A stretch of DNA of 64,000 bases from Acidobacteriota bacterium (GTDB lineage Bacteria > Acidobacteriota > Blastocatellia > Pyrinomonadales > Pyrinomonadaceae), in the NCBI GenBank assembly GCA_003223935.1, contig QHXQ01000051.1, forward strand, positions 1 through 64,000, read 5' to 3'. Below the pieces are notes generated by a model. That model made no database searches. It was not told the DNA's origin and saw nothing but the letters and a program-made list of their open reading frames with translations. The position numbers were made by a program, and so were the translations under genes. Positions 1 through 64,000 of the stretch are shown here, in pieces; position 1 is the first letter of the stretch; each line of letters opens with the position of its first letter.

Positions 1-336
1 AATCGCTCGAACGACCGTCTGCCGGGCACCGTTAGAAATCAGTTCACCACGCCTGCGGTCTATCAGTTCGACGCGCGCATCACGCGCGCCATTCCGCTCC
101 GCGAGCAGATGCGCGTGCGCTTGATCCTCGAAGCTTTCAATCTGTTCAACCGCTCGAACGTGGCCACGGTCAACAACATCTTCTTCAACTATTCGGGCGG
201 CGCAAACGGCGTCTTGACCGCGCCTTCATTCGTGACGGCCTTCGGCACGCCGCGCTCGTTCCAATCACCCGCGTCGGGCACGACCACCTTCGTCATCCCG
301 CGCCAACTCCAACTCGCGATCAAGTTCGACTTCTAA
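1..336 (+). CDS. C-terminal fragment of TonB-dependent receptor/Oar-like outer-membrane protein (5' end outside window)
   Basis: Frame open from base 1; ends ..RLILEAFNLFNRSNVATVNN...PRQLQLAIKFDF, typical C-terminal beta-strand with terminal F of TonB-dependent receptors. Confidence 0.8.
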   Translation, partial: NRSNDRLPGTVRNQFTTPAVYQFDARITRAIPLREQMRVRLILEAFNLFNRSNVATVNNIFFNYSGGANGVLTAPSFVTAFGTPRSFQSPASGTTTFVIPRQLQLAIKFDF

Positions 337-341
337 ACGGT

Positions 342-442
342 TAAGACTTAAACGCAAAGAACGCAAAAAAGACGCCGCAAAGCACGCAAAGATTCAACTC
401 TTCGCGTGCTTTGCGGTCTTCCTTTGCGTTTAAGTTCTCTTA
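342..442. terminator. Bidirectional terminator-like inverted repeat between convergent genes
   Basis: Left arm taagacttaaacgcaaag..gacgccgcaaagcacgc, right arm gcgtgctttgcggtcttcctttgcgtttaagttctctta; sits between convergent stop codons. Confidence 0.7.
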
Positions 443-1708
443 AAGCGCACCGTGCTTGCGCAGGATGGTGATGGTTTGCTCAAGCGGCAGCGCCTCGACG
501 GTGTGGCCGTTGCCGGTCGTGGTCTCGGCGCGCAGCAGCGAGTTGTAGATCGCCTCTTCGGTCGCTTCGATGACGGCGAGAAAGAGCGGCGACATCGCGT
601 CGTTCGCTAGAAGTTTCACGTCGCGCGGCCCGTAGAGTTGATCGGGCGTGCGCGGCGCGATGATGCGGACTTCCGTGGCGTTTGAAAACGCGATGGCGTA
701 ATCGCCGCTGCCGTTCGAGCCGGCCGCGCCCGTGCGCGCCAGCCCCAACATCGTGCGTGCAGCCATGCGCCGTAGGTTGCGCGCATCAACCGGCGCATCC
801 GTTGCGATGACGATGATGACCGAACCATCGGCCGCGTCATTGACTGATGCCTGATCGGATGCGCGTGAGTTGTCCGACGACTGATCACGTTGTCGCTCGC
901 TCTTGTCTCTACGCGCGCGCGGGTTTGCTGGCGCGCGTTCGAGTTCCTCTTTCAGATAATAACGACCCAGTTCGCGCCCGACCGGCGCGCCCGCCATCGT
1001 GAGCACGCCGCCGAAGTTGGTCTGCACGAGCACGCCGACCGTGTAGCCGCCAAGCTGTGCGGGCAACTTTCTCGACGCCGTGCCGATGCCGCCCTTGAAG
1101 CCAAACGCGATTGTGCCCGTGCCTGCGCCGACCGCGCCCTCTTCGACCGCGCCGCCATGCGCCTGTTTGATCGCAGCAATCACGTCCGCGCTCGTGATTG
1201 GCCGGCTGCGTATATCGTTCAAAGTGCCGTCGTTCGTCTCGGCGACGAGTGGGTTCACAGAGCGCACGTCTTCGTTGCCCGGCAAGGCGAGCATGTAGTC
1301 GAGCACGGCGTCGGCGACGCGCGGCACGCTCAGAGTTGAGGTCAACAGGATCGGCGTCTCGATCTCGCCGAGTTCGTTGACTTGTGTTGAGCCGACGAGT
1401 TTGCCAAAGCCATTGCCGACAAACACAGCGCCGGGCACTTTCTCCCGAAATAGATTTCCGCCATGCGGCAGCACACACGTGACGCCGGTGCGAATCTTCT
1501 CGCCGCGCACAAGGGTCGTGTGCCCGACGCGCACGCCCGCCACATCTGTGATCGCATCGAGCGGCCCGGATGGAAGGATGCCGACCTTCAGGCCAATGTC
1601 GTGCGCGCGTGGTCTCTTGTTCTTCATCGTCTGTGGTATAGCGACGGCTGCCAGCGCAACGAGCGCGCTGGCGAGTACGGCAGTCAACCAGAAAGTTTTC
1701 AGCCTCAT
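440..1708 (-). CDS. P1 family (DmpA/BapA, S58) peptidase, exported
   Basis: ITDVAGVRVGHTTL, NDGTLNDIR and DGSVIIVIATDAP (autoprocessing G|S nucleophile region); signal-peptide-like start MRLKTFWLTAVLASALVALAAVA, so start placed at 1708 rather than 1909. Confidence 0.88.
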   Translation of the reverse strand: MRLKTFWLTAVLASALVALAAVAIPQTMKNKRPRAHDIGLKVGILPSGPLDAITDVAGVRVGHTTLVRGEKIRTGVTCVLPHGGNLFREKVPGAVFVGNGFGKLVGSTQVNELGEIETPILLTSTLSVPRVADAVLDYMLALPGNEDVRSVNPLVAETNDGTLNDIRSRPITSADVIAAIKQAHGGAVEEGAVGAGTGTIAFGFKGGIGTASRKLPAQLGGYTVGVLVQTNFGGVLTMAGAPVGRELGRYYLKEELERAPANPRARRDKSERQRDQSSDNSRASDQASVNDAADGSVIIVIATDAPVDARNLRRMAARTMLGLARTGAAGSNGSGDYAIAFSNATEVRIIAPRTPDQLYGPRDVKLLANDAMSPLFLAVIEATEEAIYNSLLRAETTTGNGHTVEALPLEQTITILRKHGAL

Positions 1709-2090
1709 GCGGGGTTGTTCATCTCTCGCGTGAAGAGATAATCTTAAGCTCATTACGTGCCGCCGCGATGACAATAGCGCAACGGCGCAGCGCTTGAAAG
1801 GGTGCAGGTGCGAGTGTACGAGTTTGGCGGGCGCGGCACAGGTTTTGAGAGAGGCGCGGCAGCCAAGCGATAGCACAACTCGAAGTATCTGCTGAGTGCC
1901 GCTCGCCAATCAGCGTCGAGGTTCGCACCCACGCTTGGCGCGGCATGGAGCAGATTACTGCGCTTGACTGCTAGTGTTGACTGACTGAGTCCGCTTCCCA
2001 CCAGTCCAACGAAAAACGTTGACAGGGGCGGCCGCAAATAGTTAAATCAAACTGTAGCCGCCGACCGGCGGCGCAGTTCTTTACGGTTCA

Positions 2091-2202
2091 GACCACATCC
2101 GATAAAGGCAAACTTGTCGCGAGGCAAGGACGCAAAGCCGTGAGTCTCCATCGTGCTGCGCTTGGCGCGCGCAAGCGAGATTGTCTGGTTACCGAAAGTG
2201 GA
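2091..2202 (+). promoter_or_regulatory. c-di-GMP-I (GEMM-I) riboswitch
   Basis: ggcaaac - cttgtc GCGA ggcaag (stem with GNRA tetraloop) - gacgcaaagcc - ... - ggttaccg; order and sequence match the GEMM-I core. Confidence 0.88.
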
Positions 2203-2642
2203 TCGGTTGAGCTTGATGCCCTTCATTTCCGTCCTTCGCCGCGCCCAACTATTCGCCCTTTCGAACCGCGCACCTTACGTCCCGCGTAAATCGGAGAACG
2301 CCTTCGGCGGCTGTGGCATCTAATGGCTCGTACTCTCCTAAAGATGCCCACCCCAATAAGCTGGCGGTCTTCGTGTGCAGGCAAGGGCATGTGAACAGCA
2401 CATATTTATGAGGAATTCGGCAAAAAATAGGCGTCTAATAAGATTTTGGGCTTGCACGGACGGAGGTGGCCAGTATAGACTGCGCCTGCTTTTTGGCTTG
2501 ACTTCAGCCTGTGGAATCCATCGCATTTGTCCGGCGACTGAGATGGCCCTTACCACTCCTCCAAGATTCTTGGCAGCGGCTCGGCCACGCCGCATCTTCC
2601 TTCGGTTTCCCCATGCGACCGTCACGGCGTAAGGAGACAGTA

Positions 2643-3263
2643 ATGAGATCTCAAGAAATGACTGGGAGACGTTATCAAATACTACAGGTCGCTACGCGCC
2701 TCACCGAACGCGTGAAGGAGGGGCTGCCGAAAAACATCTTATATTTGGAGAACGCGGATGGGCGCGGCCTGCTCTATGCTGATCCGGAAGAACTTTACGG
2801 TGCCCTACCGGAGCTTGATTACTTCGGGGTGCGCGGGGCGGTGCTGCCTGACTACGTGCTGGCAGCGCTCGTCGTGGACTGCACCTCGCTCGGGTTCGCC
2901 GTGACCGACATTGAATTCGCGGACAGTCGGGTGCTAATCAAGTCGCTTATAAAAGAGCTTATAAATAGCGAGCGGCGAGGTGAACTGCGCGCCTGCCTCG
3001 GTGAAGCGCGAACGCCTATCACCGCGATTGTGCTCGCCTGCGAGGAGTTCGAAGTGAAACTGTACGGCTCTGGGTTGGTCACTGTTCGCGGCCCGAAAGA
3101 AGAGTTCGAGTATAGAATACAAGATATCTTAAGTCGTCTTACCGACTACCTGCTGACGGCGCTCAAAAAGGTTGATTCGAACAAGGAATCGGGCGAGTCA
3201 GTTCCTCGCCGGAGCGCAAAGGTGCCGGGTATTGTTATGGCCGCGCAGAAGCTAATATCTTAA
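2643..3263 (+). CDS. Uncharacterised protein, 206 aa
   Basis: ATG at 2643 preceded by aaggagacag SD; ORF MRSQEMTGRRYQILQVATRL..; no family recognised. Confidence 0.7.
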   Translation: MRSQEMTGRRYQILQVATRLTERVKEGLPKNILYLENADGRGLLYADPEELYGALPELDYFGVRGAVLPDYVLAALVVDCTSLGFAVTDIEFADSRVLIKSLIKELINSERRGELRACLGEARTPITAIVLACEEFEVKLYGSGLVTVRGPKEEFEYRIQDILSRLTDYLLTALKKVDSNKESGESVPRRSAKVPGIVMAAQKLIS

Positions 3264-3518
3264 CTTCCGGTGGCAGCCGCCACCTCTAGTCTGTTGCCGG
3301 AAGGGTGTGCCAGCCTGCGCCCACTGGATAGAGCAATACGACTCATTTCGGTCTCATAAGTTCTACTGAATCATTCAGGGTTGAGAGACGCTTTACTCTC
3401 TCAATAATTAAACAGTAAAAGGGCCTTCGAGTGTCCGGTGAATTTCCGGCCCTGTTCCTGCGCTGGACAAAACCACGCAGGGCGAGGGAATTGTGGCAGC
3501 CTGTCAGGACCTCACCGT

Positions 3519-4226
3519 ATGAAACTCCGAGAAATCTTCAAACTGAAAAGCCTCCTCGGCAGTTCTATCGTCCCGCTGCTTGCCTTCCTGCTGCTTGGCT
3601 ACATTCAACGGCATGTGTACGATTGGAGCCAACTACACAACAACGGTTATGAGCGTGGGATCGAGATCGCTGGTTACCTAAGCGTTTACGTCGTGCTGTA
3701 CATGGTGAGCGTTCCTCTGTTCTGGCTGCGTCCGCAGTTGAAGGCCAAAATTTATAAGGAAGGATCGGCGCAAGCGCAGCCGGAGATTTCACAGGTCTTC
3801 GATCTGGCGCATCGGGAGCGAGTCGCTGACGTGACTGTCGAACTAGAGTTCACGCCCAATTTCATCGCCAGAAATTTCATCGAGCGCCTAGACAAGCAGG
3901 CAGTCGGTATCAAGTTCCAATGGAATCCGAGCAAACTGTTCTCCTGTAGTAGTCGCTACGAGGGGGACAAAGAGTTCAGTATCATATTGGACAACGGCGT
4001 GCATCTATTCCCCTTCGAGAAAATGAATCTCTCGGATTCCGAGAGCTACGTCAAGTACTCATTTCGGTTCGCGCTGGGAACAACCGAGGTGGTGCAGCGC
4101 ACCAAGCTGAAGGCGAAACATCTCAATTGGAAGTCACGTGTCCTATTTGGGCTACACTGTGAGACCGAATTTCTTTTCGAGATAAAGGACTCACGCCCGC
4201 AATCTTTACCTCCTTCAGTGGGCTGA
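3519..4226 (+). CDS. Uncharacterised membrane-anchored protein, 235 aa
   Basis: Two N-terminal hydrophobic segments (SSIVPLLAFLLLGYI; YLSVYVVLYMVSVPLFWL) followed by a soluble domain; no family recognised. Confidence 0.65.
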   Translation: MKLREIFKLKSLLGSSIVPLLAFLLLGYIQRHVYDWSQLHNNGYERGIEIAGYLSVYVVLYMVSVPLFWLRPQLKAKIYKEGSAQAQPEISQVFDLAHRERVADVTVELEFTPNFIARNFIERLDKQAVGIKFQWNPSKLFSCSSRYEGDKEFSIILDNGVHLFPFEKMNLSDSESYVKYSFRFALGTTEVVQRTKLKAKHLNWKSRVLFGLHCETEFLFEIKDSRPQSLPPSVG

Positions 4227-4444
4227 GGTGGTAGCCTCAGACGGTATCAAGCCAGAGCTAGTCTTACACAGGCATTGAGTAGAAGATGTCGGGGCGGGCT
4301 TTCTTTGAATCCCGCCCTTAATTAATTCTTTGGTCTTAGAAAGTTGCATGCAAGCGACGATTATGATTTATCATCGCGGGCGCTTTCGCTGCAAGCACCT
4401 GAGCCACCCTTTTGCATCAGAACCGCATTCGATGGAGGAGACCC

Positions 4445-7400
4445 ATGAAAAGGTCACGTTCTCTGGCGCGTATGCGTGCCTGCGCGCTCGTCGTCGCTTG
4501 TCTGCTCACTGCCGGCCACAGCTTCGCCCAACAGATCGTTCGGCCAGTCGCGTCCGGCACAACTGCGCCCGCGCCGAATGACGAAGGCTACACGGCGAAG
4601 ATCAGAGAGTACACGACGGAAAAATATTTCTCGACCGAGTTGGTCGATCATCTGCCTGCGTCTGTCAATGTGCCGACGCCGGAAAAGGTCTTGGGCTACA
4701 TCGTCGGCGCGCCGAACAAGTTGACCTATACGAAAGACCTCTATCGCTACTATCACGCGTTAGCCGATGCCACACCGCGCGTCCGCATCTTCACCGCGCC
4801 GGAGAGATCGGAAGAAGGACGCGAGCAACTGCTCATCGCCGTCAGCGACGAGGCGAATCTGGCGAATCTTGATCGCTACAAAGAGATCACTGCGCGTCTG
4901 GCCGATCCGCGCAAGACGACGGATGCAGAAGCGCAAAGTTTGATCGGTGAAGGGAAGGCGATGTACTGGGCTTCGGGCGCGATCCATTCGCCGGAGACCG
5001 GCTCGCCCGAAATGCTGATGGAGTTGGCCTACCGGCTCGCCGTCGAAGACTCGCCGTTTTATGACGCGATCCGCAAGAACGTGATCGTGCTCATCACGCC
5101 CGTGCTTGAGACGGACGGGCGCGACCGCATGGTTGATGTCTATAACTATCGCAAGGCGAACCCGAACAAGAACGCGCCGAACCTGCTGTACTGGGGTCGT
5201 TATGTTGCGCACGACAACAACCGCGACGGCTTAGGCATGGCGCTCGCTCTGACGCGCAACATGATGAAGACGTTTCTTGAATATCATCCGACGATCCTGC
5301 ATGACCTGCACGAATCCGTGCCCTTCCTCTACACCTCGACGGGCACGGGGCCGTATAACGCTTGGCTCGATCCGCTCGTCGTTGACGAGTGGCACTTGCT
5401 TGCGTATCACGAGATCGAAGAGATGACCAAGCGCGGCGTGCCCGGCGTCTGGACGCATGGGTTTTATGACGGCTGGGCGGCGAACTATATGTTCTACGTC
5501 GCCAACGGGCACAACAGTATCGGCCGTTTCTACGAGACCTTCGGCAACAATGGCGCGGACACGATGGACAGAACCGTCAGGCTCGAAGCACAGCGCGATT
5601 GGTTCCGACCGAACCCGCCGCTCCCGCGCGTCAAATGGTCAATGCGCAACAACGTGAACATGCAGGAGTCGGCGATCCTCTTAGCGATGAACTTCGTGGC
5701 TAACAACAAGGATCGCTTTCTCAACAATTTTTACATCAAGAGCAAGCGGTCTGTGCTGAAAGCAGCGAACGAAGGCCCTGCGGCTTACGTCGTGCCCGGC
5801 GACACGCCGCGCCCGGTCGAAGCGGCAGATATGGTTAACCTGCTGCGGCTGATGGGCGTCGAAGTGCAACAGGCGACGCGCGAGTTCACGATCAAAGAGA
5901 CGAAGCGCGCCGAAGCGAGCAGCGAACAACGCGGCGCTGAGCAACGCGAGCCGCGCAACGCGGAGCAGGCGACGAGTGCACGCAAGTTTCCCGCCGGCTC
6001 TTACATCATCCGCATGGATCAGCCCTACTCGCGCATGGCCGACATGCTCCTTGATACGCAGTATTACAACGTCAACGACCCGCGCCCCTACGACGACACA
6101 GGCTGGACGCTCGGCGCTTTGCGCAACGTCGAGACCGTGCGCGTGACTGATAAGGATGTGCTCAACGTGCCGATGAATCTGTTGACGGCGGATGCCCGCG
6201 TGCGCGGGAAACTCACCGGCACAGAGAAGGCGACTGTTTATGTCGTCAACAACAACACGGAGAACACGCTGGCGACGCTGCGCTTTCGGCTGAAGGGCGT
6301 GCGGATGAACGTCGCCGAGACGGATTTCAAAGTCGGCACGCAGAGCTTCAATGCCGGTTCGTTCATCATCAAAGCGGACGACAATCCGTCAGACTTGCGC
6401 GCCCAACTTGGAACGGCTGTGACCGATCTTGGTCTGACTGCTGTGGGCTTTGAGTCGAATCCGGCCGTCAAATCGCACGAGGTCAGCGTGCCACGCATTG
6501 CCATCCTGCACACTTGGACGAACACGCAGAATGATGGTTGGTTCAGAATCGAGTTCGACCATTTGCAGATTCCGTACTCGTACATCTCCGACCACGTGCT
6601 GCGCGACACGCCGAACTTGCGCGCAAACTACGACGTGATCATCTTCCCGCCTGTCGGCGGCTCGGCGGCGGCCATCGTCAACGGCATTCCGATGCGCGGC
6701 GATCCGATCCCTTGGCAGCAGTCTGCCGTCACGCCGAACCTCGGCAACTCGCCCGACACAACCGCAGACATGCGCGGCGGCATGGGTCTCTTGGGCGTCG
6801 CCAATCTGCAAAAGTTTGTGCAGGACGGCGGTCTCTTCGTCACTATTCAAAACACTGCGCGCGTGCCGCTCGATTACGGCATCACGACGGGCGTCGCGAT
6901 TGAGAACGCGCGGCAACTGCAAGCCGCCGGCTCGGTTTATAACGCGACCTTTGCGGATCGCAAAAGCCCAATCGCTTATGGCTACGGCGAGACGTTGCCG
7001 ATCTATTTCAATCAAGCCCCGCTCTTGCAAGTGAGCGTCAATCAAACCGGCGGTGGCGAGGGCGCGGGCGGCGGCGCAGGGCCGCGCCCTTCGGGGCGTG
7101 GTTCATTAAACGATCCGGACATCGTGCAAGCGATGCCGCAGGCGGGGCCGCCGCCGCAACGCCCGCCCGCGCGTCCCGGCGAAGAACAGTTGACCGACGA
7201 ACAACGCTTGCAACTCGGCCCTTACTACGTGCCGTCGGCAGAGCGCCCGCGCGTCGTGCTCCGCTTTGCACGCGATGAGAAGAACTTGCTTGTAAGCGGC
7301 ATGCTTGCGGGCGGACAAGAGTTGGCGAACCGGCCGGCCATTGTTGATGTGCCGGTCGGACGCGGGCACGTCGTCCTGTTCGCCAACAATCCGATGTGGC

Positions 7401-7525
7401 GGCACGAGACGCAAGGCTCTTTCTGCCTGCTCTTCAACGCCGCGCTCAACTTCGATCACTTGGACGCCGGGCGCGAGCCAACCACGAGCACGCCGACGAG
7501 AACGGAGATGGATGACGATCAATAA
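4445..7525 (+). CDS. M14 family zinc carboxypeptidase-like metallopeptidase, secreted
   Basis: Signal peptide MKRSRSLARMRACALVVACLLTAGHSFAQ, SD ggagga; IHSPETGSPE, AHDNNRDG, HDLHES, YETFGN motifs. Confidence 0.85.
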   Translation: MKRSRSLARMRACALVVACLLTAGHSFAQQIVRPVASGTTAPAPNDEGYTAKIREYTTEKYFSTELVDHLPASVNVPTPEKVLGYIVGAPNKLTYTKDLYRYYHALADATPRVRIFTAPERSEEGREQLLIAVSDEANLANLDRYKEITARLADPRKTTDAEAQSLIGEGKAMYWASGAIHSPETGSPEMLMELAYRLAVEDSPFYDAIRKNVIVLITPVLETDGRDRMVDVYNYRKANPNKNAPNLLYWGRYVAHDNNRDGLGMALALTRNMMKTFLEYHPTILHDLHESVPFLYTSTGTGPYNAWLDPLVVDEWHLLAYHEIEEMTKRGVPGVWTHGFYDGWAANYMFYVANGHNSIGRFYETFGNNGADTMDRTVRLEAQRDWFRPNPPLPRVKWSMRNNVNMQESAILLAMNFVANNKDRFLNNFYIKSKRSVLKAANEGPAAYVVPGDTPRPVEAADMVNLLRLMGVEVQQATREFTIKETKRAEASSEQRGAEQREPRNAEQATSARKFPAGSYIIRMDQPYSRMADMLLDTQYYNVNDPRPYDDTGWTLGALRNVETVRVTDKDVLNVPMNLLTADARVRGKLTGTEKATVYVVNNNTENTLATLRFRLKGVRMNVAETDFKVGTQSFNAGSFIIKADDNPSDLRAQLGTAVTDLGLTAVGFESNPAVKSHEVSVPRIAILHTWTNTQNDGWFRIEFDHLQIPYSYISDHVLRDTPNLRANYDVIIFPPVGGSAAAIVNGIPMRGDPIPWQQSAVTPNLGNSPDTTADMRGGMGLLGVANLQKFVQDGGLFVTIQNTARVPLDYGITTGVAIENARQLQAAGSVYNATFADRKSPIAYGYGETLPIYFNQAPLLQVSVNQTGGGEGAGGGAGPRPSGRGSLNDPDIVQAMPQAGPPPQRPPARPGEEQLTDEQRLQLGPYYVPSAERPRVVLRFARDEKNLLVSGMLAGGQELANRPAIVDVPVGRGHVVLFANNPMWRHETQGSFCLLFNAALNFDHLDAGREPTTSTPTRTEMDDDQ

Positions 7526-7587
7526 AAGCTTGTTCGTTGTCCGTAGTCAGTTGTCAGTGGTCTTCATCTACATGACTTGAAGCCGCA

Positions 7588-8475
7588 ATGAGTCAGACTT
7601 TGCGCACAGACCACGACACAGGCGTCTCGCCGTATCTGCTCGTGCTTGGCGCGGCTGTGTTGTGGAGCACAGGCGGGCTGTTCATCAAACTCGGTAAGGC
7701 GGGCGGCCTCTCTGATGCGGAACTCTCTTGCGGGCGCGCACTCTTCTCGGCCGCGACCGTGATGCTCTTGACGCGCCGCGAAGGCTTCGGTCTCAACCGC
7801 GTGACGGCCGCCGCCGCAGTGCTCTACGCGCTGCTGCTCTACCTGTTCGTGCGCGCGACGATGTTGACCACGGCCGCGAACGCGATCTTTTTGCAGTACA
7901 CCGCGCCCGCCTATATTCTCTTGCTCGAACCACTCGTCTATCGTGAGCGTTATCGCGCGCAGGACTTCGCCGTCGTCACTTGCTGTCTCGGCGGGATGAC
8001 GCTCTTTTTCGTCGGCCAACTCCGCCCCGACGATGTGGAAGGCAATCTCACTGCGCTCGGCTCAGGCATCTGCTTTGCGCTCTTTTATCTGCTCTTGCGC
8101 CACCCGCAGGCGCGGCGCATCAATCGCGCCTCGTCGGTCATCTACGGCAATCTGCTGTTGGCATTAGTGACCGCGCCCGCGCTCATCAATGGCGTGGGGC
8201 ATCTGTCGGCGCGCAACATCGAGGTGATGGCATACTTAGGCATCGTGCAGATCGGCATCGCGTACAGCTTGCTCACGCTCGGCATCGCGCGCGGGGTCAA
8301 ATCGCTCGACGCTAGTGTCATCGGCTACATCGAGCCGGTCTTGAATCCCATCTGGGTCTTCATCTTTTTGCGCGAGCAACCGTCGCGCTGGGCGCTACTG
8401 GGCGGCGCGATCATCATCGTCGCCGTCTTCACACACACGCTGTGGAACGCGAGGGCAAGGATGAATGATGAATGA
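7588..8475 (+). CDS. EamA/DMT family transporter
   Basis: About 10 hydrophobic helices, LVLGAAVLWSTGGLFIKLGK and SVIGYIEPVLNPIWVFIFLREQPS motifs. Confidence 0.88.
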   Translation: MSQTLRTDHDTGVSPYLLVLGAAVLWSTGGLFIKLGKAGGLSDAELSCGRALFSAATVMLLTRREGFGLNRVTAAAAVLYALLLYLFVRATMLTTAANAIFLQYTAPAYILLLEPLVYRERYRAQDFAVVTCCLGGMTLFFVGQLRPDDVEGNLTALGSGICFALFYLLLRHPQARRINRASSVIYGNLLLALVTAPALINGVGHLSARNIEVMAYLGIVQIGIAYSLLTLGIARGVKSLDASVIGYIEPVLNPIWVFIFLREQPSRWALLGGAIIIVAVFTHTLWNARARMNDE

Positions 8476-8527
8476 TGAACTGTTTTTTCATTCGGCACTC
8501 ATCATTCATCATCCATCATTTTTTTCC
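8456..8527 (+). terminator. Period-7 (GAATGAT)n inverted repeat followed by T-tract
   Basis: aaggatgaatgatgaatgatga ... tcatcattcatcatcc atcattttttt; EamA stop TGA lies inside left arm. Confidence 0.7.
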
Positions 8528-8771
8528 TTGCCGTGCGCGGAAAAATTTAGTATGACTAGGCGACCACAAGCATTAAAGAACAAGGGGGCAGCACGAAAAG
8601 CGTGTGCCTCGTTGGGCGAGAGGCGGCGAGCAGCGCCATGTGGCGCGCCTACTTTCGGGCTGCGGGCCGTTGGGTAACCTCCTCAGCGCGGCAGACGGCC
8701 GCCGCGCGTGACATGCCTTTAGCAACTGCGATATCTGTGCGCGTTACGGGTCAACTGGATAAGGTGCGACC

Positions 8772-9455
8772 ATGCCGCAAATCTTTCACCGCAGTACCAA
8801 CACGCTGGCGAAACTGAGCATCTTCGGCGGGCTGTTCATACTCGCTTTCGCCGCGTGGTGCTTGGCCGAGATCAATCGCTCGTCTTGGAACACGGGCGCG
8901 TTCGTCGAACGCGAGCAGCCCGTCCAGTTCTCGCACAAGCACCACGTCGGCGACGACGGCATAGACTGTCGCTACTGTCACACGTCGGTCGAAACGTCTG
9001 CATGGGCCGGCATGCCGCCGACCAAGACCTGCATGAACTGTCACGCGCAAATCTGGAACGACAGTCCGTACCTTGAGATCGTGCGCACGAGTTGGCGCAC
9101 TAATAAGCCCATCGAGTGGACGCGCGTACACGACCTGCCCGACTACGTCTATTTCAATCACAGCATACATGTGAACAAAGGCGTCGGTTGCTCGACCTGT
9201 CACGGGCGCGTGGATCAGATGCCGATTGTCTATCAGTACGCTTCGTTGCAGATGGAATGGTGTCTGCAATGTCACCGCGATCCGGCCCGTTACCTACGCC
9301 CGCGCGATCAAGTCTTCAACATGGCGTGGCAAGCGGAGAATGCTGCGGCCGAGAACAAGACTGAGGCCCAACTAGCACAGGGGCGACAACTCTTCAACGC
9401 TTATCACGTCCGGCACAAAGCGATTTTGCAAAGCTGTTCGACCTGTCACCGTTAG
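8772..9455 (+). CDS. actA: Alternative Complex III subunit ActA, pentaheme cytochrome c
   Basis: Five CxxCH motifs (CRYCH, CMNCH, CSTCH, CLQCH, CSTCH), N-terminal TM; operon context. Confidence 0.9.
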   Translation: MPQIFHRSTNTLAKLSIFGGLFILAFAAWCLAEINRSSWNTGAFVEREQPVQFSHKHHVGDDGIDCRYCHTSVETSAWAGMPPTKTCMNCHAQIWNDSPYLEIVRTSWRTNKPIEWTRVHDLPDYVYFNHSIHVNKGVGCSTCHGRVDQMPIVYQYASLQMEWCLQCHRDPARYLRPRDQVFNMAWQAENAAAENKTEAQLAQGRQLFNAYHVRHKAILQSCSTCHR

Positions 9456-9475
9456 GCTGAGAAGGATTTGAGCAG

Positions 9476-12400
9476 ATGCACATCAAAGACACTCTCCCCG
9501 AACTGTATAAGATTCGCCGGCCGCTGAAAGTAGAGGATGTGCGCAAGCGTTTGGCGGAGAAGCAGGGCAAGGAGTATTGGCGCAGTCTCGAAGAGTTGGC
9601 CGCATCAGACGAGTTCGAGGAGTTGCTGCATCGAGAGTTTCCGCGTCAAGCGGGCGAGTGGGACGACCCCGTAGGGCGGCGCAAGTTTCTGAAGGTCATG
9701 GGCGCGTCGCTGGCGCTCGCGGGGTTATCGGCTTGCGTCTATCAGCCGCCCGAAACCATCGTCCCTTACGTGCGCCAGCCCGAAGAGGAAGTACCGGGCA
9801 AGCCTCTGTTCTTCGCCACCGCGATGCCACACGCGAAGGGCGCGACCGGTCTGCTTGTACGCAGCAACGAAGGTCGCCCGACGCACGTCGAAGGGAACGA
9901 GATGCACCCCGGCAATCTCGGCGCGACCGACATCTTCTCCATCGCTTCAATCCTGACACTCTACGATCCAGACCGCTCGCAGACGATCCAAAATCGCGGC
10001 GACACGCGCCCCTACACAGCCTTCCTCGCAGACGTGCGCACCGCCCTCGACACACTGAAAACCAAACAGGGCGCAGGGCTGCGCTTCTTAACCGAGACCG
10101 TCACGTCGCCCTCGGTCGCGGCGCTGCTCAATCAGATTTTGAAGGCTCTGCCGCAGGCGCGTTGGCACAACTTCGAGCCGGTCGGCGACGGGGCGGCGAT
10201 GGCCGGCGCGCGCCTCGCGTTCGGCCAAGCCGTCAACACCATCTATCGCTTCGACCGCGCCGACCGCGTGCTCGCGCTCGACTCCGATTTTCTTGCCGCC
10301 ACGCCCGGCAACCTACGCTACGCGCGCGACTTCATCGAGAAGCGCCGCGTCCTCGCAGGCAAGGCGGAGATGAACCGGCTCTACGCCGTCGAAACGACGC
10401 CGACGAACACAGGCGCGAAGGCCGATCATCGCTTCGCCGTCAAGCCGAGTGAGTTAGAAACGTTCGCGCGTGCGCTCGCTCCCATGCTCAATGTGAAAGG
10501 CATCACTGCACCGAGCGGCTCTGTGCCGCACGCCGATAAGCTGCAAGCGATTGCCAAAGACCTGCAAAGCGCGCGCGGTAAATCAATCGTGATTCCGGGC
10601 GATTATGCGCCGCCCGTCATTCATGCGCTGGCGCACGCGATGAACGACGCGCTCGGCAACGTCGGGCAAACAGTCGTCTATACCGATCCGATTGCGTTCG
10701 GGCCAAACGATCAGTTGACCGATCAGATCGAAGACTTGCGCGCGCTCGTCAACGACATAGACGCCGGTCAAGTCGAGATGCTGATCATCGTCGGCGGCAA
10801 TCCGGTCTATAACGCGCCGGCCGATTTTCAGTTCCGCGAGCGTTTGAAGAAGCTGAACGAGCAGAAGAAGCTGACCGCGCATTTGGGTCTCCATTTCGAC
10901 GAGACTTCCGAATGGTGTCTGTGGCACGTGCCCGAAGCGCACTTCCTCGAAGCATGGGGCGATGCACGCGCCTACGACGGCACGGTCTCGATCATGCAAC
11001 CGCTCATCGCGCCGCTCTATCGCGGGCGTAGCGCACTCGAATTCTTGACCGCCTTCACCGACACACCCGAAAAGAGCGGCTACGACCTATTGCGCGACTA
11101 CTGGCGCACGCAGCCACAGATGTCCGGCGACTTCGAGCACACTTGGCGACGCGCGGTTCACGACGGCATCATCGCGGGCACGGCGGCGAAAGAGAAGACG
11201 GTCGCGCTCAACACCAACTGGGCGAGTCAGCCCGCAGCCGCGAGCGCGCAGACGACGGGCGGCGGTCAGTTCGAGATCGTCTTTCGTCCAGACCCGTCCA
11301 TCTACGACGGGCGACACGCGAATAACGGCTGGCTGCAAGAGTTGCCGAAGCCTCTGACGAAGTTGTGTTGGGACAACGCGGCGCTCGTCAGCCCAACGAC
11401 CGCGCGGCAACTCTTCAATCTCGGCAGCGAAGAGGCGACTGCGACCTACAAGGGCATCGAGTACATGGCTCCGGTCATCAAGCTGAGCTTTCGCAATCAG
11501 ACGATCAACGCGCCGGTCTTCATCATGGCGGGGCAGCCCGATGGCGTCGTCACGTTGCATCTCGGCTACGGACGCACGCGCGTCGGGCGCGTCGGCGCGG
11601 GCACGACGCAGCAGCCCGTCGGCTTCAACGCCTACGCCTTGCGCTTCGCCGATGCGCCTTGGTACGCCGCAGGCGCAGACGTGAAAACAACCGGCGACAC
11701 GTATCAACTCGTCGGCACGCAACTCCATTTCAATATGGAAGGGCGCGACATCGTCATCTCCAAGACGCTCGACGAGTACCTGCACCACCCGAATGAGAAA
11801 CCGGAGATCGTGCGCGAGGGCGCGAGCACGCAACCCGAAGAAGGGACGACGCGCCCGCTCGGTGAAGGCATCGGCACGGAGAAGCACGAAGAGCCGGGGC
11901 CGAACGACACGCTCTACACAGGTTTCTCTTACAACGGCTACAAATGGGGCATGGTGATTGACACGACCGCGTGCGTCGGTTGCAACTCGTGCATCATCGC
12001 TTGTCAATCGGAGAACAACATTCCGGTCGTCGGCAAAGAACAGGTCGCGCGCCGCCGCGAGATGCACTGGCTCAGAGTTGATGCTTACTTCAAAGGTCTG
12101 GCTGAAAATCCCGATGGTGTTTACTTCATGCCCGTGCCTTGCATGCACTGCGAGAACGCGCCGTGCGAGCCGGTCTGTCCGGTGAACGCGACCGTGCACG
12201 ACGCCGAAGGCACGAACAACATGGTCTATAACCGTTGCGTCGGCACGCGCTATTGCTCGAACAACTGTCCGTACAAGGTGCGCCGCTTCAACTTCCTGCT
12301 CTTCCAAGATTGGACGACGCCCTCTCTGAAGTTGATGCGCAACCCGGAAGTCTCTGTGCGCTCGCGCGGCGTGATGGAGAAATGCACCTACTGCATCCAG

Positions 12401-12658
12401 CGCATCCAGAACGCGAAGATTGATTCGGAGCGCGAGAACGGGCGGCAAGTGCGCGACGGCGAGATCGTCACGGCTTGTCAATCGTCTTGTCCGACCAATG
12501 CGATCATCTTCGGCAACCTAAACGATCAGGCGAGCGGCGTCTCGAAATGGCAACGTGAGCCGCGCAACTACTCTCTGCTCGCGGAACTGAACACGCGCCC
12601 GCGCACGACTTATCTGTCGGCCTTGCGCAACCCGAACCCGGAGATTCAAGGGACTTAA
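9476..12658 (+). CDS. actB: Alternative Complex III subunit ActB (molybdopterin oxidoreductase-like domain fused to Fe-S ferredoxin domain)
   Basis: Tat-like [68 protein letters not shown] cluster motifs. Confidence 0.93.
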
Positions 12659-12661
12659 ATT

Positions 12662-14058
<1,397 letters not shown>

Positions 14059-14062
<4 letters not shown>

Positions 14063-14607
14063 AGCAACGTAAGGAGCGGCCACCGTTCTATGGTTTAATG
14101 GCCGAGTTCGACAATCCGACCGATGTGGTCGCCGCCACGCGCCGCACGTATGAAGCAGGCTACCGGCGCATTGACGCCTTCTCGCCCTATCCGATTGAAG
14201 AGTTGTCGGAGGCGCTCGGTGCGTTCGGTGTGAAGATGCCGCGCATCGTGCTCGCGGGCGGCATCTTCGGTCTCGTCGGCGGCTTTATGATGCAATGGTA
14301 TCTGTCGGTCATTAACTACCCTTTGAACATCGGCGGCAAGCCCTTGAATAGTTGGCCGGCGTTTATTCCGATCACGTTTGAGGTGACCGTTTTGTGTGCC
14401 GCGCTCGCAGGGATTCTCGGCATGCTCGCCCTAAACGGTCTGCCTGAACCTTATCATCCGGTCTTCAACACGCCGAACTTCGCGCTCGCCTCGCGCGACC
14501 GCTTCTTCCTGCTGGTAGAAGCGCGCGACGCTAAATTTGATCACGCACAGACGGCGGAGTTCTTGCGCAGCTTGGGGCCGCGAGAGGTGACAGATGTGGA
14601 ATATTGA
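14059..14607 (+). CDS. actD: Alternative Complex III subunit ActD (DUF3341)
   Basis: FYGLMAEFDNPTDVVAATRRTYEAGYRRIDAFSPYPIEEL; ATGA overlap with actC. Confidence 0.92.
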
Positions 14608-15457
14608 GAAAAGCAGAAGGCAGAAGGCAGTAGGCAGAAAGCAGAAGGCGGAAAGCGGCCGGCCGTTATGGCTCGCGCGCCGCCCCGTTGTTATCTGCTT
14701 ACTGCTTACCGCTTTCTGCCTACTGCCTTCTGCTTGCCGGCAAGACATGCAGGATCAGCCGCGCTACAACGCTTATCGGGCGAGCACGACGTTCAGCGAT
14801 GGCGCGTCGGCGCGACCTTTGGTCGAGGGTACGATCCCGCGCGGTTGGTTGCGCGAGGACGAGTTGTACTACACGGGCAAGATGAGCGGCGCGCAAGCGC
14901 GCGCACAAGCCGGCGCAACAAGCACGGCGCAAGCGACCACACCGAACATGCAGGGCAACACGAGCAGCCAACCTTCGGGCGGCAGTGTCACGAATGTGAG
15001 CGGTAACAATGCGGGCGGCAATCTGGGGACGCAACAGGGCGGGCCGGGCAACGCGGCGGCGCAGCAGGACGCGACCATGTTTCCGTTTCCTATCACTCAA
15101 GATGTACTGACGCGCGGGCAGCAGCGTTACAACATCTATTGCTCGATGTGTCATGGCATGACCGGCTATGGCGACGGCATGATCGTGCGGCGCGGTTTTC
15201 GTCGGCCGCCTTCATATCACGATGAGCGTCTGCGCGCTGCGCCGGTCGGCCACTTCTTCGACGTAATCACGAACGGCTGGGGCGCGATGCCCGACTACGC
15301 GGCACAGATTCCGGTGCAGGATCGTTGGGCGATCATCGCTTACGTGCGCGCGCTGCAACTGAGCCAGCAGGTGAACAAGAGCGAAGTGCCGCCGGAGAAG
15401 TTGAATCAACCGCAGGGCGGTGGCGGTCAGACCGAAGGCGGAGGTGAGCGACACTGA
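14594..15457 (+). CDS. actE: Alternative Complex III subunit ActE, monoheme cytochrome c lipoprotein
   Basis: CRQDMQDQPRYNAYRAS, YCSMCHGMTGYGDGM heme motif; overlaps actD stop. Confidence 0.9.
   Translation: MWNIEKSRRQKAVGRKQKAESGRPLWLARRPVVICLLLTAFCLLPSACRQDMQDQPRYNAYRASTTFSDGASARPLVEGTIPRGWLREDELYYTGKMSGAQARAQAGATSTAQATTPNMQGNTSSQPSGGSVTNVSGNNAGGNLGTQQGGPGNAAAQQDATMFPFPITQDVLTRGQQRYNIYCSMCHGMTGYGDGMIVRRGFRRPPSYHDERLRAAPVGHFFDVITNGWGAMPDYAAQIPVQDRWAIIAYVRALQLSQQVNKSEVPPEKLNQPQGGGGQTEGGGERH
14611..14735. repeat. Period-7 GCAGAAG-type inverted repeat within the actE 5' coding region
   Basis: Left arm gcagaaggcagaaggcagtaggcagaaagcagaaggcggaaagc, right arm ctgcttactgcttaccgctttctgcctactgccttctgc; 23-nt exact complement gctttctgcctactgccttctgc. 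Confidence 0.85.
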
Positions 15458-16749
15458 TGGCAGCACACGCAGCACACGTGACAGACGCACGCAGCTACAC
15501 GCCGCCCGCCGCGCTTGACAGGTTGGCGGGCACGAGCCTACTCGTCGGTCTCGCCGGTCTCATCTTGCTCGTCATCGGCGGCGCTCTGAGCGCGCTCCAC
15601 GTGTTGCCCTTCGATCTGTCACACGCTTTCCGCGCTTACTTGCTCGGCTACGTCTTTTGGACGGGCATCTCGGTCGGCTCGATGGCGATCATGATGCTGC
15701 ACCACCTGTCGGGCGGCGGTTGGGGCGTCGTGCTGCGGCGCATCTTTGAAGCGGCGACGCGCGTGCTGCCGCTCATGTTCGTGCTGTTCATCCCCATCGC
15801 GCTCGGCATGTACTTCAGTAAATTGTATCCATGGACAATGCCGCAAGTCGTAGCGGAGAGCCACGCGGTCGCGCACAAACATGCGCTCTATCTCAACGCG
15901 CCGTTGTTTCTGCTCCGTTGGGTCTTCTACTTCGCCGTCTGGATCGGGCTGACAGTTCTGCTGAACAAGTGGTCGCTCGAACAGGACACGACGACCGACC
16001 CGCGTCTGCGTCGTTTGTTGAAGGATCGCATGCAGAACGTGAGCGGCCCCGGCATCGTCTTGTTCGGTTTGACCGTGACGTTCGCCGCGATTGATTGGTT
16101 GATGACGCTTGAGCCTGAATGGTTCTCGACCATCTGGGGTTTGCTCATCATGGTGGGTTGGGGCTTGACGGCGCTTGCGTTCGCCATCTGCATCGAGTCT
16201 TACTTCGTCTTAAACAACGCGCGTCTGGGCGAGGTCTATCAACCGCGCCACCTGCACGATCACGGCAAACTGCTGCTCGCCTTCGTGATGATCTGGGCTT
16301 ACTTCTCGCTCTCGCAGTTCTTGATCATCTGGTCGGGCAATCTGCCGGAAGAGATCACTTGGTATCTGCACCGCTTGCGGAGCGGCTGGCAATACGTGGC
16401 GCTCTTCGTCGTGCTGTTCCACTTCGCGCTGCCGTTCGTCATCTTGCTGTCGGCGAACCTGAAGAAGCGTGCGGGCCAACTGATCTTGGTCGCGCTGCTC
16501 GTCTTGGGTGCGCGCATCATCGATCTGTTCTGGTTGATCGCGCCGACCCACATCGTCTTTCCCGGCGCGCAGGGAGCGACGGCGGGCGCGGCGCGCGTCA
16601 TCGCTTACGCGCTCTACTTCATCGCGCCCTTCGGCGTCGGCGGCGTGTGGCTCTGGTACTTCGCGCGCCAACTAAAGACGCGCCCGCTCTTGCCGCTCGG
16701 CGATGAAGGATTAGAGAACGCGCTCGAACAAATACATGGACATCATTGA
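15457..16749 (+). CDS. actF: Alternative Complex III subunit ActF (quinol:cytochrome c oxidoreductase membrane subunit)
   Basis: NrfD-like multi-TM protein directly after actE. Confidence 0.9.
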   Translation: MAAHAAHVTDARSYTPPAALDRLAGTSLLVGLAGLILLVIGGALSALHVLPFDLSHAFRAYLLGYVFWTGISVGSMAIMMLHHLSGGGWGVVLRRIFEAATRVLPLMFVLFIPIALGMYFSKLYPWTMPQVVAESHAVAHKHALYLNAPLFLLRWVFYFAVWIGLTVLLNKWSLEQDTTTDPRLRRLLKDRMQNVSGPGIVLFGLTVTFAAIDWLMTLEPEWFSTIWGLLIMVGWGLTALAFAICIESYFVLNNARLGEVYQPRHLHDHGKLLLAFVMIWAYFSLSQFLIIWSGNLPEEITWYLHRLRSGWQYVALFVVLFHFALPFVILLSANLKKRAGQLILVALLVLGARIIDLFWLIAPTHIVFPGAQGATAGAARVIAYALYFIAPFGVGGVWLWYFARQLKTRPLLPLGDEGLENALEQIHGHH

Positions 16750-16822
16750 CAAGATGAAGGGCACAGGGCGGAAGTCAAAGATGGTTTGAGCGTGATTGAG
16801 ACGTTGAAGAGGTGAATTTGAG

Positions 16823-17413
16823 ATGGCAGTCTTTGGACGAAAAGTGCATGTGACGGAGACGCCGGACGTGCGACACATCACGAACCCGGACGTGATGCAC
16901 GAAGAGTCGGACGTGAGCGTCAAGGGCGTCGCGTTGTTTGTCTTCGGACTAGGCGTCTTCGGCCTCATCACGTGCGGGGTGATATACGCCCTGTTTTGGT
17001 ATTTCGATGTGCGCGAGACGCATAAAGCGGAGAAAGAGTTTCATAGCCCGATGGCGCGCCTGCCGGAAGAACGCCAACCACCGGCCGGCATTCCGCACTT
17101 GCAAGGCGCGCCCGGCGACCGTGCGCTCGACGCGCCCGACACGAAAGACCCGCGCTACGATCTGCAATTGAAACCGCCCGACGAGGAGGGGAAACTGCTG
17201 CGCCAAAAATACGATTGGGATTTAACGCACTACGGTCAGCCCGATCCATCCACAGGCATGGTGCGCGTGCCGATAGATGATGCGATGCAGCGGCTCTTGC
17301 AAAAGGGCTTGCCTGCGCGACCGGCGCAGCCCGGCGACCCATCCGTCATCGGCGGCATGGATGTGCCTTCATATGCGAGCGCAGGGCGACAGACGGAGAA
17401 GCGGGATCAGTAG
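16823..17413 (+). CDS. Uncharacterised single-TM protein in ACIII-caa3 operon
   Basis: One TM (VKGVALFVFGLGVFGLITCGVIYALFWYF) plus ..KLLRQKYDWDLTHYGQPDPSTGMVRVPIDDAMQRLLQKGLPAR; SD gaggtgaatttgag. Confidence 0.8.
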   Translation: MAVFGRKVHVTETPDVRHITNPDVMHEESDVSVKGVALFVFGLGVFGLITCGVIYALFWYFDVRETHKAEKEFHSPMARLPEERQPPAGIPHLQGAPGDRALDAPDTKDPRYDLQLKPPDEEGKLLRQKYDWDLTHYGQPDPSTGMVRVPIDDAMQRLLQKGLPARPAQPGDPSVIGGMDVPSYASAGRQTEKRDQ

Positions 17414-17545
17414 GCAGAAAGCAGAAGGCAGAAAACAGATGATGATTGGCCGGCGCGACAGCAACAAGAATAGGTGGGCAAGCAGGCGCTGCCTACTGCC
17501 TACTGCCTATTGCCTACTGCTTTTGGCCTACTGCCTGCTGCCTAC
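17409..17545. repeat. Period-7 GCAGTAG/CTGCCTA inverted repeat across the orf16823-sco1 junction
   Basis: Left arm cagtaggcagaaagcagaaggcagaaaacag, right arm ctgcctactgcctactgcctattgcctactgcttttggcctactgcctgctgcctactg. Confidence 0.85.
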
Positions 17546-18359
17546 TGTTGTTCATGCACAGTACGCGCAGCCGCCGGTGCGGACGGCGACGACGAGCAGC
17601 GCCGCCGCGCCGATCTTGAAGGACATACGCATCGAGCAACATCTGGGTGGACAACTGCCTCTGGATGCGACGTTCCAAGACGAAGCGGGACAGACGGTCA
17701 AGCTCGGCGATTATTTTAATCGGCAGCGACCCGTCGTCGTCGCGCTCGTCTATTACAACTGCCCGATGTTGTGCAATCAAATCTTGGCCGGTCTGATCGG
17801 GAGTCTGCGCGACGTGCACCTCGATCCCGGGCGCGATTTCGATGTGGTCGTCGTCAGCTTCGACGCGCGCGAAGGGCCACAAGACGCGCAGAAGAAAAAG
17901 AAACTCGTCATGGGCGATTATCGCCGCCCCGAGACGGCCGCCGGTTGGCATTTTCTGACGGGCGAGAAAAGTTCGATTGATGCGGTCGCGGATGCTATCG
18001 GTTTTCGCTACGCCTTCGACGCGCAGACCAATCAGTTCGCGCATGCGAGCGGCATCATGGTCGCGACGCCGCAAGGAAAGTTGTCGCACTATTTTTACGG
18101 CATTGAGTATCAGCCGAAAGATTTGCGGCTCGGCTTGGTCGAAGCGTCCGCAAATAAGATCGGCTCGGCCGTAGATCAATTGCTGCTCTATTGCTACCAC
18201 TACGACCCGGAGACGGGCCGCTACGGCCCCACGATCATGAACATCCTGCGGCTCGCCGGCATCGTCACCGTATTTGCGCTCGTGGCTTTAATCCTGTGCT
18301 TGCGCCGCTACAAGCCGCGCCCGCAAGACGCGGCCGCAGCAGGAGGGACGACCCTTTAA
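17439..18359 (+). CDS. SCO1/SenC family copper chaperone
   Basis: YYNCPMLCNQILAGL (CPxxC), DFDVVVVSFDAREGP, conserved FAHASGIMVATPQGKLSHYFYG; start placed at in-frame ATG 17439. Confidence 0.9.
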   Translation: MMIGRRDSNKNRWASRRCLLPTAYCLLLLAYCLLPTVVHAQYAQPPVRTATTSSAAAPILKDIRIEQHLGGQLPLDATFQDEAGQTVKLGDYFNRQRPVVVALVYYNCPMLCNQILAGLIGSLRDVHLDPGRDFDVVVVSFDAREGPQDAQKKKKLVMGDYRRPETAAGWHFLTGEKSSIDAVADAIGFRYAFDAQTNQFAHASGIMVATPQGKLSHYFYGIEYQPKDLRLGLVEASANKIGSAVDQLLLYCYHYDPETGRYGPTIMNILRLAGIVTVFALVALILCLRRYKPRPQDAAAAGGTTL

Positions 18360-18362
18360 GCT

Positions 18363-19454
18363 ATGCAGATTCCTTTGCCAAAGATCGATCTGCCGCGTCT
18401 GCCGTTCACGCCCGAACAGGCTTCAACCATCGCCGGGCACGTGGACGCGCTCTATCTCTACCTGATCCTGATCACGCTCTTCTTCTCCATCCTTGTCGTG
18501 GTGTTGATCTTCTACTTCGCGGTCAGGTACAGGCGGCGCACGCCCGACGAAATCCCGCCGCCCGTCGAAGGCTCGCTCGTCCTTGAGACGGTCTGGACGA
18601 TCACGCCGCTCTTGATCGCGATGACGATCTTCGTCTGGGGCGCAAGCCTCTATTTCGCGCTCTACCGCCCGCCGACCGATGCGACTGAGATTTTCGTCGT
18701 CGGCAAACAGTGGATGTGGAAGTTCCAACACACCGAAGGCTTGCGCGAGATCAACGAACTGCACGTGCCCGTCGGCGCGAAAATCAAGCTGACGATGACG
18801 ACCGAAGATGTCATCCACGCTCTGGCCGTGCCCGCGTTCCGCATCCGCGCAGACGTCGTGCCCGGTCGTTATACCTATCTCTGGTTCGAGGCGACGAAGA
18901 CCGGCCGCTTCCACCTATTCTGCACCGAATACTGCGGCACGAACCATTCGGGCATGAACGGCTGGGTCGTCGTCCAAGACCCGGCCGAGTATCAGGCTTG
19001 GCTCTCAGGCGGCGCATCGGAATCACCTGCGGCGCAAGGCGAGAAGCTGTTTCAATCTTTGGGCTGCGCGTCGTGCCACAAGATGGACGTGCAGGGGCGC
19101 GGCCCCATGCTCATAGGTCTCTATGGCAAGCCGCAGAAACTCGACAACGGGCAAGAGGTCATCGCCGACGATGCGTACATCCGCGAGTCAATTCTCGACC
19201 CGCAGGCGAAGCGCGTGCTCGGCTTTGGCTCGGTGATCGCTTACATTCATTCGCTCGCCGCGCCGCAAGGTGGCGGCACGGCGAACACGGCCGCGCCCGC
19301 AAGCGGTTCAACGACGACGAGCGGCATCGCGCCCGACACGCAAAGGTCAAACCCTGTCGGCCCAACTTCGCCGCGCACACAACGCAACACAGGCGGCGCA
19401 ATGCAACCGGCGAACGCGAACGCCAATACGCCGCGCGGCACTCCACCGCCCTAG
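18363..19454 (+). CDS. coxB: Cytochrome c oxidase subunit II with fused cytochrome c domain (caa3 type)
   Basis: Two TMs, [26 protein letters not shown] CuA motif, CASCHK heme motif. Confidence 0.93.
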
Positions 19455-19513
19455 TTGACGTTCGAGCTTGACGAGCACGTACAGATTTTCAGTCAGTCAT
19501 CCATCGAGGCATC

Positions 19514-21259
19514 ATGAGCGCAGCAGATACACCGATTGACCCTTTGAATCCGGTCATGCCCGACCCGTCGGCGCTGCCGGCCGATTCGCCGGAGTGGCGC
19601 GTCAAGTTTCCGCACGTCAACTACATCAACGCGCACTACGGCATCAAGTCGTGGCTGTTGACGAAAGATCACAAGCGCATCGCGCTGCTCTATCTCGCGT
19701 CGGTCACGGTCTTCTTCGCTTTGGGCGGCGCATACGCCATCGCGATCCGGCTGGAACTGTTGACCCCACCGGGCGACTTCGTCCAAGCGCACACTTATAA
19801 CAAGCTGTTCACGCAGCACGGGATCATCATGATCTTCTTCTTCCTGATCCCTTCGATCCCGGCCGTGCTTGGCAACTTCCTTGTGCCCCTGATGATCGGC
19901 GCGAAGGATTTGGCCTTCCCGCGCATCAACTTGCTCAGTTGGTACATCTACATAGCCGGCGCGCTCTTCACCATCTGGGCGCTCTTGAACGGCGGCATTG
20001 ATACGGGCTGGACGTTCTACGTGCCTTACAGCACTTCATTCTCGAACACTTACGTCGTCGTCGCGGGCCTCGGCATCTTCATCACCGGCTTCTCTTCGAT
20101 CCTGACGGGCCTCAATTTCATCGTCACGATCCACACAATGCGCGCGCCCGGCATGACTTGGTTTCGCCTGCCGCTCTTCATCTGGTCAACTTACGCGACC
20201 AGCCTGATCATGGTCTTGGGCACGCCGGTCATCGCGATTACGATCCTGCTTGTTGCGCTCGAACGACTCGCGCATATCGGCATCTTCGATCCGCGTCTGG
20301 GCGGCGATCCAGTCTTGTTTCAACACATGTTCTGGTTCTACTCGCACCCGGCCGTCTATATCATGGTCTTGCCGAGCATGGGTGTGGTGAGCGAGATCGT
20401 GGCCACGTTCTCGCGCAAGAATATCTTCGGCTATTCGTTCGTCGCGTTTTCCAGTCTGGCGATTGCGATCTTCGGCTTTCTCGTCTGGGGCCATCACATG
20501 TTCACGTCGAGCCAGTCTGTCTATGCCAGCATGATCTTCTCGTTCGTCAGCTTCGCCGTGGCGATTCCCTCGGCCGTCAAAGTCTTCAATTGGACGGCGA
20601 CGCTCTACAAGGGTTCGATCTCATACGACACGCCGATGCTCTACGCCTTGGGCTTCATCGGTCTGTTCACGATGGGCGGTCTCACAGGTCTCTTCCTTGC
20701 TGCGCTCGGCATGGACGTGCACCTGACCGACACCTACTTCATCGTCGCACACTTCCACTACATCATGGTCGGCGGCGCGTTGATGGGCTACATGGGCGGC
20801 TTGCACTATTGGTGGCCGAAGATCACGGGCCGGCTCTACCCGGAAGGCTGGGGCCGCTTCTCTGCGCTGGTCATCTTCGTCGGCTTCAACCTGACGTTCT
20901 TCCCACTCTTTCTTGCGGGCTACATGGGCATGCCGCGCCGCTACCACGCCTACGCGGAAGAGTTTCAAGTCTTGAATGTGATGAGCACGGCGGGCGCTTC
21001 AATTCTCGGCTTCGGCTTGTTGATTCCGGGCATCTATTTTCTCTGGTCTATGCGCTACGGCAAGTTCGCCGCGCCGAACCCTTGGCCCGCCACCGGCCTT
21101 GAGTGGCGCACGCTCTCGCCGCCGCCGACCGAGAACTTTGCCAGTACGCCCATCGTTACTTGGGAGGCTTACGAGTTCCGGCCCATTGAGGAGATGGAAG
21201 TAATCGGGCCGGCCCCCGAACAGTCTTCACGGCCGGTGCCGGGCTTGACGACCACTTGA
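19514..21259 (+). CDS. coxA: Cytochrome c oxidase subunit I
   Basis: [57 protein letters not shown]. Confidence 0.95.
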
Positions 21260-21275
21260 AGGAGAAAAGACGGGG

Positions 21276-21977
21276 ATGAGTGCGGCAGACATTCATTTAA
21301 CAGACGCAGAGCAGCACGCCGCGACGGCGCTCCAGCACCACTTCGACAACATGGAGCAGCAGCGCGTGGCCGGCACGCTCGGCATGTGGGTCTTCCTCAT
21401 CACGGAGATCATGTTCTTCGGTGGGTTGTTCACGGCCTACGTGCTCTATCGCACGCTCAACGCGGCCTCGTTCGCCGCCGGCAGCAGCGGCTTGAACGTC
21501 AAGATGGGCGCAGCCAACACGGTCGTCTTGATCTGTAGCAGTCTGACGATGGCGCTCGCCGTCTTCTATGCGCAGACCGGCAGCCGCCGCATGCAGATCA
21601 TTTTCCTGCTCGTGACGTGGGCTTTGGGCGCGACCTTCCTCGTCGTTAAAGGCTTCGAGTACGCAGAGAAGTTCAGAGACAATCACGTCCCTTGGCTAAA
21701 CTTTCAGTGGGAAGGGAAGATGCCGCCGGGCGCGAGCGTGCCCAGCATACGGATGTTCTACTGGATTTATTTCGTCATGACGGGCCTCCATGCGTTTCAC
21801 ATGATCATCGGTCTCGGCATGCTCGGCTTTCTCATCTATTTCGCTTGGCGCGGGCGCTACACGCCGGAGTATCACGCGCCCGTCGAGTTGGGCGGTCTCT
21901 ATTGGCACTTCGTGGACATCGTCTGGATTTTCCTGTTCCCGTTGCTCTACTTGCTGGGCGCAAACCTGACGCACTAA
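21276..21977 (+). CDS. coxC: Cytochrome c oxidase subunit III
   Basis: [55 protein letters not shown]. Confidence 0.93.
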
Positions 21978-21995
21978 AAAGAGGACGCGCTTTTT

Positions 21996-22304
21996 ATGGC
22001 TGAACACATCGTTTCGAGAAAGGTTTACTTCGTCATCTTCGGCGCGTTGATCTTCATGACCGTCGTGACTTACTTCGCCGCGCAGATTCATTTCCAACGC
22101 GAAGCTATCAACACCATCATCGCGCTCGCCATCGCCGTCACCAAAGCGACGCTCGTCATCCTCTACTTCATGCACGTGCGCTACAGCCCGCGCCTAACGT
22201 GGGTCGTCGTCACCGCCGGCTTCTTCTGGCTCGCCATCATGATCGTGCTGACGCTGAGTGACTACCTGACGCGCACGCAGTCAGCCATGCCCGGCATAAA
22301 ATGA
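21996..22304 (+). CDS. Cytochrome c oxidase subunit IV (caa3 type)
   Basis: Three TMs, KATLVILYFMHVRYSPRLTW; last gene of operon. Confidence 0.9.
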   Translation: MAEHIVSRKVYFVIFGALIFMTVVTYFAAQIHFQREAINTIIALAIAVTKATLVILYFMHVRYSPRLTWVVVTAGFFWLAIMIVLTLSDYLTRTQSAMPGIK

Positions 22305-22526
22305 GCGGCGCGCAACGCAAGCGAAAAATTTTCACGCCCGGCCCAACAGTGTCGGGCGTTCTTTTTTGAACCTGATTCCGTCCGCCGACGTTTAGCGCAG
22401 AGAGAGAGCCGACACAGACGCACATGACCCGATGCCGCTTCAGTTTGTGCAAACGAGCGGGGCGCAGCTACAATCGAGCGCGCGGCGATTCTTCCCCTTT
22501 AACGATCACTTCAACGGCGGTGAACT

Positions 22527-23696
22527 ATGGCTGAGCGATGTAAAAATTGCGGCGCGGAGTTGTTTGCGGGGCAACAGTTCTGTCGTCAATGCGGCGCGCG
22601 CACCGGACTGCTCACGCACGACGATGCGGCCACACAGATGCTGCCCGGTCAGCAACCGAACGCACCCGCCGCGACTGTGCCACTCGCAGGCGAGCGCGGC
22701 ACCGATCCGAACTTCTACGCGCGCCCGACCGCAGCCTATCAACCGCAACAAGTCACGCCGCTTGCGCCCGTCGCGCAGCCCCCGCGTCGGCGCGGCTCGC
22801 TCGGTTGGGCGCTCGCCGTCGTCCTCATCTGCGCCATCGGCGCAGTCTCGGTGGTCGGCTTCTACATCCTCCAGAGCGCGCGTCAAGCGGCCCGCATCGT
22901 GCGCATCAGACAGCCTGCTATGCCTGCACCACCGGCGATGCCAAATATCCCTGTGCCGCCGAATGTGGCCGTGAACGCGGATGCCGAGACGCTCGATGAA
23001 GACGGCGCGGACGTATCGGACGACAAGACCATCATCACCAAGACCTTTCCGCTCGCGCTCGATGCGGGCCAGTTCGAGTTGAGCAATCTGAACGGCGATG
23101 TGCGCATTGAAGGTTGGGACGAGCCGCAGGCGGAAGTGAAGGTAACGAAACACGGCGGCACGCCGGAAGAACGCGAGGATGTCGAGATCAAGGTCATGCG
23201 GACGGGCAACCACTTGGCGCTGCAAACCGCGCCGCACAACTCAGGCCAGATCAAAGACGTACTCTATGAGGTAAAACTGCCGCGTCGTCTGACGCACGTC
23301 GCCCTCCACACCACGAACGGCGACGTGAAACTCGCGGGCGTCCACGCCAACATCGAGGTTGCCACGCAGCACGGCGACATCAAACTGGCGGATGTCGGCG
23401 GCGCGATCACAACCAACTCACTGGCCGGCGACACGAAGGTCGCGCTCGCAGACGCGGGCCTTGATGCGCCGCAGAACTTCAACACGGTGAACGGCGACAT
23501 CGAAATCAAACTCGGCGGCACAACCGACGCACAGGTCAAAGCCGAGACCTTAGCCGGCGAGATTAAGCCGGACGATGCGCTCGGTCTCAAAGTCGAGAAG
23601 CAGATGGTCGGTCAACACCTCGCCGGTCAACTTGGACGCGGCGGCCCGCCCCTCATCATCAAGACCGTCCACGGCGACATCAAGATCAGAAAGTAA
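22527..23696 (+). CDS. Zinc-ribbon + TM + DUF4097-like repeat protein
   Basis: CKNCGAELFAGQQFCRQCG zinc ribbon; repeated NGDVRIEG/NGDVKLAG/HGDIKLAD/NGDIEIKLGG/HGDIKIRK beta repeats. Confidence 0.85.
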   Translation: MAERCKNCGAELFAGQQFCRQCGARTGLLTHDDAATQMLPGQQPNAPAATVPLAGERGTDPNFYARPTAAYQPQQVTPLAPVAQPPRRRGSLGWALAVVLICAIGAVSVVGFYILQSARQAARIVRIRQPAMPAPPAMPNIPVPPNVAVNADAETLDEDGADVSDDKTIITKTFPLALDAGQFELSNLNGDVRIEGWDEPQAEVKVTKHGGTPEEREDVEIKVMRTGNHLALQTAPHNSGQIKDVLYEVKLPRRLTHVALHTTNGDVKLAGVHANIEVATQHGDIKLADVGGAITTNSLAGDTKVALADAGLDAPQNFNTVNGDIEIKLGGTTDAQVKAETLAGEIKPDDALGLKVEKQMVGQHLAGQLGRGGPPLIIKTVHGDIKIRK

Positions 23697-23700
23697 GAAA

Positions 23701-23805
23701 GCAGTAGGCAGATAAAAGAAGGCCGCTGGTTGATTCGTCCCTTGTCAGATCACGAGGTACGTGCAACCAGCGGCCTTGCTGCTTGTCCTTTGCTGCCTTC
23801 TGCCT
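23701..23805 (+). terminator. Strong hairpin nested in period-7 repeat arms after DUF4097-like gene
   Basis: Perfect 14-bp stem aaggccgctggttg (23719-23732) / caaccagcggcctt (23764-23777); flanked by gcagtaggcag and ctgccttctgcct. Confidence 0.65.
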
Positions 23806-24086
23806 ATGTTCTCCCGTGTGGCGGCTTTGTCTGGGGCGCAGAATTGCCACATAAAAATCTTGACGTGCGACCGAAAAAAGCTTAATTTTCGTGCGCCTTC
23901 AAATACAATTGCGCTGGCACAAGCTTTGCCGTCTGCGCAAGGTGCGTAGGTGATAAGCGGGAGAGCGGGCCGGCCAACGTTCTTAAGATCAGGCGGGCCG
24001 TCTCTCCCGCTCATTGGAGCAGCAGTTTTACCCAACCCAAGCGGCCGCCCAGAGCCGCACTGATTAAACCAAAGGAGAAGGCCACA

Positions 24087-24281
24087 GTGAGAAAAGTAAT
24101 CAGCTTAGTGCTCGCGCTCGTGTTCATGCTCAGCTTAGGCAGTCTAGCATTCGCGCAGAACACAAACAGCACTGCCCCAGCCGCGTCCATGGGACATCAC
24201 CGGCGACATCATCGTCGCCATCACCGTCGGCATCATCGTCGCCATCGTCGCGCGCGGACTGGCGGCAACACTAACAGGTAA
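24087..24281 (+). CDS. Small secreted His/Arg-repeat protein, 64 aa
   Basis: SD aaggagaaggcc; signal peptide MRKVISLVLALVFMLSLGSLAFAQ; HHRRHHRRHHRRHHRRHRR. Confidence 0.75.
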   Translation: MRKVISLVLALVFMLSLGSLAFAQNTNSTAPAASMGHHRRHHRRHHRRHHRRHRRARTGGNTNR

Positions 24282-24396
24282 CCGTCAAGGCTGACGGCGC
24301 GGGCGGCGGCGGCACGTGCGTCTGTCGGCCGCGCCCGTCGGTTGGAGACCCGAACGCAGTCGCCGGCTCCGCAAAGGTCGGCACGCGCCACACAGT

Positions 24397-24436
24397 AGAA
24401 GGGTGGGACGATCTGAGGAGGCCGTCCCACCCTTCT
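24397..24436 (+). terminator. Rho-independent-like terminator
   Basis: Perfect 14-bp stem agaagggtgggacg / cgtcccacccttct, then gttgttt. Confidence 0.8.
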
Positions 24437-24439
24437 GTT

Positions 24440-24550
24440 GTTTGATATTGGTTATTGGTTATTTGCCTCTGCTTGGCAAGGCTATAGACACAGGCGCGGG
24501 CCGTTTAACTGAGGAACAAATATCCAAAACCCAATATCCAATATCCAATC
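24440..24550. repeat. Period-7 ATATTGG/CCAATAT inverted repeat
   Basis: gatattggttattggttatt ... aatatccaaaacccaatatccaatatccaatc. Confidence 0.65.
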
Positions 24551-24685
24551 TTAGCTTTTCGAGGTTGGCGCGCGCCGCTTCTCGGCGTATTGCCGCTCAA
24601 GCACGCGCGGATCGCCCCGATGCTCCAACGCCAGCACGAGAATGACGATGGCTACGGCCAGCAGGAACATCAAGACGAAATACAC
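24551..24685 (-). CDS. Small single-pass membrane protein, 44 aa (not in ORF track)
   Basis: GTG start, SD GGAAGGAG ~8 nt upstream; V(M)YFVLMFLLAVAIVILVLALEHRGDPRVLERQYAEKRRAPTSKS*. Confidence 0.6.
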   Translation of the reverse strand: MYFVLMFLLAVAIVILVLALEHRGDPRVLERQYAEKRRAPTSKS

Positions 24686-24837
24686 GACGCACTCCTTCCA
24701 CGCACGGCCCACCGTGCGTTATGCTCTCAATGGGAGCAAACCTTATGCCGTCCCGAACAACGCCCGTTTTCCGCGCGGTCACAAACTTGCACCCTGTGGC
24801 AGATCGGTCGCACACGACCACAACGCCACAGATAAAG

Positions 24838-24912
24838 GATGAATGCGGAATGATGAATGATGAATCAAGAACAACCGCTTGTTGATTCATCATTCATCAT
24901 TCCGCATTCATC
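24838..24912. repeat. Perfect 31-bp inverted repeat with period-7 arms
   Basis: gatgaatgcggaatgatgaatgatgaatcaa (24838-24868) / ttgattcatcattcatcattccgcattcatc (24882-24912), 13-nt loop. Confidence 0.95.
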
Positions 24913-24923
24913 ATTAACTTCTG

Positions 24924-26534
24924 ATGCGGCCACTAAAATTGCATACGAAGACGACGCTGTTGGCTTCGGCGATCACGGTCGCCGTGCTGGCGGTGGCGCT
25001 CGCCTACACGACGACGCGCGTCGCAGAGATCGTGCGCGACGAACAGAAAGCGCGCGCCGAGTTGCAGGCGCTCAGTTTCGCCGAACAGATCGGCGCGATG
25101 CCTGAGCCGCTCGACCCGCAGGCGCTCGCGCAGGCGGCGGCGCTCGTACGCGGCGCGCGTCCCGACGTGGTGGCCGTGCGCGTCTGGAAGCGCGTCGGCG
25201 GCGTCTATCTGCCGACTGCGGCGGCAGGCGACGCAGGCCCCGCAGACATCCCGGACGACACGAAGGCGGCGCTGCGAAGTGGACTGGCTTCGCACACCGC
25301 GAGCGCGCGACCTGCGGGCGCACGCGCTTCCGTCTATCGCGTCTTCGTGCCGATCAAGGAAGGCGACCGTTTGAGCGGCGCGGTCGAACTGGTCGAACAA
25401 CTCGAAGACGCACCGACGATTGCGCGCAGCTACGAACGCACGGCCGCGTTGATGGCCCTCGTCGCCGTCGTGCTCATCACGCTCGGCACCTATCTGCTGT
25501 TTCGCCAACTCGTCTATCGCCCGGTCGAGCGTCTGCTCGGCGCGATGGCGCGCGCCGAAGGCGGCGACCTGTCAGCCCATGCGCCCGCGCGCGCGCCCGA
25601 CGAGTTGGGGCTGCTCTCGCGCAGCTTCAATCGCATGATCGCGCGCCTGCGGACGATGACCGAAGAACGCGAGGCGCAGCGACTCGTCTTGCAAGAGCGC
25701 GTGCAGGAGGCGACCGCAGAGTTGCAGCAGCGTTACGAGCAGCTTGAAGAGCAGAAGCAGGAGCTTGAAGAGAAGAACCTTGAGTTGTTGCGCATGCGCC
25801 AGATGTCGAGCCAACTCGAACGACTCGCCGCCGCCGGCCAGACCGCCGCGCAGTTTGCGCACGAAGTCGGCACGCCGCTCAATCTGATTAGCGGGCACGT
25901 GCAACTCCTGAGCGCACAACTTGGCGCAGACGAGCGCGCCGGCAAACGCTTGAACACGATCAGCGCGCAGATCGAACGCATCGAACGGATCGTGCTCAGC
26001 ATGCTCGACCGCACGCGCCCCGAAGCGGTCGCGCTCGCGCCGCTCGATCTGAACGCGCTCTTGGGTCGCATCTTCGACACGGTCGCGCCCGCGCTCGATG
26101 CGCGCCGTGTCCGGCTGCAAACCGAGTTGACCGAGCCGCTGCCCGCCGTCGCAGGCGACGCGGATCGCTTGCAGCAAGTCTTCATCAATCTAATCAACAA
26201 CGCGCTCGATGCGATGCCCGACGGCGGCGACCTGCGCGTCCGCACGAGCAGGGAAGCCGCACAGGTCTGCGTCGAGTTCACCGACACAGGCAGCGGCATG
26301 AGCGATGAAGTGCGCGCGCACATCTTCGATCCGCTCTACACGACGAAGGCGCGCGGGCGCGGCACTGGCTTGGGTCTCTTCGTCGTGCGCCAAGTCTTGC
26401 GCGAACACGGCGGCGAGATCGAAGTTGAGAGCGAACGCGGGCACGGCTCAACGTTTCGCCTGCGCTTCCCGGCTGGCGAGATGGCTGTGAGCGAGGCTGA
26501 GCGCGCGGCTGTGGATATGCGGGCGGGCAGTTAA
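24924..26534 (+). CDS. HAMP-domain sensor histidine kinase (NtrB-like)
   Basis: Two TMs, HAMP, AQFAHEVGTPLNLISGHVQLL H-box, NALDAMPDGG N-box, GTGLGLFVV G-box. Confidence 0.92.
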   Translation: MRPLKLHTKTTLLASAITVAVLAVALAYTTTRVAEIVRDEQKARAELQALSFAEQIGAMPEPLDPQALAQAAALVRGARPDVVAVRVWKRVGGVYLPTAAAGDAGPADIPDDTKAALRSGLASHTASARPAGARASVYRVFVPIKEGDRLSGAVELVEQLEDAPTIARSYERTAALMALVAVVLITLGTYLLFRQLVYRPVERLLGAMARAEGGDLSAHAPARAPDELGLLSRSFNRMIARLRTMTEEREAQRLVLQERVQEATAELQQRYEQLEEQKQELEEKNLELLRMRQMSSQLERLAAAGQTAAQFAHEVGTPLNLISGHVQLLSAQLGADERAGKRLNTISAQIERIERIVLSMLDRTRPEAVALAPLDLNALLGRIFDTVAPALDARRVRLQTELTEPLPAVAGDADRLQQVFINLINNALDAMPDGGDLRVRTSREAAQVCVEFTDTGSGMSDEVRAHIFDPLYTTKARGRGTGLGLFVVRQVLREHGGEIEVESERGHGSTFRLRFPAGEMAVSEAERAAVDMRAGS

Positions 26535-26564
26535 TCTCTTTTTCTAAGGCATCATAAAACTTCG

Positions 26565-27941
26565 ATGAAACGCATTCTTGTGGTTGACGACGACCGCGCC
26601 TCGTGCGAGTTGCTGCGCGAAATCTTCGCCGATCAAGGTTGGACGACGGAGACGGCGCAGACGCCGGAGCGTGCGTTGGCGCTCGCCAGCGCGACGCAGT
26701 TCGATCTGGTTGTCAGCGACGTGAACCTCGAAGCCGAGCAGACGGGTCTCGATCTGTTGCGCGTTTTGCGCGAGCGCTGTCCGGTCATCCTTGTGACCGG
26801 CTTCGGCACGCTCAGCGCGGCGGTCGAAGCGGCGCGCGAGGGCGCTTGGGATTTCATCTCGAAGCCGTTCAAGGTTGAAGAGGTGATCGCCACGGCGCGG
26901 CGCGCGATGGAGGCGCACGAAGCGAGCGGCGCAGACGCGAGCGCGCCCGCCGAACTCACAGCGCGCTACGAAGAGTCGGGGCTGACGGGGCGCGCGCCCG
27001 CGATGATCGAACTCTACAAAGAGATCGCGCGCGTCGCGCCGTCGCGCTCGACCGTGCTGGTCGTCGGCGAGTCGGGCACGGGCAAGGAATTGGTCGCGCG
27101 GGCAATTCACAAACACAGCACGCGCGCCGACAGTCCGTTCGTGCCGGTCAACTGCGGCGCGCTCACAGAGACGCTGCTTGAAGCCGAACTGTTCGGGCAT
27201 GTGCGCGGCTCGTTCACCGGCGCGCATGCGGATCGCAAAGGGCTGTGGGAAGAAGCCGAAGGCGGCACGCTCTTCCTAGACGAGATCGGCGAGACCAGTC
27301 CCGCGATGCAAGTGAAACTTTTGCGCGCGCTGCAAGAGGGCGAGATTCGCCGCGTCGGCGCGACGCGCACGATCAGTGTGGACGCGCGCGTCGTCGCTGC
27401 GACCAATCGCGATCTCGAAAAAGATGTCAAGACCGGCAAGTTCCGCGAAGATTTGTTCTATCGGCTGAGCGTCGTCACGCTTTATGTGCCGCCGTTGCGC
27501 GAGCGACGCGGCGACATTCCGCTCCTTGCCGAGCGTTTCCTGCGCGCGGCCGCCACGAGCGCCGGTCGAACTTTGCGCTTCGCGCAAGGGACGCTCGCCG
27601 TGCTCGCCGCTTATGACTGGCCGGGCAACGTGCGCGAACTCGAATCGGCGATTGAGTACGCGGCGCTGCACGCACGCGGCACTGAGGTCGCGCCCGAAGA
27701 TTTGCCGGCCAAGCTGCAAACCTTCGAGGCGCGCGCACGCGCCGCCGCCGGCCCATCATCTTTGACTACGCTCTACGCCGACCTGCCTCCGCTCGACGAA
27801 CTAGAGCGCCGCTATCTGCTCTACGTCCTCGAACAAGTTCACGGCAACCGCACACGCGCCGCCGAAGTCCTCAAGATAGATCGCCGCACACTCTACCGCA
27901 TGGCCGAACGGTTCGGCGTGCAACTGGATAGTGAGCAGTAA
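26565..27941 (+). CDS. Sigma54-dependent response regulator (NtrC family)
   Basis: REC domain, GESGTGKELVARAIH, GSFTGA, Fis-like C-term NRTRAAEVLKIDRRTLYRMAERFG. Confidence 0.93.
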   Translation: MKRILVVDDDRASCELLREIFADQGWTTETAQTPERALALASATQFDLVVSDVNLEAEQTGLDLLRVLRERCPVILVTGFGTLSAAVEAAREGAWDFISKPFKVEEVIATARRAMEAHEASGADASAPAELTARYEESGLTGRAPAMIELYKEIARVAPSRSTVLVVGESGTGKELVARAIHKHSTRADSPFVPVNCGALTETLLEAELFGHVRGSFTGAHADRKGLWEEAEGGTLFLDEIGETSPAMQVKLLRALQEGEIRRVGATRTISVDARVVAATNRDLEKDVKTGKFREDLFYRLSVVTLYVPPLRERRGDIPLLAERFLRAAATSAGRTLRFAQGTLAVLAAYDWPGNVRELESAIEYAALHARGTEVAPEDLPAKLQTFEARARAAAGPSSLTTLYADLPPLDELERRYLLYVLEQVHGNRTRAAEVLKIDRRTLYRMAERFGVQLDSEQ

Positions 27942-27985
27942 GCAGTGAGCAGCAAGAACAGTTTGTCACTGCTTACTGCTTACCA
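27932..27985. repeat. Period-7 GCAGTAA/TTACTGC inverted repeat between convergent genes
   Basis: gtgagcagtaagcagtgagcag ... cactgcttactgcttac; NtrC stop TAA lies inside left arm. Confidence 0.8.
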
Positions 27986-27989
27986 TCTG

Positions 27990-28472
27990 TCACAGTTTGC
28001 TATCTTCCGCGCCGTGGAGTGTGTCTAGTTTCTTGTTGAGCGTGTTGAGATCGCGGATGGCGTCAGGGAAGGCGCTGCGTTTGATGGTCTGCTCGGCGGC
28101 GTTGAGATCGCGGATGGCTGAACGCAGCGCGTCGCGGACTGGCTCGTCGTGGGGTTTGTCATGCAGCGCCCGCGCGAGCGCGGCTTCGGCTTGATCGAGC
28201 GCGCGGAGCGCGGCCGTCGTGTTGCGCGCAGTCGTCGTGCCGCGCCGTTTGCTCAGACTGGTGATCGCTTCGGCGATGCGGTCGCCGGCCGTCTCGATGT
28301 CTGCGTCGCGCGTCGGGAGTTGCGGCGTGAGCGCGACCGTCTGCGCTTTGGCTGGCAAGGCTGATAGCTGACCCGCATCGAGCGTAACTCTCTCTTCAAC
28401 CGGAGTTGAGCCGCAGGCAGAGAAGGCCAAGCAGGCGAGCAGCAGCAAGCCCAGACGCAAACCCTTACGCAC
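27990..28472 (-). CDS. Putative lipoprotein, uncharacterised
   Basis: GTG start VRKGLRLGLLLLACLAFSAC lipobox; helical C-terminal region. Confidence 0.6.
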   Translation of the reverse strand: MRKGLRLGLLLLACLAFSACGSTPVEERVTLDAGQLSALPAKAQTVALTPQLPTRDADIETAGDRIAEAITSLSKRRGTTTARNTTAALRALDQAEAALARALHDKPHDEPVRDALRSAIRDLNAAEQTIKRSAFPDAIRDLNTLNKKLDTLHGAEDSKL

Positions 28473-28861
28473 ATGAACACAGCGGGGCGCGGCCACCTCC
28501 TCAAATGTCCGCGCCCCGCTGTCTGCACAAGCGACCTTCGGCGAAACGCAAAGATTGCGTCCATGACCCATGCGCAGAAGGTCTGACCTTGCACCGTTCA
28601 CAACGCCTCGCAGAGCAACGCACGTGCCGCGCTTGCGCTAAATAGCGCGCGCGCGATTTATGCGGTCAGTGCGTCAAGCCAACAGACCCACGGGGCGGCC
28701 GTGTTGTGGCATTTGTGATGAAGCGCGCAAAGCCGCCACAGCCCGAAGTGCTTGACGCCGTCATCCGTTGAAGGCTAAAAACGTCTCAAGCGCGAACGCA
28801 AATTTTTTGGCCCCTAAAAATAAACGCAAGATAAACGCGGCCGCTGCGGTGTGTCTCGTCC

Positions 28862-30553
28862 GTGTCGGAGTCGTTGATGAACCTTTCACTCAAGCCCGAA
28901 CACTTGAAGCGCTACAAAGACATCGCGTGGCTCTTCATGAAGTATGGCCGCTCCGACCTAGTACAGCAGACCGGCCTCGCCGCCACGTTGCTTGATGATA
29001 ATCAGATCACGACCGGCGGCACGGCCAAAGCCGGCGAACTGGCCGATGATCTCGAACGTCTGGGGCCGACCTTCATCAAACTCGGCCAACTCCTTTCGAC
29101 CCGCGCCGATCTCTTACCGCCGCCATATCTCGAAGCGCTCGCGCGGCTGCAAGATAAAGTTGAGCCGTTCTCTTTCGCTGAAGTCGAACAGATCGTCACG
29201 ACTGAGTTGGGCGTGCGTTTGTCGAAAGCCTTCGCGCAGTTTGAGGCAACGCCGATAGCTTCAGCTTCGCTCGGGCAAGTGCATCGCGCTGAGTTGCGCG
29301 CCGGCCGTCCCGTCGTCGTCAAAGTCCAACGCCCCGGCATCCGCGAGATCATCGTCGCCGACCTCGACGCGCTCGGCGAACTCGCCGCCTTTCTCGATGA
29401 GCATACGGAAACTGGCCGGCGCTACGATTTCACGATCATGCTCGGCGAGTTGCGCAAAAGTCTGCTGCGCGAACTCGATTATCGTGAGGAGGCCGCGAAC
29501 CTTGTCACGCTGGGCGAGAGTTTGAGCGAGTTTGAGTTGATCGTCGTGCCCAGCCCCGTCGCCGATTACACCACGTCGCGCGTGTTAACGATGGATTATG
29601 TGCGCGGCAAAAAAGTCACCTCGCTCAGCCCGCTCGCACGCATCGAACTGAACAGTTGGGAACTCGCGCAACAACTCTTTCGCGCTTATCTGCAACAGAT
29701 GCTCGTGGACGGCTTCTTCCACGCCGACCCGCATCCCGGCAACGTCTTCCTCACAACTGATCAGCGCATCGCTTTGCTCGATATCGGCATGGTCGCACGT
29801 TTGACGGCCAGCTTTCAGGACAACATGCTGCGGCTGCTCTTGGCGATCAGCGAAGGGCGCGGCGACGAAGCGGCAGAGGTCACGATCCGCATGGGCGAGC
29901 GCAAACTCAACTTCGATGAGACGAAGTTTCGCCGCGAGATCGGCGATCTGGTCGTGCGGCACACGGGCGCGAATCTGCAACAGATTGACGCCGGCCAAGT
30001 CGTGCTCCAAATTCAACGCATCTCGGCCGAGAGCGATTTTCGTCTGCCGCCTGAGTTCACCATGATCGCCAAGACGCTCCTGAATCTCGATCAAGTGGTT
30101 TACACGCTCGCGCCCGATTTCGATCCGAACGCCACGATCCGCCGCTACGCGACCGAGATGATGCAACAGCGCATCCTCAAATCGCTCGCGCCCGGCAACG
30201 TCATGTCGAGCTTGATCGATCTGAAGGATTTTTTAGAAAAGCTGCCTGTGCGCATCAATAAGATTCTGGACGCCATCGCCAATGATGAACTCAAACTGCA
30301 AGTGGACGCGATTGACGAGCGCATCCTGCTCGAAGGCTTGCAGAAGGTGGCCAACCGGATCACGCTCGGTCTGGTCATCGCGGCGATGATCGTCGGCGCG
30401 GCGATGTTGATGCGCATCGAGACCACGTTCAAGATTTTCGGCTATCCCGGTCTCGCCATGATCTTCTTTCTGCTCGCCGCGCTCGCCGCCATCTGGCTCG
30501 GCATCGTGATCATCTTCTACGACAAACAGGCGAAGGACGAGTCGAAGAAATAG
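28862..30553 (+). CDS. AarF/ABC1/UbiB family kinase-like protein
   Basis: LGPTFIKLGQLLSTRADLLP, ASLGQVHRAEL, DGFFHADPHPGNVFLT, LLDIGMVARL; C-terminal TMs (start 28862 GTG or 28877 ATG). Confidence 0.93.
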   Translation: MSESLMNLSLKPEHLKRYKDIAWLFMKYGRSDLVQQTGLAATLLDDNQITTGGTAKAGELADDLERLGPTFIKLGQLLSTRADLLPPPYLEALARLQDKVEPFSFAEVEQIVTTELGVRLSKAFAQFEATPIASASLGQVHRAELRAGRPVVVKVQRPGIREIIVADLDALGELAAFLDEHTETGRRYDFTIMLGELRKSLLRELDYREEAANLVTLGESLSEFELIVVPSPVADYTTSRVLTMDYVRGKKVTSLSPLARIELNSWELAQQLFRAYLQQMLVDGFFHADPHPGNVFLTTDQRIALLDIGMVARLTASFQDNMLRLLLAISEGRGDEAAEVTIRMGERKLNFDETKFRREIGDLVVRHTGANLQQIDAGQVVLQIQRISAESDFRLPPEFTMIAKTLLNLDQVVYTLAPDFDPNATIRRYATEMMQQRILKSLAPGNVMSSLIDLKDFLEKLPVRINKILDAIANDELKLQVDAIDERILLEGLQKVANRITLGLVIAAMIVGAAMLMRIETTFKIFGYPGLAMIFFLLAALAAIWLGIVIIFYDKQAKDESKK

Positions 30554-30595
30554 TTCGCACCCACGCGCGCCACGCGCCGAAGTGGTCTTTACTTT

Positions 30596-30624
30596 TTGCC
30601 TTTTTCGGCGGCACAGGGCATAAT
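30596..30624 (+). promoter_or_regulatory. Sigma70-like promoter upstream of the rbp gene
   Basis: TTGCCT (30596-30601) - 17 bp - CATAAT (30619-30624). Confidence 0.55.
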
Positions 30625-30851
30625 ATCCGCGTTAGGTTCCTCTCTCGCGCATCAACGGTGATGTGCCCCCGCAAGTAGAAGCAGTCGCGGCGGCGTCAGG
30701 ATAGTTCGAGAGCAGGTTTGAATGTTTAACTGGTAGAAGCTTGCTCGACCACAAGCGTCCGAGTCCGCGACTTCGCTGCCACCGTCCGCCGAAGCCCATA
30801 GCAATCGAGCTTCTCTTTGCGCTCCTCAAGGGGCAAGGATTCTGTTCCGTT

Positions 30852-31268
30852 ATGACCATTAGACTTTTCGTCGGTAACCTTAATTTCAAAACTTCGAGCG
30901 AAGACTTACAGGAACTCTTCGGCCAAGTGGGCGAAGTCCAGTCCGCCTCGGTCGTGACCGACCGTGAGACGGGCCGCTCGCGCGGCTTCGGCTTCGTCGA
31001 GATGGCGTCGCAGGAAGACGGCCAGCGCGCCATCGAGCAGTTCAACGGCAAGGAGTTCAACGGGCGCAACCTGACCGTCAACGAGGCGCGGCCGCGCGAA
31101 GAGCGCGGTGGCGGCGGCTACGGCGGCGGCGGTGGCTACGGCAATCGCGGTGGTCGCGGTGGCGGCGGCGGTGGACGTGGCAATCGCGGTGGTCGCGGTG
31201 GCGGCGGCGGTGGACGTGATCGCGGCGGCTACGGCGGCGGTGGCGGTGGCCGCGAGCCGCGTTGGTAA
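30852..31268 (+). CDS. RRM glycine-rich RNA-binding protein with RGG-type tail
   Basis: IRLFVGNLNFKTS (RNP2), RSRGFGFVEM (RNP1), GGRGGGGGGRGNRGGRGGGGGGR tail. Confidence 0.93.
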   Translation: MTIRLFVGNLNFKTSSEDLQELFGQVGEVQSASVVTDRETGRSRGFGFVEMASQEDGQRAIEQFNGKEFNGRNLTVNEARPREERGGGGYGGGGGYGNRGGRGGGGGGRGNRGGRGGGGGGRDRGGYGGGGGGREPRW

Positions 31269-31312
31269 GCTGCGCCTGTAGCGCCAGCGCCAAATCGGTA
31301 ACAGAGACCCGT

Positions 31313-31340
31313 ACCCCGGCGGTCTTCGGAGCGCCGGGGT
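31313..31340 (+). terminator. Hairpin after rbp
   Basis: accccggcg / cgccggggt perfect 9-bp stem; no clear T-tract. Confidence 0.5.
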
Positions 31341-31470
31341 GGCTCTACGCTCGGTCTATCCTTGGCCGCTTGATTTTTCCGCGCGGTTTAGTTAAACAAG
31401 TAAGGCAAAAGCCCAATCGCACTAGCGAGCTAATCGCGTTTACGAGAGACTTATAAGAGCAGGAGAGAAA

Positions 31471-31680
31471 ATGGCAACTGTTAATGTTAATCCGGGGGAA
31501 TCAATTGAGAGCGCCCTGCGCCGGTTCAAGCGCAAGGTGATGACCGAAGAGATCATCAAGGACGCGAAGAAGCACGCCTTCTTCATGTCGCGCGGGCAGA
31601 AGGCGAAACTCAAATCGGCACTCGCCCGCAAGCGCAACAAGAAGAAACGCCGCCCGCCGCAAGTTCCGCCGCGCAGCTAA
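31471..31680 (+). CDS. rpsU: 30S ribosomal protein bS21
   Basis: VNVNPGESIESALRRFKRKVMTEEIIKDAKKHAFF; SD gcaggagag. Confidence 0.93.
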   Translation: MATVNVNPGESIESALRRFKRKVMTEEIIKDAKKHAFFMSRGQKAKLKSALARKRNKKKRRPPQVPPRS

Positions 31681-31708
31681 ATGCGCCGCGCGCAAGCAGA
31701 CATTGAAG

Positions 31709-31746
31709 CAGCCGACGATCATAACGATCATCGGCTGTTTCTTTTT
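31709..31746 (+). terminator. Rho-independent terminator after rpsU
   Basis: cagccgacgat / atcatcggctg stem followed by tttcttttt. Confidence 0.8.
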
Positions 31747-31791
31747 CACGTCGCATGTCGAGCGCGCCTCGCTTATTTTTTGCCGGCGCGC

Positions 31792-32373
31792 TTATTTTTT
31801 GTTGCCCCTCTTCCGCTTATCGCGCTGTTTCTTAAACTCGCGCACACCCTCCTTGACCAAAGCCTGCGCCCGCTTCGGCCCATGCCGGCCGAGCGGTTTG
31901 AAGACTTTCTCTTTCATCTCGTTATAAGAGACAAAGAAGTGCTCGATCTCTGCGACCAGATGGTCGTTCAATTGGCCGAGCCGGCGTATGCCCTTGTGAT
32001 CTTTCGCTTGGTCTGCCACGCCGATCAAACGGTCGTTGCGCGTCGTCTCTTCATCTTCAGTCTGCTCCGCCTCGATGACGCCGATCAGGCGCACCTCGAC
32101 GAGACAACCGACGAACGCCGGTTCGTCCATCAACACGAGCACGTCGAGCGCATCGCCATCGCCGCCCACAGTCGCAGGCACGAAGCCGAAATCGAACGGG
32201 AAGACCGCGCCCGCCGGCAAGACGCCGCTCAGCTTGAAGAGACCCAACTCTTCATCGTACTTGAACTTGTTCCGGCTGCCCTTCGGCGTATCAATGATGA
32301 CATACACCACTGCCTTCGCCGCAAAGGCCGCCAACCCGTCAAGCCGCACGCCGCCGACCGCTTTACTCGCCAT
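31792..32373 (-). CDS. ppa: Inorganic pyrophosphatase (family I)
   Basis: VYVIIDTPKGSRNKFKYDEELGLFKLSGVLPAGAVFPFDFGFVPAT, DGDALDVLVLMDEPAF. Confidence 0.9.
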   Translation of the reverse strand: MASKAVGGVRLDGLAAFAAKAVVYVIIDTPKGSRNKFKYDEELGLFKLSGVLPAGAVFPFDFGFVPATVGGDGDALDVLVLMDEPAFVGCLVEVRLIGVIEAEQTEDEETTRNDRLIGVADQAKDHKGIRRLGQLNDHLVAEIEHFFVSYNEMKEKVFKPLGRHGPKRAQALVKEGVREFKKQRDKRKRGNKK

Positions 32374-32479
32374 AAGCCTCCCCTTGCGCTCAAACAGACT
32401 GATAGCTGTAAACGATGCGATACCTTTACGCTATCGCACGCACACTTTCAACCTCTGCGCAACGTATGAGTTTGCGCGC

Positions 32480-32531
32480 AAAAAGACGTGCGACGCTCAC
32501 TGCCACAGCAATGAGCGTCGCACGTCTTTTT
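32480..32531 (-). terminator. Strong terminator hairpin downstream of the 32568-32885 gene
   Basis: Perfect 20-bp stem aaaaagacgtgcgacgctca / tgagcgtcgcacgtcttttt. Confidence 0.85.
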
Positions 32532-32567
32532 GTGTTTGGTGTTTTAGCTCAAGTAAGCAGCGCGCGC

Positions 32568-32885
32568 TTACCATCCTTGTCTCATCAACGGTTGCATCAT
32601 GGGCAGACGCGGCGGCAGTGTGTCTGACGACCGACGCGACGTGCGCATCGGCGGCGCGACATTCTCAAAGTAATCAACGGCGGCGACGTGCAAGCCCACA
32701 TCGCGGCCCAAACGCTCGCTCACGTACCACTTGTGCTCAATGATGCGCGGCCAAGCCGCCTGCGCCTCACGCGCGGAGACGTGGACGCCCGCGAGTGCGC
32801 GGCGCAACGCGCGGCGCTGGGCGGCGCGCTCCACTTCAACGCGCGTTCGCTCGATCACGTAATCAAGTTTGAATGGAATCGGCAT
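32568..32885 (-). CDS. Small conserved-looking protein, possibly DUF4032 C-terminal-like
   Basis: SD AAGGAGGTTAACCGAATG; IIEHKWYVSERLGRDVGLHVAAVDYFENV recalls DUF4032 C-terminus (by eye only). Confidence 0.65.
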   Translation of the reverse strand: MPIPFKLDYVIERTRVEVERAAQRRALRRALAGVHVSAREAQAAWPRIIEHKWYVSERLGRDVGLHVAAVDYFENVAPPMRTSRRSSDTLPPRLPMMQPLMRQGW

Positions 32886-33092
32886 TCGGTTAACCTCCTT
32901 TTGCCTCTGTTGCCATGCGCGCAGTCGCGCGTGCGACCACGCTTATTTAATGTGCACCTTCGTTGGCAATAGTTCGATGAGGAGTATAACGAGCCGGCTG
33001 TCGCGCGTGCCAATTGATTGTTATAATCCACGCGATTAAATCCCTTCATACCTGCGCGCGTTGGCCGGCAAGCTGCGGCCGGAGAGTCGTTT

Positions 33093-34071
<979 letters not shown>

Positions 34072-34079
<8 letters not shown>

Positions 34080-36909
34080 GCCTTTATGGGAAGTTGCAGA
34101 TCAGGCGCGGCGGCTGGCTGAATTGACGAGCCAAGCCGCGCCTGCGAAAGAAGCGCCGCTCAGGCGCGACGTGCGTTCGCTCGGCCGGCTGCTGGGCGAA
34201 GTCTTGCGCGAGCAAGCAGGTACTCAGTTCTTCGACGCGGTTGAAGAGTTACGCACGCTCGCGATCAGTCATCGTGAGTTGCACGCGCAGCAAGCGGCTC
34301 AGTCTGATGAGTTGCCCGATGAGCACGAGTTGATGGAGCGCGCGAGGCGTGTCGTCGGCGCGCTCGATCTGCCGACCGCTTATCGTCTGACTAAAGCCTT
34401 CGCGATCTATTTTGAACTGACCAACCTTGCCGAGACCAATCATCGCAAACGCCGCCGCCGCGCGGCACAGGTCGCGCCCACGCATCCCGCGCAGCCCGGT
34501 TCATTCTTGGGCACGCTGCGCCGTCTGCGCGCTACTAGCGTTGATGCGAAAACTGCGCGCGAGCTTTTGCAACGCATCGAAGTCGTGCCGGTCTTCACCG
34601 CGCACCCGACCGAAGTGGCGCGCCGCACAGTCCTCTTCAAACGCCGGCGCATCGCCGCGCATCTCGAACAACTCGACCGCCTGCCGCTCCCCGACGACGA
34701 AGCCGCCGCAGTCGCCAACGCGATCACCGCAGAGATCACTGCGCTCTGGCAGACAGACGAAGTGCGTCGCCGCCAGCCGACCGTGCGCGACGAGATCAAG
34801 ATGGGGCTTGATTACTATCCTGATAGTTTGATCGAGACGCTGCCGCGCCTCTACGAAAGCCTCGCCGCAGATTTTCACGCGGCTTATGGGGTTGAATTAT
34901 CTGCCCGTGATCTGCCCGCACTCGTGCGCTTCGGTTCTTGGATCGGCGGCGACCGCGACGGCAACCCTTACGTCACACCCGCATGCACGCGTGACGCCTT
35001 GCAGATGGCGCGGCGCGTCATTCTTGATCATTACGTCAACGCGACAACCGCGCTGCTTGATCGGCTCAGCGCCTCGACGCTGCAAGTGGCCGCTTCAACG
35101 GAACTGCAACACGCGCTCGCCGCTTACGCCGCCCGTTTCGCGGCCGTCAAACAGCAAGTGGAAGCACGCTCGCCTGATGAAGTGTACCGGCGCTTTCTCG
35201 TCTTCGTGCTGCACCGGTTGCGCGCTTCGGTTGACGTGCCGCCGCAAGCGGACGCTTACACGGGCGCACGCGAGTTCGCCGCTGATCTGGCGCTCATGCG
35301 CGCGAGCCTCACGGCGCATGCGGGCGAACGGATCGCTCGGCGTTGGCTCGATCCGTTGCTGCGACAGGTTGAGACGTTCGGCTTTCACCTGCACACGCTC
35401 GACGTGCGCCAACACGCGCGCGTCCACGCCCGCGCCGTGCGCGAACTGGCCCAAGCTGCGCCGCTTGGTGTCAGTAGCGATGAGACTGTTGAGCTTGATG
35501 AAGTTGCTGCGGCTGAGATTGACGCGACGGCTGCGTCGCTGCCCGCACCGCTCTCGACCGAGACGCGCACGCTGCTCGACACGATGCGCGGGGTCGCGCA
35601 GTTGAAGCGCGAGTTTCCGCCGGAAGCGATCCGCAGTTTCGTCATCAGTGGCGCACAGCAGAGCGCAGACGTGCGCGCTGTCGTCTGGTTGGCCGAGTCG
35701 TGCGGCGTGCGCGTCGCGGCCGATGAAAACGATCCGGGCTTGATGCCCGTGCCGCTCTTTGAGTCCATCGCAGATTTGCGTCGGTGTCCTGCGGTCTGTC
35801 GTGAGTTGTGGCAGGCGAGCGACTACGCGCGGCTGCTTGATTCGTGGGACCGGCGACAAGAGGTGATGCTCGGTTACTCGGACTCGAACAAAGACGGCGG
35901 CATGCTGACGAGCATCTGGGAGATTTACAAAGCGCATCGCGCGCTGCACGAAGTTGCGGCCGAATGCAACGTTCGTTTGCGTCTCTTTCACGGGCGCGGC
36001 GGGACGGTCGGGCGCGGCGGCGGGCCGACGCATCAAGCGATCCTCGCGCAGCCTGCGGGCGCATTCACCGGTGCGATCAAGATCACGGAGCAGGGCGAGG
36101 TCTTGAACTGGAAGTATGCCGATCCCATTTTGGCCGAGCGCAACCTTGAGTTGCTGATCGCCGCTGCGCTTGAATCGTTGACGCGCACGAATGAGACGAA
36201 GGGCACACAACACGATGAGTGGTTCGCGGCCATGGACGAGATGTCAACGGATGCGTTCGCGTTCTATCGTGAACAGATCGCAGACAACCCGGACATCGTG
36301 CCCTACTTCGAGCAGGCGACGCCGGTCGGCGAACTCGAACACGCGCGCATCGGCTCGCGCCCCGCGAAGCGCAGCGACCGGCGCGGACTCGCAGACCTGC
36401 GCGCCATCCCTTGGGTCTTCGGCTGGATGCAGAGCCGGCATGTCGTGCCCGCCTACTTCGGCGTCGGTCGCGCGCTTGAGCGCTTCGCCAATCGCAGCGC
36501 CGCCAACGAACAACTCTTGCGCGACATGCTCGTCGCCTTTCCGCTCTTCCAAGACCTGCTCAGCAACGTCGAGATCGGCATGGCTAAAGCCGATCTTGGC
36601 ATCGCGCGCCTGTACGCCGAACTCGTCGCAGATGAGCGTTTGCGCGAGCGCGTCTTCAAGCTGATTTGTACAGAGTCTCATCGCACGCGCCGCATGATTC
36701 TGCGGCTCACGGGCCACCGCGAGTTACTGGAAACCAACCCGGTGCTCGCCCGCTCGATCAAACTGCGCAACCCTTATGTTGACCCGATGAGTCTCATCCA
36801 AGTCGAACTCCTGCGCCGCAAACGTGCGGGCGAAGAGAGCGACGAACTCAACTACGCGCTCGCCGCCACGATCAACGGCATCGCGTCAGGTCTGCGCAAT
36901 ACGGGCTGA
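34072..36909 (+). CDS. ppc: Phosphoenolpyruvate carboxylase
   Basis: VFTAHPTEVARRTV, GGDRDGNPYVT, GYSDSNKDGGMLTS, FHGRGGTVGRGGGP, C-terminal NG..GLRNTG. Confidence 0.96.
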
Positions 36910-36992
36910 TCGCACTGTTCGCTTGTGAAGCACCTGAGCAACTCCGAATAAAGCTATACCGGATTGCAACCCAACATAAGGTAAAAGGAATT

Positions 36993-37060
36993 AACCACGA
37001 AATCACACGAACTGACAGACACAAAGGTTCGTGCTAGTCGCTTCGTGTGGTTTCGTGGTT
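36993..37060 (+). terminator. Inverted repeat downstream of ppc
   Basis: aaccacgaaatcacacgaa / ttcgtgtggtttcgtggtt, 19-bp stem with one G-U, then catctttctt. Confidence 0.6.
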
Positions 37061-37243
37061 CATCTTTCTTGTATTACGGCATGGGCCGTCGCTCAGGTTG
37101 AAACGAAATGGCCGCGATTAGCGTCCAATCAAGCGCAGCGTTTTTTTTTCGCGCCGGCAGCGCATTATCTGTAAACCTGACGGGCGGGTTCGGCGTATAG
37201 ACCTGCGACTGATAGTCACGCCTTACTGGGCTTAAATCGCGTC

Positions 37244-38488
37244 ATGAAATATTTTTACTCGTTCTACGCCGAATCTTTCCGCATTGCGCTGCAATCCATC
37301 CTCGCGCACAAGCTGCGCGCGTTCCTCACCTTGATCGGCATCATCATCGGCGTGGCGTCGGTCGTCCTTGTCGGCGCGGCCATCTCCGGTCTCAATACTT
37401 ATGTGATGGACAAGGTCGGGAAGATGTTGGGGACGAACCATTTCATGATCGCGCGCATGGTCAGTTCGGGCGAATTGTCGGAAGAAGAGTTGGAGCGGCG
37501 CATGCGGCGCAACCCGAAGTTGCAGTATGCCGACATGGAATGGTTGCAGGCGCAATGTCACACGTGCAGTGCCGTGGGCGCAGAGGTCGGGCACGGCACG
37601 AAGTTCGAGCAGGACGGCAAGACCTTCTACGGCGGCATCATCTTCGGCGTGACGGCGAACATGCTTGAGATCGAGGACAAGACGATCAGCGAAGGGCGTT
37701 TCATCGATCCGGCTGAAGTCGAACATGGGGAGCTTGTGACCGTGCTCGGCGCGGACATCAAGGACAAGTTCTTCCCCGACACGGATGCGATCGGCAAAGA
37801 GTTCAAAGTCGGCGGCATCCCGATGCGCGTCATCGGCGTCGAGGAGCGGCGCGGCCCCATCTTCGGCGACCTCGTTGATAAGCACGTCTATATTCCGATC
37901 ACCACGTTTGCGCGCCTCTTCGGTCGCCCGCAAGATTTGGCGATTCACGGCAAGGGCGCAACGCCGGGGCAGTTTCAACTGACGATTGAGGACGCGCGCC
38001 AAGCCTTGCGCAACTACCACAAGCTCGTCGGCAGCGCCGAAGATGATTTCGGGTTGGTCAACACGGAAGAGTTGCACGGGCAGATCGATCAGTTCACCGG
38101 CGCAATTGCTTTGGTCGTCACGCCGATCACTCTGATCTCGCTCGTCGTCGGCGGCATCGTCGTGATGAACATCATGCTCGTCTCTGTGACCGAGCGCACG
38201 TTTGAAGTCGGCTTGCGCAAAGCGCTGGGCGCGCGCCGCAAGCAGATACTGTTGCAATTCTTGATCGAGTCGGCGCTGTTGTGTGCCTTGGGCGGCATAC
38301 TTGGCTTGCTCTTGGCGGCCGGCGTCTCTTGGCTTGTCACTGTGCTGACGCCGATCACGATGACGATCACGATCTGGTACGTCATCCTCGCCATCGGCGT
38401 CTCAAGCAGCATCGGTCTCATCGCCGGCATCTATCCGGCCTTCAAAGCGTCGCGCCTCGATCCGATCATCGCGCTAACGAGAAACTAA
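37244..38488 (+). CDS. ABC transporter permease (MacB/FtsX type)
   Basis: N-terminal TM + periplasmic domain + [34 protein letters not shown]. Confidence 0.9.
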
Positions 38489-38500
38489 AGAGAGTCTGTT

Positions 38501-39778
38501 ATGCGTCTGCGTCTGCCCGGCTTTATCACTAAAGACATCCTTGCGATGGCGTTCGACTCGATTCGGGCGCACAAGTTTCGCAGCACCTTGACGGTGCTCG
38601 GCATCATCATCGGCGTGATGACCGTGATCGTCGTCGCGGCGCTCTTGATGGGCTTGCGCGGCAGCCTCGTCAAGATCGTTGAAGAGTATGGCGCAAACAA
38701 TATCTACGCCTTCCACTTGACGACGGGCATCACAGTCGGCGAGCGCGATCAGTCGGAGCGTGCGCGCAAGCCTTTAACGCCTGAGGACGGCGAGGCGATC
38801 AAGGAGCGCGCGAGCGCGGTCGAGGATGTCGTCTTCGACGTGCCGAACATCGGCGGCTGGGGTAGCGGCTTCGACGACACGATCAACAACAACGGTAAGA
38901 CCTACCGGCGCGGCAACACCGAAGCCGTCTCCGCGAACTACGCCGAAGTCGTCAACGTGCATCTGAAAGAAGGGCGCTTCATCAATGAGCAGGACGATGT
39001 CTATCGGCGCAACGTCGTCGTGCTCGGCGTCAATGCGGCCGAGGCGCTCTTTCCCGATCAACCCAACAACATCGTCGGCACGCACGTGAAGATGGGCGGC
39101 TACGTGTGGGAAGTGATCGGCGTGCTTGATAAGCGCAAGAGCACTTTTCTTGGCGAGAACGATGAAGACAACGCTGTGTTCGTGCCTTATCGCACGGGCT
39201 TGCAGGTCGCGCCCGGGCGTAAATTCCTGCTGCTCATCGTGCAGGCGAAGTCGGGTCTCAGACAAGAGGCTTACGATCAGACGGAAGAGATTTTGCGCCA
39301 ACGGCGCAACGTGAAGTTCACTGATCCGGACAACTTCGATCTGAAAACGGCCGATTCTTTCATCGGCCAGTTCGATAGTATCTTCGGCATGGTCGGCCTC
39401 ATCGCCATCGCGTTCTCCGGCATCGGCCTACTCGTCGGCGGCATCGGCGTGATGAACATCATGCTCGTCTCTGTGACTGAACGAACACAGGAGATCGGCG
39501 TGCGCAAAGCTATCGGCGCGCGGCGGCGCGACATCGTGAGTCAATTTTTGTATGAGGCGATGACGCTGACCTTGTTCGGCGGTGTGATCGGCGTCGTGCT
39601 CTCGTTCGGCGCGAGCCAACTGGTCATGCTCATCTGGCCTGCGCTGCCCGCAACCGTCCCGATGTGGGCGGTAGTGACGGGATTGTTGGTTTCAATTGGC
39701 ATCGGTCTCATCTTTGGCGTGTGGCCGGCAATGAAAGCGGCGCGGCTCGATCCGATTGAATGTCTGCGTTACGAATAG
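38501..39778 (+). CDS. ABC transporter permease (MacB/FtsX type)
   Basis: [38 protein letters not shown]. Confidence 0.9.
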   Translation: MRLRLPGFITKDILAMAFDSIRAHKFRSTLTVLGIIIGVMTVIVVAALLMGLRGSLVKIVEEYGANNIYAFHLTTGITVGERDQSERARKPLTPEDGEAIKERASAVEDVVFDVPNIGGWGSGFDDTINNNGKTYRRGNTEAVSANYAEVVNVHLKEGRFINEQDDVYRRNVVVLGVNAAEALFPDQPNNIVGTHVKMGGYVWEVIGVLDKRKSTFLGENDEDNAVFVPYRTGLQVAPGRKFLLLIVQAKSGLRQEAYDQTEEILRQRRNVKFTDPDNFDLKTADSFIGQFDSIFGMVGLIAIAFSGIGLLVGGIGVMNIMLVSVTERTQEIGVRKAIGARRRDIVSQFLYEAMTLTLFGGVIGVVLSFGASQLVMLIWPALPATVPMWAVVTGLLVSIGIGLIFGVWPAMKAARLDPIECLRYE

Positions 39779-39797
39779 AACGAGCAGAAAAAAATAG

Positions 39798-39838
39798 AGC
39801 GAGCGATTGAGATTCATCTCCCAATCGCTCGCTGTTCA
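39798..39838. terminator. Bidirectional terminator between convergent genes
   Basis: agcgagcgattg / caatcgctcgct perfect 12-bp stem; T-rich/A-rich flanks. Confidence 0.75.
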
Positions 39839-39885
39839 TTTGTGCGGTCGTGTTGTGCAAGCGCGCCCGCAGGCGTCTGTTTGTC

Positions 39886-40296
39886 TTAGCGCTGGATGTA
39901 CACGCGCCGGCCGTTACGCCAAATATATGTGCGTTGGCCGTAATAGAGACGCTGGCCTGGCGCGTAGTAGTAGCCGCGGCCCAAATGCCGGCCGGGATTG
40001 TAGCGATGCCGGAACGCCAGACGCTCCGCGCGCTCCTCGCGTCTGAATGCTGTGCGTTCGCCGCGTGCGCGCGTGCGCCAGTACGGGTTGTTGCCGTTGG
40101 TGAGCCGTTCGCTGCGCAGTTGCGTTCGGAACGTGCGCCGCTCGTACCGCTCGCGTTGATGGAATGCGCGCCGCTCGGCCCTGCGCTGGTCATGCCAGTT
40201 CTGCCCGTAAGTCGTGCTGCCAGCGCCGACGAACAACACAAGGCCGCACAGGAGTGCAACCACAAATTGTTTCAAATTAATTGCGCCAAATCTCAT
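39886..40296 (-). CDS. Small secreted Arg-rich protein
   Basis: SD aaggaggttcgtcATG; MRFGAINLKQFVVALLCGLVLFVGAGSTTYGQ signal peptide; ERRAFHQRERYERRTFRTQLRSERL repeats. Confidence 0.7.
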   Translation of the reverse strand: MRFGAINLKQFVVALLCGLVLFVGAGSTTYGQNWHDQRRAERRAFHQRERYERRTFRTQLRSERLTNGNNPYWRTRARGERTAFRREERAERLAFRHRYNPGRHLGRGYYYAPGQRLYYGQRTYIWRNGRRVYIQR

Positions 40297-40632
40297 GACG
40301 AACCTCCTTGCGTAATTTGCTTGACGAATGGTTGGCGCGGGTGTTCGAGACCCGTTACAACCGTCAACAAGTCGAACGGGGAGAGCGGCTGCAAACTGTA
40401 CAGTCTGCCGTGAATCTGTTTGGCTGATAGAAGAAGGGGCAAGCTTCATGCCGTCTGATGCGGTGTGAACGGGCAAGCGGTTGGCTTGGCAGACGGGCTT
40501 GTGCTACATTCAATTGCCGGAGCAAGCTGCCGTTTATCTCCCCGACAAAATCGGACGCTTTAATACTAATGATCACGCCGCCGTGCTCGGGCCGCTCGCT
40601 TGTCCGTGTGTCGTACTAATAGGAGTCGTTTC

Positions 40633-43600
40633 ATGTTGAGCCGTCGCCCTCGCTCGTTTTTGTCTGCGCTCCTCGCTCTAAGTCTCTTACTAACCGCGCT
40701 CGGCTCGGTCAAAGCAGGCACACCGCCGCCGCAACAGCCGAGCCAACAGATCACACAGGCCGAATGGTCGCTCAAACAAGGGCAGTCGCTCTTGCGGCGC
40801 AACCACGCCGATCAGTCGCTGCCGCTCTTCGAGTCGGCGCTCAAACAGTTCACAGACGCAGGCGACGAGGTCGGTGCTGCCGCCACGCACGATGCGCTCG
40901 GCGATGTGTACATCAGACAAGGGCAGTACGAGTTGGCGCTGCCGCACTACCAGACGGCCGCCGATTGGTATCACGCTTGGAACGAGACGGCGAACGCCAA
41001 TCTGATGTACGCCAAACTCGGCGAGGCTTTCTATCTCGCGGGGCGCGAGCCGGAGGCGCTCGCCGCCTTCGCCAAGATCAGCGAACAGGACAAGAACCGT
41101 CCGGGCGCGGGCGCAATCGTGGGCACGGGCAACGACGGCGACGGTAGACATAACAACAACGGCGGCGCGGGCGGCGCGGTCACGTTCGCTACGATCAGCG
41201 CCGCGTTCCTACCAACTCTGAACTGCGCCGCGTTCAAAAACAACCGCAACAACCAACCGCCGCAACAACCGACGGGGCCGCCCAACATGGGGCACGCGCC
41301 CGCAGGTCTCGACGGCATCGGGCGCATGGACTTGCGCGTCACGGACGATACGGGCCAGCCCGTGCAGAACGTTGACGCAGAGCTGGCCACAGATCGCCCG
41401 AACGGTTTTCATTGCACGTGCATGAACGTGAGCGACGAAACCGGGCGCGCTTTGATGAACCCGATCCACGTCGGCAAGGTGCTCAAACTCAAGTTGAAGG
41501 CGAACGGTTACGAGCCACAGGAGGTCGTCGTTGACCCGCAAACGTTGGCGCAGCCCTATCACGTCACGCTGCACCTGAAGGGCGGCCTGATGCCGATGGG
41601 TTCGGCAGCGCACAACGCGCTCTCGGCCGCGCAACCGAACAACGTCTCCGATGCGCCCAGTCCGGCGCGCACTTGCTTCGATTTCTACGCGCTCTACACG
41701 AGCTACGTGACGAGCGAACTCGGCCTCGGTCGCATCGCCTTCAACCATAACGATCTCAATTCGGCGCAGGCGCACTTTGCGAACATGCTGGCCGCAAGCG
41801 ACGATAACGCGCCGACCTCAAGTTTGTTGGCCGCGCGGCTCTATCGCGCCGTCGCGCGCACGAGTCTCGGCGACATCGCGCTCAAACAAGGGCAGTATCA
41901 GGACGCCGTCAAGTTCTACACGCAAGCGGCCGAAGGTGCGCGGGCCGACAATCGGCTCGAACTCGCTTGGGCCGCCGAGCGCGGCATCGGGCGCGCGCGT
42001 TGGTTGCAAGCAAACGGCGCACGCGATCCGCGCACCATGTTCCAACTGCGCGACGAAGCGCGCAAAGCCTATCGCACCGCGCTCGACGAGATCGAGACGC
42101 TCTTTGCCGGCAGCCTGCGCGGCGACGATGCGCGCACAAGTTTCCTCGCGCACACGCGAGATGTGTTTGACGAGGCCGCTGCTGTGTCGGCCGAGATGGC
42201 GCTCGCGGCTGCATCGGGCCAGATGCCCGTCGGCAATCAGGCGCTCGCACACGCGGCCGATGCGTCGGGGCCTTTGAGCGGACCGGCGTTCAGTTATGCG
42301 GTCGAAGCTTTTCGGATCACTGAGGAGGGGCGCGCACGTTCGCTGCTTGATCTCTTAAGCGAGTCGCACGCGGAGATCACACAGGGCGTGCCGGCCGAGT
42401 TATTGCAACGTCGAGCGGACAACCTTGAGCGCCAACAGCAGATCGCCGCCCTGCTCACAGGCGTGAGCGCAACCAACAGCGCGCCCAATCAGTCGCTCAC
42501 GAAGTTGGAAGCGGAGCTTGATCGGTTGTCGGCTGAAGCCGCGAGTCTGGAGAATCAACTACGCGCGTCAAGCCCGCGCTACAACATGCTCGTACGTCCG
42601 CAACCGCTCGCGCTCGCGGATGTGCAAACGCAGGTGCTCGACAACGACACGGTGCTGCTTGAATACAGTCTCGGCGATGAGCATTCATATCTTTGGGCGG
42701 TGACGCGGAACAACGGGCTGTCGCTCTATCGTCTGCCCACGCGCCGTGTGCTTGAACAACAGGCGAGCGCATTGCGCGATCAGTTAGTGCCAAGCGGTCA
42801 GCGCCGCGCCATCGCCGAGTTGACCGACGACACGCAGCACGGCCAGTCGGACGATGACGTGCGCGGTCTCAAACTCGGCGGCACGCCAATCGCGCCGGAG
42901 ACGGTCAAGGCTTACGCGAGCGCGGCCAACGCGCTCTATCAAACTATCGTCGCGCCCGCCGCCTCAGTCATCGCCAACAAGCGTCTGCTCATCGTCGCCG
43001 ACGGTGCGCTCGACTTCATTCCGTTCGAGGCGCTCGTCACTGATTCGACGGGCGCGGACTATTCGACGCTGCCGTATCTCGTCCAGACCAATGAGATCGT
43101 CTATGCGCCGTCGGCTTCGGTCGTCGCGGTCATACGGCAACAGAAGAACGGCGCTGCGCCGGGCGGGCAGAGGCTGTTGGTCATCGCCGATCCGGTTTTC
43201 GATGCGAGCGACCCACGCGCTAAGTCGGCGGCGAACACGATGCGCGGCGGCGTCGGCCGGCTCGCGCTCACGAGCGCCATCGGCGATGTGGCCAGTCTGA
43301 AACTCGCCAGCCTCAAACTCGTCCGGCTCGCGGGCACGCGCACAGAGGCGGAGCAGATCGCGCAACTGGCGCGCACCTCCGGCGCAAGCGCAGACGTGTG
43401 GCTCGACTTGGAGGCGAGCGAAGGGAACGTCGAGACGCGCGATCTGAGCCGCTATCGCGTACTCCATTTCGCCACGCACGGCTTGCTCGACGCCGAGCGG
43501 CCGCAGTTCACGGGTCTCGCGCTCGCGCCCGCAGGCGCAACAGACGCGGACGGCTTCTTGCGCGTGGGCGAGATTTTTAATTTGCGTCTGGGTAGCCCGC

Positions 43601-43899
43601 TTGTGATATTGTCTGCGTGCGAGACCGGACTGGGCAAAGAGAAGCGCGGCGAGGGCGTCATCGGTCTCACGCGCGCGTTTATGTATGCGGGCGCGCCGAC
43701 TGTGGGCGTGAGCCTCTGGTCGGTCGCTGATAAATCAACGGCTGAGTTGATGCCGGACTTCTACGGGCGTTTGCTCACCGGTCAAGCGGCGGGTGCGCCC
43801 GCCGCCCTGCGGGCCGCGCAACAACAGATGATCGCGGGCAAGCATTTCAGCGCGCCGTTTTACTGGGCCCCGTTCGTGCTGGTCGGCGACTGGCGTTAG
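40633..43899 (+). CDS. TPR-CHAT domain protein with internal carboxypeptidase-regulatory-like domain
   Basis: SD aggag; signal peptide; TPR units; RVLHFATHGLLD and VILSACETGLGK His/Cys dyad motifs of CHAT. Confidence 0.9.
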   Translation: MLSRRPRSFLSALLALSLLLTALGSVKAGTPPPQQPSQQITQAEWSLKQGQSLLRRNHADQSLPLFESALKQFTDAGDEVGAAATHDALGDVYIRQGQYELALPHYQTAADWYHAWNETANANLMYAKLGEAFYLAGREPEALAAFAKISEQDKNRPGAGAIVGTGNDGDGRHNNNGGAGGAVTFATISAAFLPTLNCAAFKNNRNNQPPQQPTGPPNMGHAPAGLDGIGRMDLRVTDDTGQPVQNVDAELATDRPNGFHCTCMNVSDETGRALMNPIHVGKVLKLKLKANGYEPQEVVVDPQTLAQPYHVTLHLKGGLMPMGSAAHNALSAAQPNNVSDAPSPARTCFDFYALYTSYVTSELGLGRIAFNHNDLNSAQAHFANMLAASDDNAPTSSLLAARLYRAVARTSLGDIALKQGQYQDAVKFYTQAAEGARADNRLELAWAAERGIGRARWLQANGARDPRTMFQLRDEARKAYRTALDEIETLFAGSLRGDDARTSFLAHTRDVFDEAAAVSAEMALAAASGQMPVGNQALAHAADASGPLSGPAFSYAVEAFRITEEGRARSLLDLLSESHAEITQGVPAELLQRRADNLERQQQIAALLTGVSATNSAPNQSLTKLEAELDRLSAEAASLENQLRASSPRYNMLVRPQPLALADVQTQVLDNDTVLLEYSLGDEHSYLWAVTRNNGLSLYRLPTRRVLEQQASALRDQLVPSGQRRAIAELTDDTQHGQSDDDVRGLKLGGTPIAPETVKAYASAANALYQTIVAPAASVIANKRLLIVADGALDFIPFEALVTDSTGADYSTLPYLVQTNEIVYAPSASVVAVIRQQKNGAAPGGQRLLVIADPVFDASDPRAKSAANTMRGGVGRLALTSAIGDVASLKLASLKLVRLAGTRTEAEQIAQLARTSGASADVWLDLEASEGNVETRDLSRYRVLHFATHGLLDAERPQFTGLALAPAGATDADGFLRVGEIFNLRLGSPLVILSACETGLGKEKRGEGVIGLTRAFMYAGAPTVGVSLWSVADKSTAELMPDFYGRLLTGQAAGAPAALRAAQQQMIAGKHFSAPFYWAPFVLVGDWR

Positions 43900-44202
43900 C
43901 GGCTGCGGCAGGCGAGCGGCCCGCGCACGCGAGACTCGCGCCGTTCGTTCTTTCTTCATCCGGCCAAACATCCGGCGCGCGCTTCGGCTGCGTAGCTACG
44001 ACGGACTACGCTGCTGGCGCAATAAAAAGCGGGAAACGAGAGCGACGCAAACATTCATCTCAAGCTTTGTCCGGCCCGCCCGGCAGAGCGTACAAGGGAA
44101 AGCGAAATTGGATCACGTAGATTAAGCTTGCCGACTGCAACGCACACACATTTGTCGCGTGCGACGCGGATGCAAGCGCGGTTGCTGAAGAGGAAATTGA
44201 TT

Positions 44203-45120
44203 ATGAAAATGTTCACCCTATCGAGTCGGTTCTTGATCAGCGCATGCTGCGCGCTATTGCTGTGCGGCGCGACCGCCGCTCTTTCGTGGGATACGACTGC
44301 GCATGCGCAGAACTCGAATGCGCCAGCGAAGCCGAAGCCGAAGAGACTGCCGCCGGGGTCGCACGGCTTCGAGCAGTACGCGGGGCGCGACGCTTCGGAC
44401 AAGTTGGTCACGGGCGGCGCGACGCGCGATATTCTCCCGCCCGATCCATTCGACGCTGCTATGAAAAACGGCAACGGCGCTTATGGGGACGGCGACTACA
44501 AGCAAGCGGTCGGGTCTTTCCAGCAGGCGGTCAAAATCAAGCCCGACAACTTCAAAGCCAACTTCAGCTTAGGCGCAGCTTACGAAGCACTGGGCGATTA
44601 TCAGAAAGCCGCTGAGGCTTATCGCCAAGCGGCCAAACTCCAGCCCAATACAGAGCAAGGCGATTCGCCTAACGACGTGTTGTTCGCCTACTACAATCTT
44701 GGCAACACGCTCGCCAACGCCAACGATCATAAAGCGGCCATTGACGCTTACATGCAGGTCGTCAATCGCGTGCCGAATCTGTCGAAGCCGTATTACAACA
44801 TCGGCCTCTCTTACGCCGCGATGAAAGATCAGCCGAAAGCGATTGAGTCGTTCAAGAAGGCCGTGGCGCTGAATCCTTCGTTCGAGTTGGGCTGGTACAA
44901 TCTGGGTCTGGCCTACAGCAATAACGAACGGTACACGGAAGCCGTCGAGGCGTTCAAAAAGGCCATCGAACTTGAGCCGACGCACGCCGAAGCGCACTAT
45001 AATCTGGGCCTCGCCTATTGGTACACGGACAACCGCGCCGGCCTGCTCGCGGAGCAGAAGGCGCTGCAATCGTCGAAGCCTGAACTGGCGAAAGAGTTGG
45101 CCAAGCTGATGACTCAGTGA
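44203..45120 (+). CDS. Secreted TPR protein
   Basis: Signal peptide MKMFTLSSRFLISACCALLLCGATAALS; tandem TPRs (FELGWYNLGLAYSNNERYTEAVEAFKKAIELEPTHAEAHYNLGLAY). Confidence 0.88.
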   Translation: MKMFTLSSRFLISACCALLLCGATAALSWDTTAHAQNSNAPAKPKPKRLPPGSHGFEQYAGRDASDKLVTGGATRDILPPDPFDAAMKNGNGAYGDGDYKQAVGSFQQAVKIKPDNFKANFSLGAAYEALGDYQKAAEAYRQAAKLQPNTEQGDSPNDVLFAYYNLGNTLANANDHKAAIDAYMQVVNRVPNLSKPYYNIGLSYAAMKDQPKAIESFKKAVALNPSFELGWYNLGLAYSNNERYTEAVEAFKKAIELEPTHAEAHYNLGLAYWYTDNRAGLLAEQKALQSSKPELAKELAKLMTQ

Positions 45121-45160
45121 AGCGGCCCGCTTTCGATTCGAGTTAAAACTATTGGCAGAC

Positions 45161-45205
45161 GGCGCACATTACAGAGAGCCACTTGCGCTCTCTGTAATGT
45201 GCGCC
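45161..45205. terminator. Perfect 19-bp hairpin between TPR genes
   Basis: ggcgcacattacagagagc / gctctctgtaatgtgcgcc, 7-nt loop; weak downstream T-tract (cactttttaag). Confidence 0.65.
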
Positions 45206-45240
45206 GCAACACTTTTTAAGTTAACGGGGGAGCAGCAGCG

Positions 45241-46263
45241 ATGAGATGGAACGTGCGGCCTTGGGGCCGTTTACTCTTTAGTGTGTGCCTTGCCCTCGCG
45301 GTCGGCGCGGGTGTGACGGCGCAGGAGCAACCGAAGGACCAGCCGAAGGCATCGGACGCAGAGTTTAAAGACGCACGCAAGGTTGAGGCTGCGGCGGATG
45401 CGCAAGGTCGGCTGCAAGCCGCCGGCGCGTTCCTCAAAAAATATCCGAAGAGCGAACTGCGCCCTCAGCTCGCGCAACTGGTGGTCGCCAAAATCGGTGA
45501 CGTGACCGATCCGGCGCAGAGACTCACGCTCGCCGAAAACTTCCGCACCCTCTTCAACGAACCCGCCGAAGCCGACCTCATCAACCCAACCTTGCTGAGC
45601 GCCTATCTGAAAACGAACCACACGGATGAGGCCTTCGCGTTGGCGGCCAAAGTGGCCGATTCGCTGCCGAACCCCGTACCGCTCCTGACTGACTTGTCCT
45701 TTGCGGGCTACGCGCAGGCGCAGCAGCAGATCGTCAAGTATTTGTCGCAATCCATTCAATATGCCGGGCGCGCGATTGAGTTGCTTGAGTCAGACAAGAA
45801 GCCCGCGAATCTGGACGCCGCGACATGGAGCGATTACAAGACCAAGCTGCTACCATCGCTCTATCAAGTGCAAGGCTTCCTGCTGTTCGCTGGCGGCGAC
45901 GCGGCCACGGCCAAGACCAAACTGACTAAAGCCGTCGCGCTCAACCCTGCGGATGCGATGAACTACGCTTTGCTCGGTAACATCAGGAACGACGAGTATC
46001 AGAGCTTAGCCACGCAGTACAAGGCAGCCACCGGCGCAACGCAGACCGATCTGCTCAAACAAGCTGAGGCGGTGCTCGATCAGGTCATAGACGACTATGC
46101 CCACGCGGTTGCGCTCGCCGCAGGCAACCCGCGCTATCAAGGGATGCACGATCAACTCATGCAAGATTTGGAGGCGTACTACAAGTACCGGCATAAAGGC
46201 TCAACCGACGGCTTGCAGGCGCTCATTGACAAGTACAAGCAACCGGCCAGCGTGAAGCCATAA
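45241..46263 (+). CDS. Secreted TPR-like helical protein
   Basis: SD ggggga; signal peptide LLFSVCLALAVGAGVTAQEQ; helical repeat composition. Confidence 0.7.
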   Translation: MRWNVRPWGRLLFSVCLALAVGAGVTAQEQPKDQPKASDAEFKDARKVEAAADAQGRLQAAGAFLKKYPKSELRPQLAQLVVAKIGDVTDPAQRLTLAENFRTLFNEPAEADLINPTLLSAYLKTNHTDEAFALAAKVADSLPNPVPLLTDLSFAGYAQAQQQIVKYLSQSIQYAGRAIELLESDKKPANLDAATWSDYKTKLLPSLYQVQGFLLFAGGDAATAKTKLTKAVALNPADAMNYALLGNIRNDEYQSLATQYKAATGATQTDLLKQAEAVLDQVIDDYAHAVALAAGNPRYQGMHDQLMQDLEAYYKYRHKGSTDGLQALIDKYKQPASVKP

Positions 46264-46339
46264 GCATGAAACACAAAACGAAGCGGCGCGGTGTTTACGA
46301 TACACCGCGCCACTCGTCGTCTTCGCGTGTTGCTTCGAT

Positions 46340-46729
46340 CTACTTGTTCTCTGATTGGCCTGACTCGCTCTGACCGTCTGTCTGGCCACCGGCTCGGCCG
46401 CCACCCTCCTTCTCTTTGGCCGGCTCGATCCCCGCCTGCTTTTCGAGCGGCGGCAGCACCGCCGCCGTCACGCCGCTCACTAGGCCCGCGACTGCGCCGG
46501 CCAAGACCTTGCGCACCACGCCCACCTTCTTCTTCCCGCCGCCCTTCTGCGCCGCCTGCTTACCGCCCTTCTTGCTGCTCGACGCTTTACTTGCACCACC
46601 TTTCTTGCCGACAGCCTTCTTGCCGCCTTTTCCGGCCGCGCCCTTCTTGCCGGCAGCTTTCTTCGTCGCCTTCTTGCCGCCGCCCTTCTTCCCCGCCGAT
46701 GCTTTCTTGCTCCCCTTCTTTGCTGGCAT
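46340..46729 (-). CDS. Histone H1-like Lys/Ala/Gly-rich protein with hydrophobic C-terminal segment
   Basis: MPAKKGSKKASAGKKGGGKKATKKAAGKK...VGVVRKVLAGAVAGLVSGVTAAVLPP; SD aaggagaagg. Confidence 0.75.
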   Translation of the reverse strand: MPAKKGSKKASAGKKGGGKKATKKAAGKKGAAGKGGKKAVGKKGGASKASSSKKGGKQAAQKGGGKKKVGVVRKVLAGAVAGLVSGVTAAVLPPLEKQAGIEPAKEKEGGGRAGGQTDGQSESGQSENK

Positions 46730-47002
46730 GTTCCACCTTCTCCTTAAAGTTTATGAGCCTGTTGCTTATGCAACCTAATAAACCAACTTGCGTCAACACG
46801 CAAGAGAAACTTTCGCCCGCGCGCGCGCGCGGCAAATCGCACTAAACATAATGACCAACCGAGCGCAGTTCGGCACATGTAGCCGCGCGCGGTCTAGCCT
46901 GTTAAAATCGGCCCGCACCTAGAAGCCGAAGCCTGACACGATCCAGCCGGCGAAATTCATCGCCCGGAAATCGTGCGAGGGCAAAGGGAACACGGCGGCA
47001 TC

Positions 47003-47173
47003 ATGCAACGCAGGCAGATCACACGCGCAGACGGTCGTTACTTGATCTTCTACACGTTCGACGAAGACGCACCGTCAGCAGCAACGCAGACGAACGACAC
47101 GCCGGCACAAGCCGACGAACACAGACGCGAACCCGAACCGCACCCCGTCGCGGAAGAGGAGCACCGTGTCTGA
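47003..47173 (+). CDS. Small uncharacterised ORF upstream of and overlapping galT
   Basis: MQRRQITRADGRYLIFYTFDEDAP...EEEHRV; stop overlaps galT GTG start. Confidence 0.45.
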   Translation: MQRRQITRADGRYLIFYTFDEDAPSAATQTNDTPAQADEHRREPEPHPVAEEEHRV

Positions 47174-48179
47174 ATTGCGTTGGCATCCGTTGCTGGGCGA
47201 GTGGGTCGCGACGGCCACGCACCGGCAGGAGCGCACCTTCTTGCCGCCGCCCCATCATTGTCCGCTCGATCCGACCAAGCCCGGCGGCTTCCCGACCGAA
47301 ATCCCTGAGCCGACTTACGACATCGTCGTCTTTGAGAATCGCTTTCCGAGTTTGAAACCAGACCCACCAGAGCCAGTCGTCCACGGCTCGGAGCTTTATC
47401 CTGTGCGACCGGCGCAGGGCGAGTGCGAAGTGATCGTCTATACGCCGAACCACAGTTCGTCATTGGCGGCCGAGCCGGTCGCACAGGTTTACAAACTCGT
47501 GCAGGTCTGGACCGATCGCTTCGCCGAGCTTGGCGCGCGCCCATACATTGATTACGTCTTCATCTTCGAGAACAAAGGCGAGGCCATCGGCGTCACGCTC
47601 CATCACCCGCACGGACAGATTTACGGCTACCCGTTCATCCCGCCGCGCATCACGCGCGAACTCGAACAATCGCGCGCGCACAAAGAGCAGACCGGCTGCT
47701 GCCTTATCTGTGACATCAGCAACGAAGAACGACGCGACGGGCGGCGCATCGTCGCCACCAACGAATCGTTTGTCGCTTACCTTCCGTTCTTCGCGCGCTA
47801 TCCTTACGAAGTCCACATCAGCGCCATGCGCCACTTGCAAGCGTTGACCGACATGAGCGCAGACGAGCAACGCGCGCTCGCCGCGATCATTAAGCAAGTC
47901 ATCGCCGCTTATGATCGGCTGTTCGATCTCTCGTTCCCTTACATGATGGTCTTGCATCAACGACCGACCGACGGGCGCAAGTACGACTACTATCATTTTC
48001 ACATCGAGTTCTATCCGCCGTTGCGCACGAAGACCAAGCTCAAATACTTGGCGGGCAGCGAGACCGGCGCAGGCATGTTCATCAACGACACGCTCGCCGA
48101 AGAGAAAGCGGCCGAGTTGCGCGCGCACGTCCAGCCCGTCGGGTGGCAGATGGAGCAGGGAGGCGCGAGCGTTGATTGA
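47166..48179 (+). CDS. galT: Galactose-1-phosphate uridylyltransferase
   Basis: HPLLGEWVATATHRQERTFLPP, FENRFPSL, HHPHGQIYGYPFIPP, YDYYHFHIEFYPPLR. Confidence 0.93.
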   Translation: MSELRWHPLLGEWVATATHRQERTFLPPPHHCPLDPTKPGGFPTEIPEPTYDIVVFENRFPSLKPDPPEPVVHGSELYPVRPAQGECEVIVYTPNHSSSLAAEPVAQVYKLVQVWTDRFAELGARPYIDYVFIFENKGEAIGVTLHHPHGQIYGYPFIPPRITRELEQSRAHKEQTGCCLICDISNEERRDGRRIVATNESFVAYLPFFARYPYEVHISAMRHLQALTDMSADEQRALAAIIKQVIAAYDRLFDLSFPYMMVLHQRPTDGRKYDYYHFHIEFYPPLRTKTKLKYLAGSETGAGMFINDTLAEEKAAELRAHVQPVGWQMEQGGASVD

Positions 48180-49341
48180 TCGCGAGCATCTGCGGCGCAC
48201 TTTCCAAGAGATCTATCACACCCAACCGCGCCTGTTTCGCGCCCCCGGTCGCGTCAACTTGATCGGTGAGCACACGGACTACAACGACGGGTTCGTCTTG
48301 CCGATGGCGCTTGAACGCGAGACGTTCGTCGCGGGCGCGGCACGTGCGGATCGCCGTGTGCGCATCCACGCGCTTGACCTAGACGAGCAAGCGGAGTTTG
48401 ATCTCGACCGACCGGGGCCGAAGCGGCGCGGCATCTGGCTCGATTACATTGAAGGCGTCGCGCAAGGATTGCTCAGGCGCGGTGTCCCACTTGGCGGCGC
48501 AGACCTCGCGATCATGTCAGACGTGCCGGTCGGCGCAGGGCTGTCTTCATCGGCCGCGCTTGAAGTCTCTGCGGGGCTGGCGCTCGCGAGCCTGTCGGGC
48601 CGCGCAGTTGAGCGCGTGCAGCTTGCGCTCGCGGGGCAGGAGGCAGAGCACGCTTATGTCGGCGCAAACGTCGGCATCATGGATCAGTTCATCGCCGCGC
48701 TCGGTCGCGCCGGCCACGCGCTCCTGATAGACTGTCGCGCGCTCACGACGACGCCCATTCCCGTTGACACCGCGCGCACGCTCGTCGTTATCTGCGACAC
48801 ACGGGTCAAGCACGAATTGGCCGCATCGGAGTACAATGAGCGCCGCGCCGAGTGTGAGCAGGGCGTAGAGATTCTGCGACGTGAAGCTTTACCGGACATT
48901 CGCGCTCTGCGCGACGTGACGGTCGAAGAGTTTGAGCGTCATGAACATTTGTTACCTGAACCCGTGCGCCGACGCTGCCGTCACGTCGTGACGGAGAACG
49001 CGCGCACGCTCGCGGCGGCCCGTGCGCTTGAGGCCGACCGGCTCGCAGAGATGGGCCGCTTGATGTATGAGAGCCACGAGTCTCTGCGCCGCGATTACGA
49101 AGTCAGTTGCCGCGAGTTGGACGCGCTCGTTGAGATCGCTTCATCGCTTAACGACATCACGCTCGGCGCGCGTATGACCGGCGGCGGCTTCGGCGGCTGC
49201 ACGGTCAACCTCGTGCGCCGCGCTGCGCTCGCAGAGTTCAAAGCGGTCGTCATGCGCGAGTACGCGCGCCGTATCGGGCACGAACCAATCATCTACAGCT
49301 CTGAGGCCGGCACCGGCGCGCAAGAGATCGAACGCGATTGA
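48172..49341 (+). CDS. galK: Galactokinase
   Basis: APGRVNLIGEHTDYNDGFVLPMAL, PVGAGLSSSAALEVS, ARMTGGGFGGCTVNLV; TTG start overlapping galT. Confidence 0.94.
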   Translation: MIDREHLRRTFQEIYHTQPRLFRAPGRVNLIGEHTDYNDGFVLPMALERETFVAGAARADRRVRIHALDLDEQAEFDLDRPGPKRRGIWLDYIEGVAQGLLRRGVPLGGADLAIMSDVPVGAGLSSSAALEVSAGLALASLSGRAVERVQLALAGQEAEHAYVGANVGIMDQFIAALGRAGHALLIDCRALTTTPIPVDTARTLVVICDTRVKHELAASEYNERRAECEQGVEILRREALPDIRALRDVTVEEFERHEHLLPEPVRRRCRHVVTENARTLAAARALEADRLAEMGRLMYESHESLRRDYEVSCRELDALVEIASSLNDITLGARMTGGGFGGCTVNLVRRAALAEFKAVVMREYARRIGHEPIIYSSEAGTGAQEIERD

Positions 49342-49388
49342 CGACCAGAATCCGCTCGTCCTAGAAACCAACCAACGAGGATCACTCT

Positions 49389-50966
49389 ATGCGATTCGTT
49401 TCCCCCGCTCGCAGCTTGCGCCGCGTGTGCGCGCTGCTTCAGTGTGTCTGCTTGTGTTTCAGCTTCGCGGCCTCGCTTGCGGCGCGCGCGCGCGCGCAGC
49501 AAGCGCGGACGAATGTGAAGAGCGGGCAGCGCGTGCCCCGCATCGTGATTCGCAACGCGACGATTGTTGACGGCAACGGCACGCCCGCTTCGGGGCCGAA
49601 AGACATAGTGATCGAGGGCAACCGGATCGCAGACGTTGTGCCGCTCGATCCGGTCGCGTTGAAGTCGGGGACGGCGAAACGGCCGGCGGGCGACGTGGAG
49701 ATTGACGCGACGGACAAGTACGTGCTGCCCGGACTCATTAACGCACATGCGCACGTGCAGAACGAGCGCGGCGGCGTAGCTCAGCCGCTCGAATACGAGT
49801 TGAAGTTGTGGCTTGCTTGCGGCATCACGACCGTGCGCGATCTGGCGAGCGACACGAAGATCACTCTGAAGTTGCGCGAGGACAGCAACGCGGGCACGAC
49901 GCCAGCACCGCGCGTGCTGATCTATCCGAACTTTAATCAAAATCCTAACCCGCACAACGCCGAAGAAGCGCGTGCGCGCGTCCGCGCGATCAAAGCTATG
50001 GGTGCGGACGGCATCAAGTTCTTTGACGTGGATCGCGATGTGATGGAGGCGATGGAACAAGAGGCGCACGTTCAGCGTCTGCCGACCGCACACCACGCGG
50101 CCATCGCCGAGACGAATGCTTGGGACGACGCGCGCTTCGGCACGACCTCAATCGAGCATTGGTACGGTATCCCCGACGCAGCGCTTGCGGACGGCGTACA
50201 GAATTTCCCATCTAGCTACAATGTCAGCAACGAAGTGGATCGTTTTCGTTACGCCGGCCGTTTGTGGCGCGAGGCGAATTGGGACAAGTTAATGAAAGTG
50301 CTCGATGCGATGGTCGAAGCGCACGTCGCTTGGGACCCGACGCTCGACATCTACGAGGCGAGTCGCGACCTGCAACGCGCGCAGACGCAGCCTTGGTTCG
50401 CAGACTATCTGCACCCGACGCTCGAAGCCTACTTCCGCCCCAACCCCGCGAATCACGGCTCATACTTCATTGGTTGGACTTCGACCGATGAAACGTTTTG
50501 GAAAGAGAACTATCGCATCTGGATGGCGGCCCTGCGCGAGTTCGACCGGCGCGGCGGCCTGATCGGTTGCGGCGAAGACGCGGGCTTCATCTATCAGATG
50601 TACGGCTTCGGTCTTATTCGCGAGATGGAGTTACACGAAGAGGCGGGCTTTCATCCGTTGAAGGTCATACAGCAATGCACCGGCAACAACGCGAAAATCT
50701 TGGGCATGGATGATCGCGTGGGGCGCGTGCGGCCCGGCTATCTCGCTGATCTGATCATCGTCAACGGCAACCCGCTTGAGAATCTCAAGGTGCTATATCC
50801 GACGGGCGTTGATGTGATCAAAGACGGGCGGACCATCCACACCGGCGGCGTCGAGTGGACGATCAAGGACGGCATCCCCTATCACGCGCCGACGCTCTTC
50901 GCCGAAGTCAAAGAGCTTGTCGCCAAGGCGCGAGCCGAGCAGAAAATTACACGGCCGCCGCGTTAA
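49389..50966 (+). CDS. Secreted amidohydrolase
   Basis: NATIVDGNG, YVLPGLINAHAHVQNERGG, GITTVRDL, GCGEDAGFIYQMYG. Confidence 0.88.
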   Translation: MRFVSPARSLRRVCALLQCVCLCFSFAASLAARARAQQARTNVKSGQRVPRIVIRNATIVDGNGTPASGPKDIVIEGNRIADVVPLDPVALKSGTAKRPAGDVEIDATDKYVLPGLINAHAHVQNERGGVAQPLEYELKLWLACGITTVRDLASDTKITLKLREDSNAGTTPAPRVLIYPNFNQNPNPHNAEEARARVRAIKAMGADGIKFFDVDRDVMEAMEQEAHVQRLPTAHHAAIAETNAWDDARFGTTSIEHWYGIPDAALADGVQNFPSSYNVSNEVDRFRYAGRLWREANWDKLMKVLDAMVEAHVAWDPTLDIYEASRDLQRAQTQPWFADYLHPTLEAYFRPNPANHGSYFIGWTSTDETFWKENYRIWMAALREFDRRGGLIGCGEDAGFIYQMYGFGLIREMELHEEAGFHPLKVIQQCTGNNAKILGMDDRVGRVRPGYLADLIIVNGNPLENLKVLYPTGVDVIKDGRTIHTGGVEWTIKDGIPYHAPTLFAEVKELVAKARAEQKITRPPR

Positions 50967-51046
50967 AGCGCGCGGCAGACACGAGCAGCACAAACACCGC
51001 CGCGCCGTTAGACAGAGGGGCGCGCCAACGTCTATATTTGTAGCCG

Positions 51047-51379
51047 ATGAGTGAACGAGACGACATTTTCGACGAACTGATCGGCGCAGACACGGACGAC
51101 ACAGACGAGTTCGAGGACGAGCCGGAAGAAGACGACGATGCGGAGACGCTCGCGTTGCGCACGGTCGTGCTGAGGAAGCGCGAGATGATTGCGCTGCTCG
51201 GGCTGAAACACACGACGCGCGGCAGCATGATCGTGCACGTTGACCCGCGCCAAACGCTGCCGGTCGCCAAGACTTACGAAGACATGGACGAAGCCGCGCA
51301 CTGGTTTCGCCGCAGCCTTGCGACCAGCCTCGATAACGGCTGGCGCATCGTCTATGACGGCGCGCCGCTCGTCGGCTGA
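51047..51379 (+). CDS. Small acidic uncharacterised protein
   Basis: ORF with Asp/Glu-rich N-terminus (DELIGADTDDTDEFEDEPEEDDD) and basic/hydrophobic C-terminal domain. Confidence 0.6.
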   Translation: MSERDDIFDELIGADTDDTDEFEDEPEEDDDAETLALRTVVLRKREMIALLGLKHTTRGSMIVHVDPRQTLPVAKTYEDMDEAAHWFRRSLATSLDNGWRIVYDGAPLVG

Positions 51380-51823
51380 ATCGGTCACAGATAGCTCGAA
51401 CAAGGGGAGGGTTGAGACGTGCTTTAGTCCCAACCCTTTTTATTTACAGCGGCGGAAGAGTGGGACTCCCTTTGGGCAAGGGATTACCAAAGCGCAATAG
51501 CTCAGGTCATTTGAGACGGGCGAAACTCCCCGCATGTCGGTAGATTCCCCGACACGCCGCATAGCGAACTCCCGATAGACAGAAGCGCCGCCCCACCCTA
51601 AGATAAAACTAGGGGTATTCTTCCCCCTTCCCGACATTGCTCGCAAGCGCCAACTATAAGCCACCTTCCGGCTCGAATTTGCGCTGATTCGCGTTCGTCC
51701 CGTCATCGCACAGGCGACGTGTCAGCGCCGCTTTAGGCAGCGGTTGGACGCGGTGGCTAAAAAGAATGCCCGCGTATGACAGGCGTGCTTATCATCCGGC
51801 GCGCTTAAATTGTCTGATACTTT

Positions 51824-52840
51824 ATGCTGGTGTCGGCCTCTCTTATCCAGACCTCGCTGCTCCTCACGGGGCTGCTCTGCGTGTGTGTGCTACTTGTCGC
51901 GTTGCGTCGGGCACGGCAATTGCGCTATGCGCAGGGCGAGTTGGAGGCGCGCGTCGCCGAACGCACGGCCGACCTTTCCACCGCCAACCAATTTCTCAAA
52001 CTGTTACTCGACGAACGCGAGCGGATGATGGCTGAGGTGCGCGAGAGCGAGGCGCGCTTTCGCACGATGGCGGATACGGCCCCGGTCATGATCTGGGCGG
52101 CCGATACGGAAGGCCGGCGCACCTATTTCAATCGCGTGTGGTTGCAATTCACAGGACGTGCCGTGCACGAAGAACTAGACCATGGCTGGACGGTGGGCGT
52201 GCATCCAGACGACCTGCGCACGGGCCTCGTCCGGCCGCAACCGACGTCTGAACCGCAAGAGTTCATCCGCGAATATCGGCTGCGGCGGGCCGACGGTGCA
52301 TATCGTTGGGTGCTTGAACACGGTGCGGCGCGCTTCCACACGGACGGCCGTTTCGCCGGCCGCATCGGCTCGGCTATGGACATCACCGAACACAAACTCT
52401 TCGAGGACGAGATCAAACGGCTGAACGAAAATCTTGAGCGGCGCGTCGGCGAGCGCACCGCCCAACTCGAAGCCGCCAACAAAGAACTCGAAGCCTTTTC
52501 ATATTCGGTCTCGCATGACCTGCGCACGCCGCTACGCGCCATTAACGGCTTCTCGCGCATCCTGCTCGAAGATTACGCCGGGCAGTTGGACGAAGAAGGC
52601 CGGCGCGTACTCGATGTGGTTTGCACGAGCGCGCACGAGATGGCGCAGTTGATCGACGATCTGTTGGCCTTCTCGCGCTTCAGTCGGCAGCCGCTCGCGC
52701 GAAAGGAGTTTGACATGACCGCGCTCATCCGTGAGGTGTGCGCGCAGATTCATGCGCCGGCCAGTTGCCCCAAGTGCCAGTGGTGCATCAAACAGTTGCC
52801 CGGTGCGTGCGGCGACCGAAGGGTGGCGGCTGAAGCTTGA
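51824..52840 (+). CDS. PAS sensor histidine kinase, truncated after HisKA (no HATPase_c)
   Basis: N-terminal TM, PAS/PAC, FSYSVSHDLRTPLRAINGFSRILLEDYAG H-box; stops after KQLPGACGDRRVAAEA. Confidence 0.8.
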   Translation: MLVSASLIQTSLLLTGLLCVCVLLVALRRARQLRYAQGELEARVAERTADLSTANQFLKLLLDERERMMAEVRESEARFRTMADTAPVMIWAADTEGRRTYFNRVWLQFTGRAVHEELDHGWTVGVHPDDLRTGLVRPQPTSEPQEFIREYRLRRADGAYRWVLEHGAARFHTDGRFAGRIGSAMDITEHKLFEDEIKRLNENLERRVGERTAQLEAANKELEAFSYSVSHDLRTPLRAINGFSRILLEDYAGQLDEEGRRVLDVVCTSAHEMAQLIDDLLAFSRFSRQPLARKEFDMTALIREVCAQIHAPASCPKCQWCIKQLPGACGDRRVAAEA

Positions 52841-52904
52841 GCAAGCGAGGCAAGGAAGTAAGTATCAAGAGGTTTCATCGCTGACAGATGACCCACAAGA
52901 CATC

Positions 52905-55259
52905 ATGAACAAAACTCCTCGAATCCTCTTTCTGGAAGATATTCCGGCGGACGCGGAGTTGGCCGAGCGCGAGTTGCGCAAGGCCGGCATCGAGTTCACG
53001 GCCCTGCGGGTGGACACCGAAGCAGACTTTCGCCGTGCGCTCGTTGAGTTTGCGCCCGACCTCATTCTGTCGGACTTCAGTCTGCCGCAGTTCACCGGCC
53101 TTGATGCGTTGCGCATCTTGCACGAACTCAAAACGGATGTGCCGCTCATCCTCATCACCGGTTCGCTCACAGAGGAGTTGGCGGTCGAGTGCATGCGCGA
53201 AGGCGCGACCGATTACATCTTGAAGTCGAGCCTGACGCGCCTGCCTTCGGCTGCGTTGAACGCGCTCGAAAAGGCTGCGGCGCAACGTGCGCGTGAAGCT
53301 GCCAGCGCGGCGCGCTGGCGCAGCGAAGAGCAGTACCGCGAACTTTTCGAGAACGCCAATGATCTCATCTACACGCACGACCTCGCCGGCAACTACACCT
53401 CGCTCAACAAGGCGGGCGAGCGCATCACCGGCTACACGCGCGCCGAAGCCGTCTGTATGAACATCACAGACATGCTTAGTCCCGAACAACTGGCGCGCGC
53501 GCGTGAGATGATCAGTCATAAGGCAGCATCGGGCGGCACGACCGTCTACGAACTCGACATCATCGCAAAGGATGGCCACCACGTCTCGTTGGAGTTGAGC
53601 ACATGGCTGATCTATGACGCAGATAGCCAGCCCGTCGGCGTGCAGGGCATCGGCCGCGACATCACCGAACACAAACGCGCCGAGCGCGAGCGCGACACCG
53701 AACGCGAACTGCTCGACGCGCTCTTCGAGCACCTGCCCGTCGGCGTGCTCCTGCGCGACGCGCAAGGGCGCTACACGCGCGCCAATCGCAAAGCGGCGCA
53801 AATTTTTGAGATCGAGCGTGAGCAATTGATCGGCATGACGCCTGAAGAACTACTCCAGCGCGCGCAGATCACGCAGCCGAGCGGGCAGCCGCTGCAACCA
53901 GCGCAGATGCACTCGTCAATTGCTGTGCAGACGCAGCAGTCGGTTAGCCCGCGCCCCGCTTTAATCACGACGCCGAAGGGCAACCGCCGCCGCCTCGTCG
54001 CCAGCGCTGCGCCGGTTGCGCTCTCCGAACAAGGCGAGCTTGGTAGTGTGGTCGTGATCGAAGATGTGACCGAGCAGCATGCGATCCAAGAACAACTCCG
54101 CCAGTCGCAGAAGATGGAATCCATCGGCCTGCTCGCGGGCGGCGTGGCGCACGACTTCAACAATCTGTTGACCGCGATTCAAGGCAACGCGCAACTCGCA
54201 CTGCGCAAGGTCAGCCCGGCCGATGCAGTGCGCCATCGCTTGCTCGAGGTCGAGCGCGCGGCGCAACGCGCGGCGGTGCTGACGCGCCAACTGCTCGCCT
54301 TCAGTCGCCGCCAGTATTTGGAGCGTAAGTCCGTCAACTTAAACGACACGATCAACGACATCATAAAGATGGTGCGGCGCATCATCGGCGAAGATGTCGA
54401 GGTGCGCTTAAACGAAGCGGCCGACTTGGCTGCGGTCTTCGCCGATCCGACGCAGCTCGAACAAGTGATCATGAACCTCGCCGTCAACGCGCGCGAGGCA
54501 ATGCCGCACGGCGGCCTGCTCATCATCGAGACGCGCAACATGGAACTCGACGCCGCTTATTGCCGCCGCTACAGCTATGTCCAACCCGGTCGCTACGTCG
54601 AGATCAAAGTCAGCGACACGGGCTGTGGGATGGACGCGGCGACGCAGGCGCGCATCTTCGAGCCGTTCTTCACGACCAAAGAGATGGGCAAGGGCACGGG
54701 CTTGGGGCTGTCAACCGTCTATGGCATCGTCAAACAACACGACGGGCACATCAACGTCTATAGCGAAGTGGGGCACGGCACGATCTTCAGAATCTATCTG
54801 CCCGTGCATGAACGCCCGACCGTCGCCGAGCCGCAGGCCGTGCCCGCGCCGCTTGCGGGCGGCACGGAGACGATCCTTGTCGCTGAAGATGAAGCGGCGT
54901 TGCGCGATCTGGCGCGCGATGTGCTCGAAGGTCTCGGCTACAAAGTCCTGCTGGCCAAAGACGGCGCGGAGGCTGTGGCGCTGTACGAAGCCGAGCGCGA
55001 ACGGATCGATCTGCTCCTCCTCGACGTGGTCATGCCGCACATCGGTGGGCACGAAGCCTACGAACGCATGCGCGCGCTAAACGGGACCACGCCCGTCATC
55101 TTCATGACCGGCTACAGCACCGAGACCGTGCAGAGCAGGTTCGTCAAACACAATCGCTTCATCGAAGAAGCGGGCGCGGTGCTCTTGCAAAAGCCTTATA
55201 ACGTTGAAGGTCTCGGCCGCAAGGTACGCGAGATGCTCGACAGCAGCCGCAAAAAATAG
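52905..55259 (+). CDS. Hybrid histidine kinase REC-PAS-PAS-HisKA-HATPase-REC
   Basis: N-term ILFLEDIPADAELAERELRKAG, GGVAHDFNNLLTAIQGNAQLALRK, GTGLGLSTVYGIVKQHDGHI, C-term ILVAEDEAALRDLARDVLEGLGY. Confidence 0.92.
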   Translation: MNKTPRILFLEDIPADAELAERELRKAGIEFTALRVDTEADFRRALVEFAPDLILSDFSLPQFTGLDALRILHELKTDVPLILITGSLTEELAVECMREGATDYILKSSLTRLPSAALNALEKAAAQRAREAASAARWRSEEQYRELFENANDLIYTHDLAGNYTSLNKAGERITGYTRAEAVCMNITDMLSPEQLARAREMISHKAASGGTTVYELDIIAKDGHHVSLELSTWLIYDADSQPVGVQGIGRDITEHKRAERERDTERELLDALFEHLPVGVLLRDAQGRYTRANRKAAQIFEIEREQLIGMTPEELLQRAQITQPSGQPLQPAQMHSSIAVQTQQSVSPRPALITTPKGNRRRLVASAAPVALSEQGELGSVVVIEDVTEQHAIQEQLRQSQKMESIGLLAGGVAHDFNNLLTAIQGNAQLALRKVSPADAVRHRLLEVERAAQRAAVLTRQLLAFSRRQYLERKSVNLNDTINDIIKMVRRIIGEDVEVRLNEAADLAAVFADPTQLEQVIMNLAVNAREAMPHGGLLIIETRNMELDAAYCRRYSYVQPGRYVEIKVSDTGCGMDAATQARIFEPFFTTKEMGKGTGLGLSTVYGIVKQHDGHINVYSEVGHGTIFRIYLPVHERPTVAEPQAVPAPLAGGTETILVAEDEAALRDLARDVLEGLGYKVLLAKDGAEAVALYEAERERIDLLLLDVVMPHIGGHEAYERMRALNGTTPVIFMTGYSTETVQSRFVKHNRFIEEAGAVLLQKPYNVEGLGRKVREMLDSSRKK

Positions 55260-55277
55260 CAGCGGCCGAAGTAAACC

Positions 55278-57431
55278 ATGACCACTACACAGAAATCACG
55301 TGCCCGTATCCTGATCGCGGACGACGAGCCGCAGATCAGAGAGATGCTGCACGAATTATTGAGCGACGACTACGACTGTCAAGAGGTCGCCTCCGCCGAA
55401 GAGGCGCTCGCACTACTCTGCACCGAGAGTTTCCAACTCGTCTTGAGCGACATCACGATGTCCGGTCTGTCTGGTCTCGACATGGTGCCGCAGGTGCTTA
55501 AGCTCGCGCCCGACACCGTCGTCATCATGATCAGCGGCGAGCAGAACATCGAGAGCGCGATTCGCGCCATGCGCGTCGGCGCGTTCGACTACGTGACCAA
55601 ACCGTTCGCCATTCAACACGTCGAGGCGGCGGTCGAGCGCGCGCTCGACTATCAAGCGCTGCGCGCCGCCAAACGCTACTACGAAAATTTTCTCGAAGAG
55701 ATCGTGCGCCAGCGCACGGCCGAGTTGCACAAGACCAATCAGACCTTGCGCACGCTGATCGCGGCCGCGCCGCTCGCCATCTTCGCGCTCGACGAGGCCG
55801 CCCGCCTGACCATGTGGAATCCGGCCGCCGCGCAAATCTTCGGTTGGACGGAAGCGGAAGTCTTGGGCCGCACGTTGCCGCTCGCGTTGGTGGCTGACGA
55901 AGCGCAGCAGCCGACTTGGTTGCAGGCCGCGCTCAGGCACGAGCCGACGAGCGGCGACGAGGCGCGCGTCCGGCGCAGAGATGGGACGGAGGTTGACGTG
56001 AACGTCTGGACGGCTGCGCTCACGGACGCCGACGGCGCGGGCCACGGCACGATGGTCGTCATGGCCGACATCAGCGAGCGCAAACAAGCCGAGGCGCGCA
56101 TCAACTTCCTCGCCTATCACGATACCTTGACGAATCTGCCGAACCGCGTCCTGTTTGAAGATCGCCTCGTGCAGTCTTTGAACCTCGTGCAGCGCCACAG
56201 CCAGATGCTGGCCGTGCTCTTCGTCGCGCCGGATCGGTTCAAGAAGTTCACAGACACTTTGGGCCACGCCGCCGGCGATCAACTCTTATGCGCCGTCGCC
56301 GAGCGGCTGCGCGGAAACTTGCGCGACGGCGACACGGTCGCGCGCTTCGAGGGCGAAGAGTTTTCGCTCCTGCTCAGTTCGATCAACGGCACGGAGGACG
56401 CGGCGGCCGTGGCGCGTTGGATTCAACAGGCGCTTAGCCCGCCGTTCAAAGTTGAAGGACACGAGCTTTACCTGACCGCCAGCATCGGCATCGGTCTCTA
56501 TCCATACGACGGCGCGGACGCGCAGAGCTTGTTGAAGAACGCAGGCGCGGCGCTCTATCGCGCGAAGCAACAGGGCGGCAATCAATATCAGTTCTACACG
56601 GCCGACATGAACGAGCGCGCGCTCAAACGTTTGGCCTTAGAGAACAACTTGCGGCGTGCGATCGACGCCGAAGAGTTCGTCGTCTATTACCAGCCGCAGA
56701 TGAGCGGCGACACCGGCCGGATCGTCGGCATGGAGGCGCTCGTGCGTTGGCAGCAGCCGGAGTTGGGTCTCGTCCCGCCATCCGACTTCATCCCGCTCGC
56801 CGAAGATACAGGGCTGATCGAACCGATCGGCACGTGGGTCTTGCGCACGGCACTCGAACAGACGAAGCGCTGGCAGACGCGGGGGCTGCCCATCCAGCGC
56901 GTCGCGGTCAACCTGTCCGCGCGCCAATTTCAACGGCCCGATCTCGCCGGCATGGTCGCCGGGCTGTTGGCCGAGACGGGCGTTAGCCCTAACTGCCTTG
57001 AGTTGGAACTGACCGAAAGCTCGATCATGCACGATACGACGGGCGCAATCGCCGTGCTGCGCGAGTTGCAGCAGATGGGTGTGCGCGTCGCCGTAGACGA
57101 CTTCGGCGCGGGCTATTCGTCGCTCGCTTATCTGAAGCACCTGCCGATTGATGTATTAAAGATCGATCAGGCGTTCGTCCGCGACATGACGAGCGACCCG
57201 AACGACGCCGCCATAGTGATGGCCATCATCACGCTGGCGCACAGCTTGAAGTTGCGCGTCGTCGCCGAAGGCGTCGAGACCGAAGAACACTTGCGCTTCC
57301 TGCGGCTGCTGCGCTGCGACGAGATGCAAGGCTATCTGTTCAGCAGGCCGCTGCCGGCAACCGAGTTCGAGCACCTGCTCGAAGGGCAACAGACAGACGT
57401 GGGGCAAAATCTCTCCGCGCTCCATGTTTAG
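55278..57431 (+). CDS. REC-PAS-GGDEF(degenerate)-EAL protein, predicted c-di-GMP phosphodiesterase
   Basis: REC domain, PAS, RFEGEEF in GGDEF position, EALVRW, LELTESSIMHD, DDFGAGYSSLAYLKHLPIDVLKID. Confidence 0.92.
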   Translation: MTTTQKSRARILIADDEPQIREMLHELLSDDYDCQEVASAEEALALLCTESFQLVLSDITMSGLSGLDMVPQVLKLAPDTVVIMISGEQNIESAIRAMRVGAFDYVTKPFAIQHVEAAVERALDYQALRAAKRYYENFLEEIVRQRTAELHKTNQTLRTLIAAAPLAIFALDEAARLTMWNPAAAQIFGWTEAEVLGRTLPLALVADEAQQPTWLQAALRHEPTSGDEARVRRRDGTEVDVNVWTAALTDADGAGHGTMVVMADISERKQAEARINFLAYHDTLTNLPNRVLFEDRLVQSLNLVQRHSQMLAVLFVAPDRFKKFTDTLGHAAGDQLLCAVAERLRGNLRDGDTVARFEGEEFSLLLSSINGTEDAAAVARWIQQALSPPFKVEGHELYLTASIGIGLYPYDGADAQSLLKNAGAALYRAKQQGGNQYQFYTADMNERALKRLALENNLRRAIDAEEFVVYYQPQMSGDTGRIVGMEALVRWQQPELGLVPPSDFIPLAEDTGLIEPIGTWVLRTALEQTKRWQTRGLPIQRVAVNLSARQFQRPDLAGMVAGLLAETGVSPNCLELELTESSIMHDTTGAIAVLRELQQMGVRVAVDDFGAGYSSLAYLKHLPIDVLKIDQAFVRDMTSDPNDAAIVMAIITLAHSLKLRVVAEGVETEEHLRFLRLLRCDEMQGYLFSRPLPATEFEHLLEGQQTDVGQNLSALHV

Positions 57432-57478
57432 CGTGTGCACCTTAGTTAAACGGAAGGCGCGCCGAAAGTGAAAGCACA

Positions 57479-58972
57479 ATGATTAATTCTGATCGCGTAT
57501 TCATGTTGCCGGAAGAACCCGAACGCTCCCATCGTGAGCTAGCACCAAGAGACGTGAAGCCCTTGAGCAAACTACAAGCACTCGTAATTGACGACGAATC
57601 GCAGGTGCGCGACTTCGTGGCCGAAGTTTTGCGCGACGCTGATTGGGCGGTGGACGAAGCCGACAGCGCCGAGCGCGCCTTCGAGTTGTTGCGCGAACGG
57701 CGCTATACGCTCGTCTTCTGCGACGTGATGCTCTCCGGCAGCGCCGACGGCTTCACAGTCCTGCGCCGGCTGACGCAGGAGCAATCCGAAGCGCACATCG
57801 TCTTGATGACCGGCTACGGCTCGGCCGCAGGCGCGCTCGACGCCACAGCCTTCGGCGCGCTCGACTATCTTTTAAAACCCTTCAGCTTCGCCGAAGTGCA
57901 GGACGTGGCGGACGCCGTGCGGCGGCGCGTCGAACGGCAGCCGCGCGCTTCGGTCGAGGCCGAGCGGGCCGCTTACGTGCACACGTCCGATCTCGATCTG
58001 ATCGGGCGCAGCGCCGCCTTCGTCAAAGTGATGAAACTCGTGGGCCGGCTCGCGGCGACGAATCTGCCCGTCCTGATCACGGGCGAATCGGGCACGGGCA
58101 AAGAGGTCGTGGCGCGCGCCATTCACCGGCGCAGCGCCCGTGCCGATAAGCCTTTCGTCGCCGTCAACTGCGGCGCGCTCCCGGCAGAGTTGATCGAGTC
58201 GGAACTGTTCGGGCACGTCAAAGGCTCCTTCACCGGCGCGCACGCAGACCGTGTGGGCTTGTGGGAAGAAGCCAACGGCGGCACGGTCTTCTTGGACGAG
58301 ATCACGGAGACGACGCCCGCGTTTCAAGTGAAACTTTTGCGCGCCTTGCAGGAGGGCGAGATCAGGCGCGTCGGCTCGAACCGCACGGTCTATGTTGACG
58401 TGCGCGTGATCGCGGCGACGAACCGCGACCCCGAACCCGAAGTCGCAGAGAAACGCTTCCGGCAAGATTTGTTCTATCGCTTGAACGCCGTCAGTCTGCA
58501 CCTGCCGCCGCTGCGCGAACGGCGCGAAGACATCATGCCGCTCGCGCGCCACTTCGCCACGCGCGCGCGGCCCACAGGTGCGCCCGCGCTCCATTTCTCA
58601 CGCGACGCCGCGCATGTGCTCGAAAACTATGCTTGGCCCGGCAACATACGCGAACTTGAAAATGCCGTCGTGCGCGCCGCAGCCCTGTGCGACAACACAG
58701 TCCGCACGGACGATCTGCCCGAACGCATACGCGAACAGCACGGGGCCGAAGCCGCCAACGACTCGCCCGCAAGCGACATCATCGGCGAGAGCGGGCCGGA
58801 ACAGACGACTGAATGGCCGACGCTCGCCGAAGTCGAAGGGCGCTATGTCGCGCGCGTCCTCGCCCACACGGGCGGCAACAAACAGGCCGCCGCGCGGCTC
58901 CTGAACGTTGACCGCAAGACGCTCCAACGTATGATCCAACGCCACCACCTCGCGCCGCACGGCGACGCTTGA
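57479..58972 (+). CDS. Sigma54-dependent response regulator (NtrC family)
   Basis: REC, GESGTGKEVVARAIH, GSFTGA, NKQAAARLLNVDRKTLQRMIQRH. Confidence 0.93.
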   Translation: MINSDRVFMLPEEPERSHRELAPRDVKPLSKLQALVIDDESQVRDFVAEVLRDADWAVDEADSAERAFELLRERRYTLVFCDVMLSGSADGFTVLRRLTQEQSEAHIVLMTGYGSAAGALDATAFGALDYLLKPFSFAEVQDVADAVRRRVERQPRASVEAERAAYVHTSDLDLIGRSAAFVKVMKLVGRLAATNLPVLITGESGTGKEVVARAIHRRSARADKPFVAVNCGALPAELIESELFGHVKGSFTGAHADRVGLWEEANGGTVFLDEITETTPAFQVKLLRALQEGEIRRVGSNRTVYVDVRVIAATNRDPEPEVAEKRFRQDLFYRLNAVSLHLPPLRERREDIMPLARHFATRARPTGAPALHFSRDAAHVLENYAWPGNIRELENAVVRAAALCDNTVRTDDLPERIREQHGAEAANDSPASDIIGESGPEQTTEWPTLAEVEGRYVARVLAHTGGNKQAAARLLNVDRKTLQRMIQRHHLAPHGDA

Positions 58973-59101
58973 TACACCCGCACACCTAAGGTTCATATTT
59001 CATTACCGCAGGATCAATGCTATGTTAGTCTGCTGCTGACTCGCTTCCGTTTCTTATGCCTCCTTCGTGCGGCGCGAACAGAGACATCGGGAGTTCTGGC
59101 C

Positions 59102-60889
59102 ATGAGAAGATTATTCAAGGCGCAGAAAAGTTTTTGCTTGCTGACCATGCTGGCGCTGCTGCTGCTCGCGGCGCTCGTCCCGTCGGCGCGGCCACAGCGC
59201 AGGCGCGACGCTCAATCGCCACCGGCCACGACCCCTACGCCAAACGCCAAACGATTTGCGCTCGTCATCGGCAACACGGCCTATGAGTCTGCACCGTTGA
59301 AGAATCCGGTCAACGATGCGCGGGCGATGGCGCAGGCGTTGCGCGAATGCAGCTTCGATGTGCTTGAGCGCGAGAATGTGACGCAGACGGAGATGAAGCA
59401 GACGATTCGTACGTTCGGCGAGCGCCTGCGCGGCGGCGGGCGCGAAGCTATCGGCTTGTTCTACTACGCCGGTCACGGCGTGCAGGTGCGCGATAGAAAC
59501 TACTTGATTCCGGTGCGCGCTACGGTCAACAGCGAAGAGGAGGTCGAGTACGAAGCGGTTGATGTCGGGTTTGTGATGGCGCAGATGGAGGCGGCCGAGA
59601 ACGACTTGAACATCATCATCCTCGATGCCTGCCGCGACAACCCTTATGCGCACAGCTTTCGCTCGGTCAGTAGAGGCTTGGCGCAGATGAACGCACCGAC
59701 TAGCACGCTCATCGCCTACGCGACCGCGCCGGGTCGGACGGCGAGCGACGGCTTAGGCGCGAATGGGCTGTACACGGCCGAGTTGCTGGCGGCAATGCGC
59801 ACGCCGGGACTGCCGATAGAGGATGTCTTCAAGCAGGTGCGGATCAGGGTGCGCGAAAGGAGCGCCGGGCAACAAGTGCCTTGGGAAGCATCGTCGCTCG
59901 TCGGGGATTTCTATTTCACTCCGCCAAAGAAAAGCGCGGCCGACGCTTCTGCCTCGCCCAGCCCGCTCCCGAGATTGACGGCTGACGAGTCGGCCCTTGA
60001 GTTGAGTTTCTGGGAGACGATTAAGAACAGTACGGACGCAGAAGATTTCAAGGACTATCTGGCGCAATATCCGAACGGCCGTTTCGCCGCTTTGGCCAAA
60101 AGGCGCGTCGCGCTGCTCACCGCGTCCACGCCGTCCACGTCAACGACGAGCAGTAATGAAACAGGGCGCACAGAGCCGAAGCCGTACGTGAAAAACGCGA
60201 ACCTGCCGGCCACAGTGACTAATCGCATCGGTCTCACGTTCGTCCTTGTTCCGCCGGGCAGCTTTATGATGGGTTCGACGAACGCGGATGACGAGCAGCC
60301 GGTGCATCAAGTGACCATCGGCGCGCCTTTCTACTTGGGCAAGTATGAGGTGACGCAAAGACAGTGGGTCGCGCTCATGGGCAGCAATCCGAGCGAGTTT
60401 AAGGGTGCAGACCATCCGGTCGAGCAAGTCTCTTGGGATGACGCGCAGGAGTTCATCCGCAAGCTGAACGCTTTGGGCGATGGCTTTGAGTATCGCTTAC
60501 CGACGGAGGCGGAATGGGAGTATGCCTGTCGCGCCGGGACGGCGGGCGACTATGCGGGCGACCTCGATGCGCTGGCTTGGTATGAAAATAACTCTAAGGG
60601 CGAGACGCATCCGGTCGGGCAGAAGCAGCCGAACAAGTTCGGGTTGTACGACATGCACGGCAACGTGTGGGAATGGTGTGCGGACATGAGTCCAGAAACT
60701 TATCAGGGCGCGCCAAAAGATGGCAGCGCGTGGTTGAACACGGACAGCCAGAAACGAATCCTGCGCGGCGGCTCTTGGGATCACGATAGCAATCATGCCC
60801 GCTCCGCCTATCGCCACTGGTTCTCGCCCAATCACCACACGCACGGCATCGGCTTTCGCGTCGCGGCCGTGCCCCGCACCTCATCTTAG
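59102..60889 (+). CDS. Caspase (peptidase C14)-like domain fused to formylglycine-generating-enzyme (SUMF1/FGE-sulfatase) domain
   Basis: FALVIGNTAYESAPLKNPVNDA, FYYAGHGVQ, IILDACRDNPY; C-term VPPGSFMMGST..RLPTEAEWEYACRAGT..GNVWEWCAD..RILRGGSW..GFRV. Confidence 0.92.
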   Translation: MRRLFKAQKSFCLLTMLALLLLAALVPSARPQRRRDAQSPPATTPTPNAKRFALVIGNTAYESAPLKNPVNDARAMAQALRECSFDVLERENVTQTEMKQTIRTFGERLRGGGREAIGLFYYAGHGVQVRDRNYLIPVRATVNSEEEVEYEAVDVGFVMAQMEAAENDLNIIILDACRDNPYAHSFRSVSRGLAQMNAPTSTLIAYATAPGRTASDGLGANGLYTAELLAAMRTPGLPIEDVFKQVRIRVRERSAGQQVPWEASSLVGDFYFTPPKKSAADASASPSPLPRLTADESALELSFWETIKNSTDAEDFKDYLAQYPNGRFAALAKRRVALLTASTPSTSTTSSNETGRTEPKPYVKNANLPATVTNRIGLTFVLVPPGSFMMGSTNADDEQPVHQVTIGAPFYLGKYEVTQRQWVALMGSNPSEFKGADHPVEQVSWDDAQEFIRKLNALGDGFEYRLPTEAEWEYACRAGTAGDYAGDLDALAWYENNSKGETHPVGQKQPNKFGLYDMHGNVWEWCADMSPETYQGAPKDGSAWLNTDSQKRILRGGSWDHDSNHARSAYRHWFSPNHHTHGIGFRVAAVPRTSS

Positions 60890-61110
60890 CGCGCTCGGCA
60901 CTCGCCATTGAGTTAAGCGGCGCAAGCGCACTTCGCGCCCTCACATCGTAGTCTCAGCACCCCTCTGGCACAGTGAATGCTCTCATACTTATCGGCAGCG
61001 TCTGCGCGCTGTCTTTGGTGTGAGACGCATGGGCGTGCTGCCCCACGCCGGCCGTTAAGCGTCCCTGTCCGCCCTAACCGATTTTTGCCGCGCAACAGCT
61101 TTAAGACTAG

Positions 61111-62508
61111 ATGGGACGACACATGCCTCGTACTGATGCATTACTGAACACGCCCGCTCTCGTCTCGCCTTTCAACCCGGAGGCCATCACCGACGAAGAC
61201 CGGCGCATCCTCATCGTGGACGATGAAGAGCCTGTGCGCACTCTCTTCGCTGCCTGTCTCGGCGAGCGCTACCTGTGTGCGACCGCCGCGAATGCCGAAG
61301 AAGCATTGGTGCGGCTCGCCGCAGAGACTTACGCGCTGGTCTTAAGCGATATAAGCATGCCGGGCTTGAGCGGCGTCGAACTGTTGCGCCGCATCGTCGC
61401 GCGCTACCCCGATACGGCCGTCATCATCATCTCCGGCATTGACCGCACCCAGCGTGTCCTTGATGCCATCCGGCTCGGCGCGTTCGATTATCTGATCAAG
61501 CCGTGCGAGTTGGACGTGTTGGAGTTGAGCGTCGAACGCGCGCTCGAACGGCGCGCGCTCCTGCGCAATGCGCGCCGCTACAAGCAAGACCTCGAACGGC
61601 GCAACGCCGAACTCGCGTGGCGCAAAGCTGAACTGGAACGCTTGCAGGCGCAGATCATCCACAGCGAGAAGATGGCCAGCTTAGGGCAACTCGCCGCCGG
61701 CATCGCACACGAGTTGAACAACCCCGCCGGCTTCATCTACGGCAACATGGAAATTCTCGCCGAGTGCGCCGCCGGCTTGGAGCGTTTGCTGAGTTATTAC
61801 GCGCGCGCGCCCATGCCGTCTGCTGTGGCCGCAGAGGTCGAGCGCATCAAAGGTGAGATTGACTACGAGCACGCGCTCGCAGACCTGCGCGACATCGTCA
61901 ACGATTGCCGTGAAGGCGCAGAACGCATCCGCGACGTGGTGCAGAACCTGCGCACCTTCTCGCGCCTCGACGAAGCCGACTTCAAAAAGATCGATCTGCA
62001 CGAAGGGATTGATTCAACCGTGCGGCTGCTCTCGCGCTACTACACGGCGGGCGGCGTCACGCTCCGCCGCGAATACGGTCAGCTACCGCTCGTTGATTGC
62101 TACGCCGGCCAACTTAATCAAGTCTGGATGAACCTGCTGGTCAACGCCGCGCAAGCAGTCGGCGGCGCAGGCGAGGTCTTAATCAAGACGAAGTTGGCCG
62201 GCGACACGGTCGTCGTCTGCGTCAGCGACACGGGCTGCGGCATCGCAGCCGAAAACCTGAAGAAGATTTTCGATCCGTTCTTCACTACCAAGCCCGTCGG
62301 CGAAGGCACAGGTCTGGGTCTGTCGATCAGCTACGGCATCATCGAGCGGCACGGCGGCACGATCAGCGTCGAGAGCATACAAGGGCAGGGCACGACCTTC
62401 ACCATCAAGCTGCCGGTCAGCGCGCGCCCGCGCGCCGAAGCGGCGGGCACGCAACGCGAATTCAGCATTGTCACGGCCCCAGTGTCAGGAGCACTTCATC
62501 GGACATGA
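61111..62508 (+). CDS. REC-histidine kinase (receiver, HisKA, HATPase_c)
   Basis: [71 protein letters not shown]. Confidence 0.92.
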
Positions 62509-64000
62509 CTTACAAACTAATGATCGTTGACGACGAGCAAGCCAACTTGCGTCTGCTCGAACGTCTGTTTCGCCGCGACTATCAAGTCGTCACTGCCGAC
62601 TCAGGCGAAGAGGCTTTGCGTCTGCTCGCACAGCACGACGTGGCGCTCCTCATCACAGACCAACGCATGCCCGGCATGACCGGCATCGAGTTGATCAAGC
62701 ACACGGTCAGCTTGCGCCCACAGATGGTGCGCATCATCCTCACCGGCTACACGGACGTGAGCGCGCTCGTCGAAGCGATCAACTGCGGGCAGGTCTATAA
62801 GTACGTCACCAAGCCTTGGAACAACGACGAACTACGCTTGACCGTCACGCGCGCGCTCGAATACTACGAGACGAACAAAGCGCGCCACGAGTTGCTCCAT
62901 CAGAACCAGAGACTGTCCGCCCGGCTCAAAGAGATGACGCGCGGCTTTGTCCGCACCATCGCCGACGCGCTCGAAGCCAAAGATGAGTACATGCACGGGC
63001 ACGCGCGGCGCGTGAGCGGTTACGCCGTCGCGCTCGGGCGGCGGCTCGCGCTCGACGGCGCTCAGCTCGAACAACTCGAACTCGCCGCCTTTCTGCACGA
63101 CATCGGCAAGATCGGCACGCCCGACAGTCTGCTCCTCAAGCCTGCGCCACTCACAGACGAAGAGCGCGCCGTCATGCAGCTTCATCCTGAACGTGGCGCG
63201 CGCATGCTGGCGGGCATCCCCGAAATGCAGGACGTGATCGCCGCCGTCCGTCATCATCACGAGAACTACGACGGCACAGGTTATCCAGAAGGCTTGAGCG
63301 GCGCGCAGATTCCGCTCAGCGCACGCATCATCCACGTCGCAGATGCTTACGACGCGATGACCAGCCCGCGCCCGTTCCGCCAAGCGATGACGCATGAACA
63401 GGCGCTCGCACGCTTGGAAGAGCACGCGGGCACGCAGTTCGATCCGCAGGTCGTCTGCATGCTCGCAGAGTTTGAGACCATCGCACAGATTCGCCGCACC
63501 ATCGCCGCCGGTTCATGCGACGCGCTGCTCCTCCGGCCCGTCACGCACACGATTGACGTGTACGATTGCACGCCCGAAGAATTGCTCCGCCGGATCGAAA
63601 CTGAACCCGCGCTCACCGTCGCGGTCTTGCGCGAAGCGAACGCACGCGCAGGCGCGCAACCGTCGGCGCGGCTCGACGAAGCGTGCGCGCTGTTGGGTGC
63701 GGATCGTGTGCGCGAGTTGATTGCGCGCCGTTGGTTGATGGGTGTGGGCGAGTGTCGTGCGAGCGACGAAGCGGCGCGCGCGCCTGCCGTGCGCTGCGCC
63801 GTAGCTGCGCGCTTGCTCGCCGAACGCACGCGGCTCATCGCGCCGGCGGACGCTTACACTCTGGGCTTGCTGCACGACGTGGGCGAAGTGCTGCTGCGCG
63901 CGCTCTTCCCCGCAGAGATGGCGACGATTGGTGCGCTGACGGATGATGAGCGCGTCGAGCAGGAGGTCGCGCTGTTCGGCGTGGATCATGCGCAGGTCGG
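62505..64000 (+). CDS. REC-HD-GYP-HDOD response regulator (3' end outside window)
   Basis: Own translation from ATG 62505 (ATGA overlap): [22 protein letters not shown]..; FLHDIGKIGTPD, HHHENYDGTGYPEGL; then HDOD-like AVLREANARAG..YTLGLLHDVGEVLLRALFP; open to window end, absent from ORF track. Confidence 0.88.
   Translation, partial: MTYKLMIVDDEQANLRLLERLFRRDYQVVTADSGEEALRLLAQHDVALLITDQRMPGMTGIELIKHTVSLRPQMVRIILTGYTDVSALVEAINCGQVYKYVTKPWNNDELRLTVTRALEYYETNKARHELLHQNQRLSARLKEMTRGFVRTIADALEAKDEYMHGHARRVSGYAVALGRRLALDGAQLEQLELAAFLHDIGKIGTPDSLLLKPAPLTDEERAVMQLHPERGARMLAGIPEMQDVIAAVRHHHENYDGTGYPEGLSGAQIPLSARIIHVADAYDAMTSPRPFRQAMTHEQALARLEEHAGTQFDPQVVCMLAEFETIAQIRRTIAAGSCDALLLRPVTHTIDVYDCTPEELLRRIETEPALTVAVLREANARAGAQPSARLDEACALLGADRVRELIARRWLMGVGECRASDEAARAPAVRCAVAARLLAERTRLIAPADAYTLGLLHDVGEVLLRALFPAEMATIGALTDDERVEQEVALFGVDHAQV

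Follow-up and report, generated by a model that had tools for sequence, protein, structure and literature searches.

The window, that is, the whole 64,000-nucleotide stretch of DNA that was analysed, carries a SCO1/SenC gene at 17439..18359 (plus strand; Pfam E 1.5e-5, with a PDB Sco1 match) in an operon with genes for alternative complex III and a caa3-type oxidase. Upstream lie a molybdopterin/iron-sulphur ActB-like gene (9476-12658), an NrfD-like ActC (12662-14062), ActD (14059..14607, plus strand; PF11821), an ActE-like monohaem cytochrome c subunit of alternative complex III (14594..15457, plus strand; PDB 8k9e_E, 6f0k_E, and 6btm_E), an ActF-like gene (15457-16749), and, directly before SCO1, a small-subunit ORF (16823-17413). 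COX2 follows from 18363. The names ActB-like and ActF-like were taken from operon order and length.

The first 40 SCO1 codons cross a hairpin of 140 bp in total (17408-17547). Its left arm (17408..17438, plus strand) is made of basic, purine-rich (GGCAGWA)-type heptamers and contains the TAG stop codon of the upstream ORF (17411..17413, plus strand). After a 50-nt loop, the right arm, (CTGCCTA)n (17489..17547, plus strand), codes for the hydrophobic core CLLPTAYCLLLLAYCLLPT. From ATG 17439, the presumed start, the N-terminal peptide reads MMIGRRDSNKNRWASRRCLLPTAYCLLLLAYCLLPTVVHA and continues as QYAQPP. The predicted signal peptide comprises 40 codons (17439..17558, plus strand), from this ATG to VHA, with probable cleavage before Q41. 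The sequence-only reading had proposed that heptamer repeats encode the SCO1 N-terminus and that (CTGCCTA)n, as the complement of the left arm, gives a hydrophobic LLPTAYC readout. Both proposals were borne out by the sequence and by the frame read from ATG 17439.

SCO1 had been presented there as a second case, and the first case is real as well. A heptamer hairpin of the same class (14611..14735, plus strand) lies over the signal-peptide codons of ActE, about 2.8 kb upstream of the SCO1 hairpin and with the same architecture. The predicted ActE lipoprotein signal peptide spans 47 codons (14594..14734, plus strand), in which the left arm forms the n-region and the right arm forms the hydrophobic core. 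A Cys codon in the lipobox position (14735..14737, plus strand) is conserved in orthologs with and without the repeat; the lipobox in this genome is LPSAC, with an unusual Pro at -3. ActD and the start of ActE share 14 nt, and the hairpin starts 4 nt past the ActD stop codon (14605-14607). Because the ActE start codon precedes this stop codon, the whole hairpin falls within ActE.

Seven is not divisible by 3, so an arm of heptamers gives the same heptapeptide, rotated, in every frame. The right arms (CTGCCTA)n, (CTGCCTT)n, and (CTTTTGC)n read LLPTAYC, LLPSAFC, and LLPFAFC, respectively, all hydrophobic and stop-free. The complementary arms (GGCAGAA)n and (GCAAAAG)n read EGRRQKA and AKGKRQK, both basic and open, and an arm of (GGCAGTA)n has one stop per 21 nt. 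In the window's own genome (G000), the consensus readout is LLP[TS]A[YF]C for the right arm and [E/V]G[RS][RK]QKA for the left arm, which is basic if the unit is GGCAGAA. With a basic, open left arm complementary to a hydrophobic, stop-free right arm, the whole hairpin therefore reads basic and then hydrophobic. CAGTGGT and CAGAGGT are other abundant classes in this genome; their right arm has stops, so no entry is possible. The features expected of a Sec or lipoprotein signal peptide are predicted at the captured genes: a basic n-region, a hydrophobic h-region, a cleavage motif or lipobox Cys, and then a conserved mature start. Repeat-encoded and ordinary signal peptides are of similar hydrophobicity (12-aa KD, 2.6 versus 2.9), and the n-regions of the former are longer and more basic.

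The own-genome sample consisted of 2.44 Mb of stretches plus the window, giving 2.51 Mb. Both arms were 7-nt periodic in 396 of 885 inverted repeats, whereas lag 8 gave 2 and lags 4, 5, 6, 9, and 10 gave none; the heptamer periodicity is not chance. There were 173 heptamer hairpins in this sample, 169 of which lay outside gene cores as drawn by a simple codon-statistics caller, though these cores make up 75% of the DNA. For 105 co-directional gene pairs, the median distance between the upstream stop codon and the start of the element was 1 nt, and 81% of elements started within -25..+15 nt. Elements in convergent pairs lay near both stops, and those in divergent pairs were without anchoring. 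ActE and SCO1 would have been entered so often because hairpins anchor at stop codons: the ActE start and the ActD stop overlap in every ortholog read, as do the SCO1 start and the upstream stop (CAATGA) in several.

More inverted repeats are present in the window (8460-8517, 24444-24538, 24838-24912, 27927-27987, and 36990-37063), several of the AATGATG or GCAGTAA heptamer type. In a related genome (L338, G033:C234), a right-arm array of ~15 CTGCCTA-type units stands behind a short left arm, with no obvious gene. An exact-pattern 19-mer scan of genome contigs gave many phyla among the matches listed, often as lag-21 coding repeats, and was left out of taxonomic inference.

A GGCAG-class arm stands at the 5' end of 22 genes in this genome. 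Five have no start codon after the arm, and all five are predicted exported proteins (YCF48-like, SurA-like, PIG-L with NEW3, ActE, and SCO1). In contrast, 15 of the 17 with a start after the arm are cytosolic (PurA, RuvB, TruA, RibH, PGI, a sigma factor, and others), the remaining 2 being a membrane kinase and a CarboxypepD_reg protein. This export bias is significant (Fisher p 0.0008), where captured genes are by construction without stop-bearing heptamers; the test omitted L232 (19257; MKKFLPVACCLLLSMLCASVSVQAQ), a gene whose weak heptamer run could represent an ordinary signal peptide. The bias contradicts the possibility, raised with the original claim, that LLPTAYC peptides are merely random start mis-annotations.

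Besides ActE and SCO1, the captured genes are thus YCF48-like (L194), SurA-like (L151), and PIG-L (L287), the last two with the right, hydrophobic arm only. The SCO1 N-terminus also matched an SBP_bac_5 lipoprotein (L332, G037) and an fn3 lipoprotein (L331, G007) in relatives. A SurA-like gene (L333, G029) is the apparent counterpart of L151, giving the same pattern in two genera. A further match, the long ORF L334, has no family assignment and is possibly antisense. Captures are the exception: most hairpins in the window's genome are plain intergenic elements.

SCO1 orthologs were examined at 50 loci (30 plus 20 more), and a heptamer hairpin covered the signal-peptide codons at 16 of them (12 of 44 by script and 4 by eye). 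With classes assigned by eye, the unit was GGCAG in G012, G028, G052, and G007; AAAAGGC in G010, G015, and G044; GAGCAGT in G001, G002, and G034; and GAGCAGA in G006. Repeat-free orthologs have a conventional signal peptide at the same place, for example, MKKSSAIHAVLKLKLFAVLVLLLIFTNASA followed by QR. In one ortholog (L307, G049), the N-terminus spans a non-heptameric inverted repeat (CACAGAGGCACAGAAG ... CTCCGTGTCTCCGTGCCTCTGTGGC). Hairpins in signal-peptide codons were commoner at ActE (at least 12 of 19 informative loci), where the units include GAGCAGA, GCAGAAG, AAAAGGC, GGGAAAG, AAAAAGG, GGGGAGAC, and AAAAGGGG. The ActE repeat is always followed by the conserved Cys and [RQ]..DMQ[DN]QP, and four ActE orthologs have a short ordinary lipoprotein signal peptide with the same terminal Cys. 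At both genes, other genera carry differing heptamers in the same codons, and the mature start is conserved.

The tree built from 47 SCO1 mature domains implies a minimum of 4 changes in hairpin presence and of 11 in heptamer class. The sequence-only reading had taken two captures in one operon as a sign of a recurrent, independent mechanism. Recurrence holds, and more strongly than that reading supposed. Independent capture holds for the heptamer class, which turned over repeatedly, and is less sure for hairpin presence, which clusters on the tree, so that a few ancient insertions whose class changed later explain the pattern as well as many insertions do. Hairpin presence may be old at some nodes, but the resident repeat family has repeatedly overwritten the signal-peptide sequence. 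The congeneric pairs G044/G052, G010/G034, and G002/G029 differ in SCO1 class; pairwise alignments of congeners matched over the tail of the upstream gene and over the mature codons, with the hairpin codons between them replaced. These alignments at SCO1 showed replacement and no clean empty site of the kind expected for a MITE. Three classes were tested for abundance, and in 11 of 15 genomes the one at SCO1 was also the commonest (permutation p 0.014). In G010, a GGCAG-type right arm persists behind the AAAAGGC arm, which looks like layering of successive elements with the AAAAGGC arm the newer. Heptamer-class abundance among the related genomes G000..G059 ranges from 0 to over 500 sites; therefore, repeat families seem to rise and fall quickly.

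An explanation can be proposed for these features. The SCO1 feature would be one copy of a dispersed, non-autonomous hairpin repeat with a left arm of (GGCAGWA)n and a complementary right arm of (CTGCCTW)n. In this genome such hairpins lie just past stop codons, and where the next gene overlaps or abuts that stop codon, the hairpin would come to lie in its first codons. Entering from any side, it would supply the n-region and then the h-region of a Sec signal peptide, and the host gene would need to supply only the cleavage site or lipobox. A hairpin would survive only in genes for exported proteins and only with a hydrophobic heptamer free of stops. Selection would purge hairpins from other coding DNA and tolerate or keep them at the starts of exported proteins, and resident heptamer families would overwrite each other at the same site.

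Considering the observed sequence, positions, frame property, ortholog pattern, and export bias, from which we infer export function, insertion order, and selection, stop-codon-anchored hairpins spilling into overlapping downstream genes are probably the best explanation of the repeat-encoded predicted signal peptides. Start codons, cleavage, and export at the captured genes are predicted from sequence and orthologs. Selection rather than chance likely holds the hairpins in signal-peptide codons, as indicated by the class at the site and the export bias. A bolder version, in which a stop-codon-targeted hairpin system continually rewrites signal peptides, the arms serve as a portable export cassette, and families replace each other in situ, is offered tentatively and may well be wrong.

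The sequence tolerance of signal peptides is known. Under pure neutral tolerance, entry would be no more frequent than in intergenic DNA, and hairpins would persist since signal peptides tolerate almost any hydrophobic sequence. By a rough estimate, about 5-7 captures among 173-234 repeat loci are near the number expected from how few signal-peptide codons there are relative to intergenic DNA, as this reading would have it. However, hairpins occupy SCO1 and ActE in a large proportion of genera, one that greatly exceeds the proportion of exported genes hit within one genome, and the class at the site matches the resident family. Neutral tolerance is conceivable, if rather doubtful.

Alternatively, the hairpin could be kept as RNA, for translational coupling or as a regulatory structure in the operon, with signal-peptide coding as a by-product. 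The RNA of the SCO1 and ActE hairpin segments folds better than shuffles (z -2.3 and -5.1, respectively), the elements are anchored between stop and start, and pairing is preserved while heptamers change. In addition, a Shine-Dalgarno (SD) motif of 4 nt or more at the normal place was found in 0 of 63 genes with a hairpin ending <=12 nt before the ATG, compared with 50% elsewhere. SD-like motifs were about threefold commoner just 5' of the hairpin in these 63 genes, whose hairpins begin at the upstream stop. The hairpin may bridge the stop/SD and the AUG; an example is the hairpin at 24838-24912 of the window, upstream of a gene starting near 24920. Many hairpins are followed by CTTTTATG, with the next start codon directly behind, the U-run of an intrinsic terminator being a mark of transcript ends. 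Against a role as RNA, hairpin-free SCO1 and ActE orthologs occur in the same operon, and some captured genes (L151 and L287) keep the right arm only. An RNA function with coding as a by-product is unlikely, though far from negligible.

The repeat could also be a 5' leader, with SCO1 and ActE beginning downstream and their starts mis-annotated. The arms are stop-free, so ORFs behind a hairpin extend into it mechanically, and 17 of the 22 genes behind a GGCAG-class arm do begin after it. However, no ATG occurs between the SCO1 repeat and the conserved core, and the sole later ATG in ActE (DMQDQ) would remove the conserved lipobox Cys. In more than 30 orthologs, with or without repeats, a predicted signal peptide leads to the same conserved mature start of SCO1, which goes against the idea that SCO1 begins after the repeat. 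A start after the repeat would lose the signal peptide or lipobox of the repeat-free orthologs at both genes, and mis-annotation was rejected as very improbable. Least probable of all is a REP-like element mobilised by a RAYT/Y1 transposase: the elements are palindromic, dispersed, and intergenic, and Y1_Tnp proteins occur in most of these genomes, but these proteins do not correlate with hairpin abundance (zero matches in G034, the genome richest in GGCAG sites with 537, and in G010, which has AAAAGGC elements), no head tetranucleotide was noted, and the heptamer classes are many.

With capture of stop-codon-anchored hairpins as the preferred explanation, the source of these signal peptides could be read directly: repeat DNA with a unit length such that the reading frame does not matter. 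Such capture would provide a concrete route from non-coding hairpins to functional N-termini of essential-type proteins, namely, alternative complex III and its copper chaperone, and would account for LLPTAYC and LLPSAFC N-termini otherwise dismissible as annotation errors. Why heptamer hairpins anchor at stop codons is a second question, one that can be approached directly from genome data.

No paper was found in a literature search with the peptide strings LLPTAYC, LLPSAFC, and GGCAGTAGGC, and searches on repeat-encoded signal peptides returned only the work of Delihas (2007; PMC2759123). The papers searched describe no case in which a heptamer hairpin, readable in any frame, serves as the signal peptide of conserved respiratory genes and changes class between congeners. 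Heptanucleotide repeats are known as cyanobacterial STRRs, as G-rich heptamers in Xanthomonas and Nostoc (PMC4692102), and as TAACTGA in Beggiatoaceae (PMC4679880), the last of which overlap upstream stop codons. The elements described here are likewise tandem 7-nt units, dispersed and intergenic, near stops or starts and often without an SD. In contrast, the known repeats are direct arrays, mostly non-hairpin, and a signal-peptide role is not described in the parts of these sources consulted.

The Rickettsia palindromic element (RPE; Ogata et al. 2000, reviewed in PMC2229807) is likewise a palindrome with a stem-loop RNA that is translated in frame within conserved genes, as the SCO1 and ActE hairpins are. 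However, RPEs consist of long unique sequence and occur at varying positions within proteins, whereas the elements here are frame-independent tandem heptamers at N-terminal signal peptides only. Membership of the RPE family is also contradicted by the heptamer arms, by the different phylum indicated by the SCO1 and ActE relatives, and by the location of nearly all hairpins outside gene cores. Palindromic amphipathic repeat coding elements (PARCELs; PMC2996958) are also palindromic DNA coding for repeat peptides in membrane-targeted proteins, but they form 25-residue amphipathic repeats within ORFs and are neither signal peptides nor heptamers. A further parallel is the Yersinia RU-2/YPAL MITE at YPO1552 (Delihas 2007; PMC2759123), a small mobile palindrome that likewise provides part of a predicted signal peptide, namely its start. 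That case is one locus in an unstudied protein, whereas the hairpins described here lie in several conserved genes of known role, in many genera, and belong to several repeat families.
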